Shown: positions 1-47,745 of the stretch, piece by piece | How the letters are laid out: every line of letters begins with the position of its first letter | Numbering within the stretch: position 1 is the first letter of the stretch | DNA from: Pseudomonadota bacterium | Lineage (GTDB): Bacteria; Pseudomonadota; Gammaproteobacteria; Competibacterales; Competibacteraceae | Assembly (NCBI GenBank): GCA_018240295.1 | Contig: JAFEGB010000026.1 | Span: 1-47,745 of the forward strand | Reading direction: 5' to 3' | DNA: 47,745 nucleotides | The notes under the pieces: model-generated | What the model was told of the DNA's origin: nothing | What the model saw: only the letters and a program-made list of their open reading frames with translations | The model's database searches: none | Position numbers and translations under genes: made by a program

Positions 1-173
1 AAGCCGAGGAAGCCGCAGGTGCCCTTGATCGTGTGGATCGTGCGGAAGATGCTCGCGAGCGTGTCCCGGTCGTCGGGACTCGACTCCAGCATCACGAACT
101 CGTTGTCGAGCCGGTCCAGGTTCTCGTTACTTTCCGCCAGGAATTCGCGGACGATGTCGTCAAGTTCATCCAT
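1..173 (-). CDS. CheA-like histidine kinase, N-terminal Hpt part (partial)
   Basis: Only the first 57 residues lie in the window; the gene runs off the left edge. They form a histidine phosphotransfer (Hpt) domain of the CheA type: an acidic first helix beginning [15 protein letters not shown], then [10 protein letters not shown] with the phospho-acceptor His at residue 47. In CheA this His takes phosphate from the kinase domain and passes it to CheY/CheB response regulators under control of chemoreceptors. The start is the ATG at 173. The neighbour on the other strand is a ParA-type ATPase, a pairing often seen in chemotaxis clusters. A standalone Hpt or a ChpA-like multi-Hpt kinase cannot be ruled out without the rest of the gene. 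Confidence 0.85.
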
Positions 174-462
174 CGCTCTGTGTTCCTCGCCGGGTCGGCC
201 CGGGCAGGTGAATCCGCTGCGTTGCGCGGGAGCGGCGCACGCACGCTCCGGGGGCACCGAAATAGCACACCGGTCAGGCCGGGCCGTAGCACCGGCCTGT
301 CAAGCTAGGTGAATTCCACAATGCGACAAGGGCCGGCTGCAGTCCGGTTCCCGGAGCGGCATCCCGCCCCGCCCTGCGCAAGGCTTGCCAGCAGCGGTCC
401 GCGCCCGCTACAAGTCGCGCGCCGAACGGGCAGCACCGGCCAGCAGCCGAGGTCGCAGCGCC
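174..462. other. Divergent intergenic region
   Basis: This 289-bp region separates the minus-strand CheA-like gene from the plus-strand ParA-like gene and should hold both promoters. Open frames here look like chance products of high GC. I see no convincing promoter boxes, operator or RNA gene. Confidence 0.4.
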
Positions 463-1110
463 ATGCACATCATCCTGGTTGCCAACCCCAAGGGCGGCTC
501 CGGCAAGACCACGCTCGCCGTCAACCTCGCCGGCTACTACGCGGCCCACGGCCGGCGCACCGGCCTGTTCGATCTGGACCGTCAGCAGTCGGCGCTGCGC
601 TGGCTGGCCCGCCGGCCGGCGAACCTGACGCGCATCAGCGGCTTCGACGCCCGTGAAGACGACACGGTGATCGAGGACAGCGCCGGACTCGACGTCGCCA
701 TCATCGATGCACCGGCCGCCCTGCGCGGCGAGCGTTTCAAGGACATCGTCCGCATTGCCGATCACGCCATCATCCCCGTGCAGCCCTCGGTCTTCGATAT
801 CGACGCGAGCGCGGCATTTCTTGAGCGGCTCATCGAACAGAAATCCGTGCGCAAGGCGCGCTGCCTGCCGGGGCTGATCGGCAACCGCGTGCAGGCGCGG
901 GCGCGCTCGGCGCGCCAGCTCGAAACCTTCATCGCCGGACGCGGCCTGCCGGCGCTCGGCGCGCTGCGCGATTCGCAGGTCTACGTGCAGACGGCCGCAA
1001 GCGGCATCACGCTGTTCGAGCTGCCCGGCCGGCGCCAGGCCGCCGATCGGGCGAGCTGGCAGCCGCTGCTCGACTGGCTGGCGATACCGGCCGCCGATCC
1101 GCCAGACTGA
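463..1110 (+). CDS. ParA/MinD-family partitioning ATPase
   Basis: A 215-residue P-loop ATPase with the deviant Walker A motif typical of ParA/MinD, NPKGGSGKTT at residues 8-17, a Walker A' region DLDRQQSALRW, and a Walker B-like VAIIDAPA. Such ATPases dimerise on ATP and use non-specific DNA or membranes to position plasmids, protein complexes or chemoreceptor arrays. The ATG at 463 is chosen because the conserved first strand (HIILVANPKGG) starts right after it; an upstream in-frame ATG at 385 adds 26 basic, low-complexity residues. No ParB or centromere-like repeats are visible, so a chromosomal role, perhaps positioning the chemosensory complex encoded next door, is more likely than plasmid partition. 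That role is inference. Confidence 0.85.
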   Translation: MHIILVANPKGGSGKTTLAVNLAGYYAAHGRRTGLFDLDRQQSALRWLARRPANLTRISGFDAREDDTVIEDSAGLDVAIIDAPAALRGERFKDIVRIADHAIIPVQPSVFDIDASAAFLERLIEQKSVRKARCLPGLIGNRVQARARSARQLETFIAGRGLPALGALRDSQVYVQTAASGITLFELPGRRQAADRASWQPLLDWLAIPAADPPD

Positions 1111-1245
1111 GCCACCGTGATGCGGACCGGATCCGGATCTGATCCGGACGGCTCCGCACCCGGCCCCCTTGCCCGCCCCGCCGTCCGATCCCGCCCCCGC
1201 GTCCCGTGCCGACGCGCCCGTCCCCGAGCCGTGGAGCCCGCTCCG

Positions 1246-3099
1246 ATGCCAGGTTTCGCCCGTTGCCTCGTCCTGCTGCTGTGCCTGCTGCCCTGGACTT
1301 CGGTCCCGGCGGCCGCGGAAACCACGAAACGCCCGCCGGAGCCCCCGCGCCCGACGCTGGTCGGACTGGTGGCCGGCGGCATCGGCGGCAGTTACGCGCG
1401 GCTGGCCGATGACCTCGCCGCCGTGCTCGACGCCCCGGACCTGCGCATCCTGCCGATCCTCGGGCGCGGCTCGGTGCAGAACCTGCGCGACCTGCAGGCG
1501 CTGCCGTTCGTCGATCTGGCGCTGGTGCAGTCCGACGTGCTCGAACACCTGCGCGCAGACCCGGCGCAGGAGCCGCTCGTGCGCCGGCTGCAGGTGATCG
1601 CCAAGCTGTACAACGAGGAATTCCACCTGCTGGTGCGCGGCCACATCACCCGCCTGAGCGACCTGACCGGCACCAAGGTCAACTTCGACGTGCCGGGCAG
1701 CGGCACCGAGATCACCGCCGCCGGCGTCTTTGCCGCGCTGAAGCTGCCGGTCGAGCCGACGCATTTCGATCAGCTCACCGCGCTCGAGAAGCTGCGCAGC
1801 GGCGAGATCAGCGCGCTCGCCTTCGTCGCCGGCAAGCCCGCACCGCTGTTCCAGCGCGTGCGCCCCGAGGACGACCTGCACTTCCTGCCGATCACGCTGC
1901 CGCCGGAACTGCTCGGGCGCTACCTGCCGACGCGCTTCACGAAGGCCGACTATCCGAACCTGATCGTCGGCGGCGACGAGATCCAGACCGTCGCCGTCGG
2001 CGCGCTGCTGGTCACGCAGGCGACGCGCAAGCGCGCGCAGCTGCGCAAGCTCGAACTGTTCACCGGCCGCTTCTTCGACAGCTTCGCCAGCTTCCGTCAG
2101 GCCGGCCGGCATCCGAAGTGGCGCGAGGTCAGCATCGCCGCCCAGGTCCCGGACTGGCCGCGACTGAAGGCCGCCGAGGACTGGCTGGCGACGAACCCGG
2201 ACAAGGTCCGGAGCTACGCCGAACTCGCCGCCCGCGCCGCCGCCAAGGCCGAGGCCGCCCGTCAGGAGGCCGCCCGCGCCGAAACCGCCCGCATCGAGGC
2301 CGAGAAGGCCGAAGCCGCCCGCAAGGCCGAGGTCGCCCGCATCGAGGCCGAGAAGGCCGAAGCCGCCAGCAAGGCCGAGATCGCCCGCATCGAGGCCGAG
2401 AAGGCCGAGGCCGCACGCATCGAGGCCGAGAAGGCCGAAGCCGCACGCAAGGCCGAGGTCGCCCGCATCGAGGCCGAGAAGGCCGAGGCCGCGCGCAAGG
2501 CCGAGATCGCCCGCATCGAGGCCGAGAAGGCCGAGGCCGCACGCAAGGCCGAGGCTGCACGCATCGAGGCCGAGAAGGCCGAGGCCGCACGCAGGGCCGA
2601 AGCCGAGAAGGCCGAGGCGGCGCGCGCCGAGGCCGCACGCCGCGCCGAAGCCGAAAAGGCCGAAGCCGCGAAGGCCGAGGCCGCGAAGCAGGCCGAGGCT
2701 GCGAAGGCCGAGGCCGACAAGGCTGAAGCCGCGCGCGCCGAAGCCGCGAAGCAGGCCGAGGCCGCGAAGGCCGAGGCCGACAAGGCCGAAGCCGCCCGCA
2801 AGGCCGAAACCGCGAAGGCCGAGGCCGACAAGGCCGAAGCCGCGCGCAGGGCCGAGGCCGCCCGCGCCGAAGCGGCCACCAAGGCCGAGGCCGCGCGCAA
2901 GGCCGATGCGGCGAAGGCCGAAGCCGCGCGCAAGGCCGAAGCCGAAAAGGCCGAAGCGACGAAGGCCGAAGCCGACAAGACCGAGGCCGCCCGCAAGGCC
3001 GAGGCGGCCCGCAGCGCCGCCGACCGGGCGGAAGCCGAACGCAGCGGCGCCGAGTCCCTGCCGCTGACGCCGGTGAATCCGGCCCCGGTGACGCCCTGA
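1246..3099 (+). CDS. TAXI-family solute-binding protein with TolA-like coiled-coil tail
   Basis: A 617-residue secreted protein. Residues 1-23 are a Sec signal peptide ([17 protein letters not shown], cut near AAAE). Residues about 34-310 resemble TAXI solute-binding proteins of TRAP transporters: [15 protein letters not shown], then [11 protein letters not shown] and [11 protein letters not shown]. From about residue 325 to 600 the chain is almost wholly Ala, Glu, Lys, Arg and Asp in repeats such as [15 protein letters not shown], predicted as a very long helix or coiled coil like TolA domain II. The end is Pro-rich. The ATG at 1246 gives a clean signal peptide; an upstream ATG at 1117 adds 43 Arg/Pro-rich residues. 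No TRAP membrane subunits are next to it, so transport is unproven. It may instead be a periplasmic scaffold. Confidence 0.8.
2220..3045 (+). repeat. In-frame degenerate repeats encoding Ala/Glu/Lys helix
   Basis: About 0.8 kb of imperfect tandem units built from codons for [10 protein letters not shown] and A-A-R-K-A-E. The unit length is mixed (roughly 5, 11 and 16 residues). The repeats stay in frame, and the third positions vary between copies, so the protein sequence is probably under selection. Recombination between units could change tail length. Strong codon periodicity also creates long spurious frames on the other strand. Confidence 0.85.
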
Positions 3100-3159
3100 A
3101 CCGGCGGCGTGGCGATCTGCGGGCTTGAACCCGTGCCGGCCGGCGACGACGATGCCGGC

Positions 3160-4626
3160 ATGAGCCCGCTCGATCGCCTGCCGTTTGACAACCGTACCGC
3201 CCGGCTGCCGGAGACGCTGTTCGCACGCGTCGCCGCGCAGCCGCACGGCCGCCATCACCTGGTCCACGCCAGCGCCGAAGCCCTGGCGCTGCTCGACCTG
3301 CCGCCCGACATCACGGCGGACCCGGACTTCGTCGAGGTGTTCTCCGGGCGGCGCGTGCCGGCCGGCGCCGAACCGATCGCGACCGTCTACGCCGGTCACC
3401 AGTTCGGCATCTGGGTGCCGCAGCTCGGCGACGGCCGCGCGCTGCTGCTCGGCGAGCTCGTCAACCGCCGCGGCGAGCGCTGGGAGGTGCAGCTCAAGGG
3501 CGCCGGGCGCACGCCGTACTCGCGCATGGGCGACGGCCGCGCGGTGCTGCGCTCGACGATCCGCGAATACCTGGGCTCGGAGGCGATGCACCACCTCGGC
3601 ATCCCGACGACGCGCGCCGCCGCGATCATCGGCAGCAACGGCCCGGTACTGCGCGAGAGCGTCGAGAGCGGCGCGATCCTCGTGCGCCTGGCCCCGAGCC
3701 ACCTGCGCTTCGGGCACTTCCAGTTCCTGTACTACAGCGGTCGCCACGAGCTGCTGCGCGAACTGCTCGACTTCGCGATCGCGCTGCATTTTCCCGGGCT
3801 GGCGGCCCTGCCCGACACCGAACGCCACGCGGCGCTGTTTGCGAACGTCATCGAGCGCACGGCGCAGCTCGTCGCCGGCTGGCAGGCGGTCGGCTTCACG
3901 CACGGCGTCCTGAACACCGACAACATGAGCCTGCTGGGACTGACGATCGACTACGGCCCGTTCGGCTTCCTCGACGCCTACCAGCCCGGCTTCGTCTGCA
4001 ACCACTCCGACGACGACGGCCGCTACGCCTTCGACCGCCAGCCAAGCATCGCGTGGTGGAATCTGTCCGCCTTCGGTCAGACGCTGACGCCGCTGGTGCC
4101 GGTCGAGCGGCTGCGCGCGCTGCTCGATGGCTTCAGCGAGCAGTATGCGCAGGCCTATGCCGCGCGCATGCGCGCGAAGCTCGGCCTGCGCGAGGCCCGC
4201 GACGAGGATGAGGCCCTGCTCGAAGAGCTGCTCGGGCTGATGGCCGGCTGCGGCGCCGACTACACCAACACCTTGCGCAGCCTCTGCGATTTCCGGCCCG
4301 GCACCGGCCCGCAGGCCCTGCTCGATACCGTCGCCGATCCGGCCGGCTTCGAGACCTGGCTGCAGCGCTACGGCGAGCGCCTGCGCGCGGAAGCCTCCGA
4401 CGACGAGACCCGCGCCGCCAACATGCGGCGTGTCAATCCGAAGATCGTGCTGCGCAACTGGCTCGCGCAGCGCGCGATCGAACAGGCCGAGAACGGCGAC
4501 TATGCCGGGATCGACCGGCTGCTGCGCCTGCTGCAGACGCCGTTCGACGAACACCCCGAAGCCCCGGACTGCTACGGCGAGCCGCCGGACTGGGCGCGCT
4601 CGCTGGCGCTCAGCTGTTCGTCCTGA
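3160..4626 (+). CDS. selO: Protein adenylyltransferase SelO
   Basis: SelO (YdiU) is a pseudokinase-fold enzyme that transfers AMP from ATP to Ser/Thr/Tyr of target proteins, including redox proteins. The 488-residue length fits the family (478 in E. coli). Clear family blocks: YAGHQFGIWVPQLGDGRA, LKGAGRTPYSRMGDGRAVLR, APSHLRFGHFQF, THGVLNTDNMSLLG with the metal-binding Asn/Asp, and DYGPFGFLDAY. The C-terminus reads LALSCSS, so the position used for selenocysteine in eukaryotes and some bacteria is an ordinary Cys and no Sec readthrough is needed. The ATG at 3160 is chosen because conserved sequence begins with LPFDNR; a GTG at 3109 is in frame. Confidence 0.95.
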   Translation: MSPLDRLPFDNRTARLPETLFARVAAQPHGRHHLVHASAEALALLDLPPDITADPDFVEVFSGRRVPAGAEPIATVYAGHQFGIWVPQLGDGRALLLGELVNRRGERWEVQLKGAGRTPYSRMGDGRAVLRSTIREYLGSEAMHHLGIPTTRAAAIIGSNGPVLRESVESGAILVRLAPSHLRFGHFQFLYYSGRHELLRELLDFAIALHFPGLAALPDTERHAALFANVIERTAQLVAGWQAVGFTHGVLNTDNMSLLGLTIDYGPFGFLDAYQPGFVCNHSDDDGRYAFDRQPSIAWWNLSAFGQTLTPLVPVERLRALLDGFSEQYAQAYAARMRAKLGLREARDEDEALLEELLGLMAGCGADYTNTLRSLCDFRPGTGPQALLDTVADPAGFETWLQRYGERLRAEASDDETRAANMRRVNPKIVLRNWLAQRAIEQAENGDYAGIDRLLRLLQTPFDEHPEAPDCYGEPPDWARSLALSCSS

Positions 4627-4641
4627 AAAACACCCTGCCGC

Positions 4642-5211
4642 TCAGCCGCCGATGCGCAGGCGCACGAACGGCAGGCGCTGCGCCTCGGTCTCCCAGAGCT
4701 GCTCGTGCGTCAGCGGTCGCAGTTCACCGGCCGCCGGCGGCACGCCGAGCGGCGTGTAGTCGACCGCGTACGGCGTGCCGACAAAGCCCCTGCCCGCGCG
4801 CGCCAGCCGCCAGTACAGCCCGTCCTTGAGGTCGATCCCGTATTCGCTGCGCGGCTTGATCACGAACAGCAGCGCGTATTCGAGATCGACCAGATCGCTG
4901 TCGCGGATGCGCCGGTGGTGCTCGTACGGATACGGCAGCCGGCAGAGCAGCCACTCGCCGGCCGGCAGGCAGCGAAACGGCCGCATCGACAGGAAGTGGT
5001 CCTCGAACCGCGACTCGTCGAAGGCGACCGTCAGGCGCTCGCCGTCACCGTCGGCTTCGAGCGTCACCGTACCGATCACGAGCGCCGGGCCCTGCGCCGG
5101 TTCGAGGCTCAGTGCCAGCTCTTCGGCCAGCGCCGGGGTGCAGGGCAGCACGGACAGCCAGAACGCCACGAGGCCGGTCGTGCACGTGGTGAAGCCGGGG
5201 GAAACGGGCAT
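4642..5211 (-). CDS. Secreted protein of unknown function
   Basis: A 189-residue protein with a likely Sec signal peptide (hydrophobic GLVAFWLSVLPCTPALA, cut after ALA near residue 29). The mature part is acidic and mixed alpha/beta, with a Cys pair in RCLPAGEWLLCRLPYPYEHHRR that could form a disulfide. I do not recognise a family. It converges on selO with a 15-bp gap and lies 88 bp downstream of the SDR gene on the same strand, so it may be last in an SDR-led transcript. Confidence 0.7.
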   Translation of the reverse strand: MPVSPGFTTCTTGLVAFWLSVLPCTPALAEELALSLEPAQGPALVIGTVTLEADGDGERLTVAFDESRFEDHFLSMRPFRCLPAGEWLLCRLPYPYEHHRRIRDSDLVDLEYALLFVIKPRSEYGIDLKDGLYWRLARAGRGFVGTPYAVDYTPLGVPPAAGELRPLTHEQLWETEAQRLPFVRLRIGG

Positions 5212-5299
5212 GGGCGGAGTTCTCCAGCAGCCGGCGGATGCAGCGGGTACGGATACGGGTCCGGACGCTCGTGCGGATGCCCGGGCCGTTCGTGTCGGG

Positions 5300-6118
5300 T
5301 CAGTCGAGGAAGATATCCGGCAGCAGCGCCGCCCCCGGCGTCACGGCGTAGGCGTCGAAATCGGTGATGCCGGCCTCGGTCAGGGCTTCCTCGTCGAGGA
5401 AGAAGCGGCCGGTGCAGCTGCGCGCCGGCCGGGTCAGGATCGCATGCGCGGCATCGGCGACGATTTCGGGTTTGCGGCAGCGGGCCGGATCGACGCCGGG
5501 CAGCAGCCGGATCGCCGAGGTCGCGATGACGGTGCGCGGCCACAGCGCGTTGACCGCCAGCCCCTGCGCGCGGAATTCCTCGGCGAGCCCGAGCGTCACC
5601 CAGCTCATGCCGCCCTTGGCCAGCGTGTAGGCAAGGTGCGCCCCGTACCAGCGCGCGGCGGTGACCGGCGGCGGCGCCAGCGTCAGGATGTGCGGATTGT
5701 CCGAGCGCAGCAGCTGCGGGATGCAGGCCTGCGCGCACAGGAAGGTGGCGCGGGCGTTGACGGCCATCATCAGGTCGAAGCGCTTCATCGGCGTGTCGAG
5801 CGTGCCGCCGAGGCTGATCGCCGAGGCATTGTTGACCAGCACGTCGAGCCGGCCGAAGCGGCGCAGCGTCGCCGCCACCGCCGCAAGCACGGCGGATTCG
5901 TCGCGCACGTCGACGGCGAGCGCCAGCGCCCGGCCGCCGGCAGCCTCGATCTCGGCCGCCGTGTCGTGGATGGTGCCGGGCAGGCGCGGATCGGGCGTTT
6001 CGGTCTTGCCGATCACGGCGATGTTCGCGCCGTCGCGGGCGGCGCGCAGGGCGATCGCGCGACCGATGCCACGGCTTGCACCGGTCACGAACAGCGTGCG
6101 GCCCGCGAGCGTCGTCAT
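5300..6118 (-). CDS. SDR-family oxidoreductase (HSDL2/AtuB-like)
   Basis: A 272-residue classical short-chain dehydrogenase. It has the NAD(P)-binding TGASRGIG at about residues 12-19, the NNAS motif (LVNNASAIS) and the catalytic YxxxK in AYTLAKGGM. The sequence follows the type with IHDTAAEIEAAGG and NALWPRTVIATSA, which resembles HSDL2-like enzymes and the Pseudomonas citronellol/citronellal dehydrogenase AtuB. The usual catalytic Ser position reads LTLAPPP, as in that subgroup, so its reaction may differ from standard SDRs. A GAGGAG ribosome-binding site lies 9 nt before the ATG at 6118. It is 25 bp downstream of the fadL-like gene on the same strand, which suggests joint work on a hydrophobic substrate taken up by the porin (inference). 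Confidence 0.88.
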   Translation of the reverse strand: MTTLAGRTLFVTGASRGIGRAIALRAARDGANIAVIGKTETPDPRLPGTIHDTAAEIEAAGGRALALAVDVRDESAVLAAVAATLRRFGRLDVLVNNASAISLGGTLDTPMKRFDLMMAVNARATFLCAQACIPQLLRSDNPHILTLAPPPVTAARWYGAHLAYTLAKGGMSWVTLGLAEEFRAQGLAVNALWPRTVIATSAIRLLPGVDPARCRKPEIVADAAHAILTRPARSCTGRFFLDEEALTEAGITDFDAYAVTPGAALLPDIFLD

Positions 6119-6143
6119 CGGGGTTTCTCCTCGGCCCGGCCGG

Positions 6144-7475
6144 TCAGTCGAAGCGGTACTGCAGCTGCAGTCCGAACAGCGTCGCCGAGCCCGAGTAACT
6201 GCCGCTCAGCGAATCGGCGATGACGATGGCCGGGTTGCCGGTATCCAGCGTCACGACGTTGCGCGTGTCGGCATCCTCGAAGAACAGGTGCGCAAAGCCG
6301 GCGTCGATCGTCAGCTTCGGCGTCGGCCGGTAGCTGGCGCCGAAGCCGAGCCACCAGCGATCGGCGTCCGGGATGCGTGCGGTGCGGTGTTCCTCGGAAC
6401 TGACCGGCGTCTGGTCCCAGGCCACGCCGGCGCGCAGCGTCCAGGCCTCGCTGTAGCGCCAGTCGACGCCGGCCGACAGCGTCCAGGTGTCGCGCCAGTC
6501 CTCGATGAAGGTCTTGCTGCCGCCGGCGAGGCCCGGGGACTTGAGCTTCAGCTCGTCGAAGCGGCTCCAGTTGGTCCAGCGCGCCCCGAAGGACAGGCTC
6601 AGCCGTTCATCGAGCGCCTGCACGTAGCCGAGGTTGACGGTCTCGGGCAGCGTGATCGAGGTTTCGGCATCGAAGCGACGACTGCCGAGCGGTGTGCGCA
6701 CGCGCAGGTCGCCGTCGAAATCCTGCGTCACCTTCGAGCGGAACGACAGGCCGAGGCGGCTGCCCGGCGCCAGCTCGTACATCGCGCCGAGGTTCCAGCC
6801 GAAGGCATCGCTGTCGCCCTTGAACTCGGCAAAGCCGTCAGCCGGCGTGCCGGTGAACACGGCCTGCGACAGCCTGCCCTTGGCGAGCTGGTAGCTGAGG
6901 CCGAAGCCGAGGCTCAGCTGCGGCGACAGCCGCCAGGCCAGCGTCGGATTCAGGTCGACGGTCTGCAGTTCGGAGGACTGCGCGTGATAGCGCCCGACCC
7001 AGGAAGCGCCGTAATCGGTTGCCAGTCCGAACGGCGAGTGCAGGCCGAAGCCGACGCGCAGGTCCGGCGACAGCGCATGCACGAAGTAGTTGTTCGGCAC
7101 GACGGCCGAGGCGCCGGCATCCTCGCTGCTGCCGCCGCTGCTGTCCTGCGAGAACACCGGGCCGGCGATCGGCGCACCGGTTGCACGCAGCGACGGCGTG
7201 CCCGTCGAGCGGCCCCGGAATTCGCCGTCCGACGAAATGGAGGTCGCGCCGCCCTGGATGCGGGTGCCGTCGAGCAGCGTCAGGCCGGCAGGGTTATAGG
7301 CGATGGCCGACAGGTCATCGCCGACCAGGCCACTGCCGGCAAAGGCCCGGCCGAGCCCGGTGACGCTGGATTCGGTGATCTGGAAACCGGCGCCGTGGGC
7401 GACGGTGGCTGCAAGGGCTGCAAGAACGGACAGCCCGGCCGTACGGGCCGGTTTCGGCAAGGCAGATGCGGACAT
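6144..7475 (-). CDS. FadL/OmpP1-family outer-membrane porin
   Basis: A 443-residue outer-membrane beta-barrel for long-chain fatty acids or other hydrophobic compounds. A signal peptide (about residues 1-28, ending ATVAHG) precedes the family hatch: AGFQITESSVTGLGRAFAG and LSAIAYNPAGLTLLDG, where NPAG is the hallmark. Later blocks such as FGLHSPFGLATDYG, the alternating barrel strands and the terminal LQLQYRFD with a C-terminal aromatic residue fit the family. It is first in a short minus-strand run with the SDR gene. The substrate cannot be told from sequence. Confidence 0.93.
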   Translation of the reverse strand: MSASALPKPARTAGLSVLAALAATVAHGAGFQITESSVTGLGRAFAGSGLVGDDLSAIAYNPAGLTLLDGTRIQGGATSISSDGEFRGRSTGTPSLRATGAPIAGPVFSQDSSGGSSEDAGASAVVPNNYFVHALSPDLRVGFGLHSPFGLATDYGASWVGRYHAQSSELQTVDLNPTLAWRLSPQLSLGFGLSYQLAKGRLSQAVFTGTPADGFAEFKGDSDAFGWNLGAMYELAPGSRLGLSFRSKVTQDFDGDLRVRTPLGSRRFDAETSITLPETVNLGYVQALDERLSLSFGARWTNWSRFDELKLKSPGLAGGSKTFIEDWRDTWTLSAGVDWRYSEAWTLRAGVAWDQTPVSSEEHRTARIPDADRWWLGFGASYRPTPKLTIDAGFAHLFFEDADTRNVVTLDTGNPAIVIADSLSGSYSGSATLFGLQLQYRFD

Positions 7476-7738
7476 CCTGATGTTCTCCCGTGTTCTCCCG
7501 GATCCGGGGGTGTCATGCAGGCGGCCTTCGAGGGCCGCTCTAGTGCCTGACGTGCCGGGTAAAAATCCGTCCCGGCCGCAGCCGGTCTAGCGTAGCAGCG
7601 CCGGCAGCGCGACCTGCCCCTGTTGCGATGAAGCGACATCCGTATCGAATACAAATCTCATCGTGAACATCCGGGGAATCTGCCTGCGGAAGGCGTCTGT
7701 GTCGCAGCGCAGCAGTGGCGCCCGGCCGGCATGCGCGG

Positions 7739-7744
7739 TATAGT
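7739..7744 (+). promoter_or_regulatory. Probable -10 box of rhlE
   Basis: TATAGT followed by GCGCCCC is a good sigma70 -10 hexamer in a GC-rich background. The -35 region 17 nt upstream reads TGGCGC and is poor. Predicted start is near 7751. Confidence 0.4.
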
Positions 7745-7753
7745 GCGCCCCAC

Positions 7754-7776
7754 GTGCCGGCGCTCTTGTCCGGCAC
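7754..7776 (+). other. Hairpin at the 5' end of the rhlE leader
   Basis: A perfect inverted repeat, GTGCCGG and CCGGCAC, around a 9-nt loop. It would start within a few bases of the predicted 5' end, where a hairpin commonly protects mRNA from decay. A target for the helicase's own autoregulation is conceivable but unproven. Confidence 0.35.
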
Positions 7777-7951
7777 GCCGTGTCATCGCTCCCTGACCTC
7801 CCCGACGCCGGCCTTGCTGCGGGCGTACGCGAAATCCCGGTTGGCGACGATGTCGACCGCGCCGGCGAAATTTCGGCCATACCACGCATTCCACGTGACA
7901 TCTTCCGGTCCGTGCCGCCGTGCGCCCCCGTATTGCAACTCCGGTAGCCTA

Positions 7952-9412
<1,461 letters not shown>

Positions 9413-9421
9413 AGCCCGGCG

Positions 9422-9458
9422 GGCACGGTCGTCACACACACGTGCTGATGACCGTGCC
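9422..9458. terminator. Hairpin between convergent genes
   Basis: Arms GGCACGGTCGTCA and TGATGACCGTGCC pair over 13 bp, with one G-U, around an 11-nt loop. It sits between the rhlE stop and the stop of the convergent glutaredoxin-like gene. It lacks a T-run, so it would be a weak or Rho-assisted two-way terminator, or an mRNA 3' stabiliser. Confidence 0.45.
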
Positions 9459-9465
9459 ATCGTGC

Positions 9466-9693
9466 TCATGCCCCGAGCAGTGCAATGACGGCACCGGTGT
9501 CGAACGGCCAGTCGAGTTCGGCACCGGTGTCCTGTCGGCGCAGCACCGGGATGCGCAGGCCATAACGCTGGTACAGCCCGTCGTCCTCGGCGACATCGAT
9601 CTCGATGGCCGGCCGCCCGGCCGCCGCCAGCACCTGCTCCTGCGCCTGCTCGCACAGATGACATTCCGAAGTTCCGTACAGAATCAGCACCAT
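9466..9693 (-). CDS. Small glutaredoxin-like protein (DUF836 type)
   Basis: A 75-residue thioredoxin-fold protein starting MVLILYGTSECHLCEQA, with the CxxC redox motif CHLC, then a conserved YGLRIPVLRR strand with the cis-Pro. This is the size and pattern of the short glutaredoxin-family proteins grouped as DUF836, which probably reduce disulfides or glutathione mixed disulfides in the cytoplasm. The start at 9693 leaves only a few bases after a GGGGAGG stretch; an ATG at 9714 adds seven residues and would space differently, so the start is uncertain. Confidence 0.8.
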   Translation of the reverse strand: MVLILYGTSECHLCEQAQEQVLAAAGRPAIEIDVAEDDGLYQRYGLRIPVLRRQDTGAELDWPFDTGAVIALLGA

Positions 9694-9968
9694 GGCCTCC
9701 CCGACCGCGCTCATCGCCGGCGGCCGTGCGTGAAATTTCCGAGCCGACATTGCCGTGATCCGGATCGTGTGGAGCCGGATCGGCATGGGCTCCTGGCGGT
9801 TTACGGGGTGCGCGGCCTGTGCCAACATGCCGGCCAACGTAAGGAAACCACGCGCAGCGTACCGTTCAAGCCATTCTGGCGCAGCTCACGGGAAGCCAAA
9901 ACCATGCAAGGGATGGACAGTGTCCGCTTCCTGCCGCCAGCCTTCTCCCTGCTGGCGACTTCCGCATC

Positions 9969-10859
9969 ATGGCTGTCGATTCCTTTCATTCCCAGCCTGC
10001 GACGGACCCGGCCGTGAGCCGCGTGCAGCCTCTGGTTGCCGCCGATTCCACCGCTGCGGAATCCGGCCTCGACCCGTTGCTGCAGCATCCCGATCTGAAC
10101 GACTCGTCGCGCAGCACGCTGGCCGACACGTTTTCCAAATACTTCTACGTCATGCGCGCCGACACGCCGGCGCTGCGCGAGGAAGTCTACCGGCTGCGCT
10201 ACGAGGTCTACGTCCGCGAATTCGCCTATGAGGCCGAGGAACACTTCGCCGACGGCATGGAACGCGACGACTACGACGACCACTCCATACATTGCCTGCT
10301 GCGCCACCGTGCGACCGGTCTGGCGGCCGGCACCGTGCGCATGGTCTGCACCGACCCGGCCGATCGCAACGCCCCGCTGCCGTTCGAACGCTACTGCCTG
10401 CATGCGCTGCGCAGCGATCAGTTCGATCCGAAGCGCGTGCCCCGCCACAGCATCGGCGAGGTCTCGCGGCTCGCGATCCTGCAGCACTTCCGTCGCCGCC
10501 TGACCGACGAGCGCAAGCCCTTCAGCATCACCCAGGAACAGATCAAGGCGATCGACTCCGCCGAGCACGGGCGCGAGAACTTCCCGATCCTGCCGGTCAG
10601 CCTGTTCCTGGTGTCGATCGCGATGATGATGTACTGCGGCGTGCATCACGGCATCGCGATGATGGAACCGCGGCTGGCGCGGCTGCTGCGCCGCTTCGGC
10701 CTGCCGGCGAAGCAGGTCGGCGACGTGATCGACTATCACGGCCCGCGCGCGCCCTTCCTGCTCGACCCCGAAGAAATGTTCGCGGCGGTCAATCCCGATC
10801 TCTACAAGCTCGTGCTGGCGCTCGACCAGCAGATGTCGCGCAACGCGCACGACTCCTGA
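9969..10859 (+). CDS. PEP-CTERM/exosortase system-associated acyltransferase
   Basis: A 296-residue GNAT-fold protein like the N-acyl amino acid synthase/autoinducer synthase group that occurs in exosortase genomes. Family features: YFYVMRADTPALREEVYRLR at the start of the domain, RYEVYVREFAYE, then ATGLAAGTVRMV, and IGEVSRLAILQHFRRR. These match an acyl-ACP or acyl-CoA dependent acyltransferase acting on a small amine or amino acid. The first 50 residues are Ala/Ser/Asp-rich and poorly conserved, so a later start is possible. It opens the plus-strand arm of the exosortase-associated locus. An acyl carrier protein, acyl ligase and amino acid decarboxylase encoded nearby could supply its substrates (inference). 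Confidence 0.87.
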   Translation: MAVDSFHSQPATDPAVSRVQPLVAADSTAAESGLDPLLQHPDLNDSSRSTLADTFSKYFYVMRADTPALREEVYRLRYEVYVREFAYEAEEHFADGMERDDYDDHSIHCLLRHRATGLAAGTVRMVCTDPADRNAPLPFERYCLHALRSDQFDPKRVPRHSIGEVSRLAILQHFRRRLTDERKPFSITQEQIKAIDSAEHGRENFPILPVSLFLVSIAMMMYCGVHHGIAMMEPRLARLLRRFGLPAKQVGDVIDYHGPRAPFLLDPEEMFAAVNPDLYKLVLALDQQMSRNAHDS

Positions 10860-10944
10860 GCCGCCGCGCCCCACGCAAGACCACGACGCAGCCCAACGCA
10901 ACGCAACGCTACGATCCCGCTCCCGCCGAGCGGCCCGGGTTTGC

Positions 10945-10950
10945 GACAAT
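10945..10950 (+). promoter_or_regulatory. Possible -10 box before the acyl ligase gene
   Basis: GACAAT followed by GCCGG lies 49 nt before the ligase ATG at 10999. No convincing -35 box is visible, so this is a weak call. Confidence 0.25.
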
Positions 10951-10998
10951 GCCGGCCCTGCCCCGTCCCCCACGGTCCGCCCGCGGAGCCCGCCGAGC

Positions 10999-12594
10999 AT
11001 GCCCGGATTACTGCACGAACTGATCTTTGCGCGCGCCGAACGGACGCCTTCGGCGATCGCGCTGCGCCTGCGTGATGCCGAACAGGACTACGCGACGCTG
11101 GCCGAGGCGGTCGGACGCTTCGCGGCGGCCTGCGCCGGACGCGGCCTCGAAGCGGCCGGGCGCGTCGCGATCTGGCTGCCGAAGCGCTTCGAGACCGTCG
11201 CGGCGATCTTCGGGGCCTGCGCGGCCGGTGGCGCCTTCGTGCCGGTCAATCCGCTGCTGAAGCCCGAGCAGGTCGGCTACATCCTGAACGACTGCAACGT
11301 GCGCATCCTCGTCACCGACCGCGAACGCGCGCGCCTGCTCGCCGGGACGCTGGCCGGCTGCGCCGACCTGCACACGCTGGTGGTGCTCGACAGCCGCGGC
11401 CCCGAGGACCTGCCGAAGCTCGCGCACGTCGAATCACTCGCCTGGGAGACGCTGCTCGCCGAAGGCGAACGCCGCCCCGTGCACCGGCGCATCGACACCG
11501 ACCTGGTGTCGATCCTGTACACCTCCGGTTCGACCGGCCGGCCGAAGGGCGTCTGTCTTTCCCACCGCAACATGCTGACCGGCGCCTGGAGTGTTGCGCA
11601 GTATCTCGGCAACAGCGCCGATGACCACCTGCTCGCGGTGCTGCCGTTCAGCTTCGATTACGGCCTGTCGCAGCTGACCACCGCCTTCCACGTCGGCGCG
11701 CGCGTGACGCTGATGGATTACCTGCTGCCGCGCGATGTCGTGCGCGCGGTCGCGAAGCACGGCATCACCGGGCTGGCCGCCGTGCCGCCGCTGTGGGTGC
11801 AGCTTGCGCAGCTCGACTGGCCGGCGGAAGCCGTCGCCAGCCTGCGCTACCTGACCAACTCCGGCGGCAAGATGCCGCGCGCGACGCTCGAAGCCCTGCG
11901 CGCGAAGCTGCCGGAGACGACACCCTTCCTGATGTACGGCCTCACCGAAGCCTTCCGCTCCACCTACCTGCCGCCGGCCGAACTCGACCGCCGGCCGGAT
12001 TCGATCGGCAAGGCGATCCCGTACGCCGAGATCCTGGTCGTGCGCGAGGACGGCAGCGCCTGCGCCCCCGGCGAACCCGGCGAGCTCGTGCACCGCGGCT
12101 CGCTGGTCGGGCTCGGCTACTGGAACGATCCGGTCAAGACCGCCGAGCGCTACAAGCCGGCGCCGGGCCAGCCGGCCGGACTGGTGAATCCGGAACTCGC
12201 CGTGTGGTCCGGCGACACCGTGCGCATGGACGAGGACGGCTACCTGTACTTCATCGGCCGGCGTGACGACATGATCAAGACCTCCGGCTACCGGGTCAGC
12301 CCGACCGAGGTCGAGGAAGTCCTGTACGGCTCCGGCCTGGTCGCCGAAGCCGCGGCGATCGGCGTTGCGCACGGCACGCTCGGTCAGGCCGTGGTCGCGG
12401 TGATCCAGCCGGCCGCCGACGCCCCGGCCGATGACGAGGCCCTGCTCGCGCACTGCAAGCGCGTGCTGCCGAACTTCATGGTGCCGCTCTGCTTCGTGCG
12501 CCGTGCCGCGCTGCCGCGCAATCCGAACGGCAAGATCGACCGCAAGCAGCTCGCCGGCGAACTCGAAACCCTGTACGCGGAGACCGGCGCATGA
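10999..12594 (+). CDS. AMP-forming acyl-CoA ligase, exosortase A system-associated
   Basis: A 531-residue member of the ANL (acyl-CoA synthetase/adenylation) superfamily. The phosphate-binding loop YTSGSTGRPKG is at residues 174-184, with the downstream motifs FLMYGLTEAFRSTY, YFIGRRDDMIKTSGYRVSPTEVE and the C-terminal catalytic Lys in NPNGKIDRKQL. It matches the ligase that accompanies exosortase A and the PLP decarboxylase in PEP-CTERM genomes. It probably adenylates a carboxylic acid and loads it on CoA or on the ACP encoded at 21792-22040. Its stop overlaps the decarboxylase start by 4 nt (ATGA), so the two are translationally coupled. The natural acid is unknown. Confidence 0.92.
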   Translation: MPGLLHELIFARAERTPSAIALRLRDAEQDYATLAEAVGRFAAACAGRGLEAAGRVAIWLPKRFETVAAIFGACAAGGAFVPVNPLLKPEQVGYILNDCNVRILVTDRERARLLAGTLAGCADLHTLVVLDSRGPEDLPKLAHVESLAWETLLAEGERRPVHRRIDTDLVSILYTSGSTGRPKGVCLSHRNMLTGAWSVAQYLGNSADDHLLAVLPFSFDYGLSQLTTAFHVGARVTLMDYLLPRDVVRAVAKHGITGLAAVPPLWVQLAQLDWPAEAVASLRYLTNSGGKMPRATLEALRAKLPETTPFLMYGLTEAFRSTYLPPAELDRRPDSIGKAIPYAEILVVREDGSACAPGEPGELVHRGSLVGLGYWNDPVKTAERYKPAPGQPAGLVNPELAVWSGDTVRMDEDGYLYFIGRRDDMIKTSGYRVSPTEVEEVLYGSGLVAEAAAIGVAHGTLGQAVVAVIQPAADAPADDEALLAHCKRVLPNFMVPLCFVRRAALPRNPNGKIDRKQLAGELETLYAETGA

Positions 12595-13826
12595 ACGCTC
12601 CCCGCCCCGTGCATGCACCGATGACGCAGTTCCCGGTCGTCGACGGCTGCCTGAGCATCGGCGGCGTGCCGCTGCCGGTGCTGGCCGCGCGCGTCGGCCG
12701 CACGCCGTTCTACGCCTACGACCGCGTGCTGATCGCCGCGCGTGTCGCCGAGCTGCGCGCCGCGCTGCCGGCCGGCATCGAGCTGCACTACGCGATGAAG
12801 GCCAACCCGATGCCGGCGGTCGTGCAGCTGCTCGCCGGCCTCGTCGATGGCCTCGACGTGGCCTCGGCCGGCGAGCTGCAGGTCGCGCTCGACACCGGCA
12901 TCGATGCCCGCGAGATCAGCTTCGCCGGCCCCGGCAAGCGCGATGCCGAGCTGCGCGCCGCGATCGCCGCCGGCATCACGATCAACCTCGAATCCTTCGG
13001 CGAGACCGAGCGCGTCGCGCGCATCGGCGACGAGCTCGGCCTGCACCCGTCGGTCGCCGTGCGCGTGAACCCGGACTTCGAGCTGAAGGCCGCCGGCATG
13101 AAGATGGGCGGCGGCGCCAAGCCCTTCGGCGTCGATGCCGAACTGGTGCCGGAGCTGCTCGCGCGCATCGGCTCGCTCGACCTGCGCTTCCGCGGCTTTC
13201 ACCTGTTCTGGGGCTCGCAGAGCCTGCGCGCCGAGACCATCGTCGATGCGCACCGCCAGACCTTCGCACTCGGCCTGCGGCTGGCCGATGCGGCACCGGC
13301 CCCGGTCGAACTCTTCAACATCGGCGGCGGCTTCGGCATTCCGTACTTTCCCGGCGAGACCCGGCTCGACCTGGCGCCGATCGCCGACAATCTCGAAACC
13401 CTGCTGCCGCAGCTCGCGGCACGTCAGCCGCAGGCACGGCCGGTCATCGAGCTCGGCCGCTATCTGGTCGGCGAGGCCGGCATCTACGTCTGCGAGGTGC
13501 TGGATCGCAAGGTCTCGCGCGGCCAGGTGTATCTGGTCACCGACGGCGGCCTGCACCACCACCTCGCCGCCAGCGGCAACTTCGGGCAGGTGATCCGCAA
13601 GAACTACCCGGTCGCGATCGGCACGCGCATGGACAGCCCCGCCACCGAGATCGCGAGCGTCGTCGGCCCGCTGTGCACGCCGCTCGACCTGCTCGGCGAG
13701 CGCATGGCGCTGGCAGCGGCCGAACCCGGCGATCTGGTCGTCGTGTTCCAGTCCGGCGCCTACGGGCGCAGCGCCAGCCCGGCCGGCTTCCTGTCGCATC
13801 CGGCCTGTGCCGAAGTGCTGGTCTGA
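12591..13826 (+). CDS. PLP-dependent decarboxylase, exosortase A system-associated
   Basis: A 411-residue fold-type III decarboxylase of the diaminopimelate/ornithine group. The PLP Lys is K70 in HYAMKANP, the phosphate-binding GGGFG is at 245-249, and the C-terminal domain has ELGRYLVGEAGIYVCEVLDRK. The active-site Cys/Asp region near the end reads VVFQSGAYGRSASP rather than the usual CESGD-type loop alone, so substrate preference should not be assumed from lysA. It belongs to the family that travels with exosortase A and presumably makes an amine or amino acid for the surface pathway. It is coupled to the ligase by a 4-nt overlap. Confidence 0.92.
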   Translation: MNAPRPVHAPMTQFPVVDGCLSIGGVPLPVLAARVGRTPFYAYDRVLIAARVAELRAALPAGIELHYAMKANPMPAVVQLLAGLVDGLDVASAGELQVALDTGIDAREISFAGPGKRDAELRAAIAAGITINLESFGETERVARIGDELGLHPSVAVRVNPDFELKAAGMKMGGGAKPFGVDAELVPELLARIGSLDLRFRGFHLFWGSQSLRAETIVDAHRQTFALGLRLADAAPAPVELFNIGGGFGIPYFPGETRLDLAPIADNLETLLPQLAARQPQARPVIELGRYLVGEAGIYVCEVLDRKVSRGQVYLVTDGGLHHHLAASGNFGQVIRKNYPVAIGTRMDSPATEIASVVGPLCTPLDLLGERMALAAAEPGDLVVVFQSGAYGRSASPAGFLSHPACAEVLV

Positions 13827-13880
13827 CGGGAACCGGCCCTTGAATGCGCTGAAGCCGCTGCGGTAACGGAAGCCCGCCCG

Positions 13881-16211
13881 ATGTCCCGAGTCCTGCCCGC
13901 CACCACCTCGCTGCCCGCCCCCCCCCGCGCACTGCCCCGGCCGCTGCCGGCGCTGGCCGGGCTGGCGCTGGCGGCCGTCACCGCCCTCGGCCTTGCCGCG
14001 TATCCCGTGCTCAAGGGGCCGCTGGCGCTGCTCGCGCTCGGCTGCGGCCTGCTCTGCGCCTGGCGACCGCTGCTGGCACTGGCGCTGCTGCCGGCGCTGC
14101 TGCCGGTCACGGGGCTGGCGCCGTGGAGCGGCCGGCTGCTGGTCGAGGAATACGACCTGCTGCTGCTCGCCTGCGCCGCCGGCGCGCTGCTCGGCGGCAG
14201 CGGTGCAGACCCGCGGCCGGTGCGGGGCGGCTGGGCGCTGCTGCTGCTGCTGATCGCGCAGGGCATCGCGCTCGGGCACGGACTCGCCGGTGCGGCCTGG
14301 CCGCCGGATGCCAATGCCTGGAACGGCTACCTGACGCCGTGGAACGCGCTGCGCGTCGCGCGCGGCCTGCTGGCCGCACTCGTGCTCGCGCCGCTGATCC
14401 GGCACACGCTGCAGCACGACCCCGAGGCGGCATGGGCGGCCTGGTCGCGCGGCACGGCGCTCGGCCTGATCGCGGTCGGCGTCGCGGTGCTGTGGGAGCG
14501 CGGCGTGCTCGGCGTGCTGCTGGCCGTGCACGATCGCACCAGCCTGATCTACGGCCTGCTGCCGGCGCTGCTCGATTTCACCAGCCACTACCGCATCAAC
14601 GCGCTGTTCGCCGAGATGCACACCGGCGGGGCCGCGATCGACGGCTACGTGGCACTGGCGCTGCCGGTCACGGCCGCGGCATTGCTGCGCCGCGGCGAGC
14701 CTGCGGGCTGGCGCACCGTTGCCGGCCTCGCGCTGTGCCTCGGGCTGTACACGCTGTTCGTGACCTTCACACGCATCACCTACGTCGCGGTGGCGCTGGC
14801 CCTGCTGACGCTGGCGCTGCTTGTGGCAGTGCGGCGCCCGCCGGCGAGCGGGGCCCCGCAGCCGCCGGCCTCGCGCTTCGACGCGCTGCGGCTGCTGGCC
14901 GGCTTCGGCATCGCCTCGCTCGGGCTGTACCTCGGCTTCGGCCGCGGCGGCAGCATCGTGCTGCTCGGCGGCGCGCTGGCCTTCGGGCTGGCGGCGGCGC
15001 TCAGCGCGCTGATCCGGCCGCCGGCGCTGCGGGCGCTGGCGCTGATCCCGGTGCCGGCGCTCGGCGGCGGGCTGGCGGTCTGGGGCATGCTGACCAGCCG
15101 CTGGACGCCGCAGCCGCTGCCGGATGCGCTGCTGATCGGTGCCGCCCTCGGCCTCGGGCTCACCGCCGCCGGCTGGCTGGCCGGCGCGACGACGCTCGCG
15201 CGGCGCGCGCGCCTCGGCACGCTCGGGGCGCTGCTGCTGTGGGCGCTGCTCGCGGCGATCGCCGTGCCGGCGCTGTCGGGCTATCGCATGGAGGTGCGCT
15301 TCGCCGCGACCGGCACCGACCTCACCGGCCGCCTGCAGCACTGGCGCGACGGCTGGTCGCTGCAGCCCGATGATCTGTCCGCGCGGCTGTTCGGCACCGG
15401 CCTCGGCAGCTTCCCGCGCCTGTACCAGACGCTGATCCCGGCCGGTCGCCAGGTCGGCAGCTACGCCTTCGCCCGCGACGGTGAACGCCCGCTGCTGCGC
15501 CTCGGCGGCGGCAACGACCTGCTGCTCGGCCAGCGCATCGAGCTGCCCGGCCCCGGCGTCTACCGCGTCGAGGCGCTGGCGCGCGCGATCGGCGACCCGG
15601 CGCTGCTGCTCGCCCGCCTCTGCTGGCACCATGTGCTGAGCTGCAGTCCGGGTTCGGCGTTCGAAGCCCGCGCGCCGGTGCAGCCGGGCGACTGGCAGCG
15701 CATCCGCTTCGAAATCGATGCCGGCCGACTGCCGCAGCAGCCCGTCTGGGCGCGCTGGCCGGGCACGCTGCTGATCGGCGACCAGCAGCCGGACACGCGC
15801 ATCGAGATCGCCGAACTGTCGCTGCGCGGCCCCGACGGGCACGAACGGCTCGCCAACCGCGACTTCGCTGCCGGCGGCGATCGCTGGCTCAGCTACAACG
15901 AGTTCGAGCATCTGGTCTGGCACCCGAAGAGCCTGCCGCTGGCGCTGCTGATCGAGACCGGCATCGCCGGACTCACGGCCTTCGTGCTCGTGCTCGGCGC
16001 GGCTGCCTGGGGCGCCTGGCGCAGCGCCGTCGCCACCCCGGCCTTCGGCACGCTGTGCGGCCTGCTCGGCCTGATCGGGGTCGGTGCCGCCGACAGCGCG
16101 CTCGACTTCCCGCGCATCGCCGTGCTGTTCTGGATCGGCGTGCTGATGCTGCTGGCCACACCGGCCCGTGCCGCCCGGCCGTGGCGGCGAGCGCCGGCGG
16201 CACACGACTGA
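13881..16211 (+). CDS. Polytopic membrane protein, O-antigen ligase/Wzy-like, with inserted soluble domain
   Basis: A 776-residue inner-membrane protein with about 13-14 hydrophobic segments, two or more before residue 70 and the last near 690-760. The layout, and the long stretch FTRITYVAVALALLTLALL preceded by short loops, resembles Wzy polymerases and WaaL-type ligases that join polysaccharide repeats. Residues about 470-690 form a largely soluble periplasmic part. It begins with the Wzy/WaaL-like loop TDLTGRLQHWRDGW...LFGTGLGSFPRLY. It then contains a beta-rich segment (GGGNDLLLGQRIELPGPGVY through RIEIAELSLRGPDG) that looks like a carbohydrate-binding jelly roll. It lies 54 bp after the decarboxylase and overlaps the beta-helix gene by one base (TGATG). 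Assignment to polymerase rather than ligase is not possible here. Confidence 0.75.
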   Translation: MSRVLPATTSLPAPPRALPRPLPALAGLALAAVTALGLAAYPVLKGPLALLALGCGLLCAWRPLLALALLPALLPVTGLAPWSGRLLVEEYDLLLLACAAGALLGGSGADPRPVRGGWALLLLLIAQGIALGHGLAGAAWPPDANAWNGYLTPWNALRVARGLLAALVLAPLIRHTLQHDPEAAWAAWSRGTALGLIAVGVAVLWERGVLGVLLAVHDRTSLIYGLLPALLDFTSHYRINALFAEMHTGGAAIDGYVALALPVTAAALLRRGEPAGWRTVAGLALCLGLYTLFVTFTRITYVAVALALLTLALLVAVRRPPASGAPQPPASRFDALRLLAGFGIASLGLYLGFGRGGSIVLLGGALAFGLAAALSALIRPPALRALALIPVPALGGGLAVWGMLTSRWTPQPLPDALLIGAALGLGLTAAGWLAGATTLARRARLGTLGALLLWALLAAIAVPALSGYRMEVRFAATGTDLTGRLQHWRDGWSLQPDDLSARLFGTGLGSFPRLYQTLIPAGRQVGSYAFARDGERPLLRLGGGNDLLLGQRIELPGPGVYRVEALARAIGDPALLLARLCWHHVLSCSPGSAFEARAPVQPGDWQRIRFEIDAGRLPQQPVWARWPGTLLIGDQQPDTRIEIAELSLRGPDGHERLANRDFAAGGDRWLSYNEFEHLVWHPKSLPLALLIETGIAGLTAFVLVLGAAAWGAWRSAVATPAFGTLCGLLGLIGVGAADSALDFPRIAVLFWIGVLMLLATPARAARPWRRAPAAHD

Positions 16212-17569
16212 TGCGCAGCCCCCGCCGCGGCCGGCCGGCCGGCTTCGCCGCCGGCCTGCTGCTGCTTGTTGCGGGCCTCACGACCGCCGATGTCCTCGAT
16301 GCGGCACGCGCGCGCTTCCAGGTGAGCGGCGAGCCGCTGCCGGGGCGGTTTCCGCCGGCCGGCGACTGGCGCGGCATCGGCGCCGGCCCGGCGCGCGAAC
16401 CGCTGCCGGCCGGCAGCAATCTGGTGCCGGTCGCAAACACCGACGAACTGCGCAGCGCGATGGCCGCGGCGCTGCCCGGGGACGTGCTGCTGCTCGCGCC
16501 CGGCGATTACCCGCTGCAGCGCACGCTGTACGCCGAGCGTCCGGGCGAGGCCGGGCGGCCGGTCCGCGTGCTCGCCGAGCGCCCGGGCAGCGTGCGCATC
16601 CGCGTCGCGACCACGGTCGGCTTCGAGCTGCGCGCGCCGTACTGGTGGTTCGAGGGTCTCGACATCGCCGGTGTCTGCGCCGATCACGGCGACTGCGAAC
16701 ACGCCTTCCACATCGTCGGCGATGCCCGCCACACGGTGCTGCGCAACAACCGCCTGCACGAATTCAACGCGCCGGTGAAGATCAACGGCAGCGAGCGCGA
16801 CGGCCGGCTGCAGACCCCCGATGACGGCCGCATCGACGGCAACAGCCTCTACAACTCCGGCGTGCGCCTGACCGGCAACCCCGTGACGCTGATCGATGCG
16901 GTCGCCGTCAACGGCTGGATGGTGCGCGCCAACCTGATCGCCGACTTCGTCAAGGGCGGCGGCGACAACATCAGCTATGGCGCCTTCTTCAAGGGTGCCG
17001 GCAGCGGCAACGTGTTCGAACGCAATCTGGTCATCTGCGAGATGAACCTGCACCCGCCCTACGGCGCGCGCGTCGGCCTGTCCTTCGGCGGCGGCGGCAC
17101 CGGGGCGCCGTATTGCCGCGACGGGCGCTGCGCAGCCGAACACTTCGACGGCCGCATCCGCAACAACCTGATCCTGCACTGCAATGATGTCGGCGTGTAC
17201 CTGAACCGCGCCGCGCGCACCGAGGTCGCGCACAACACGCTGTATGCGACGCTCGGCATGGACGCGCGCTTCCCGGACACCGATGCCGTGTTCACGAACA
17301 ACCTGCTCGACGGCCGCATCAAGGCCCGCGACGGCGGGCGCTGGAGCGGCGACGGCAACCTGAGGCTCGAAGCCGCCGGCTTCGCCGCGCGCTTCTTCGC
17401 ACCGCAGGACGCCGACTTCCGGCTGCGCGACGGCAGCGGCATCGTCGCCGCCGGCGTGCCGCTGCCGCAGGTCCCGGACGATCTCTGCGGCCACGTCCGC
17501 GCCCGGCTTCCCGACATCGGCGCCATCGAATACGGCCTCGACGCCTGCGATCCGGCCGGGCGGCCGTAA
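16211..17569 (+). CDS. Exported right-handed beta-helix protein
   Basis: A 452-residue protein with an N-terminal signal or anchor (RPAGFAAGLLLLVAGLTTADV). The body has parallel beta-helix rungs: VANTDELRSAMAAALPGDVLLLAPGDY, NNRLHEFNAPVKINGS, RNNLILHCNDVGVYLNRA and VAHNTLYATLG. It ends with the DIGAIEYG motif common at the C-terminus of such proteins. These folds occur in polysaccharide lyases and in carbohydrate-binding proteins. A secreted lyase or epimerase acting on the polymer made by this locus is the natural guess, but no catalytic set is evident. The start overlaps the upstream stop by one base, so the pair is co-translated. Confidence 0.8.
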   Translation: MRSPRRGRPAGFAAGLLLLVAGLTTADVLDAARARFQVSGEPLPGRFPPAGDWRGIGAGPAREPLPAGSNLVPVANTDELRSAMAAALPGDVLLLAPGDYPLQRTLYAERPGEAGRPVRVLAERPGSVRIRVATTVGFELRAPYWWFEGLDIAGVCADHGDCEHAFHIVGDARHTVLRNNRLHEFNAPVKINGSERDGRLQTPDDGRIDGNSLYNSGVRLTGNPVTLIDAVAVNGWMVRANLIADFVKGGGDNISYGAFFKGAGSGNVFERNLVICEMNLHPPYGARVGLSFGGGGTGAPYCRDGRCAAEHFDGRIRNNLILHCNDVGVYLNRAARTEVAHNTLYATLGMDARFPDTDAVFTNNLLDGRIKARDGGRWSGDGNLRLEAAGFAARFFAPQDADFRLRDGSGIVAAGVPLPQVPDDLCGHVRARLPDIGAIEYGLDACDPAGRP

Positions 17570-17603
17570 GACAGGCAATCCGGAGCGTGCGACGGCCTGC
17601 GGC

Positions 17604-18785
17604 TCAGCCCTCGCCGCTGCGGCCGGCGGTGCTTGCGAGCGGGTCCAGGCCGTGCGGCCCGCTCACCGGCGCTGCGCCCGCCGCCGGGCGCAGCGGTCCG
17701 GCCAGATGCACGAGGCCGGCGGCGAGCAGCACCCAGAACAGCTCGCCGATGTCGGCATAGCGCCCGACCAGCCAGGCCTGCGCGCCCTCGACGCCGACGA
17801 CCCAGCCGACCACCAGCAGCGTGGCGAGCGGCGGCAGGCGCTGGCAGCGCTGCTGGATCAGCCACAGCACGCCGGCGTAGATCGCCAGCCGCGCACAGAG
17901 ATGCCGCAGGTTGTTCAGCATGTTGCCGTGCAGCAGGCTGTCGAACGGCTGCAGCGACAGCATGCCGAGCGGCCGCCAGCGGAACGGCCAGAGGCCGTCG
18001 AAGGTGTAGACGGCAGCGATCAGCCCGATCAGCAGGCCGTCGGCGCGCTCGCGACCATACAGCGCGCACAGCACGCCGAGCGGCAGGCCGAGCATCTGCG
18101 CCGGATCGGGATGGGCGGCGGGCAGCGCCGGCCCGAGCAGCAGCACGCCGACGACCAGGCCCACGGCCGCACGCACCCCGGCGCCGAGCCCCTGCAGCAG
18201 CCGCATCGACAGCCAGCCCCCGGCGACGTGCCAGACCAGCGCCGCCGGCAGCGGCAGGCTCAGCGTCGCCTGCAGCGAACGCACCCAGGCGAGCGGCAGG
18301 CCGGCCGGCCAGAACGGCAGCAGCGGCAGCAGCAGGCCGAGCAGCCAGAGCGCGAGGATCGCGATGCAGGCGGTGCGCGGCGCATCGTGCAGGCGCGTGG
18401 CCAGCAGCAGGCCGGCGGCGAGCCCGAGCGCATTCCAGAACACGTCGCCGAGCGAGGCGACGCGCTCCGGCAGCCAGAGCTGCAGCACCTGCAGCAGCAG
18501 CGCCCAGGCCAGACCGCCGAGCAGCACCGGCGCGGCGCGGCGCCAGGCCGTGCCGCGCCCGGCCCACCAGCCGCACAGCGACCACGGCACGAACAGCAGC
18601 ATGTTGCCGAACACGTCGCTCGGGCGCGTCCACAGCGGCGGTACCTGCAGCAGGCTTTCCAGCGGCAGGCCCGGGAAGCGGAAGCGGAACGGATACAGCG
18701 AGCCGTAGCCGATCAGCAGCGCGACGACGCCCCACAGCGCCACGCGCGCCGCGCTCGACGGGCGGCGCGGCTCAGCGCGATGCAA
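17604..18785 (-). CDS. Membrane protein with two VanZ-like domains
   Basis: A hydrophobic protein of about 390 residues with two VanZ-type units. Unit 1: YGSLYPFRFRFPG, then RPSDVFGNMLLFVPW, LQVLQLWLPERVASLGDVFWNALG. Unit 2: AVYTFDGLWPFRWRP, then DSLLHGNMLNNLRHL, GVEGAQAWLVGRYADIGELFW. VanZ domains are small membrane modules of mostly unknown function, common in exopolysaccharide loci. The start is unclear. No ATG fits; a TTG at 18785 overlaps the glycosyltransferase stop, and a GTG at 18743 (VALWGVVALLIG) is also plausible. Tight coupling to the upstream glycosyltransferase gene points to a shared role in polysaccharide export or assembly. Confidence 0.82.
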   Translation of the reverse strand: MHRAEPRRPSSAARVALWGVVALLIGYGSLYPFRFRFPGLPLESLLQVPPLWTRPSDVFGNMLLFVPWSLCGWWAGRGTAWRRAAPVLLGGLAWALLLQVLQLWLPERVASLGDVFWNALGLAAGLLLATRLHDAPRTACIAILALWLLGLLLPLLPFWPAGLPLAWVRSLQATLSLPLPAALVWHVAGGWLSMRLLQGLGAGVRAAVGLVVGVLLLGPALPAAHPDPAQMLGLPLGVLCALYGRERADGLLIGLIAAVYTFDGLWPFRWRPLGMLSLQPFDSLLHGNMLNNLRHLCARLAIYAGVLWLIQQRCQRLPPLATLLVVGWVVGVEGAQAWLVGRYADIGELFWVLLAAGLVHLAGPLRPAAGAAPVSGPHGLDPLASTAGRSGEG

Positions 18786-20052
18786 CGAGCGCGTCGAGCA
18801 GCGCGGCGAGTTCGCCGGTGCGGGCACGGCGGCCGTGGCGCTCGGCCTGCGGGCGTCCGATGCGCACGGCGCTGCCGTCCTCGATGCGATCGAGGAAGAC
18901 CGCAAGCGCGGCCTCGATCGCAGCGGCATCGTCGAGCGCGACGATGCTGTCGATGCCGGCGGCGCGCAGCGTCGCGGCGGTATCGCCGGCGGCGTCGGTC
19001 AGCGCCAGGATCGGCCGGCCGGCGCGCAGGTATTCGTAGAGCTTGGCCGGAATCTGGTGATTGCAGTTGGCAGCCTGGAACAGCAGCAGGCCGTCGGCCG
19101 CGAGCTGTTCGGCGAGCGCGGCCTCGTAGGGCACGGGCGGCGCCAGTTCGATCAGATCCTGGATGCCGCGGCGCTCGATCTCGCTGCGGTGCAGCGCATC
19201 GTGGCCGGTGTAGCGCAGCACCACGCAGAGGCGCGCGGCATCGACGACGCCGCGCGCCTTCAGCGCGGCGAGCGCATCGAAGAACGGCCGCGGATCGCGC
19301 TCGCTCGGGTACAGCACGCCGCTGTGCACGAGGCGCACGCGTGCCCGGTCGCTGCGCGGCGGCGGCTCGCGGCCGGCGGCGCGCGTGAAGTTCTCCTCGT
19401 CGAAGCCGTTCTCGATGACCGTCCAGCGTTCGGGCGGCACCTCCGGATAGCGCGCCGCGTACATCGCGCGTGCGCCCGGCGTCGTGAACACCACGCGCGC
19501 GGCGTGCGTGACGACGCGCTTCTCGAGCTTCAGGAAGCTCGCGCGCTGCACCGGATCGCGCGGGTACTCGTCCTCGGTCATCGAATCGCGCAGGTCGGCG
19601 ACCCACGGCAGGCCGGTCAGGCGCGCCAGCGTCGCGCCGATCAGCTGCGCGCTGGCGATCGGGTAGGTCGACCACAGCACGTCGGGCCGGAAGCGCCGGA
19701 TCAGCGCCAGCCCCTGCACGATGCCGCCGAGCGCCCAGCTCACGTGCCGGTCGGGCAGCGCCAGCGCGCGCGGATAGCGGCCGGCGATCGACAGGTGGCG
19801 CGCGGTGTCAAGCGCGAAGGCCCGCAGCACCGGCATGCCGGCGGGGACCTCGGCGAGCTGCTCGCTGCTGACGCGGTCGTAGACGCGCGGATGCGCGCTC
19901 AGCACCGCCGGCGTCCAGCCATGCTCCGGCAGGTACTGCGAGAACTTCAGCGTGCGCTGGATGCCGCTGCTCTCGCTGGCCGGCGGATAGTGAAAGGCGA
20001 TCAGCAGCACGCGCCGCCCGCCCGCTCCGGGAGACCCCATCGGATTCACCAT
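18772..20052 (-). CDS. GT4-type glycosyltransferase
   Basis: A GT-B fold glycosyltransferase of 426 residues. The N-terminal motif RRVLLIAFHYPPASESSGIQ holds the acceptor-side glycine loop; the donor-side part reads FQAANCNHQIPAKLYEYLRAGRPILALT, with the Glu-rich nucleotide-sugar motif. Such enzymes act at the cytoplasmic face of the membrane and add one sugar to a lipid-linked repeat. The ATG at 20052 overlaps the end of the hydrolase 1 gene by 7 nt; ATGs at 20064 and 20040 are alternatives. It belongs to the minus arm of the exosortase-associated locus. Confidence 0.9.
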   Translation of the reverse strand: MVNPMGSPGAGGRRVLLIAFHYPPASESSGIQRTLKFSQYLPEHGWTPAVLSAHPRVYDRVSSEQLAEVPAGMPVLRAFALDTARHLSIAGRYPRALALPDRHVSWALGGIVQGLALIRRFRPDVLWSTYPIASAQLIGATLARLTGLPWVADLRDSMTEDEYPRDPVQRASFLKLEKRVVTHAARVVFTTPGARAMYAARYPEVPPERWTVIENGFDEENFTRAAGREPPPRSDRARVRLVHSGVLYPSERDPRPFFDALAALKARGVVDAARLCVVLRYTGHDALHRSEIERRGIQDLIELAPPVPYEAALAEQLAADGLLLFQAANCNHQIPAKLYEYLRAGRPILALTDAAGDTAATLRAAGIDSIVALDDAAAIEAALAVFLDRIEDGSAVRIGRPQAERHGRRARTGELAALLDALVASR

Positions 20053-20939
20053 GTGCGCAGCCACTCCAGCGTCCAGCCGGCCACGGCATCACGCCACACG
20101 CGCCGGGAAAAGGTGTGATTGGCCCCGGCCAGCTCGCGCCGCGTGACGCGCGCCTCGGCGAGCAGCGCCTGCCACTGCGCCGACTGCTGCACGCAGTCGC
20201 GGAATTCGGCCGCGGTCAGGTCGTCGCCGGACAGCACCAGCAGCACCGGCCCGCGGAAGCGGCGCAGGCACTCGGCCATGCGCGCCGGCAGCGCCAGGCC
20301 CAGCGTCGGGTCGTCCGCACCGCCCGCCTGCGTGTCCGCCGGCGTACGCGCCAGCGCCCGGCGCAGCAGCCCGAAGGCCGAGCGCAGCGAGCCGCGGAAG
20401 TCGAACTCGCCGCGCAGCATCTTCTTCCACGGCGCGGCGCTCAGCAGCCGGCGGCGGTAGTAATGGCCGATGTAGGCCCGCGCCTCGCCGGTATCGGTGC
20501 GCACCCAGGGATTCAGCAGCACCAGCCCGGCGATACCCTGCGGGGCGCGCCAGGCGTGAAAGAGCGCCGCCGAGGCGGCATCGCAGAGCCCCCAGATCAC
20601 GATCTCGCCGAGTCCGGGTGATTCACGGCGAAAGGCCGCGCAGGCGGCGGCGAGATCGGCATCGACGTCCTCGAAGCTGCGCGCCTCGCCGTCGGCATCG
20701 CCCATGCCGCGGTAATCGAAGCGCAGCACCGGCACGCCGGCCGCCGCCAGCTGCCGGGCGAGCAGCACGAACTGGCGATGACTGCCGACGCGGGTCTGCG
20801 GCCCGCCGACCACGACCAGCACGCCGCGCGCCGCACCGGGCGTGCCGGGGTGCAGGATCGCCGGCAGCCGCTCGCCGGCGCAGTCGATGGCGAAGCAGCG
20901 CTCCAGCGCCTCGGCAGGGACCGGGGCCGCGGTGCTCAC
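20046..20939 (-). CDS. Alpha/beta hydrolase, exosortase A system-associated hydrolase 1
   Basis: A 297-residue alpha/beta hydrolase. Key parts: FDYRGMGDADG (oxyanion region), the nucleophile elbow IWGLCDAASA with Cys119 where most hydrolases have Ser, an acidic residue in VLSGDDLTAAEF, and a C-terminal His in GANHTFSRRVWRD. The GLCD elbow and the neighbours identify the hydrolase 1 family that accompanies exosortase A. A Cys nucleophile would suit a thioester-type acyl transfer rather than simple hydrolysis (inference). The start is GTG at 20939, overlapping the hydrolase 2 stop by 4 nt (GTGA). Upstream in-frame ATGs would extend over the hydrolase 2 gene and are unlikely. Confidence 0.9.
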   Translation of the reverse strand: MSTAAPVPAEALERCFAIDCAGERLPAILHPGTPGAARGVLVVVGGPQTRVGSHRQFVLLARQLAAAGVPVLRFDYRGMGDADGEARSFEDVDADLAAACAAFRRESPGLGEIVIWGLCDAASAALFHAWRAPQGIAGLVLLNPWVRTDTGEARAYIGHYYRRRLLSAAPWKKMLRGEFDFRGSLRSAFGLLRRALARTPADTQAGGADDPTLGLALPARMAECLRRFRGPVLLVLSGDDLTAAEFRDCVQQSAQWQALLAEARVTRRELAGANHTFSRRVWRDAVAGWTLEWLRTW

Positions 20940-21766
20940 GCTCCGGCACCGGCCGGCAGCGCGACGCCGGCGAGCATGGCGGCCGTCGCCTCGACCAGCG
21001 CCGGCACGACCGCGATTTCCTGCGTTGCCCAGAAGCTGTCGCCGACGACGGTCTCGCAGCGCAGCTCGTGGCCGTCCTTGCGCCAGCCCGTGAGCAGCTT
21101 CTGGGCGACGGCCCCCGGCGCCCGGCCGGCTTCGGACACGAGTTCGAGCCACAGCACCGGCACGCCGGCCGGCGGTGGCAGCAGGCGGCTGCGTTCGAGC
21201 GCGGCGGCGAGCGCCGGGTGCAGTTCGTAGCCGGCGATCTCCAGCGACTCGCCGGCGTTCAGGCGCTCGCGCAGGCCGGCCGCGGTTTCCTTGCTGCCGT
21301 CCATCAGGCCCGCGGCCAGACGCAGGCGCAGGAACTGCGTCAGCGCCAGATCACCGACCGTCACCGGCTGCCAGTACAGCAGCGTGTCGACCGCCAGCGC
21401 GGCGCTGCCCGCAAGCTCCGCAGCGAGCAGCGCGCCGGTGCGCACGCCCCACAGCACCAGGCGGCCGGGGTGGCGCGCCTGCAGCCATCGCGCACAGGCG
21501 GCGTAGTCGTCCTGCCAGATATCCCAGCGCGCGTCGACGAAATCGCCTCCGCTGTCGCCGGTCCCGTGGGGATCGACGATCAGCACGCCCCAGCCGTCGG
21601 CCGCCAGCCGCCGCGCGGCCAGCGTCAGCATGCGCCGGGACTTGTTCATCTCCTCGGCGAAGGGCACGAAACACAGCACGGCACCGCGCAGCGCCACGCC
21701 GGGCGCCGGTGCATGGCGCACGGCGAGCAGCCGTGCGCAGCGACCGGGCAGGAACTCGGGCAGCAT
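20936..21766 (-). CDS. Alpha/beta hydrolase, exosortase A system-associated hydrolase 2
   Basis: A 276-residue protein with the alpha/beta hydrolase core: CFVPFAEEMNKSRRM, VLIVDPHGTGDSGGDF, and an elbow VLWGVRTGALLA. The position of the usual Ser nucleophile in GxSxG is Arg109 here, so it may not be a hydrolase in the usual sense and may bind or shape a substrate with hydrolase 1. The MNKSRRM stretch and cluster position place it in the hydrolase 2 family linked to exosortase A. The ATG at 21766 is chosen because conserved sequence begins close after it; it leaves 25 bp after the ACP gene. Confidence 0.9.
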   Translation of the reverse strand: MLPEFLPGRCARLLAVRHAPAPGVALRGAVLCFVPFAEEMNKSRRMLTLAARRLAADGWGVLIVDPHGTGDSGGDFVDARWDIWQDDYAACARWLQARHPGRLVLWGVRTGALLAAELAGSAALAVDTLLYWQPVTVGDLALTQFLRLRLAAGLMDGSKETAAGLRERLNAGESLEIAGYELHPALAAALERSRLLPPPAGVPVLWLELVSEAGRAPGAVAQKLLTGWRKDGHELRCETVVGDSFWATQEIAVVPALVEATAAMLAGVALPAGAGA

Positions 21767-21791
21767 CGGGGAAGGGAAGCCCGGCGCCGCT

Positions 21792-22040
21792 TCAGTCGAC
21801 GCGGGCGGCGATGAAGGCGTGCAGGCTGCCGGCACTCGCGAAGGTATCGGCGCTCAGCTCGTCGTCGTCGATCGCGATGCCGAAGCGGTCCTCGATCGCG
21901 GTGATCAGGCTGACCACGGCCATCGAGTCGAATTCGGGGATGCTGCCGAGCAGCAGCGTGTCTTCGTGGATTTCGGCGGTACGCTCGCCGAGCTGCAGCA
22001 CGTCGCCGATGAGGGCGCGGGTTTCTTCGAAGTTCAGCAT
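21792..22040 (-). CDS. Acyl carrier protein of the exosortase locus
   Basis: An 82-residue acidic four-helix protein with the phosphopantetheine site EFDSMAVVSL (Ser39), followed by the helix ITAIEDRFGIAIDDDEL. Such carrier proteins hold acyl or aminoacyl groups as thioesters for dedicated enzymes. It is first in the minus arm, directly before the two hydrolases, and is the likely partner of the AMP-forming ligase at 10999-12594 and the acyltransferase at 9969-10859. It is not next to fatty acid synthesis genes, so it is unlikely to be the housekeeping AcpP. Confidence 0.93.
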   Translation of the reverse strand: MLNFEETRALIGDVLQLGERTAEIHEDTLLLGSIPEFDSMAVVSLITAIEDRFGIAIDDDELSADTFASAGSLHAFIAARVD

Positions 22041-22228
22041 GGGGACCGCTTCCGGGCTCGGGATCGGGGCTGCCTGTGGCGCGACGACCCGGATCGGGCC
22101 GGTGACGCACAGGGCGCGGAAAGATACCGGAGCGGCCCTGCGCGCGCCAGTCGCACGCTTGTGAACAGCGGCATCGGCCAGGATTCCCGGAAGTTTCCGC
22201 AAGATTGCGCCATCACGATGCCGAAGGC

Positions 22229-22756
22229 TCAGACCGCTCCGAACAGCGGGTGATACCGCACGATGCCGGCACATGCCAGCGGCTGCCAGGCGAGTGCCTG
22301 GAAATATTGCGGCGGCACCGGCCAGGCGCAGACCAGCACCGGCAGCGCGGCGAAGCCGAAGCGAGCGTAATAGGCCGGTTCGCCGAGCACGACGCAGCCG
22401 CCGGCGCCGCGCGCCTGCAGCGCCGCAAGCCCCGTGCGCACCAGCCGCGCCCCGATGCCGCGACCCTGATACGCCGGTGCCACCGCCAGCGGCGCCAGCC
22501 CGAACCAGTTGCAGTCGCGACCATCGAGCGTCACGGCACTGAAGGCGATGTGGCCGACCGGCGCCGTGCCCTCGACGGCCACCCACTCGCAGGCGATGCC
22601 CCCGGCGGCCCGCAGCTCGGCCACCAGCGCCGCCTCGGTGCCATCGGCATGCGCCGCAGCGGCGAAGGCGGAATCGACGACGGTGGCGATCGCGGCGTGA
22701 TCGGCAGCCTCGACGGCGCGCACCGAAACCCCTGCAGCCGGATGGAAGCCGTTCAT
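22229..22756 (-). CDS. GNAT-family N-acetyltransferase (YhbS-like)
   Basis: A 175-residue acetyltransferase with the acetyl-CoA-binding motif LAVAPAYQGRGIGARLVRTG and the following GCVVLGEPAYYARFGF, which are typical of the YhbS-like group. N-acetylation of a small molecule or protein terminus is likely; the target is unknown. The ATG at 22756 gives MNGFHPAAGVSVRAVE. It lies 188 bp upstream of the ACP gene on the same strand and may have its own promoter. Confidence 0.88.
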   Translation of the reverse strand: MNGFHPAAGVSVRAVEAADHAAIATVVDSAFAAAAHADGTEAALVAELRAAGGIACEWVAVEGTAPVGHIAFSAVTLDGRDCNWFGLAPLAVAPAYQGRGIGARLVRTGLAALQARGAGGCVVLGEPAYYARFGFAALPVLVCAWPVPPQYFQALAWQPLACAGIVRYHPLFGAV

Positions 22757-23127
22757 GCGCCGGCCCCGCGACCGGCCTGCGCGCTGCGCTCGCCCGAGAG
22801 CGCACGCAAGGCTGCCTGCGTCGGGATCGGACGACGGCTGCCGGCAGGCGGCTTGCAGCGCGGCACGATGAGCGCAAACGGGCGGACGGCCATGCAGAAC
22901 GGCCTGCGGCCCGCTCCCCGGGCCGTCCTGCCGGCATCCAGCCCATCGAGCGCACCAACCGCCCAAAACCGGACGTTGTCGCCGCACCCCGACAGCCGCG
23001 CCGGTCCCGAGCAGGGTCCGTATCCGGAATAACGCATCATGTTTTTGATTTTCATGAATAACACCGGCATGGCACTACAAGTGCTCTGTCTCCCTCACCC
23101 GTTCCCGGCCTGTCAGGAGCCGCCATC
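22757..23127. other. Divergent intergenic region with sigma54-type element
   Basis: A 371-bp region between the GNAT gene (minus) and the glycine-zipper gene (plus). The left 270 bp is GC-rich without recognisable features. From about 23030 the base composition turns AT-rich (GTTTTTGATTTTCATGAATA) and leads into a sigma54-like promoter at 23070-23085. Confidence 0.5.
23070..23085 (+). promoter_or_regulatory. Sigma54-type (-24/-12) promoter
   Basis: TGGCAC-TACAA-GTGCT matches the consensus TGGCAC-N5-TTGCW at all but one of the key positions, with exact GG-to-GC spacing. The predicted start near 23096 gives a 32-nt leader with an AGGAG ribosome-binding site at 23115-23119 before the ATG at 23128. 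The AT-rich DNA just upstream suits IHF binding. Confidence 0.55.
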
Positions 23128-23493
23128 ATGTCCGCCCTCGCGTCGCTGCCCCGCACGTCCGTCACCCGTCATCCGCTGCTGGTGCTGCTGCTCGCCGCCC
23201 CGCTCGCCATCGGGGCAGTCGGCTGCGGCCACGGCCCGGCCACCGATGCCGGCGTCGGTGCGCTGACCGGTGCCGCGGTCGGTGCCGGCGTCGGTGGCAG
23301 AAAGGGTGCCCTCGTCGGTGGCGTGGTCGGAGCCGCTGCCGGTGTCGCGATCGGTCAGGAACAGGAACGCCGCCGGGCCGAGGCCGAACGTGCGCGCTAT
23401 TACGACGACGGCTACGGACGCAACTATGACCGCAGCTACAACCGCGGCTATCAGGACGGCTACCGTCGCGATCCGTACTACGACAACTACTGA
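23128..23493 (+). CDS. Glycine-zipper lipoprotein
   Basis: A 121-residue exported protein. The N-terminus has a basic and then hydrophobic stretch (PLLVLLLAAPLAIGAVGC) with Cys33 as a likely lipidation site. Residues about 38-78 are a glycine zipper (GVGALTGAAVGAGVGG, GALVGGVVGAAAGVAIG), a motif that packs helices in membranes or forms oligomers. The C-terminal 40 residues are Arg/Tyr/Asp-rich (YYDDGYGRNYDRSYNRG). Such proteins are usually outer-membrane or stress-linked envelope components. A good AGGAG site precedes the ATG. A sigma54-type promoter upstream suggests regulated expression. Confidence 0.85.
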   Translation: MSALASLPRTSVTRHPLLVLLLAAPLAIGAVGCGHGPATDAGVGALTGAAVGAGVGGRKGALVGGVVGAAAGVAIGQEQERRRAEAERARYYDDGYGRNYDRSYNRGYQDGYRRDPYYDNY

Positions 23494-23609
23494 GCCTGAG
23501 GTGACCGGGCTCCGGTTTCCGGCGGCTGCGCCCGACACATCCGCGTGAGTGGACGGCCCGCAGCCGGTAGGCTGCCGGACCTGCCCTTTCCGACGCCGGA
23601 CCGTCCGCG

Positions 23610-24077
23610 ATGCCCGTGCTGTTCGATTCCGCCCTGCTGGACCTGCTGCGCAACCGTGCACGGGACAGCCCGCGCCGCCGTGCGCATCACCCGCTGCACC
23701 GCAGCCTCGATGAACCCTGCCAGCGCCTGCTGGTTGCGATCGAGCCGGATTCCTACGTCCCGCCACACCGCCATCTGCAGCCCGAAAAATCCGAAGCCCT
23801 GATCGTGCTGCGCGGCCGGCTCGCCTGTTTCACGTTCGACGAATCCGGCACCTGCACGCAGCGCACGGTACTGGCGCCCGGGGATGGCATCGACGTGCCG
23901 CCCGGTGAATGGCATGCGGTGCTGGCGCTCGATCCGGGCACGGTGTTCTTCGAAACCAAGGCCGGTCCGTACCGGCCCCTGGACGAGGGCGAACGGTCCG
24001 CATGGGCGCCGGGCGAGCAGGACGACGGCGCTGCGGCGTACCGTGAATGGCTGAGAGGTCTCTGCGCGAACCACTGA
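23610..24077 (+). CDS. WbuC-family cupin-fold metalloprotein
   Basis: A 155-residue single-domain cupin. The metal-binding set is visible in YVPPHRHLQPEKSEALIVLRG (HxH and Glu) and in PGEWHAVLALDPG (second His). It resembles WbuC, a protein found in O-antigen gene clusters, where it is presumed to act on a sugar nucleotide or lipid-linked sugar. Its exact reaction is not established. It converges with the CHAP gene (24-bp gap). Confidence 0.82.
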   Translation: MPVLFDSALLDLLRNRARDSPRRRAHHPLHRSLDEPCQRLLVAIEPDSYVPPHRHLQPEKSEALIVLRGRLACFTFDESGTCTQRTVLAPGDGIDVPPGEWHAVLALDPGTVFFETKAGPYRPLDEGERSAWAPGEQDDGAAAYREWLRGLCANH

Positions 24078-24101
24078 ACCACGCACTGTCGCATCGCCTG
24101 C

Positions 24102-24776
24102 TCATTCGCCGGCGATGCGCTTCCAGCCGAGCAGATACGGATCGAGCACCCACCAGCGGCCCTTGCGTTCGAGCAGATCGAGGCTGCGCGCATGATCGGC
24201 GGCCGGCCACGGCCGGTTCAGGAAGTTCTGTTCGGCAACATCGATGCGCCCGGCCCCGGCATCGACGGCGACGACGACCGCGAGATGGCCGGTACGCAGG
24301 TACTCGCGGCCGTAGACCAGCAGGTCTCCGACCTGCGGCGGGGCGCTGTCGCCGTTGTCGTGGTTTTCGAGCGGCTGCGTGGAGCCGTCACTGGCGCGCG
24401 TGACCGCAGGGATCTTCAGCCACAGATCGGCGGCGACATCGACATCCCCGAAGAACACGCCGCGGTTCAGCAGCCACCAGCGCCGTGCGTACTCGACGCA
24501 CTGCCAGCGGATGCCGGTGAATATCCCCTGCTCGCGATTCGGCAGCGGCACGAAGCAGGCGGCGCTGCAGTTGGAATAGGCCGGCGTGGTCGTGCTGCCG
24601 CCGAGGGTTTCGCCCCAGGGCGCGGCACAGTCGCGCGTGCAGGCCGCTGGCAGGACGGTTTCGGCGACGTCGGCCCGCGCCGGCACGGGCACGGCGAGCG
24701 CGGCGGCGAGCAGCAGCGCGGCCAGCCCGCGTGGCATGCGTCGCAGGCTCAGGGAATCGGGAATGCGGAAGGACAT
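24102..24776 (-). CDS. Secreted CHAP-domain amidase
   Basis: A 224-residue protein with a signal peptide (PRGLAALLLAAALAVPVPARA, residues 15-35) and a CHAP cysteine amidase domain. The catalytic Cys is in IRWQCVEYARRWW and the His in YLRTGHLAVVVAV, followed by an acidic/Asn residue in VAEQNFLN. The pattern WQCVEYARRWW followed by FGDVDVAADLW is close to the amidase half of glutathionylspermidine synthetase/amidase. Here it is exported, so it may cut peptidoglycan peptides or a periplasmic polyamine conjugate. Extra Cys residues (CTRDCAAP, SNCSAAC) suggest disulfides. Start at 24776; an ATG at 24737 also retains the signal. Confidence 0.82.
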   Translation of the reverse strand: MSFRIPDSLSLRRMPRGLAALLLAAALAVPVPARADVAETVLPAACTRDCAAPWGETLGGSTTTPAYSNCSAACFVPLPNREQGIFTGIRWQCVEYARRWWLLNRGVFFGDVDVAADLWLKIPAVTRASDGSTQPLENHDNGDSAPPQVGDLLVYGREYLRTGHLAVVVAVDAGAGRIDVAEQNFLNRPWPAADHARSLDLLERKGRWWVLDPYLLGWKRIAGE

Positions 24777-24870
24777 GGCGGCAGGCCCGGCACGGCGGCG
24801 AAGGTCCGTGCGGTATGCCCGCCGCCGGCCGGCGCTGTCAACGCGCACCGGCCGGGAGGCCGGCAAGGCC

Positions 24871-25662
24871 TCAGCGGGCGACGACGCGCCCGTTCAGCGG
24901 CTGTACCGGACGGTTGGTCGGGTGCATCGCGAACAGCTCGCCGAACTGCCTGATCTGCGCCTTCGACGCGGTGATCGGCTGCTGCATCAGCAGCCAGGTC
25001 ACGCCTTCGGTGCACGGCGGCGTCGTCAGCGAGCCGGAGTAGGTGTAGTACTCGCGCTTCTTCGGCAGCAGGCCGGCCGGATCGAAGCCGCTCGACTTGC
25101 CGCCCTGCTGCGTCTCGCCGGCCGCCTTCGGCAGGTAGGCCCACATCGTCGACAGCGTGCGGTTCGCCGTGCCTTCGGCAATCAGCACGCCGACCACGGC
25201 CAGCGCGCCGTTGGCGTCGCGGTGCACGAAATGCACCTCGGCCGGATAGGACTTGCCGTTGACGGTGTGCTCGCTCGGCTCGTGGAAGTGGGCCTGCAGC
25301 AGCTCGTAGCGACGGCCGGCGACGGTGATCGCGCTGCCGTTGGCGAGCTGGAACTGCACGGTGTGGCCGTTGTTCACGTCATCGACCGCCGCCTTGCGGT
25401 AGTCGAAGGTGATCGGCGGCAGGCCGGACTGCTGCACGTCGCTGATGTTGATCGGCGACTGGCTGTGGCCGCCCGAGCAGGTCGCGTACTTCGGATCGAG
25501 CGTCGCCCAGTGTTCGGGGCCGTCGTGGCCTTCGTAGCTCCAGTGCGCCGGACCGGCCGGATGATCCTCGGCGTGGCTGCCGCTCGGTGCGAGCAGCATG
25601 CCCAGCAGCGCCGCGGATGCCGCTGCACCGAGGATTTTCGGAATATGGATCGACAGGCTCAT
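24871..25662 (-). CDS. Periplasmic alpha-class carbonic anhydrase
   Basis: A 263-residue zinc enzyme that interconverts CO2 and bicarbonate. The signal peptide is residues 1-31 (ending GSHA). Zinc ligands are the two His of LLQAHFHEPSEH and the His of AEVHFVHRD. The Thr of SLTTPPCTEGV and the first motif SGGHSQSPINI with its Cys, able to pair with Cys in TTPPCTEG, are typical for bacterial alpha-CA. A ribosome-binding site GGGGAG lies 7 nt before the ATG. The gene stands alone with its own 167-bp upstream region. Confidence 0.96.
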   Translation of the reverse strand: MSLSIHIPKILGAAASAALLGMLLAPSGSHAEDHPAGPAHWSYEGHDGPEHWATLDPKYATCSGGHSQSPINISDVQQSGLPPITFDYRKAAVDDVNNGHTVQFQLANGSAITVAGRRYELLQAHFHEPSEHTVNGKSYPAEVHFVHRDANGALAVVGVLIAEGTANRTLSTMWAYLPKAAGETQQGGKSSGFDPAGLLPKKREYYTYSGSLTTPPCTEGVTWLLMQQPITASKAQIRQFGELFAMHPTNRPVQPLNGRVVAR

Positions 25663-25694
25663 GTTTGACTCCCCTTCCTCGTTTTATGCGGGAT

Positions 25695-25711
25695 GCCCGT
25701 GCGCGACGGGC
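25695..25711. other. Small hairpin in the carbonic anhydrase leader
   Basis: GCCCGT-GCGCG-ACGGGC forms a 6-bp stem just upstream of the carbonic anhydrase start on the minus strand. A second palindrome, CCGGAA-T-TTCCGG, lies near 25750. These could be regulator sites or chance; no factor is recognised. Confidence 0.25.
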
Positions 25712-25829
25712 GTCGCATAGTCCGCGGGGAGCGGTCGGGAAACAACCGGAATTTCCGGCTTTTACCGGATGTTGCGGATTCGTGCCGATGCTGCACCGCA
25801 CACTGGCCGGCCCTGCTGCGGCCTGCGCC

Positions 25830-26582
25830 TCAGCCCATCGGCGCACGATACGGCAGCAGCGCCCGCAGGCCGTGATGCGCGACCCAGGCCCACAGCAACC
25901 CGAACACGCTGCCGCCGATCACGTCGGTCGGAAAATGCACGCGCAGGTAGACGCGCGACAGCGCCACGGTGACGACCAGCGCCAGCGCCGCGGCGAACCA
26001 TGCCTGGCGCACGGCCGGCTTCAGCGTCGCGCCGAACACGACGGCGAGCGTCGGATACAGCGCCGCGCTCATCAGCGTGTGCCCGCTCGGGAACGAGGCG
26101 CTGAACCATTCGGTCAGCGCCGGCAGCGCATCGGGGCGCGCACGCGCATACAGGGGCTTGAGCGTCTCGACCCACAGCCCGCTGCCGGCCGCGGCCAGCG
26201 CCACCTGCAGCGCATCGCGGGTGCGGCGCCGGGCCATCAGCACGATCCAGCCGGTGAGCGCGAACAGCGTGATGAAGGTCGCCGAACCGAAGGAGGTCAG
26301 GTCGCGCATCATGCCGGCCAGCGGCGCAGCCGGATCGAAGCCGCCGATGCGGGCATCGACGGCATCGGCAGCACCGCTTGCGAGCATCAGCACCCACAGC
26401 GCGCCCCAGAGCGCCAGCGCGGCGAGACCGTACAGCGCGTAGCGCCGCCACGGCTCGCGCACGACGCTGCTGCCGGGGTCCACGCCCGGCAGCGGTTCGA
26501 GCGCGGCCGGCAGCACACCGTCCTCGGCATCGGGACCGGAATCGGGCTTCGGGGCGGCGGGTGAGGACAGCTTCGGATTCAT
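25830..26582 (-). CDS. PAP2-superfamily membrane phosphatase
   Basis: A 250-residue polytopic protein with the three acid phosphatase signature motifs: KPLYARARP, FPSGHT and SRVYLRVHFPTD. About six membrane segments follow an acidic, Pro-rich 50-residue N-terminus. PAP2 enzymes remove phosphate from phosphatidic acid, phosphatidylglycerol phosphate or undecaprenyl pyrophosphate at the outer face of the inner membrane. An AAGGAG site lies 9 nt before the ATG at 26582. It is divergent (56 bp) from a lipid kinase, so the two may act in opposite directions on one lipid (inference). Confidence 0.93.
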   Translation of the reverse strand: MNPKLSSPAAPKPDSGPDAEDGVLPAALEPLPGVDPGSSVVREPWRRYALYGLAALALWGALWVLMLASGAADAVDARIGGFDPAAPLAGMMRDLTSFGSATFITLFALTGWIVLMARRRTRDALQVALAAAGSGLWVETLKPLYARARPDALPALTEWFSASFPSGHTLMSAALYPTLAVVFGATLKPAVRQAWFAAALALVVTVALSRVYLRVHFPTDVIGGSVFGLLWAWVAHHGLRALLPYRAPMG

Positions 26583-26638
26583 CGTCTGGACTCCTTCGGG
26601 CCGGAACTTGCTGCGGGCATCGGCTATCACTGCCCCTC

Positions 26639-27601
26639 ATGGATACCTTACCCATCAGCCTGATCCTGAACCCCGGCTCCGGTTCCCGCCGTGACCCGGC
26701 CCTGGCGCAGTCCATCCTCGACACGCTCTCGGCCGGCGGCCGGCAGGTCGAATGGCTCAAGCCCCGCCGGGGAGCCGAGATCCCCGCCATGGCGGCGAAG
26801 GCGATGGCGAACGGACCAAGGCTGATGGTGGCCGCCGGTGGCGATGGCACCGTCAACGCCGTTGCCGGCGCGGTGCTCGCGCATCCGGGCAGCGAACTCG
26901 GCGTGATCCCGCTCGGCACCTTCAACTACTTCGCACGCGGGCTGCGCCTGCCCGAGGATCCGCTTGCCGCAGCGGGCATCGTGCGCGACGGTCAAACCAC
27001 CGCGATCAGCGTCGGCAGCGCCAACGGCCGGGTGTTTCTGGTGCATGCGAGCTTCGGACTGTACCGCTCGGTGATCGAGGCGCGCGAGCGGCACAAGAAC
27101 CTGATCGGCCGTCACCGGCTGGTCGCGGCGATCTCGGGCCTGATCACCGCGCTGCGTCCGCATCCGCACTACCGGCTGAAGCTCGGCATCGGCGACGAGG
27201 CGATGCGCCGGGTCAGCTCGATGGTCTACTTCGGCGCCAACCCGCTGCAGAACGCCGAACTCGGCGTCGGCGGCGCCGACACGCCGGAGTCGGGTCTGGC
27301 CGTGTTCGTGCTGCGACCGATGACGCGCTGGCAGGTGCTGGTGACGACCTGCCACGCGCTGTTCGGTCATGTCGCCGACAGTGAGTCGATCGAGGTCTTC
27401 CACGCGCAGGAAGTCACGGTCGAACGTCACCGGAAACGCATCAACCTCGTGCTCGACGGCGAGATCTTCCACGAGCAATCGCCGCTGGTGGTGCGCTGGC
27501 TGCCCGATGCGCTGCCGGTGCGCGTCGCCCCCGTCATCGAAGACGACGCGCAGGCTCTGCAGGACGACGCACCGCCGGCGACCATGGAGCCGGCGGCATG
27601 A
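26639..27601 (+). CDS. Diacylglycerol/lipid kinase-family protein
   Basis: A 320-residue soluble lipid kinase of the DAGK/YegS/sphingosine kinase group. The nucleotide-binding motif is VAAGGDGTVNAVAG, preceded by LILNPGSGS and followed by LGVIPLGTFNYFARGL, all standard for the family. It would phosphorylate a diacylglycerol-like lipid using ATP. The ATG at 26639 is preceded by TATCAC with almost no room for a leader, so the transcript may be leaderless or nearly so. It overlaps the phosphoesterase gene by 4 nt (ATGA). Confidence 0.92.
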   Translation: MDTLPISLILNPGSGSRRDPALAQSILDTLSAGGRQVEWLKPRRGAEIPAMAAKAMANGPRLMVAAGGDGTVNAVAGAVLAHPGSELGVIPLGTFNYFARGLRLPEDPLAAAGIVRDGQTTAISVGSANGRVFLVHASFGLYRSVIEARERHKNLIGRHRLVAAISGLITALRPHPHYRLKLGIGDEAMRRVSSMVYFGANPLQNAELGVGGADTPESGLAVFVLRPMTRWQVLVTTCHALFGHVADSESIEVFHAQEVTVERHRKRINLVLDGEIFHEQSPLVVRWLPDALPVRVAPVIEDDAQALQDDAPPATMEPAA

Positions 27602-28419
27602 GGACGATCGCGCACGTTTCGGACCTGCACTTCGGACGCATCGACCCGGCCGCATCCGCGGCCCTCGGTGCGGCGCTGCGCAGTCTGAAACCGGATCTGG
27701 TCATCGTCTCCGGCGACCTGACCCAGCGTGCGCGCAGCGAACAGTTCCGCGAGGCCGCCGAGTTCCTGGCCGGCCTCGCCACGCCGGTGCTGGCCGTGCC
27801 CGGCAACCATGACGTGCCGCTCTGGCACGCGCTGGCGCGCTTCCTGTGGCCGTACCACGGCTACCGGCGGCACATCGCCGTCGAACTCGAACCGGTACAT
27901 GAGGATGCCGAACTGCTGGTGCTCGGCCTCAACAGCGCGCGCTCGCTGGCCTTCTACGGCGGACGGCTGAACAGCGAGCAGGTCGGGCGCGCCGTCGAGC
28001 GCCTGCGTCACGCCGGTCGCGAGCGGCTGAAGATCGTCGTCAGCCATCACCCGCTGTCGGCACCGCTCACGGCCGGTCCCGAGGCCGAATCGGTCGGACG
28101 CGGCGCGCGCATGTACCGGCGGCTGGTCGATGCCGGCGGCGAGGTGTTCCTGGCCGGGCATTTCCATCACACCGCGCACGAACTCGCCGAACCGCTCGCC
28201 ACCAGCCGCCGCCGGGCGCTGCTCGTGCATGCCGGCACCGCGACCTCGACGCGCCGGCGCGCGAGCGAAGGCAACGGCTTCAACCTGCTGCGCTACGCCG
28301 GCGGTCACCTGAGCGTCGTGCATTACGAACACCGCTCGCAGCGCAGCACCGACTTCGTGCCGGTCACGAGCCGCGACTATCACCGCGGTGACTACGGCTG
28401 GGAGCCGCTCGCGCACTGA
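27598..28419 (+). CDS. Calcineurin-like metallophosphoesterase
   Basis: A 273-residue dimetal phosphoesterase. The five blocks are all present: VSDLHFG, VSGDLTQ, VPGNHDVP, VVSHHPLS and LAGHFHHTA. Members act on cyclic nucleotides, UDP-diacylglucosamine or phospholipid head groups. This one is not close enough to LpxH or CpdA to name. It is translationally coupled to the lipid kinase, so a lipid or phosphodiester substrate is plausible. Confidence 0.92.
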   Translation: MRTIAHVSDLHFGRIDPAASAALGAALRSLKPDLVIVSGDLTQRARSEQFREAAEFLAGLATPVLAVPGNHDVPLWHALARFLWPYHGYRRHIAVELEPVHEDAELLVLGLNSARSLAFYGGRLNSEQVGRAVERLRHAGRERLKIVVSHHPLSAPLTAGPEAESVGRGARMYRRLVDAGGEVFLAGHFHHTAHELAEPLATSRRRALLVHAGTATSTRRRASEGNGFNLLRYAGGHLSVVHYEHRSQRSTDFVPVTSRDYHRGDYGWEPLAH

Positions 28420-28447
28420 CGGCTTCGTGCCCGCGGCCCGTCCCGGC

Positions 28448-28475
28448 AAAACCCGGGCAAGGAATGTCCGGTTTT
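28448..28475. terminator. Bidirectional terminator between convergent genes
   Basis: AAAACCCGG and CCGGTTTT face each other around an 11-nt loop, with one bulged C. The T-run on each strand after the stem makes it a plausible two-way intrinsic terminator for the phosphoesterase (plus) and DUF72 (minus) genes. A shorter stem (CCCGG/CCGGG) overlaps it. Confidence 0.55.
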
Positions 28476-29374
28476 CAGTTCCCCCCGAACAGCCCCGACT
28501 GCTGCGGCAGGCGCCCGGCCGGCCACGGCGGCAAGGCCGGCAGCGACGCAATCCGCGAGCGCAGCTCCTCATGAAAGGCCCGCGCCAGCGCCGGGGCATC
28601 GCGATCATCCGGCATGTGCGCAAAGAACCACGGCTCGCGGCCTTCCGTGATCCAGGTCGCGAACTGCCCGGCCCACTGCGCAAGCCAGTGCCCGTTGCGG
28701 GCGAGCACGGGATGCCCGACGTAGCGCACGAACGGCCGCGGCCCGAGGGCGAGCGCGCGGGCCGGCAGCTGCGGCTTCTTGCGCCGGGCCTCGCGCGTCG
28801 CGGGGTCCGCGTCCGTGGCGCTGAAGAGGCCGCGCGTGTCCATGGTCGCGCGGTCGATGCCGCGCTCGTGCAGCGCGCGGTTCAGCGCCCGCTCGGCGGG
28901 GCTGCGGTCGTAGAAGCACGGATGGCGCATCTCGACCGCGCACGTCCGCCCGGCCGGCAGCGCATCCAGCCAGTCGAGCAGGCGCGCGAGCCCGTCGGGG
29001 CCGTAGTCGGGCGGCAGCTGCAGCAGCAGCGGCCCGAGCGCGTCGCGGGCCGCGAGCGGCGCGAGACGATCGAGGAATTCCGCGGTCGCAGCCCGGCAGT
29101 CGATGAGCCTTGCCTCGTGCGTGATCGCGCGCGGCACCTTGAAGCAGAAGCGGAAACCCGGCGCGGCGTCCTGCGCCCAGCGCGCGACGGTCGCAGGCGC
29201 CGGCAGGCCGTAGAAGCTGGCGTTGCCCTCGACCGTGCCGAACACCGACGAGTACTGCGCGAGCCAGTCTCCCGGCCCGGCATCCGGCGTGTAGAAGCCG
29301 CCGTTCCAGGTCTTCGAGGCCCAGACCGGGCAGCCGAGCCGGTACGGCCAGTCAGCGGCCCCGAACGCCGTCAC
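28475..29374 (-). CDS. DUF72 (YecE-like) protein
   Basis: A 299-residue TIM-barrel-like protein of the DUF72 family: RLGCPVWASKTWNGGFYT near the start, FGTVEGNASFYGLP, FCFKVPRAITH, LLLQLPPDYGPDG and PWFFAHMPDD. Its biochemical role is not established. The start is a GTG at 29374, overlapping the upstream lipoprotein stop by 4 nt; no ATG fits the conserved N-terminus. The pair is probably one transcript. Confidence 0.9.
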   Translation of the reverse strand: MTAFGAADWPYRLGCPVWASKTWNGGFYTPDAGPGDWLAQYSSVFGTVEGNASFYGLPAPATVARWAQDAAPGFRFCFKVPRAITHEARLIDCRAATAEFLDRLAPLAARDALGPLLLQLPPDYGPDGLARLLDWLDALPAGRTCAVEMRHPCFYDRSPAERALNRALHERGIDRATMDTRGLFSATDADPATREARRKKPQLPARALALGPRPFVRYVGHPVLARNGHWLAQWAGQFATWITEGREPWFFAHMPDDRDAPALARAFHEELRSRIASLPALPPWPAGRLPQQSGLFGGN

Positions 29375-30180
29375 GGCGCCTCCGGCAGGTTCTCGGCAAA
29401 GCCGCGGTGCGCGGCCTCGATCAGCCGGCCGGCCACCGGCGGCGGCGGGAAGGCGCCCGGCGGCGGCACGGCGGGCGCGACGTAGCCGAAGCTGCCCGAT
29501 TCGCCTTCGGCGAGCGTCACGCGGTTCGAGGCTTCGGCGGACTTTTCGATGCGCCCGCTCCAGACCTCGCGCCGGGCATCGAGGTCGAGCACCGTGTAGC
29601 GCACGTCGACGACGCGCCGCGTCGTGAACGATTCGACCAGCTCGGCGCGGTCGTACAGCGGCACCAGGATGCGCTTGCCCTTGCGATCGCGCGCCTCGCG
29701 CATCGGATCGGGCAGGTCGTGCTCGCGGATGTCGTGCTCCTGGCGCACCGCATCGTTTTCGAGGCGCGCATAGACCACGAAGCGCCCGGCCTTGCGCAGC
29801 GGCGCCAGCGCCGCATAGGTCTCGGGCGGCAGCGGACCGCGCGCCAGCGCCTGCAGCCGCGCGGCCTGGCCGGCAGCGGCGAAGCGCGGATCGGCCAGCG
29901 TGGCCGTCTGCACCGGCAGGCCGGGGCGCTCGCTGCGGATCGCCGCGGCCAGCAGTTCGGCCTCGCGATCGGCGATGCGCGCCGGCAGCGGATCGATCGA
30001 CGAGGCGACGCCGCCGACCAGCAGGCCGCCGCTGCGCACGAGCGGGTAGGTGAAGGACGGATCGGTGAAGCCTTCGTACACCGGCGTCGTGCACGCGCCC
30101 AGCAGCACGGCACAGGCGACGCGGATGACGCAGGTGGCCGCGGACACGGCGCGGCGCAGGGACGGACGATGACCGGGCAT
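29371..30180 (-). CDS. Putative lipoprotein of unknown function
   Basis: A 269-residue protein with a lipobox VLLGAC at Cys30 after a hydrophobic segment. The mature part has mixed alpha/beta character, with LPARIADREAELLAAAIR, RFVVYARLENDAV and YTVLDLDARREVWSG. The YARLEND...VDVRYTVLDLDARREVWSG portion recalls lipoproteins whose beta-sheet core binds or assembles at the periplasmic face, but I cannot name a family. It is coupled to the DUF72 gene. Confidence 0.8.
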   Translation of the reverse strand: MPGHRPSLRRAVSAATCVIRVACAVLLGACTTPVYEGFTDPSFTYPLVRSGGLLVGGVASSIDPLPARIADREAELLAAAIRSERPGLPVQTATLADPRFAAAGQAARLQALARGPLPPETYAALAPLRKAGRFVVYARLENDAVRQEHDIREHDLPDPMREARDRKGKRILVPLYDRAELVESFTTRRVVDVRYTVLDLDARREVWSGRIEKSAEASNRVTLAEGESGSFGYVAPAVPPPGAFPPPPVAGRLIEAAHRGFAENLPEAP

Positions 30181-30271
30181 GAATGCGCCTCGCGGATGAC
30201 GACTCCGGCCGGCGACGATGCCGCAGCGCCGGGCGCCCGGCAATCGGTGGCGACGATCCGCCCGCGCCGGC

Positions 30272-30277
30272 GATAAG
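30272..30277 (+). promoter_or_regulatory. Possible -10 box of the FAD oxidase gene
   Basis: GATAAG, followed by CTCGCCGGC and then the ATG at 30287, looks like a -10 hexamer so close to the start that the mRNA would be leaderless or nearly so. No -35 match is clear. Confidence 0.25.
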
Positions 30278-30286
30278 CTCGCCGGC

Positions 30287-31702
30287 ATGAAGCCCGATGC
30301 TGCCAGCCTCACCCGCCTGCGCGCCGTCGTCGATGCCACCGGCTGGCTCGATGATCCGGCGGCGATGGCGCCGTATCTCGCCGAGTCGCGCGGCCGCCTG
30401 CACGGCGAGGCGCTCGCCGTCGCCCGCCCGCGCACGACCGCCGAGGTCGCCGCGCTGGTCGCGATCTGCCACGAGCAGCGCATCGGCGTGGTGCCGCAGG
30501 GCGGCAACACCGGCCGCTGCGGCGGTGGCGTGCCGGCGGCCGGACAGCTCGTGATCGCGCTGGAGCGGCTGAACCGCATCCGCGCCGTCGATGCCGCCGG
30601 CGACACGATCACCGTCGAGGCCGGCTGCATCCTCGCCGACGTGCAGGCCGCTGCGCGCGCTGCCGGCCGGCTGCTGGCGCTGTCGCTCGGGGCCGAGGGC
30701 TCGTGCCGCATCGGCGGCAACCTCGCCACCAACGCCGGCGGCCTCAACGTGCTGCGCTACGGCATGGCGCGCGAGCAGTGTCTGGGCCTGGAGGTCGTGC
30801 TCGCCGACGGCCGGGTCTGGGACGGCCTGCGGCGGCTGCGCAAGGACAATACCGGCTACGACCTGCGCGACCTGTTCATCGGCTCGGAAGGCACGCTCGG
30901 GCTGATCACGGCCGCGGTGCTGAAGCTGCAGCCGCTGCCGCGCGCGCAGGCGACGGCGCTGCTGGTGCCGGCCTCGCTCGCCGCGGTGCCGGCGCTGCTC
31001 GCGCGCGCCCGCAGCTACGGCGACGGCGGCCCGAGCCGCTTCGAGCTGCTGCCGCGCCTCGCGCTCGACACCGCCTGCCGCCACCTGCCGGGCTGTCGCG
31101 CGCCGTTCGAGCCGCTGCCGCAGTGGATGCTGCTCGCCGGCTTCGATGGCCGTGACCCTCGCGTGCAGGCCGAAGTCGAGGCGCTGCTCGCCGCTGCGCT
31201 TGAGGCCGGCGAAATCGTCGATGCCGTGCTCGCGCAGTCCGGGGCGCAGGCCGATGCACTCTGGCGGCTGCGCGAGGCGATCGTCGAGGCGCAGCCGCTG
31301 CTGGGGCCGAGCCTCAAGCACGATCTCGCGGTTGCCGTCGCCGATCTGCCGGCCTTCGTCGAGCAGGCCTGCGCGGCGCTCGCGGCCGCGCTGCCCGGCG
31401 TGCGCCCCTACGTGTTCGGTCACGCCGGCGACGGCAACCTGCACTTCAACCTGAGTCCGCCACCGGACATGGCGCCGGCGGCCTTTCTCGACGCAGGGCC
31501 GCGGCTGCGGGAACTGCTGCACGGACTGGTCGCCGGCTTCGGCGGCAGCTTCGCGGCCGAGCACGGCATCGGCCGCATCAAGACCGGCGAGATGGCGCGC
31601 TGGAAGTCGCCGGTCGAACTGGAACTGATGCGGCGCGTGAAGGCCGCACTCGATCCCGAGGGCATCCTGAACCCCGGCAAGGTGCTGCCGCCGCCTGCGT
31701 GA
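30287..31702 (+). CDS. FAD-binding oxidoreductase (GlcD/D2HGDH family)
   Basis: A 471-residue flavoprotein with a PCMH-type FAD domain: VVPQGGNTGRCGGGVP, then GAEGSCRIGGNLATNAGGLNVLRYG and DLFIGSEGTLGLITAA. The C-terminal oxidase domain has YVFGHAGDGNLHFNLS with metal-binding His, and SFAAEHGIGRIKTGEM. This is the pattern of D-2-hydroxyacid dehydrogenases (glycolate oxidase GlcD, D-lactate and D-2-hydroxyglutarate dehydrogenases). It stands alone without GlcE/GlcF, which favours a single-subunit D-2-hydroxyglutarate or D-lactate type enzyme. Confidence 0.92.
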   Translation: MKPDAASLTRLRAVVDATGWLDDPAAMAPYLAESRGRLHGEALAVARPRTTAEVAALVAICHEQRIGVVPQGGNTGRCGGGVPAAGQLVIALERLNRIRAVDAAGDTITVEAGCILADVQAAARAAGRLLALSLGAEGSCRIGGNLATNAGGLNVLRYGMAREQCLGLEVVLADGRVWDGLRRLRKDNTGYDLRDLFIGSEGTLGLITAAVLKLQPLPRAQATALLVPASLAAVPALLARARSYGDGGPSRFELLPRLALDTACRHLPGCRAPFEPLPQWMLLAGFDGRDPRVQAEVEALLAAALEAGEIVDAVLAQSGAQADALWRLREAIVEAQPLLGPSLKHDLAVAVADLPAFVEQACAALAAALPGVRPYVFGHAGDGNLHFNLSPPPDMAPAAFLDAGPRLRELLHGLVAGFGGSFAAEHGIGRIKTGEMARWKSPVELELMRRVKAALDPEGILNPGKVLPPPA

Positions 31703-31733
31703 GCACGGCGGCAGCGGTTTGCCCGACCCGTGC
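31703..31733. terminator. Inverted repeat between convergent genes
   Basis: GCACGG and CCGTGC, 19 nt apart, lie between the oxidase stop and the PEP-CTERM protein stop. It is a weak terminator candidate with no T-run. Confidence 0.3.
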
Positions 31734-31738
31734 GGCAC

Positions 31739-33787
31739 TCAGGCCGCGAAGCGCCGTCCGTGTGCGCAACGGCCGAACATCGTGAGCAGCCCGAACGCCA
31801 GCAGCGCGAGGCCGGCCGGTTCCGGGATGCCGATTGGCTGGTCGGTATCGAAACGGATCGCCACCTGCCGCATCGACACCTGGCCGGTTCCGGCGAAGGT
31901 CAGGCCGGTCACGAAGGCCGTCGGATCATCCGGATCGAGCAACGCGGCGATCTCGATGCCGAGGATGCGGAAGCGGCTGACGCCGCCGGGCGCGAAGAAG
32001 TGCTGCGTGCCGCCGGCGATGTCGACGCCGCTGTCGACCCAGTCGTTGAGCAGCGCATCGAACAGCCACAGGTCGAAGAGATCGTCACCGATGCCGGTCG
32101 GCAGCAGCACGGACGCGAAGTTCGGCCCGGAATCGACGAAGTAGTCGTAGCCGATCGCGATGATCGGGTCGATGAAGATCTGGTCGTTGATGTCGCCGAC
32201 GTTGAAGTCGAACACGAAGCCGGTATCGGTGACGACCGGCAGCAGCGGATTGTCGGGGGTCGAGCCCGGCAGGGCGCCGTTGCGGATCGCGAAGGTCCAC
32301 AGCCCGGGCACCAGCGGCGTGGTGTTGCCGGAGATCTCGATGCTGGTGATCCCGCCGGTCAGCGAGCCCGGCAGCGCGAGGAAGTTGATGCCGTCGCCGG
32401 CATCGAAGCCGGCCTGCGCCGGCGTGCCGCCGAAGCCGCCGGTGCCGCCGCTGGCGTCACCGGTGGTCCAGTTCAGCGAGCCGTAGCGGAATTCGACATC
32501 GAAGTTGTTGCCGGTCTGACCGGCCGTGTTGGTGTCGGCGCGCTTGCGCAGCACGGCCTGGAAGGTGTTCAGCAGATCGGAGTGATTGCTGTAGTAGCCG
32601 ACCTGATCCCAGGTCACGACCACGGTGTTCTCGTCCGGCGCGGCGATGTAGACCTCGCCGCAGGCCGCGCAGCGCGTGTCCACGTCGCCCCAGTACGGTG
32701 CGATCATCGGCTGGTTGGCGACCGGGAAGGACTCCGGCGTGAAGGTGCCGAGCGGCGAGTTGAAGGTCAGGTTGCCGTTGTTGTTGACGTACAGCGCGTC
32801 GTAGACGTTGCCGAAGAAGTTGATCTCGAACGGCAGGTCGAGCAGGCCCGAGGAACCGTCGTCGTTGCGGCCCTGCGTCAGTTCGCCGTAGCCGGCCGGA
32901 CCGCCGAGCCCGGTCAGCAGCACCGACTGGTCATAGTCGAAGTTCAGCTTCACGCCGTCGGCCGGCAGGTCGTACAGCGAGCCGATCGCCAGCGTGTCGA
33001 CATCGGAGATCAGCGAGCGCTGGCCGCGCGCGAAGCCCGGATCGGCCAGCGACGCCGTGTTGTAGTCGCTGTTCGCGCCGCTGCCGTCGATGTGGCTGCC
33101 GGTGACCGGCACGGCGGTGATCGGATTGCGGTTCTGCTCGAACAGCACGTTGAAGCCGGCATCGATGTCGACATCGCCGTCGCCGACCTCGGTGCCGAAC
33201 AGCGTGTAGTTGGCCGGATCGCTGCCGTTCTGGCCGAAGCCGAGCGCGTGCCCGATCTCGTGCACGGCCACCGACAGGAAGTCCCAGTTGCCCTGTGCGG
33301 CCGCGACATTGGCGTTGCCGACGCGCCCGGCATCGATCTCGGCGGTGTTGGCCGGGTTGTAGTTGCGGAAGTACTGGACCATGTCGAACTCGTCGTTGTT
33401 GGTCGGCGAGGCGTCCAGATACCAGAGGCTGGTGTTGTTGTTGAAATCGATGCGCGCCGAACTGACCTGTCCGCTGGTGGCGTTGCGGGTCAGATAGGTG
33501 GTCAGGCCGGCATTGCCGTCGCCGCCGAGGTTGGCGAGGCGCACGTCGATGCTGAGGTTGATCGAGCTGTCCGGCAGTGCGGCCTCCCACATCGCCATCG
33601 CCGCGTCGAAGTTGTCGATCAGCGCGGCGGTCACGTCGTTGCCACCGAGCGTGTAGCTGGCGTCGTAGTTGGCGCTCAGGCTCGCCGCCCCGGCCACGGC
33701 AGGGGCCAGCGCAGCGAGCAGGGCTGCGCTCAGGACGGCCCGGGGCTGCGGTCGATGCACGCGGAAAACGGCAGAAAACGACTTCAT
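31739..33787 (-). CDS. PEP-CTERM NIDO-domain protein with metalloprotease-like domain
   Basis: A 682-residue secreted protein. A signal peptide (about residues 1-34, ending VAGAA) is followed by a reprolysin-like segment with VAVHEIGHALGFGQNG. The first five residues fit HExxH, but the usual third His of HExxHxxGxxH is Gln. Residues about 280-480 match a NIDO (nidogen) domain: INFFGNVYDALYVNNNGNLTF, then PMIAPYWGDVDTR and VVVTWDQVGYY. The C-terminus is a sorting signal: IPEPAGLALLAFGLLTMF then GRCAHGRR, i.e. PEP motif, hydrophobic helix and basic tail, recognised by exosortase. A GGGAGGAG site precedes the ATG at 33787. It is the one clear exosortase substrate in the window. Confidence 0.93.
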   Translation of the reverse strand: MKSFSAVFRVHRPQPRAVLSAALLAALAPAVAGAASLSANYDASYTLGGNDVTAALIDNFDAAMAMWEAALPDSSINLSIDVRLANLGGDGNAGLTTYLTRNATSGQVSSARIDFNNNTSLWYLDASPTNNDEFDMVQYFRNYNPANTAEIDAGRVGNANVAAAQGNWDFLSVAVHEIGHALGFGQNGSDPANYTLFGTEVGDGDVDIDAGFNVLFEQNRNPITAVPVTGSHIDGSGANSDYNTASLADPGFARGQRSLISDVDTLAIGSLYDLPADGVKLNFDYDQSVLLTGLGGPAGYGELTQGRNDDGSSGLLDLPFEINFFGNVYDALYVNNNGNLTFNSPLGTFTPESFPVANQPMIAPYWGDVDTRCAACGEVYIAAPDENTVVVTWDQVGYYSNHSDLLNTFQAVLRKRADTNTAGQTGNNFDVEFRYGSLNWTTGDASGGTGGFGGTPAQAGFDAGDGINFLALPGSLTGGITSIEISGNTTPLVPGLWTFAIRNGALPGSTPDNPLLPVVTDTGFVFDFNVGDINDQIFIDPIIAIGYDYFVDSGPNFASVLLPTGIGDDLFDLWLFDALLNDWVDSGVDIAGGTQHFFAPGGVSRFRILGIEIAALLDPDDPTAFVTGLTFAGTGQVSMRQVAIRFDTDQPIGIPEPAGLALLAFGLLTMFGRCAHGRRFAA

Positions 33788-33869
33788 CGGAGTGCGCTCC
33801 TCCCGCCGGTGGCGGGTGTTCGCGCTCGCCTCCGGCGCACCACCGGGCGCGCCGGGGCGGGCTTTATCG

Positions 33870-34202
33870 TCATTTGGCGGCGTGGTAGCTGCGGATGCCG
33901 AGGATGTTGCCGCGGGCGTCGATGTCGACCGTCGCCGCCGGCCCGGCCTTGTTGCCGCCGTACAGCACACGGCAACGGCCCTCATGGCGCTCGACGAAGG
34001 TCGGCGCCGGCCAGTCCGAGGCCGCGAGCGGCGGCAGACCGGCCGGGAGGGCGGTGACGCGGTCGTAATGCTCCCGGGCGGGTGCACCGGCGATGCGGTG
34101 CAGTTCGTCCACGGACAGCCCGCAACCGGGCTCGGCGACCACCGGACCCAGCATGGCGAGGCTGCAGAGTCCGGCAAGGAGGGGATCAAGCGGACGAGGC
34201 AT
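33870..34202 (-). CDS. Small secreted protein of unknown function
   Basis: A protein of about 110 residues with a likely signal peptide (PLDPLLAGLCSLAMLGPVVAEP). The mature part is short and has Cys in EPGCGL and GRCRVLYGGNKAGP, which may be disulfide-bonded, and ends DIDARGNILGIRSYHAAK. I do not recognise a family. It lies 82 bp upstream of the PEP-CTERM gene on the same strand and may be co-transcribed with it. A GTG at 34214 adds four residues. Confidence 0.7.
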   Translation of the reverse strand: MPRPLDPLLAGLCSLAMLGPVVAEPGCGLSVDELHRIAGAPAREHYDRVTALPAGLPPLAASDWPAPTFVERHEGRCRVLYGGNKAGPAATVDIDARGNILGIRSYHAAK

Positions 34203-34318
34203 CGGACGCTCCACGCGGCAGGCTCCGCACGGGATCCGGCCGCTACCACATCAGCATCCCTGAAGGGATTCAGCGGTGTCGGCCCTGACAGGTGAGGTAG
34301 TACAAGGATCGTTCCAAT

Positions 34319-34341
34319 GTTTTTCCGCAATGCGGAAAAAC
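34319..34341. promoter_or_regulatory. Perfect 23-nt palindrome, probable operator
   Basis: Arms GTTTTTCCGCA and TGCGGAAAAAC are exact reverse complements around one central base. A single-base loop cannot form a hairpin well, and no T-run follows, so a dimeric DNA-binding protein is more likely than a terminator. It lies about 117 bp upstream of the small secreted protein's start at 34202. Confidence 0.55.
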
Positions 34342-34422
34342 AAATCAACATCATGTTTTATATCGTTTTTTTGCAGACACAGCTCAACGCACGAAAGCCG
34401 GCCACACGATTATCTGTAAAGT

Positions 34423-34435
34423 CGACCGACGGTCG
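34423..34435. promoter_or_regulatory. 13-bp palindrome, possible TetR-type operator
   Basis: CGACCG-A-CGGTCG is a perfect inverted repeat of the kind bound by TetR-family repressors. No tetR gene is adjacent in the window. Confidence 0.35.
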
Positions 34436-34497
34436 GCAGGGCCTGGAGGATTAAGAAAAATTCAGTCGACAATCAAGAAATGATCACGATTCCCACG

Positions 34498-34526
34498 TTG
34501 ACCGGTTGCCGGGGCATCCGGATACT
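34498..34526 (+). promoter_or_regulatory. Sigma70-type promoter of an orphan transcript
   Basis: TTGACC at 34498-34503 (5 of 6 to TTGACA) and GATACT at 34521-34526 (4 of 6 to TATAAT) with an exact 17-nt spacer. The predicted start is near 34533, immediately before a hairpin. No protein gene follows on this strand before the terminator. Confidence 0.55.
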
Positions 34527-34532
34527 GCACTG

Positions 34533-34624
34533 CAACATCCTCCTGTCGGATGTTTCTCCTCTGTATCTGGTGGTCGCAATACTCTCCTTGAGCCGGAGCG
34601 CGAACAGCGCACCGGCTTTTTTTT
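34533..34624 (+). ncRNA. Predicted small RNA with repeated CUCC motifs
   Basis: A predicted transcript of about 92 nt. It begins with a 7-bp hairpin, AACATCC and GGATGTT (34534-34554), whose loop side carries CCTCCTG. Next comes a single-stranded TTTCTCCTCTG, then a mini-hairpin CTC-TCCTT-GAG, and finally a strong intrinsic terminator. Three CUCC-type stretches can pair with Shine-Dalgarno sequences, the design of several trans-acting bacterial sRNAs. Promoter and terminator are on the plus strand while both flanking genes are on minus, so the terminator serves no visible gene. Identification as an sRNA is inference; conservation has not been checked. Confidence 0.55.
34592..34624 (+). terminator. 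Strong intrinsic terminator without a gene
   Basis: Stem GCCGG-A-GCGC and GCGC-A-CCGGC around a GAACA loop (34592-34616), followed directly by eight T (34617-34624). It is the clearest Rho-independent terminator in the window and works only on the plus strand. Confidence 0.85.
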
Positions 34625-34742
34625 GCGCGTTTTGCGCATGACGACGGACCGGCGCCGGAAGGTCGCGCCGGTCCATGCAGACGAAGGATTCCGTCCGGAC
34701 GCCGTGGCCCGGCTCAGCCGCGGATCGCGACGGCAGCGGGAT

Positions 34743-35000
34743 TCAGCCGCCGTCCCCGTCCGGCTTCGGCCGCCGGTGCGAGCCGTCGCACAGCGGCAGC
34801 TTCGCGCTGCGCCCGCAGCCGCAGAGCCACAGCTGGCCGTCATCGGCGACGCGCAGCAGCGCGGGGCTGCAGCCGGGATGATCGGCGTGCGAGCCGTCGC
34901 AGTACGGCGGGTTGCCGGTGTGGCCGCAGCGGCAGACGCTGACCGCCGTGCCCGCCGGGCGCTCGATGATCCAGGGACTGCCGCGTTCGAAGAGCTGCAT
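34743..35000 (-). CDS. CDGSH-type iron-sulfur protein with two motifs
   Basis: An 85-residue protein with two CDGSH iron-sulfur binding motifs, CRCGHTGNPPYCDGSH (residues 23-38) and CGCGRSAKLPLCDGSH (60-75). Each binds a 2Fe-2S cluster through three Cys and one His. The double-motif form is common in bacteria and is thought to serve electron or cluster transfer. A GGGGAGG site precedes the ATG. It follows the MscS-type gene by 28 bp on the same strand. Confidence 0.95.
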   Translation of the reverse strand: MQLFERGSPWIIERPAGTAVSVCRCGHTGNPPYCDGSHADHPGCSPALLRVADDGQLWLCGCGRSAKLPLCDGSHRRPKPDGDGG

Positions 35001-35028
35001 CCTCACCTCCCCCGGCCTCGACGCCGGC

Positions 35029-37758
35029 TCAACGGCTGCCGCGGTCCGGGCCGTCGTCGTCGTCCCGGCGCGGATCATTGGCCTCGGCGAGCGTCGACAC
35101 CGCGTACAGCGCCGCCGCCGCCGCCGCTGCCTGCGCGCCGTTGTCGACCGGCAGCGCCGGACCGGTATCGATGCCCGAAGCCTCGATGCCGGCCGGCACC
35201 GGCGGCACCGGCCGGGTCGTGACGACCGCCGCCGGACGGCTGCCCTGCGCGTGACGCAGCGTCGGGCCGAGCTTGTCGACCAGGGTCTCGATGCGTTCGA
35301 GATCGCGCAGCCGCACCTCGGTCTGCGTGTACGGAATCTCGATGCCGTGCTCGCGGAAGGCCTTGAAGATCGCAAAGCGCAGATCCGAGGCGACGCGCCC
35401 CTTCAGCTCGACGTTGGTCAGGAAGGCGCGCAGCTCGAAGTCCAGCGAGCTCGCCCCGAAGGCCTTGAACATCACGCTCGGTGCCGGCCAGCGGCTCACG
35501 TCCGGATGCACGCTCGCACAGTCGAGCAGGATGCGCTGCACGGCCTCGGGGTCGGATTCGTAGGCGACGCCGACCAGAATCTCGACGCGGCCGAAGGTGT
35601 CCTTGTGCGTCCAGTTCAGCACTGCCTGCGACAGCAGCATCGAGTTCGGGATGATCACCGAGGCGCGCTGCGAGGTTTCGAGTTCGGTCGCCCGCACGTT
35701 GATGCGCCGCACCGTGCCTTCGTTGGTGCCGACCACGACCCAGTCGCCGACCTTGATCGGCCGCTCGGCGAGCAGGATCAGCCCCGAGACGAAGTTGCTG
35801 ACGATGTTCTGCAGGCCGAAACCGATGCCGACCGACAGCGCGCCGGCGAGCAGCGCGGCCTTCGACAGGTCGATGCCGAGCGTCGAGACCGCCACCGCGA
35901 TCGCGATCGCGAGCCCGACGTAGCCGATGCCGCTCTTGAGCGAGTTGCGCAGGCCGGCGTCGAGGTGGGTGTGCGGCAGCACGCGCTCCTCCAGCACGCG
36001 CTGGCTGACGCGGCTCGCGGCGAGCACCGCCGCGAACAGCGCCATGGCGAGCAGGCCATCGAGCAGCGACAGCGTCATGCCGCCGAGCTTGAAGCCGTAC
36101 AGCAGCGCATTCAGGCCGTTCTGGATGTCGGCCCAGCGCACGCCCCAGCGCAGCAGCAGCAGCACGCCGGCGAGCGCGAGCAGCGTCAGGTCGATCAGCA
36201 GCATCAGCCAGAAGGCCAGGGTCTGCGAGCTGCCGGCCTTCAGCGCGAACATTCGCGCCAGCGGCCCGCGATGCGCCCCCTCGACCAGCACCAGCCGGTC
36301 GACGGCTTCGCCGATCAGCCGGCGCACGATCACGAAGCCGGCCAGCCCGAGCGCGGTCCAGACCAGGTTTTCGAGCAGGTAGCGCGCGAGGTTGACGTAG
36401 CCGAGCAGCGAGGCAACCGGCGCGGCGACCGCGATCAGCGCGACCGCAAAGCGCATCAGCGCCCAGAACGGCTCGGCCAGCGTCGAGCGATTCGGTGCCG
36501 CCTCGCCCTCCGGGCGCTGGCCGGCCAGCGGATCGAGCGCATCGGCGGCCTCGACCGCCGGCGCCTCGCCCTCGGTGCGCTGCCAGGTATCGCGGCGCGT
36601 GACCGTCAGCAGCGCGAGCCCGAGCATGACGCTGCCGATGCACACCACCAGCGCCCGCCCTTCCTCGGCGAGGTTCAGCGCCGGGGCGGCCAGCGACGCG
36701 AGCAGCAGCGGTGCGAACACCGCGGCGATCAGGTTCAGCCGCCTCGACAAGGCCCGGGCGCTGCGATCGTCGAGGCCGGTCAGCCGCCAGGCCGGGGCCG
36801 AAGGCGCCAGCGCGGCGCTGTCGATGCCGGTGACCAGCACGTAGAAGATCACCGCGACCGTGAAGCCGATCAGCATCGGCCGGCCCGGTGCCTCGACCAG
36901 CCCGGTCACGTGCAGCGTCAGCGCGACCGCGGCCGCCGCCAGACTCGGCAGCAGCGCCCGGCAGCAGCCCTCGGCCAGCGCCGCCCCGACGCGGCGGCTG
37001 TAGCTCGGGGCCGCCTCGATGTCGTTGCGCCCGTAGCGCGCCAGCAGCCAGCGCCGCAGCCACCAGGCCGCCGCCAGCCCGATCGCGAGCACGAACAGCG
37101 TGCCGGCGCTCTTCGCGAACAGCGGTGCGAAGCCGTTGGACTGCCAGCGCGCCACCGGACCGGCCGAAAGCTGCTGCAGGCCGAGCGCGAACTGCGTGCC
37201 GCCGAGCGACCAGACATCGGCTTCGAGCGTGCTCGGGCCACGCGCCAGCAGGCTCGATGCGATGCGTTCGCGGATCGCGCGCGAGGCATCGTTGATCAGG
37301 CCGTTGGCGCGCGCTTCGAGCACGTCGAGCTGCTTGGCCCGGCCTTCGGCGGCGCCGAGATCGGCGCCGAGCTGCTGACGCTGGCGGGCCACGTCCTTCG
37401 CCTCGGGCGGCTGGCCCTCGGCCGGCGGCGACCCGAGGGCCTCGACCAGCTGCTGCGCGGCGGCCACCTTGCCGAGCGCCTCGCCGCGGCTGGCCTGCAC
37501 GGCGCTGCGCACGCGCTCGGCCTCGGTGCGGATCTTCTCGAGATCGGCTTCCTCGCTTCTGCCGGTGGCGAGCTGCCGGCCGAGGCCATCGAGGGTGGCC
37601 TTCCAGTCGTTGAGCAGGTCCGCGAGCGCACGCGGCGGCGGCGGATCGGTCTGCGCGGGCAGCGACAGCGGAGTGCCCAGGCCGATCAGCAGCAGGACGA
37701 TGGCGAGAACCCGCAGCGCGCCCCGGGCGCGCTGCGGGCAGGGATTCGGACGGAACAT
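35029..37758 (-). CDS. Mechanosensitive channel protein, DUF3772 plus MscS domain
   Basis: A 909-residue inner-membrane protein of the large MscS type. It has a signal peptide (ending SLPAQ), a periplasmic coiled-coil part with DUF3772-like sequence (about residues 40-190), about ten membrane segments (200-600), and the MscS core. The pore helix reads AALLAGALSVGIGFGLQNIVSNFVSGLIL, then ERPIKVGDWVVVG and VIIPNSMLLSQAVLNW. It opens when membrane tension rises and lets solutes out on osmotic downshock. The C-terminus is Pro/Ala/Asp-rich. No potassium regulation domain is seen. Confidence 0.92.
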   Translation of the reverse strand: MFRPNPCPQRARGALRVLAIVLLLIGLGTPLSLPAQTDPPPPRALADLLNDWKATLDGLGRQLATGRSEEADLEKIRTEAERVRSAVQASRGEALGKVAAAQQLVEALGSPPAEGQPPEAKDVARQRQQLGADLGAAEGRAKQLDVLEARANGLINDASRAIRERIASSLLARGPSTLEADVWSLGGTQFALGLQQLSAGPVARWQSNGFAPLFAKSAGTLFVLAIGLAAAWWLRRWLLARYGRNDIEAAPSYSRRVGAALAEGCCRALLPSLAAAAVALTLHVTGLVEAPGRPMLIGFTVAVIFYVLVTGIDSAALAPSAPAWRLTGLDDRSARALSRRLNLIAAVFAPLLLASLAAPALNLAEEGRALVVCIGSVMLGLALLTVTRRDTWQRTEGEAPAVEAADALDPLAGQRPEGEAAPNRSTLAEPFWALMRFAVALIAVAAPVASLLGYVNLARYLLENLVWTALGLAGFVIVRRLIGEAVDRLVLVEGAHRGPLARMFALKAGSSQTLAFWLMLLIDLTLLALAGVLLLLRWGVRWADIQNGLNALLYGFKLGGMTLSLLDGLLAMALFAAVLAASRVSQRVLEERVLPHTHLDAGLRNSLKSGIGYVGLAIAIAVAVSTLGIDLSKAALLAGALSVGIGFGLQNIVSNFVSGLILLAERPIKVGDWVVVGTNEGTVRRINVRATELETSQRASVIIPNSMLLSQAVLNWTHKDTFGRVEILVGVAYESDPEAVQRILLDCASVHPDVSRWPAPSVMFKAFGASSLDFELRAFLTNVELKGRVASDLRFAIFKAFREHGIEIPYTQTEVRLRDLERIETLVDKLGPTLRHAQGSRPAAVVTTRPVPPVPAGIEASGIDTGPALPVDNGAQAAAAAAALYAVSTLAEANDPRRDDDDGPDRGSR

Positions 37759-37939
37759 GAAGGAACGCTCGGCAATGACGGGCTTTCAGACAAAGGCACA
37801 TACGCTAGCACAAGCACTTGCCGCACGCGGATGACGACGGCGCCCCCGCCACAGCCCGGGCCGCTGCATCCGCCCGGCCTTGCCGCCCGTACCATCCGGT
37901 AACGCCCTTGCTGCAGGAATCCGCCCCTTGTCCGCCACG

Positions 37940-38578
37940 ATGAGCTCTGTCCGTCCAACGAACGCCGCCCCGACCGGCCTCAAGCCGCTGGTGTTCCTGC
38001 TCTGCCTGCTGCCGCTCGGCCTGCTGATCTGGCGCGGCTTCGAGGCCGGGCTCGGCGCCAATCCGGTCGAGACCCTGGAACACGCCACCGGCGACTGGGC
38101 GCTGCGCCTGCTGCTGCTGACGCTGTGCGCGACACCGCTGCGCCAGCTCAGCGGCTGGAGCTGGCCGCTGCGGCTGCGGCGCATGCTCGGCCTGTACACG
38201 TTCTTCTATGCAAGCGTGCACATGGCCCTGTACTTCACGCTCGATCTCGAACTCGATTTCTACATGCTCGGCAACGAAGTCCTGAAGCGTCCCTACCTGA
38301 GCGTCGGCTTCCTGGCCTGGGCGCTGCTGATACCGCTGGCGCTGACCTCGACCGACCGCATGATCCGCCGCCTCGGCCGGCGCTGGAAAAGCCTGCACCG
38401 CAGCGTCTACGTGATCGGCGTGCTCGCCGTGCTGCACTACCTGTGGCTGGTCAAGGCCGACGTGCGCGAGCCGCTGCTGTACGGCGCGATCCTGATCGTG
38501 CTGCTCGGCTGGCGTGCGTGGCGGGAACGGCGGGACCGCAAGGGCGGCCGGCGCTCGCAGGCGGTGCGCACCGTCTGA
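37940..38578 (+). CDS. msrQ: MsrQ, haem-binding membrane subunit of MsrPQ
   Basis: A 212-residue protein of the ferric reductase-like family with six membrane segments. Haem-ligand His residues are in YASVHMALYF, RRWKSLHRSVYV and VLHYLWLVKAD. MsrQ passes electrons from the respiratory chain to the periplasmic molybdenum enzyme MsrP, which repairs methionine sulfoxide. The length equals E. coli MsrQ (211). The msrP gene usually lies just upstream, but here the upstream neighbour is a divergent MscS gene. msrP must therefore be elsewhere, or the partner is different. ATG at 37940; a TTG at 37928 is also in frame. Confidence 0.9.
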   Translation: MSSVRPTNAAPTGLKPLVFLLCLLPLGLLIWRGFEAGLGANPVETLEHATGDWALRLLLLTLCATPLRQLSGWSWPLRLRRMLGLYTFFYASVHMALYFTLDLELDFYMLGNEVLKRPYLSVGFLAWALLIPLALTSTDRMIRRLGRRWKSLHRSVYVIGVLAVLHYLWLVKADVREPLLYGAILIVLLGWRAWRERRDRKGGRRSQAVRTV

Positions 38579-38667
38579 ACCGGCGAGCGGCATCACATTG
38601 TCAGGATTCCTTACGGCAAGCCCGGGCGAAACATAATAAGCAATTGAAAATAAAGTTGTTTATAAAC

Positions 38668-38683
38668 TGGCCCATCACTTGCT
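38668..38683 (+). promoter_or_regulatory. Sigma54-type (-24/-12) promoter
   Basis: TGGCCC-ATCAC-TTGCT, against the consensus TGGCAC-N5-TTGCW, has one mismatch and exact spacing. The 35 bp upstream are AT-rich, unusual in this genome. Predicted start is near 38694. An activator of the NtrC type would bind further upstream; no site is recognised. Confidence 0.6.
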
Positions 38684-38693
38684 TGTATTAAAG

Positions 38694-38792
38694 TTGCGAC
38701 TGTCCGTTCCCGCTGCGGGCAGGTTTGCCAAGTACAACGGAAGTACCGTCTTGTTTGGTGGGGAAGGCCGCAAGGTCTTCCCCCGTTGTTTT
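38694..38792 (+). ncRNA. Predicted sigma54-driven structured RNA or leader
   Basis: About 100 nt from the predicted start to the end of the T-rich tail. Visible structure: CCCG-CTG-CGGG near 38710, a nested stem with CAAG/CTTG enclosing ACGG-AAGTA-CCGT (about 38729-38753), and the terminator-like hairpin. It may be a free small RNA, or the leader of the kinase gene with an attenuator-type hairpin. I know no riboswitch or sRNA family that fits. Confidence 0.4.
38760..38792 (+). terminator. Hairpin with GCAA tetraloop and T-rich tail
   Basis: GGGGAAGGCC and GGTCTTCCCC (38760-38783) make a 10-bp stem with one G-U pair, capped by a GCAA (GNRA) tetraloop. The tail reads CGTTGTTTT. It is a good but not perfect intrinsic terminator; the T-run is interrupted. 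Confidence 0.6.
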
Positions 38793-38876
38793 GCCCGACT
38801 TCCAGGGTCGCGGCCTTGATCCCCCCCCGCCCCGCTGTCCACACTGTCCGGCGATACCGACGCTACGGAGTCGCTG

Positions 38877-39968
38877 ATGCCCATTCCGCTCGCCGCGTCC
38901 CTTTCGCGGCGCCGCGCCCAGACGCTGCGCTCCCTGCTTGAAGTACCCGGTCCGCCGCTGATCATCGGCGTCGCCGGCGACAGCAGTGCCGGCAAGACCA
39001 CCTACACCAACGGTCTGCGGCGCATGCTCGGCGATGACATCGTCGGCACGATCGAGATGGACGGCTACCACAAGGAGGACCGCGCCACGCGCGCGCGCAC
39101 CGGCCGTTCGCCGCTCGATCCCGAGATGAACCACCTCGGCCTGCTGCGCGAGCACCTCGAAGCGCTGCGCCGCGGCGAATCCGTGCACCTGCGCCGCTAC
39201 GATCACGGCACCGGCACCTTCATTGCGCCGCAGCCGTTCTCGCCGAAGCCGATCCTCGTGCTCGAAGGCCTGCACGCGCTGTATCCCGAGTTCACGTCGC
39301 TGCTCGATTACACGGTGTTCGTCGATCCGGCCCGCGACATCAAGCTCGGCTGGAAGATCGCGCGCGACACGCAGTTCCGCGGGCATCGCGTCGAGCCGCT
39401 GGCCGACGAGATCCGCAAGCGCGAAGCGGCGTTCCGCCGCTGGATCGAGTTCCAGAAGACCGACGCCAACGTCGTCATCAAGATCAACCGCAGCAAGCTG
39501 AAGCTGCTCGCCAACGAGGAATACTGGGGCGACCGGCCGCCGGAAGGCTGCTTCCACATGGAGCTGATCTTCCAGCCGGCGCACACGCCGCTGCCGCCGC
39601 TGCGCATGTCCTTCAGCCTCGCCAAGATGCTCGGCGAGGACCCGCTGCCGTTCGCGCTGGCCGTCGTGCCGCGCTCGTACTGGGGGCGGCGCGCCAACGC
39701 CATCCACCTCGACGGCCTGATGCCGCCGCGCGCCGTGCACGTGCTGCAGGGCCAGATCGAGCGCTTCACCGGCATCGAGGTCACCGACTCGCACCTCTCC
39801 GGCATCCGCAAGCACGAGCGCATGCCGGCGATCGTGTTCACGCAGCTGCTGGTGACCTGGCCGATCCTCGAACACATCGCCAACCTGCTCGAAAAGCGCG
39901 CGGCCTCCGCCGGCGTGACGCCGGTCTCGCGCATCGAGCCCCAGGACAGCGACGATGAACTCCCGTGA
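38877..39968 (+). CDS. Phosphoribulokinase/uridine kinase-family protein
   Basis: A 363-residue P-loop kinase. Walker A is GDSSAGKT (residues 34-41), followed by IEMDGYHKEDR, LDPEMNHLGLL, a Tyr/His region RRYDHGTGTF and the Walker B-like ILVLEGLHALY. The central part follows plant/cyanobacterial-type phosphoribulokinase rather than the short PrkB type. True PRK makes ribulose-1,5-bisphosphate. No RuBisCO gene is in the window, so the substrate may be a different pentose phosphate or nucleoside. The 13-nt overlap with the small membrane protein gene suggests coupling. Confidence 0.82.
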   Translation: MPIPLAASLSRRRAQTLRSLLEVPGPPLIIGVAGDSSAGKTTYTNGLRRMLGDDIVGTIEMDGYHKEDRATRARTGRSPLDPEMNHLGLLREHLEALRRGESVHLRRYDHGTGTFIAPQPFSPKPILVLEGLHALYPEFTSLLDYTVFVDPARDIKLGWKIARDTQFRGHRVEPLADEIRKREAAFRRWIEFQKTDANVVIKINRSKLKLLANEEYWGDRPPEGCFHMELIFQPAHTPLPPLRMSFSLAKMLGEDPLPFALAVVPRSYWGRRANAIHLDGLMPPRAVHVLQGQIERFTGIEVTDSHLSGIRKHERMPAIVFTQLLVTWPILEHIANLLEKRAASAGVTPVSRIEPQDSDDELP

Positions 39969-40197
39969 GCGGCAGGCACTGATCGGGGCCCTGCTGCTGA
40001 CGGCCCTGATGACGGCGGCGCTGGTCTGGCTGGTCAACGAGGGCTGGCAGCGGCTGCCGGCCTGGCTCGCCGTGATCCTGTGCCTGCTGCTCGCGGTGTT
40101 CGTGATCGGCTCGCCGATCTGGGCGCTGGCGCGCTGGTCCGAGCGCTGGCTGGCGCGCCAGCAGCGCGACCGGCAGACGCAGCAGCGACGCGACTGA
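39955..40197 (+). CDS. Small membrane protein of unknown function
   Basis: An 80-residue protein with two hydrophobic segments (ALIGALLLTALMTAALVWLV and AWLAVILCLLLAVFVIG) and a basic, Gln-rich tail (RQQRDRQTQQRRD). Its start lies inside the end of the kinase gene and its stop is 6 bp before mtfA, so it sits in a three-gene operon. Function unknown. Confidence 0.75.
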   Translation: MNSRERQALIGALLLTALMTAALVWLVNEGWQRLPAWLAVILCLLLAVFVIGSPIWALARWSERWLARQQRDRQTQQRRD

Positions 40198-40203
40198 CGC
40201 ACG

Positions 40204-40971
40204 ATGGGCTGGCTGCGGGACTGGCGTCGCCGGCGCGTGCTCCGCCAGAGCGAAGCCGATGCGCCGACCTGGCAGGCGGCCTGCGACGCGCAGGCAGTCC
40301 TCGCCGGCCTGCCGCAGGCGGATCAGGAGCGCCTGCGCCGGCTCGCGACGCTGTTCCTGCACGAGAAAACCTTCGAGGCCGCCGCCGGCCTGACGCTGAC
40401 GCCGCCGATGCGCTGGCGCATCGCCGCGGTCGCCTGCCTGCCGGTGCTGAACCTCGGCCTCGACTGGTACGAGGGCTGGTCGGCGATCGTCGTCTATCCC
40501 GGCGAATTCATGGCCCGGCAGGACTTCACCGACGAGGCCGGCGTCGTGCATCAGCTGCGCCGGCCGCTGATCGGCGAGGCCTGGGAACGCGGGCCGGTGA
40601 TCCTGTCCTGGGCCGACGTGCTCGACAGCGAAACCGCCACCGACGGCTTCAACGTCGTCATCCACGAACTCGCGCACAAGCTCGACCTGCTCAACGGCGA
40701 GGCCAACGGCCTGCCGCCGCTGCATCGCGGCATGTCGGTACGCGCGTGGGCCGACATCTTCACGCGCGCCTACGACGACTTCTGCGCGCACGTCGATGCC
40801 GGCGAGGACACCGCGATCGATCCCTACGCCAGCGACAGCCCCGCCGAGTTCTTCGCGGTGCTGAGCGAAGCCTTCTTCGAGACGCCGGCGGTGCTGAACG
40901 CCACGTATCCGCCGGTCTACGCGCAGCTGCGGGCCTTCTACCGGCAGGATCCGCTGCTGCGGCTGGCGTGA
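40204..40971 (+). CDS. mtfA: MtfA zinc-dependent peptidase
   Basis: A 255-residue M90-family metallopeptidase (265 residues in E. coli). The zinc site is HELAHKLDLLNG, with a Glu in the following SDSPAEFFAVLSEAFFE. The N-terminal DWRRRRVLR and WEGWSAIVVYPGEF-type blocks fit. In E. coli MtfA binds the repressor Mlc and so affects glucose uptake. The gene is last in an operon with the kinase and the small membrane protein. Confidence 0.93.
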   Translation: MGWLRDWRRRRVLRQSEADAPTWQAACDAQAVLAGLPQADQERLRRLATLFLHEKTFEAAAGLTLTPPMRWRIAAVACLPVLNLGLDWYEGWSAIVVYPGEFMARQDFTDEAGVVHQLRRPLIGEAWERGPVILSWADVLDSETATDGFNVVIHELAHKLDLLNGEANGLPPLHRGMSVRAWADIFTRAYDDFCAHVDAGEDTAIDPYASDSPAEFFAVLSEAFFETPAVLNATYPPVYAQLRAFYRQDPLLRLA

Positions 40972-40983
40972 GCGCAGAGGTCC

Positions 40984-41010
40984 GCGGGCGACGACACGGA
41001 CGCCGCCCGC
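40984..41010. terminator. Inverted repeat between mtfA and ppc
   Basis: GCGGGCG and CGCCCGC, 13 nt apart, lie between the convergent stops. There is no T-run, so this is a weak candidate. Confidence 0.35.
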
Positions 41011-41019
41011 TGCCGGGCC

Positions 41020-43818
41020 TCAGCCGGTGTTGCGCATGCCCGCCGCCAGCGCGTTGATCGAGCGCAGCAGCGGATTGAGCCACAGCGCCCGCTCGGCCTC
41101 GCCGCCGCCTTCGGCCTGGCGGTAGCGGCGCAGCAGGCAGATCTGGATGTGGTTGATCGGGTCCAGATACGGATCGCGCCGCGCCAGCGACAGCTTCAGG
41201 CGCGGATTCTCGTCGAGGATTTCCTCGATGCCGGCAACCGCCAGCACCTGCGCGACGGTTTCGTCATGCTCGCTGCGGATCGTGCCGTAAATGTCATCCG
41301 CGGTGCCGGACTCCAGACAGAGCTGCGCGTACTCGTGCGCGATGCCCATTTCCGACTTGCCGAGCGACATCTGCGCATTCGCGAGCAGCGAGCGGAAGAA
41401 CGGCCATTCGGCATACATGCGCCTCAGCGTATCGAGCCGGCCGCTGTCGCCGCTGCGATACGCCGACAGCGCCGCACCGAGCCCGTACCAGCCCGGAATG
41501 ATCTGCCGCGACAGGCCCCAGCCGAACACCCACGGAATCGCGCGCACCGAATACTTGGAACGATCGGCCTTCTTGCGGTGCGAGGGCCGCGAACCGATGT
41601 TCAGCAGCCCGATCTCGGTGACCGGCGTCGCCTCGTAGAAGTAATCGATGAAACGCGGCGTGTGATCGGTCAGCTGCCGGTAGGCCTGCTCGCCGTCCTT
41701 TGCGAGCTGTTCCATGACCGTCAGGAACTGCGGTTCGTCCGGAATGCATTCGGTCACCGCGCAGCGACTGGCCTTGATCAGGCCGGTGATCGCCATCGTC
41801 AGTTCGTAGACCGCGGTTTCCGGATTCGAATACTTCGACGACAGCACCTCGCCCTGCTCGGTGAACTTGATCTGTCCCTGCACGGTGCCGGCCGGCTGCG
41901 CGAGGATCGCATCGTGCGTCGGGCCACCGCCGCGACCGACCGTGCCGCCGCGGCCGTGGAACAGCTTGCAGCGGATGTCGCGGCGCGCCGTGATCGTGAC
42001 GATCTTCTTCTGCGCGCGGTACAGGTTCCAGGCCGAGGCCAGGATGCCGCCGTCCTTGCACGAATCCGAATACCCGAGCATGACCTCCTGCACGTTGCCG
42101 GACACCGCCAGCAGCTCGCGGTAGGTCGGATTGTCGAGCAGACGTTCGAGCACCGGCTCGATGTGCGCGAGATCGGCAATGGTTTCGAACAGCGGCGAAA
42201 CTCGCAGATCGCAGAACCAGCTGCCATCGCCGCGCCGGCCGGCAAGTCCGGCGAAGCTCGCGAGGAACAGCACCTCCATGACGTGACTCGCCGCGTGCGT
42301 CATCGAGATCACGTAGGCGCCGAAGGCATTCGGGCTGATCTCGTCGCGCAGGCTGGCAACGGTCCGCAATACCGCGAGAATCTCGCGCGTGTTCTCGGAG
42401 AGGTCCTCGGCATACAGCAGCGGCGTGCCCGGATGCGCGAGCAGTTCACCGAGCACCTGCAGGCGCTCATCCTCGGACAGCGCCGCGTAATCGGGCAGGT
42501 TCGGCGCGCGCGCGAACAGTTCGGTCACGGCATCGGTATGGCGCGTCGATTCCTGACGCACGTCGAGTTGCGCGAGATAAAACCCGAAACTCTCGGCGAG
42601 CCGGATCAGATCCTTCAGCTCCGCATCGGCGAGATTGCCGTCGCCGTGCGAATGCAGCGAATCGCGGATCGCGTACAGGTCTTCGAGAAAATCGCGCTCG
42701 CTGGCATAACCGGCAGCAACCGGTGCTTCATGCCCGTCGATCGCTGCATTCAGCCGGTCGAGATTGCGCAGCAGCCGCGCGCGCATCAGGAACAGCTTGC
42801 GCCGGTACGGCTCCTGGCTGAAGCGATGCGGCTCGTCGGCATAGACCTCCGGCACCAGCGGCGCATCGGCCGCCAGCCGCTCGGCAAATGCCAGTGACGG
42901 GCGCACCAGCGAACTCGAATGCGTCAGCAGGTGTGAAAGGTCTTCGAGCCGCTGCACGTATTCGCGCAGCACCGTACGCGCCTGCAAACGCACGGCGAGC
43001 GCGGTAACCACGTGCGTGACAAAGGGATTTCCGTCGCGATCACCGCCAATCCACGAGCCATAGCGGATGAAACTCGGCACGCGGATCGCCGCCGCGGCTT
43101 CGCCGAAATTCGTGGCCAGCGCCCGTTCGAGGTTGCGGTAAATGTGCGGCAGCGCGTGGAACAGCGTCTCGCGGAAGTAGTACAGGCCGTTGACGATCTC
43201 GTCGCGCACCTGCGGCTTGTGCACGCGCACCTCGTCGGTTTTCCACAGGATCTGGATCTGGTTCAGCAATTGCCGTTCGACCGCCTCGCGCGCATAGCCG
43301 CCGAGCCCGGCATCGTTGAGCTTCTTGGCCATCACGAAGATGCGCCGCTGCGCTTCCAGCAGCGCCCGGCGCTTGGCTTCGGTCGGATGTGCGGTGAACA
43401 CCGGCTGGAACAGCAGGCTGTCGAGCAGGCCCTGCATCTGCTCGGCGCTGACGCCGGCGGCGACGAGTTCGCGCACGGTGTCATCGAAACTGCCGCGCCA
43501 CAGCGGCTCACCGCTGGCGACGCGGTGGCGACGCTCCTGATGCGCCCAGTCCTCCTCGACGATGTTGGCGAGCAGGAAGTAACTGCTGAACGCGCGCAGC
43601 ACGTGCGTCAGCGTCTGCGGGTCGAGCGCCTCGATCAGCGCCATCAGCTGCGCGCGCCGCGCCGGGTCCTCACTGGTGCGCAGCTCGATGAAGCCCTTGC
43701 GCAAGGCCTCGACGGCATCGAACACCTGCCCGGACTCCTGCGTGCGCAGCACCTCGCCGAGCAGATTGCCGAACAGCTTCACGCGGGCACGAAGCCCCTT
43801 GTCATCGGTCACGGGCAT
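41020..43818 (-). CDS. ppc: Phosphoenolpyruvate carboxylase
   Basis: A 932-residue enzyme that adds bicarbonate to PEP to give oxaloacetate and so refills the TCA cycle. Catalytic and signature blocks: VFTAHPTEAKRR with the active His, GSWIGGDRDGNPFVT, LGYSDSCKDGG, FHGRGGTVGRGGGPTHDA and the conserved C-terminus AAGMRNTG. The length is slightly above E. coli (883). The ATG at 43818 starts MPVTDDKGLRARVKLFG; in-frame sequence upstream is low-complexity and not part of the protein. The periplasmic carbonic anhydrase encoded at 24871-25662 could aid bicarbonate supply, but there is no direct link. Confidence 0.97.
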   Translation of the reverse strand: MPVTDDKGLRARVKLFGNLLGEVLRTQESGQVFDAVEALRKGFIELRTSEDPARRAQLMALIEALDPQTLTHVLRAFSSYFLLANIVEEDWAHQERRHRVASGEPLWRGSFDDTVRELVAAGVSAEQMQGLLDSLLFQPVFTAHPTEAKRRALLEAQRRIFVMAKKLNDAGLGGYAREAVERQLLNQIQILWKTDEVRVHKPQVRDEIVNGLYYFRETLFHALPHIYRNLERALATNFGEAAAAIRVPSFIRYGSWIGGDRDGNPFVTHVVTALAVRLQARTVLREYVQRLEDLSHLLTHSSSLVRPSLAFAERLAADAPLVPEVYADEPHRFSQEPYRRKLFLMRARLLRNLDRLNAAIDGHEAPVAAGYASERDFLEDLYAIRDSLHSHGDGNLADAELKDLIRLAESFGFYLAQLDVRQESTRHTDAVTELFARAPNLPDYAALSEDERLQVLGELLAHPGTPLLYAEDLSENTREILAVLRTVASLRDEISPNAFGAYVISMTHAASHVMEVLFLASFAGLAGRRGDGSWFCDLRVSPLFETIADLAHIEPVLERLLDNPTYRELLAVSGNVQEVMLGYSDSCKDGGILASAWNLYRAQKKIVTITARRDIRCKLFHGRGGTVGRGGGPTHDAILAQPAGTVQGQIKFTEQGEVLSSKYSNPETAVYELTMAITGLIKASRCAVTECIPDEPQFLTVMEQLAKDGEQAYRQLTDHTPRFIDYFYEATPVTEIGLLNIGSRPSHRKKADRSKYSVRAIPWVFGWGLSRQIIPGWYGLGAALSAYRSGDSGRLDTLRRMYAEWPFFRSLLANAQMSLGKSEMGIAHEYAQLCLESGTADDIYGTIRSEHDETVAQVLAVAGIEEILDENPRLKLSLARRDPYLDPINHIQICLLRRYRQAEGGGEAERALWLNPLLRSINALAAGMRNTG

Positions 43819-44278
43819 GGACGGGCCTTGCTGGGAGCAGCGCTTGCGGGGAAGGTCGGCGCGAACGGCCGGTGCGGGTCGGGGGATCGTAGTCTGGTGC
43901 GGTGCGGCACGTCCACGACGGGGGCCTGGCGGGCGGGCGCAACTGCGCTCGGCAGAAATACCAGGGAGTCGTGTGCGGCGGCGCTGCAAACCGGGCCTCC
44001 GGGCCTGGAGACCGGGCGGCAGACGGCGAGCCCCGATCCCGGTGACATTCCGCGTGAAACCGGTTTGCGGTGCACGGCGAGCTGCAGTGCCAGGGAAGGC
44101 ATTTGCAGGCCCTGCAGCCCCGTCTGCACACCCGCAGGATTTCCGGACAAAAGAATTGGCATACACAAAAACCGCGGCCTGTCCGGTAATGACCGGACAG
44201 GCCGCGGTTAAACGAATGGAGATGGATCAGACCATGCGGTTTGCGTGCATCACGCCAAATTCGGCGAATGCACGTCCG
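43819..44278. other. ppc upstream region
   Basis: 460 bp between ppc and the DUF3309 gene, both on minus. A TACGAT at 43886-43891 (minus sense) could be a -10 box for ppc. The right end holds the 18-bp hairpin at 44170-44209. Nothing else is recognised. Confidence 0.4.
44170..44209 (-). terminator. 18-bp perfect hairpin terminator
   Basis: Two 18-nt arms (44170-44187 and 44192-44209) pair perfectly around a 4-nt loop. On the minus strand the stem leads into TTTTTGTG, so it is an intrinsic terminator for the DUF3309 gene, whose stop is 70 bp away. The stem is unusually long and perfect. Confidence 0.75.
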
Positions 44279-44437
44279 TCATATTCTGCCCATCAATACC
44301 AGAATGATCACAACCACCACGACCAGCCCCAGACCGCCACTCGGGTAATAGCCCCAGTCACGACTGTGCGGCCAGGCTGGAATGGCACCGATCAGCAGCA
44401 GGATCAACACGATCAGCAGAATCGTACCGAGCGACAT
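44279..44437 (-). CDS. DUF3309 small membrane protein
   Basis: A 52-residue protein, MSLGTILLIVLILLLIGA then IPAWPHSRDWGYYPSGGLG and a second hydrophobic segment ending MGRI. This is the complete DUF3309 pattern, a small inner-membrane protein of unknown role often found as a single gene. An AGGAG site lies 8 nt before the ATG at 44437. A start at 44470 would add unconserved residues. Confidence 0.92.
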   Translation of the reverse strand: MSLGTILLIVLILLLIGAIPAWPHSRDWGYYPSGGLGLVVVVVIILVLMGRI

Positions 44438-44978
44438 GGGAGGTTCTCCTGTTGGTCTTGTTGTTGGCAATTACGCGGTCAGACAGACACTCCCGCCGAT
44501 CCGCAAAGCGTCGACGCATCTGAATGACGGCCTGAATCATCGCAACGAACACATGGACCCATGCTCGCCGGCTTGGTTCCGGCGAGGCGAAAAATCGTCG
44601 ATCACGCTCCGATGCTTACACGCCAAAGTACAGCCGGTGTCGATGCACGTTCCTGCGCAGAACAGGCGAGTCTTTGCGCAGCCACAAGCCAGAGCAGGAA
44701 GCGGAAGCAGATCAGCCGGACACCGGACGTTGCCTCAGGACCGTCCGTACGGTGACCACGACTCCTTACAGGAAAGGTTTCCAGGCGTGATCCGGCATCC
44801 ACTGAAATCCACTGCCCTGCCGGACTCCGGCGCAATGAACGAGCGATCCACGTGACTGCAGTGGTCGTGACATGATGCTTTCCGGATGCATGACGCCCAT
44901 GGCAGCCGTCATCGCCTGACTGACAATCCCGCAACCGGAACCGATGCCTGAAGTGGTGATGGTGAAACCGGAATACCG

Positions 44979-45012
44979 AAAAGCACGAAGTCCGCACCGG
45001 GCGGGCTTCGTG
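44979..45012 (-). terminator. Native terminator of the tRNA transcript
   Basis: On minus, CACGAAG-C-CCGC and GCGG-A-CTTCGTG pair around a short loop, then CTTTT follows. It lies 13 bp past the CCA end of the tRNA fragment, which is the position expected for a tRNA gene's terminator and shows that the flank to the left is original chromosome. Confidence 0.65.
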
Positions 45013-45024
45013 GATCATCGGTTC

Positions 45025-45087
45025 TGGTGCAGAGGATGGGATTCGAACCCACGTGGCGTGTTACCGCCCATCCGATTTCGAGTCTGA
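45025..45087 (-). other. Truncated class II tRNA 3' half, attachment-site remnant
   Basis: Read on minus, this is a tRNA 3' half: anticodon loop CTCGAAA with an imperfect stem, a long variable arm (GGCG-GTAACA-CGCC), the T-arm GTGGG-TTCGAAT-CCCAT, acceptor strand CCTCTGC, A73 and an encoded CCA. No D-arm or matching 5' acceptor (GCAGAGG) occurs upstream. The loop spells CGA (Ser), but A73 is typical of Leu or Tyr, so identity is open. The 5' stem (TCAGA) mismatches the 3' stem (TCGGA) once, as if the sequence right of the anticodon loop were from the element. This fits a tyrosine integrase crossover at a tRNA gene, with the intact gene restored at the far end of the island. Confidence 0.72.
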
Positions 45088-45098
45088 TTTTCGCCCCG

Positions 45099-45128
45099 TC
45101 ACCCATCATCACCCGTCATCACTGATCG
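45099..45128. repeat. Three 10-bp direct repeats
   Basis: TCACCCATCA, TCACCCGTCA and TCACTGATCG follow one another between the tRNA fragment and the integrase gene. They may be integrase arm-type or excisionase sites. Confidence 0.4.
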
Positions 45129-45191
45129 TTGATATTTCAGTCACTTGGGCGCATGCTTCGATCACCGGGCATCACTCGAAACCACCCAAAC

Positions 45192-45224
45192 CGTATGCCC
45201 GGCGTATGCCCGGCGTATGCCCGA
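45192..45224. repeat. Three tandem 11-bp repeats
   Basis: CGTATGCCCGG is repeated three times without a gap (last copy ends CGA), 15 bp before the integrase ATG. The position suits arm-type integrase binding or autoregulation of the integrase gene. Confidence 0.6.
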
Positions 45225-45238
45225 CATGGTGAAGCCCG

Positions 45239-46525
45239 ATGCCGACGACCCGATTCAAGTTCACGAAGCGTGCTCTGGAGGCCGTGCCTGCAGCGGCTGC
45301 CGGCAAGCGCGAAACCCTGCTCGACACCGAATGCCCGGCGCTGGCAATTCGCGTTACGGATAAAGGGGTGAAGTCGTTCATCCTGCAACGGCGGGTGAAT
45401 GGGAAGCCGACTTTCGTAACGCTGGGCCGCTTTCCGGAAATGACCGTCGAACAGGCGCGCAAGGCAGCAACCGGCGCGCATGTGCAGATCAACGACGGCA
45501 CCGACCCGAACGCCGTCAAGCGCGCCGACCGGGCGCGCAAGCTGACGCTGGCCGACGTGCTCGACGACTACCTGAAGGGGCGCGACCTGAAGCCGCGCAC
45601 CGTCGCCGGCTACCGCCGACAAGTCGAAGTGAACCTCGCCGAGTGGAAGGACAAGCCGTTGCTGGCGATCACCCGCGACATGGTCGAGCGCAAGCACGCC
45701 AGCCTGAGCGAGCCGCGCAGCTACGTCGTGAACGGGCGCAGCGTGCGCCGCGGCAGCGAGGCTGAAGCCAACTATGCAATGCGCGTGCTGCGGGCGCTGA
45801 TGACCTACGCCGCCGGCAAGTACGAGGACGAGGACGGCGCGCCGATCCTGTCCGACATCCCGACCCGGCGCCTGTCAGCGACGCGCGCATGGCATCGCAT
45901 CGAGCGGCGCCAGACCGTCATCAAGCCGACGCAGCTTGCCGACCTGCATGCGGCGCTCTGGCGCGTGCAGCCGGTGCGCGGTCCGCGCTACGACGACGAT
46001 GCCCGCGCCTACCTCGAACTGCTGCTGCTCACCGGCCTGCGCAAGAACGAGGCCGCGCAGCTTCGCGTTGCCGACGTGGACCTGCTGGCGCGCACGCTGA
46101 CGGTGCCGGACACCAAGAACCGCCGCCCGCATACCCTGCCGCTGTCCGACCGGCTCGAAACCCTGCTGCGCAGCCGCATCGAGGCCGCCGGCACCGATCC
46201 GGCAACGCTGCTGTTCCCGCATGTGCGCGACGTGCGCCGGCTGATCGAGCGCATCGCGACCGAAACCGGCATCACCTTCTGCCCGCATGACCTGCGCCGG
46301 ACCTTCATCACCATCGCCGAATCCCTCGACATCCCGGCGTATGCGCTGAAACGCTTGCTGAACCACAAGAGCGGTGCCGACGTGACGGCCGGGTATATCG
46401 TCATCGACACCGAACGGCTGCGCGAACCGATGCAGCGCATCACCGACTTCATGCTGAAAGCGGCCGGTGTACGCGAATCCGCAGCCGTGGTTCCGATCAC
46501 CCGCAGCGCCGGCACCGCCGGCTGA
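45239..46525 (+). CDS. Tyrosine recombinase/integrase (P4-type)
   Basis: A 428-residue site-specific recombinase. The N-terminal domain (residues 1-90: FTKRALEAVP then TECPALAIRVTDKGVKSF) is the DUF4102 arm-binding type. The core-binding part is about 100-190. Catalytic residues are R268 (TGLRKNEA), K293, H350 and R353 (HDLRRT), H376 (LLNHKSG) and Y386 (TAGYIVID). All are present, so it is probably active. It faces away from the truncated tRNA and begins 15 bp after the 11-bp repeats. It marks the left end of the element. Confidence 0.94.
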   Translation: MPTTRFKFTKRALEAVPAAAAGKRETLLDTECPALAIRVTDKGVKSFILQRRVNGKPTFVTLGRFPEMTVEQARKAATGAHVQINDGTDPNAVKRADRARKLTLADVLDDYLKGRDLKPRTVAGYRRQVEVNLAEWKDKPLLAITRDMVERKHASLSEPRSYVVNGRSVRRGSEAEANYAMRVLRALMTYAAGKYEDEDGAPILSDIPTRRLSATRAWHRIERRQTVIKPTQLADLHAALWRVQPVRGPRYDDDARAYLELLLLTGLRKNEAAQLRVADVDLLARTLTVPDTKNRRPHTLPLSDRLETLLRSRIEAAGTDPATLLFPHVRDVRRLIERIATETGITFCPHDLRRTFITIAESLDIPAYALKRLLNHKSGADVTAGYIVIDTERLREPMQRITDFMLKAAGVRESAAVVPITRSAGTAG

Positions 46526-46533
46526 GGCACGCC

Positions 46534-46974
46534 ATGAGCACGGACCTGTACGACACCGACCTGTACGCATGGGCGACCGGCAACGCCGCGCTGATCCGCG
46601 CCGGGCACCTTGCCGAAGTGGACTTCGAGCACATCGCCGATGAACTGGAGAGCATGGGCCGATCCGAACGGCGCGCGATCACCAGCCGTCTGGAAGTGCT
46701 GTTGATGCACCTGCTGAAGTGGCGCCTTCAACCCGGACGCCAAAGCCGTATCTGGCAACTGAATATCCAGGAACAGCGCCGGCGCCTTGCGCGCCTGCTC
46801 GCCGAGAATCCGAGCCTTCAGGCCGAACTGCCCGCGATCCTCCCGGATGCCTACTCCGATGCGGTGCTGTCGGCTGCGCAGGAAACCGGACTTGATGAAG
46901 CCGCCTTCACGGACGCCTGCCCGTTCACGCTGGCCGACGTGCTCGACGCCGCTTTCTGGCCGGACCCGGTCTGA
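46534..46974 (+). CDS. DUF29-family protein
   Basis: A 146-residue protein with the DUF29 pattern: LYDTDLYAWATGNAALIR, then EVDFEHIADELESMGRSERR, LLMHLLKWRLQPG and WQLNIQEQRRRLARLL. DUF29 proteins are of unknown function and common in mobile regions of proteobacteria and cyanobacteria. It starts 8 bp after the integrase stop and may share its transcript. Confidence 0.88.
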   Translation: MSTDLYDTDLYAWATGNAALIRAGHLAEVDFEHIADELESMGRSERRAITSRLEVLLMHLLKWRLQPGRQSRIWQLNIQEQRRRLARLLAENPSLQAELPAILPDAYSDAVLSAAQETGLDEAAFTDACPFTLADVLDAAFWPDPV

Positions 46975-47009
46975 CCGAATCTGCTGCCCACCCATCGGGG
47001 GACCGATCC

Positions 47010-47308
47010 ATGAACACGCTGGACGAACTCAACGCCATCGCCCGCGCACTGCCCGAAACGGCACTGGCGGAGCTGCTGGCGCATGCCCGCGCCTGCGCGA
47101 GCCGTCGGCCGATGATATGGGCGACCTGGTTCGATCATCGGTGCTGGAATCGATCGGCTACCTTCCGCCGAGGGCAGCCGAGGCCCGCTACCATCGTCAG
47201 GCCGCCGAGCAGGCCGTGACGACCTGGCTCACATCAGCGGGTCTGAAACCCGGCGCGATTCCTCAGCTTTTTGGTTGGCTAAATGACATTGATGCCAACT
47301 TGATCTGA
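47010..47308 (+). pseudogene. Small broken gene, DUF2281/antitoxin-like N-terminus
   Basis: Frame 1 starts at 47010 (MNTLDELNAIARALPETALAELLAHARA), which recalls small DUF2281-type antitoxins, and stops at 47219 after a low-quality tail. Frame 2 contains MGDLVRSSVLESIGYLPP starting at 47117 and runs to 47308 with regular helix-forming sequence. The change of quality near 47105-47117 suggests a frameshift that split one gene, but two overlapping small genes are also possible. Confidence 0.4.
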
Positions 47309-47386
47309 CTCAACATCGCAGCGACTGCAATCACATTAAATAGCAGCGGCATGCCGGATTTACCTCTGGTCAGTTGATCCGCCAAC

Positions 47387-47392
47387 AAGGAG
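47387..47392 (+). promoter_or_regulatory. Ribosome-binding site of the edge gene
   Basis: AAGGAG ends about 10 nt before the ATG at 47403. It supports this start over any other in the region. Confidence 0.55.
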
Positions 47393-47402
47393 CGTATCTG
47401 TT

Positions 47403-47745
47403 ATGAGGTCAACCAACAGTATCCAGGCTGTGCATGGCGCCTTCGTACGCATCAAGTCCGGCCCGCACCGCAGCGGTGACATCGGAAAACTTGTTTCTCA
47501 TCACGGGAAAGAAGCGGTCGTACGTTTCTTCGATGTTCCTGACGACACCCGGGCACTGGAGTGCCGGGTACCGATCACCGATCTCAAACTGCTCTCTCTC
47601 GCGCCACAGACTCGCGTCTTTCATGCACTGCCTGACGGTCGCTGGCGCGTCGGACGCGTGCTCGATGGCGAAGGGGAAACCCTGTACGTCCGCTTTCCGA
47701 ACGGCGAGGACGTGGCGTTGCCGCGCGATGAGATCGAGGTGCGCT
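47403..47745 (+). CDS. DpdE-like SNF2-type protein, N-terminus (partial)
   Basis: The first 114 residues of a protein that runs off the right edge. They form two small beta-barrel (Tudor/KOW-like) repeats: GAFVRIKSGPHRSGDIGKLV then VRFFDVPDDTRALE, and QTRVFHALPDGRWRVGRVL then LYVRFPNGEDVALPRDEIEV. This combination recalls the N-terminus of DpdE, the SNF2-type ATPase of the Dpd system that inserts 7-deazaguanines into DNA. It could also be another SNF2 helicase of a defence island, such as a DISARM-type one. The codon choice is less GC-biased than in the chromosome. The helicase domain itself is outside the window, so the call rests on the N-terminus only. Confidence 0.5.
   Translation, partial: MRSTNSIQAVHGAFVRIKSGPHRSGDIGKLVSHHGKEAVVRFFDVPDDTRALECRVPITDLKLLSLAPQTRVFHALPDGRWRVGRVLDGEGETLYVRFPNGEDVALPRDEIEVR

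What the first reader, a model, noticed from the sequence alone, without database searches (positions are those of the whole stretch)
34498..34624. Orphan sRNA candidate with three anti-Shine-Dalgarno motifs
A TTGACC-17-GATACT promoter, a 5' hairpin, three CUCC-containing stretches and a strong terminator with eight T are packed in 127 bp on the plus strand, while both flanking genes are on minus. The terminator serves no gene. C/U-rich anti-SD loops are a known design of trans-acting sRNAs (for example C-rich loop sRNAs of Xanthomonas and CUCC-bearing sRNAs of alphaproteobacteria). A link to those families is inference.
Basis: partly seen in the sequence, partly recalled or inferred. Interest (0 to 1): 0.75.

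Follow-up and report, generated by a model that had tools for sequence, protein, structure and literature searches.

The report
Plastic-storage-linked regulatory small RNA family
The spot is one copy of a repeated small-RNA gene of bacteria that store carbon as bioplastic granules; the copies carry, in their promoters, the recognition site of the granule-sensing repressor PhaR, and the same site sits in front of the related "toxic sRNAs" of beta-proteobacteria, which suggests that cells use these RNAs to retune translation when they fill up with storage polymer.

Summary
In detail: promoter, 5' hairpin, three CUCC tracts and a terminator with eight T lie at 34498-34624. It is not an orphan. 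The window's genome (a congener of Plasticicumulans acidivorans, Competibacteraceae) has 7-8 copies, and nearly all sampled genomes of the family have 1-7, often in tandem. The copies keep hairpin 1, a CU-rich anti-Shine-Dalgarno stretch, (U)UUGGUGGUU and their own terminator; the stems covary. A covariance model built without this genome finds exactly 34533-34624 (E 5e-5).

The main new point is the promoter. 46 of 51 copies carry the PhaR palindrome YGCRNYGCR, nearly all at -6 and/or about -30 (shuffles: mean 5, maximum 11). The same box precedes about 25 of 31 phasin genes, and the genome encodes PhaR. The RNA is a distant, sub-threshold relative of Rfam RF02278 ("toxic"/double-hairpin sRNAs). 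I found the PhaR box also in front of 25-27 of 30 RF02278 loci in that family's heartland, all in genomes with PhaR. The literature I could search does not report this link.

Most likely it is a PhaR-repressed, multicopy, trans-acting anti-SD sRNA that works like MmgR/RF02278. Its targets are unknown; phasin mRNAs are not specially complementary. The window copy is divergent, and expression is untested.

The parts
34498..34503 (+). -35 hexamer TTGACC
   Evidence: consensus scan; equivalent to TTGACGCANTGCA in paralogues
34521..34526 (+). -10 hexamer GATACT
   Evidence: TATACT in most relatives
34526..34537 (+). PhaR-type operator TGCACTGCA(ACA), overlapping the end of the -10 element and the start of transcription; only exact YGCANTGCARCA in the window
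   Evidence: consensus YGCRNYGCR from PMC12542648
34533..34624 (+). sRNA gene, about 92 nt; predicted 5' end near 34533
   Evidence: model R2, built without this genome, matches 34533-34624 with 33.4 bits, E 5e-5
34534..34554 (+). hairpin 1: arms 34534-34540 and 34548-34554
   Evidence: fold; covariation in the family
34540..34543 (+). CUCC no. 1, in the foot and loop of hairpin 1; specific to this copy
34555..34561 (+). CUCC no. 2 (UCUCCUC): the family's conserved single-stranded anti-SD tract
34569..34574 (+). GGUGGU, the most conserved block of the family (usually UUUGGUGGUU)
34584..34587 (+). CUCC no. 3, in a linker insertion peculiar to this copy
34590..34624 (+). intrinsic terminator: imperfect stem 34590-34618, eight T at 34617-34624
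34743..35000 (-). neighbour: CDGSH iron-sulfur protein, synteny marker shared with P. acidivorans
   Evidence: Pfam PF09360 E 1.5e-19
35029..37758 (-). neighbour: MscS-type mechanosensitive channel, 60% identical to the protein at the P. acidivorans locus

Best explanation
34533-34624 is a gene for a ~92-nt trans-acting sRNA, one of 7-8 copies in this genome, of a family conserved through Competibacteraceae and distantly related to the RF02278 double-hairpin RNAs. Its promoter is probably repressed by PhaR, the sensor of polyhydroxyalkanoate (PHA). While no PHA is present, PhaR sits on the operator at -10/+1 (in most relatives also on one over -35). When granules form they titrate PhaR away, and the phasin genes and the sRNA copies are derepressed together. 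The RNA then exposes a CU-rich stretch that pairs with Shine-Dalgarno regions of target mRNAs and lowers their translation, retuning carbon or nutrient use during storage. Shown here: the family, its structure, and the operator with its distribution. Inferred: transcription, PhaR binding, Hfq use, RBS pairing and the targets.
For: The RNA family: copies in nearly all same-family genomes; hairpin 1 pairs in 99.1% of cells with 23 double-changed cells, 0 of 500 shuffles as high; terminator stem covaries in 6 of 8 pairs; a terminator and T-run in the extracted copies; leave-this-genome-out model finds the window locus and the other copies of this genome. PhaR control: 46 of 51 copies have YGCRNYGCR, 28 of them at -6 and 39 at -29 to -32, against a shuffled mean of 5.25 and maximum of 11; the same palindrome lies within 250 nt of the assigned start in 26 of 31 phasin genes, about 25 of them at plausible promoter distance; the extended box is 42 against 5 for a reversed control in this genome; PhaR gene E 6.9e-29, five phasins, five PhaC_N matches. 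In family f108, 25 of 30 RF02278 loci have the strict box against 0.125 expected, and all 30 genomes have PhaR. Precedent: S. meliloti MmgR is repressed by PhaR through this palindrome, with EMSA (PMC12542648). RF02278 RNAs accumulate in glucose medium and biofilm and slow growth through their CU-rich region; what regulates them was stated to be unknown (PMC5688073).
Against: No transcript or binding data. The window copy is divergent: no -35 operator, no UCCUCC before UGGUGGU, and a linker insertion. Five of 51 copies have no box. The loose palindrome alone is common in GC-rich DNA (99 in the window, fewer than shuffles), so the case rests on the strict form, the fixed positions and the family. 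Phasin mRNAs pair no better than background genes, so the MmgR outcome is not supported. Target prediction gave nothing significant. Box and PhaR gene co-occur, but the sampled groups are whole clades.
Confidence: 0.72

Rival explanations
1. It is a real sRNA of this family, but the palindrome is read by a different regulator, or only overlaps the promoter by descent; the RNA's function is general growth or carbon control as described for RF02278, not PHA-linked.
For: Widespread RF02278-like RNAs in other Gammaproteobacteria have a different conserved promoter, nearly always without the box and mostly without PhaR. Known RF02278 phenotypes concern growth and carbon sources. Phasin mRNAs are not preferred partners.
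Against: The palindrome is identical to the experimentally defined PhaR site and shared with phasin promoters in the same genomes. It is kept at two fixed positions and placed as in known PhaR-repressed promoters.
Confidence: 0.18
2. The window copy is a decaying paralogue: the family is functional elsewhere, but this copy no longer regulates targets.
For: It lacks the -35 operator and the UCCUCC before UGGUGGU and carries a linker insertion; it is among the lower-scoring copies with R2 (33.4 bits against 46-62 for most others of this genome).
Against: Promoter hexamers with ideal spacing, the +1 operator, a perfect hairpin 1 stem, GGUGGU and a strong terminator are intact. Three CUCC tracts in 60 nt are too many for drift.
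Confidence: 0.25
3. MmgR-like negative feedback: the RNA mainly represses phasin translation when PhaR is titrated.
For: Same repressor and site as MmgR, whose loss raises PhaP1 and PhaP2 (PMC8401924). One copy in G007 lies next to a phasin gene.
Against: 24 phasin start regions pair no better than 250 background genes (one-sided p 0.89), although their SD is slightly stronger.
Confidence: 0.15
4. Chance promoter-like and hairpin-like sequence, or an attenuator or leader peptide rather than an sRNA.
For: Tools that score single features give modest values; short ORFs cross the region.
Against: Conservation in tens of genomes with covariation, and no downstream gene on the same strand. The reading frame starting at the hairpin ATG is not conserved (the copies differ by one or two bases between ATGTT and CTCC).
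Confidence: 0.02

Closest known systems
RF02278 Betaproteobacteria toxic sRNA / double-hairpin RNAs (ncS03, ncS05, ncS27, ncS62, bdhR1; Bordetella S17)
   Same: Short CU-rich anti-SD RNA, UCCUCC before a (U)GGUGG block, intrinsic terminator, several copies per genome; reciprocal weak detection by covariance models; and, found here, the same PhaR-type box in the promoter.
   Different: The window copy scores 15.8 bits and better copies 28-34, below the cut-off of 50. RF02278 has no hairpin 1 in its model and a stable hairpin around UCCUCC. Competibacteraceae copies often carry two operators and occur in tandem.
MmgR (alpha-r8, Rfam RF00519) of Sinorhizobium meliloti
   Same: ~80-nt sRNA with an anti-SD motif, repressed by PhaR/AniA through YGCRNYGCR, tied to PHA storage.
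   Different: No demonstrable sequence kinship (18 bits against 41 for a family member). MmgR has an NtrC input and its operator lies between -35 and -10. The phasin-repression outcome is not supported here.
NmsR (Neisseria) and SorX (Rhodobacter)
   Same: CU-rich anti-SD sRNAs; weak SorX matches (24.9-26.5 bits, cut-off 46.6); NmsR described as structurally similar to double-hairpin RNAs.
   Different: Below Rfam thresholds; promoters not compared.

Membership tests
RF02278 (toxic / double-hairpin sRNA) | covariance-model score at or above the gathering score of 50 | tested here: not met
   window 15.8 bits; paralogues and relatives 28-34 bits
RF02278 (toxic / double-hairpin sRNA) | hairpin presenting a CU-rich loop upstream of the terminator hairpin | tested here: inconclusive
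   some Competibacteraceae copies can form CCAAA[UCCUCC]UUUGG, RNAalifold keeps only 2 pairs, the window copy cannot form it
RF02278 (toxic / double-hairpin sRNA) | homology detectable from the other side | tested here: met
   R2, built from Competibacteraceae only, finds the loci of family f108 that were tested, E 6e-6 to 0.04 in 80 kb
RF02278 (toxic / double-hairpin sRNA) | toxicity in E. coli or growth attenuation when overexpressed | not testable with these tools
   published for RF02278 (PMC4603805, PMC5688073); needs experiment here
PhaR regulon | YGCRNYGCR palindrome in the promoter | tested here: met
   TGCACTGCA at 34526-34534; 46 of 51 family copies
PhaR regulon | PhaR and PHA genes in the genome | tested here: met
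   PF07879 E 6.9e-29, five phasins, five PhaC_N matches
PhaR regulon | binding by PhaR and derepression on PHA accumulation | not testable with these tools
   needs EMSA or a mutant
MmgR / alpha-r8 | sequence-structure homology to RF00519 | tested here: not met
   18.3 bits against 41 for the family member L212; no match in the window
MmgR / alpha-r8 | represses phasin mRNAs | tested here: inconclusive
   no excess complementarity, p 0.89; not an experiment
Xanthomonas sX-type C-rich-loop sRNAs | match to any Rfam family of that group | tested here: not met
   no match at gathering threshold or at E up to 10

The most novel reading that the evidence does not exclude
PhaR-repressed anti-SD sRNAs are a common, unrecognised arm of PHA control across beta- and gammaproteobacteria: the RF02278 'toxic sRNAs', whose regulator was unknown, and the Competibacteraceae family are one lineage that couples granule formation to a multicopy RNA brake on nutrient use, parallel to MmgR of alphaproteobacteria.
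Probability: 0.6. Interest if true: 0.85.

Novelty: new variant of a known kind. Interest (0 to 1): 0.72.

Why it matters
Plasticicumulans and Competibacter are key PHA and glycogen accumulators in bioplastic production and wastewater treatment, and I found no paper in the held library that combines either name with sRNA. If the PhaR link is right, it names the missing regulator of the RF02278 toxic or double-hairpin sRNAs, for which the authors wrote that the cause of accumulation is unknown, and explains why they rise in glucose medium and biofilm. It makes a simple test possible in a safe model: these RNAs should be constitutive in a phaR mutant and silent in a phaC mutant of Cupriavidus necator. 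It would also offer a handle for improving PHA yield.

Tried and rejected
Rfam at gathering threshold: nothing. A permissive scan gave an rsmX match on the minus strand (E 0.022); rejected because it includes the promoter, lies far below threshold and has no support in relatives. Small-ORF reading: rejected, since the ATG frame shifts between copies. Phasin mRNAs as preferred targets: tested against 250 genes, no excess. Wider target prediction in ~860 kb each of P. acidivorans and a Competibacteraceae relative (G020): secreted and lipoproteins slightly favoured (p 0.002 and 0.001) but confounded with SD strength; 41 ortholog pairs gave no hit that survives multiple testing. Naming family f108 through plasmid records: no match. 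The 96-genome blastn is mostly noise beyond the G001, G007, G010 and G013 copies.

Full report
WHAT IS THERE. The window is contig C188 of a 4.06-Mb genome. Its only sampled congener, G001, has a contig of the same number and length (619,877 bases) as Plasticicumulans acidivorans DSM 23606 NZ_QGTJ01000001.1, and other contigs of the family carry Competibacteraceae titles. I therefore take the host as a Plasticicumulans species (inference). Three CTCC within 60 nt occur in 0.04% of 60-nt stretches in the window.

NOT AN ORPHAN. blastn of the locus in relatives gave a few short matches in intergenic regions with the same layout. A covariance model of the 5' part (R1) then found copies in nearly all same-family genomes, with 7-8 in this genome (C188, C107 twice in tandem, C286 twice in tandem, C5, C270 and a weaker one in C342) and often tandem pairs 130-280 bp apart. 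Because R1 included the window copy, I built R2 from 20 copies of other genomes. R2 finds 34533-34624 as the only good match in the window (33.4 bits, E 5e-5) and all other copies of this genome. The copies share hairpin 1 (CAACATC..GATGTTG and compensated variants), a CU-rich stretch, (U)UUGGUGGUU and a terminator. Hairpin 1 and the terminator covary beyond shuffles and slid controls. The window locus is syntenic with P. acidivorans C12, where two tandem copies lie next to the CDGSH-MscS pair; the MscS proteins are 60% identical.

THE PROMOTER. Most relatives read TTGACGCANTGCARCA-N-TATACTGCANTGCAACATC. This contains, at about -30 and at -6, the palindrome YGCRNYGCR that is the binding site of PhaR, the PHA-responsive repressor (S. 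meliloti consensus and EMSA in PMC12542648). 46 of 51 copies have at least one; shuffles give a mean of 5.25 and a maximum of 11; 28 sit exactly at -6 and 39 at -29 to -32. The window copy has the -6 site only (34526-34534), and it is the sole exact YGCANTGCARCA in the window. The bare palindrome is frequent in GC-rich DNA, so position and strict form matter. In the same set of genomes the palindrome lies upstream of 26 of 31 phasin genes; one of these (G006) is at -180 with an uncertain start call and one (G024:C16) has an implausible start call, so about 25 or slightly fewer are at clear promoter distance. The phasin identity of one such gene is confirmed by Pfam. The extended pattern is enriched 42 to 5 over a reversed control in this genome, 43 to 13 in P. 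acidivorans and 21 to 2 in G007. This genome has PhaR, five phasins and five PhaC_N matches.

RELATION TO RF02278. At permissive thresholds several family members match RF02278, the Betaproteobacteria toxic sRNA, at 28-34 bits against a cut-off of 50; the alignment puts UCUCCUCC, UCCUCC and GGUGG in register. R2 in turn detects RF02278 loci it was not built from. RF02278 itself, at sub-threshold scores, occurs in 103 of 369 sampled genomes of the class (GTDB Gammaproteobacteria, which includes the old betaproteobacteria). Many of those have CUCCUCCAUCCUCCUUUGGUGGUUU, a different conserved promoter and no PhaR box. In the family where RF02278 scores above cut-off (f108; 41 of 61 genomes), 27 of 30 loci have the loose box and 25 the strict box TGCRNYGCAVCA (0.125 expected), usually just upstream of a TATACT-like -10. 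All 30 of these genomes have PhaR, against 4 of 28 of the other RF02278-like set. Phylogeny confounds the co-occurrence.

LITERATURE. RF02278 RNAs are expressed in Burkholderia cenocepacia (four copies), attenuate growth through their CU-rich region, rise in glucose medium, starvation and biofilm, and are predicted to act at RBSs of carbon transport and metabolism genes; three share an unexplained upstream motif and their regulation was stated as unknown (PMC5688073; PMC4603805; PMC10987360). Bordetella S17 is a relative (PMC11722255). H. seropedicae has four (PMC7011215). None of the passages read mentions PhaR, and a search for joint mention found none. MmgR of S. meliloti is the precedent for PhaR controlling an anti-SD sRNA. 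Subscription papers, including the 2019 NcS27 paper, could not be read, so the PhaR link may have been noted there.

MECHANISM. I infer derepression when granules titrate PhaR, then RBS pairing by the CU-rich stretch. I tested the obvious target class: 24 phasin start regions pair no better with their own sRNAs than 250 other genes (one-sided p 0.89). That makes MmgR-like phasin feedback unlikely as the main role and leaves a broader retuning of uptake and metabolism, as reported for RF02278, as the better guess. A crude two-genome target prediction was inconclusive.

LIMITS. No expression or binding data; start sites of background genes were called by a simple script; CM E-values are rough; the window copy is divergent and may be weak or dying.

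Noticed in passing
window 34318-34342: Perfect 25-bp palindrome TGTTTTTCCGCA-A-TGCGGAAAAACA between the minus-strand ORF at 33870-34214 and the sRNA; its core CGCAATGCG with AT-rich arms also fits the S. meliloti PhaR motif, but it is not seen at the P. acidivorans locus. Possible operator of the ORF without Pfam match.
   Followed up: partly
L221-L248 (RF02278-like loci of many Gammaproteobacteria families): A conserved sRNA core CUCCUCCAUCCUCCUUUGGUGGUUU with an own conserved promoter (TTGACA..ATATTAGA..CATACTGATT) and terminator; RF02278-like matches occur in 103 of 369 sampled genomes, far wider than the Rfam family's name suggests.
   Followed up: partly
L118-L141, L111-L115 (phasin genes): Phasin promoters of Competibacteraceae often carry two PhaR palindromes spaced about 27 or 60 nt; usable to define the PhaR regulon of PHA- and glycogen-accumulating organisms.
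   Followed up: partly
G007:C12:104497 and 104729 (L084): An sRNA copy lies directly upstream of a phasin gene on the same strand.
   Followed up: no
L074 2413 and 2693 (G000:C107): Two nearly identical tandem sRNA copies next to a lactate permease gene (PF02652); another pair (L075) lies near an esterase/PHB-depolymerase-like gene that scores just below the Pfam cut-off.
   Followed up: no
L079 1460-1749 and L082 1109-1395: Strong Rfam 5_ureB_sRNA (RF02514) matches near copies of the sRNA; probably the conserved urease coding sequence rather than an RNA.
   Followed up: no
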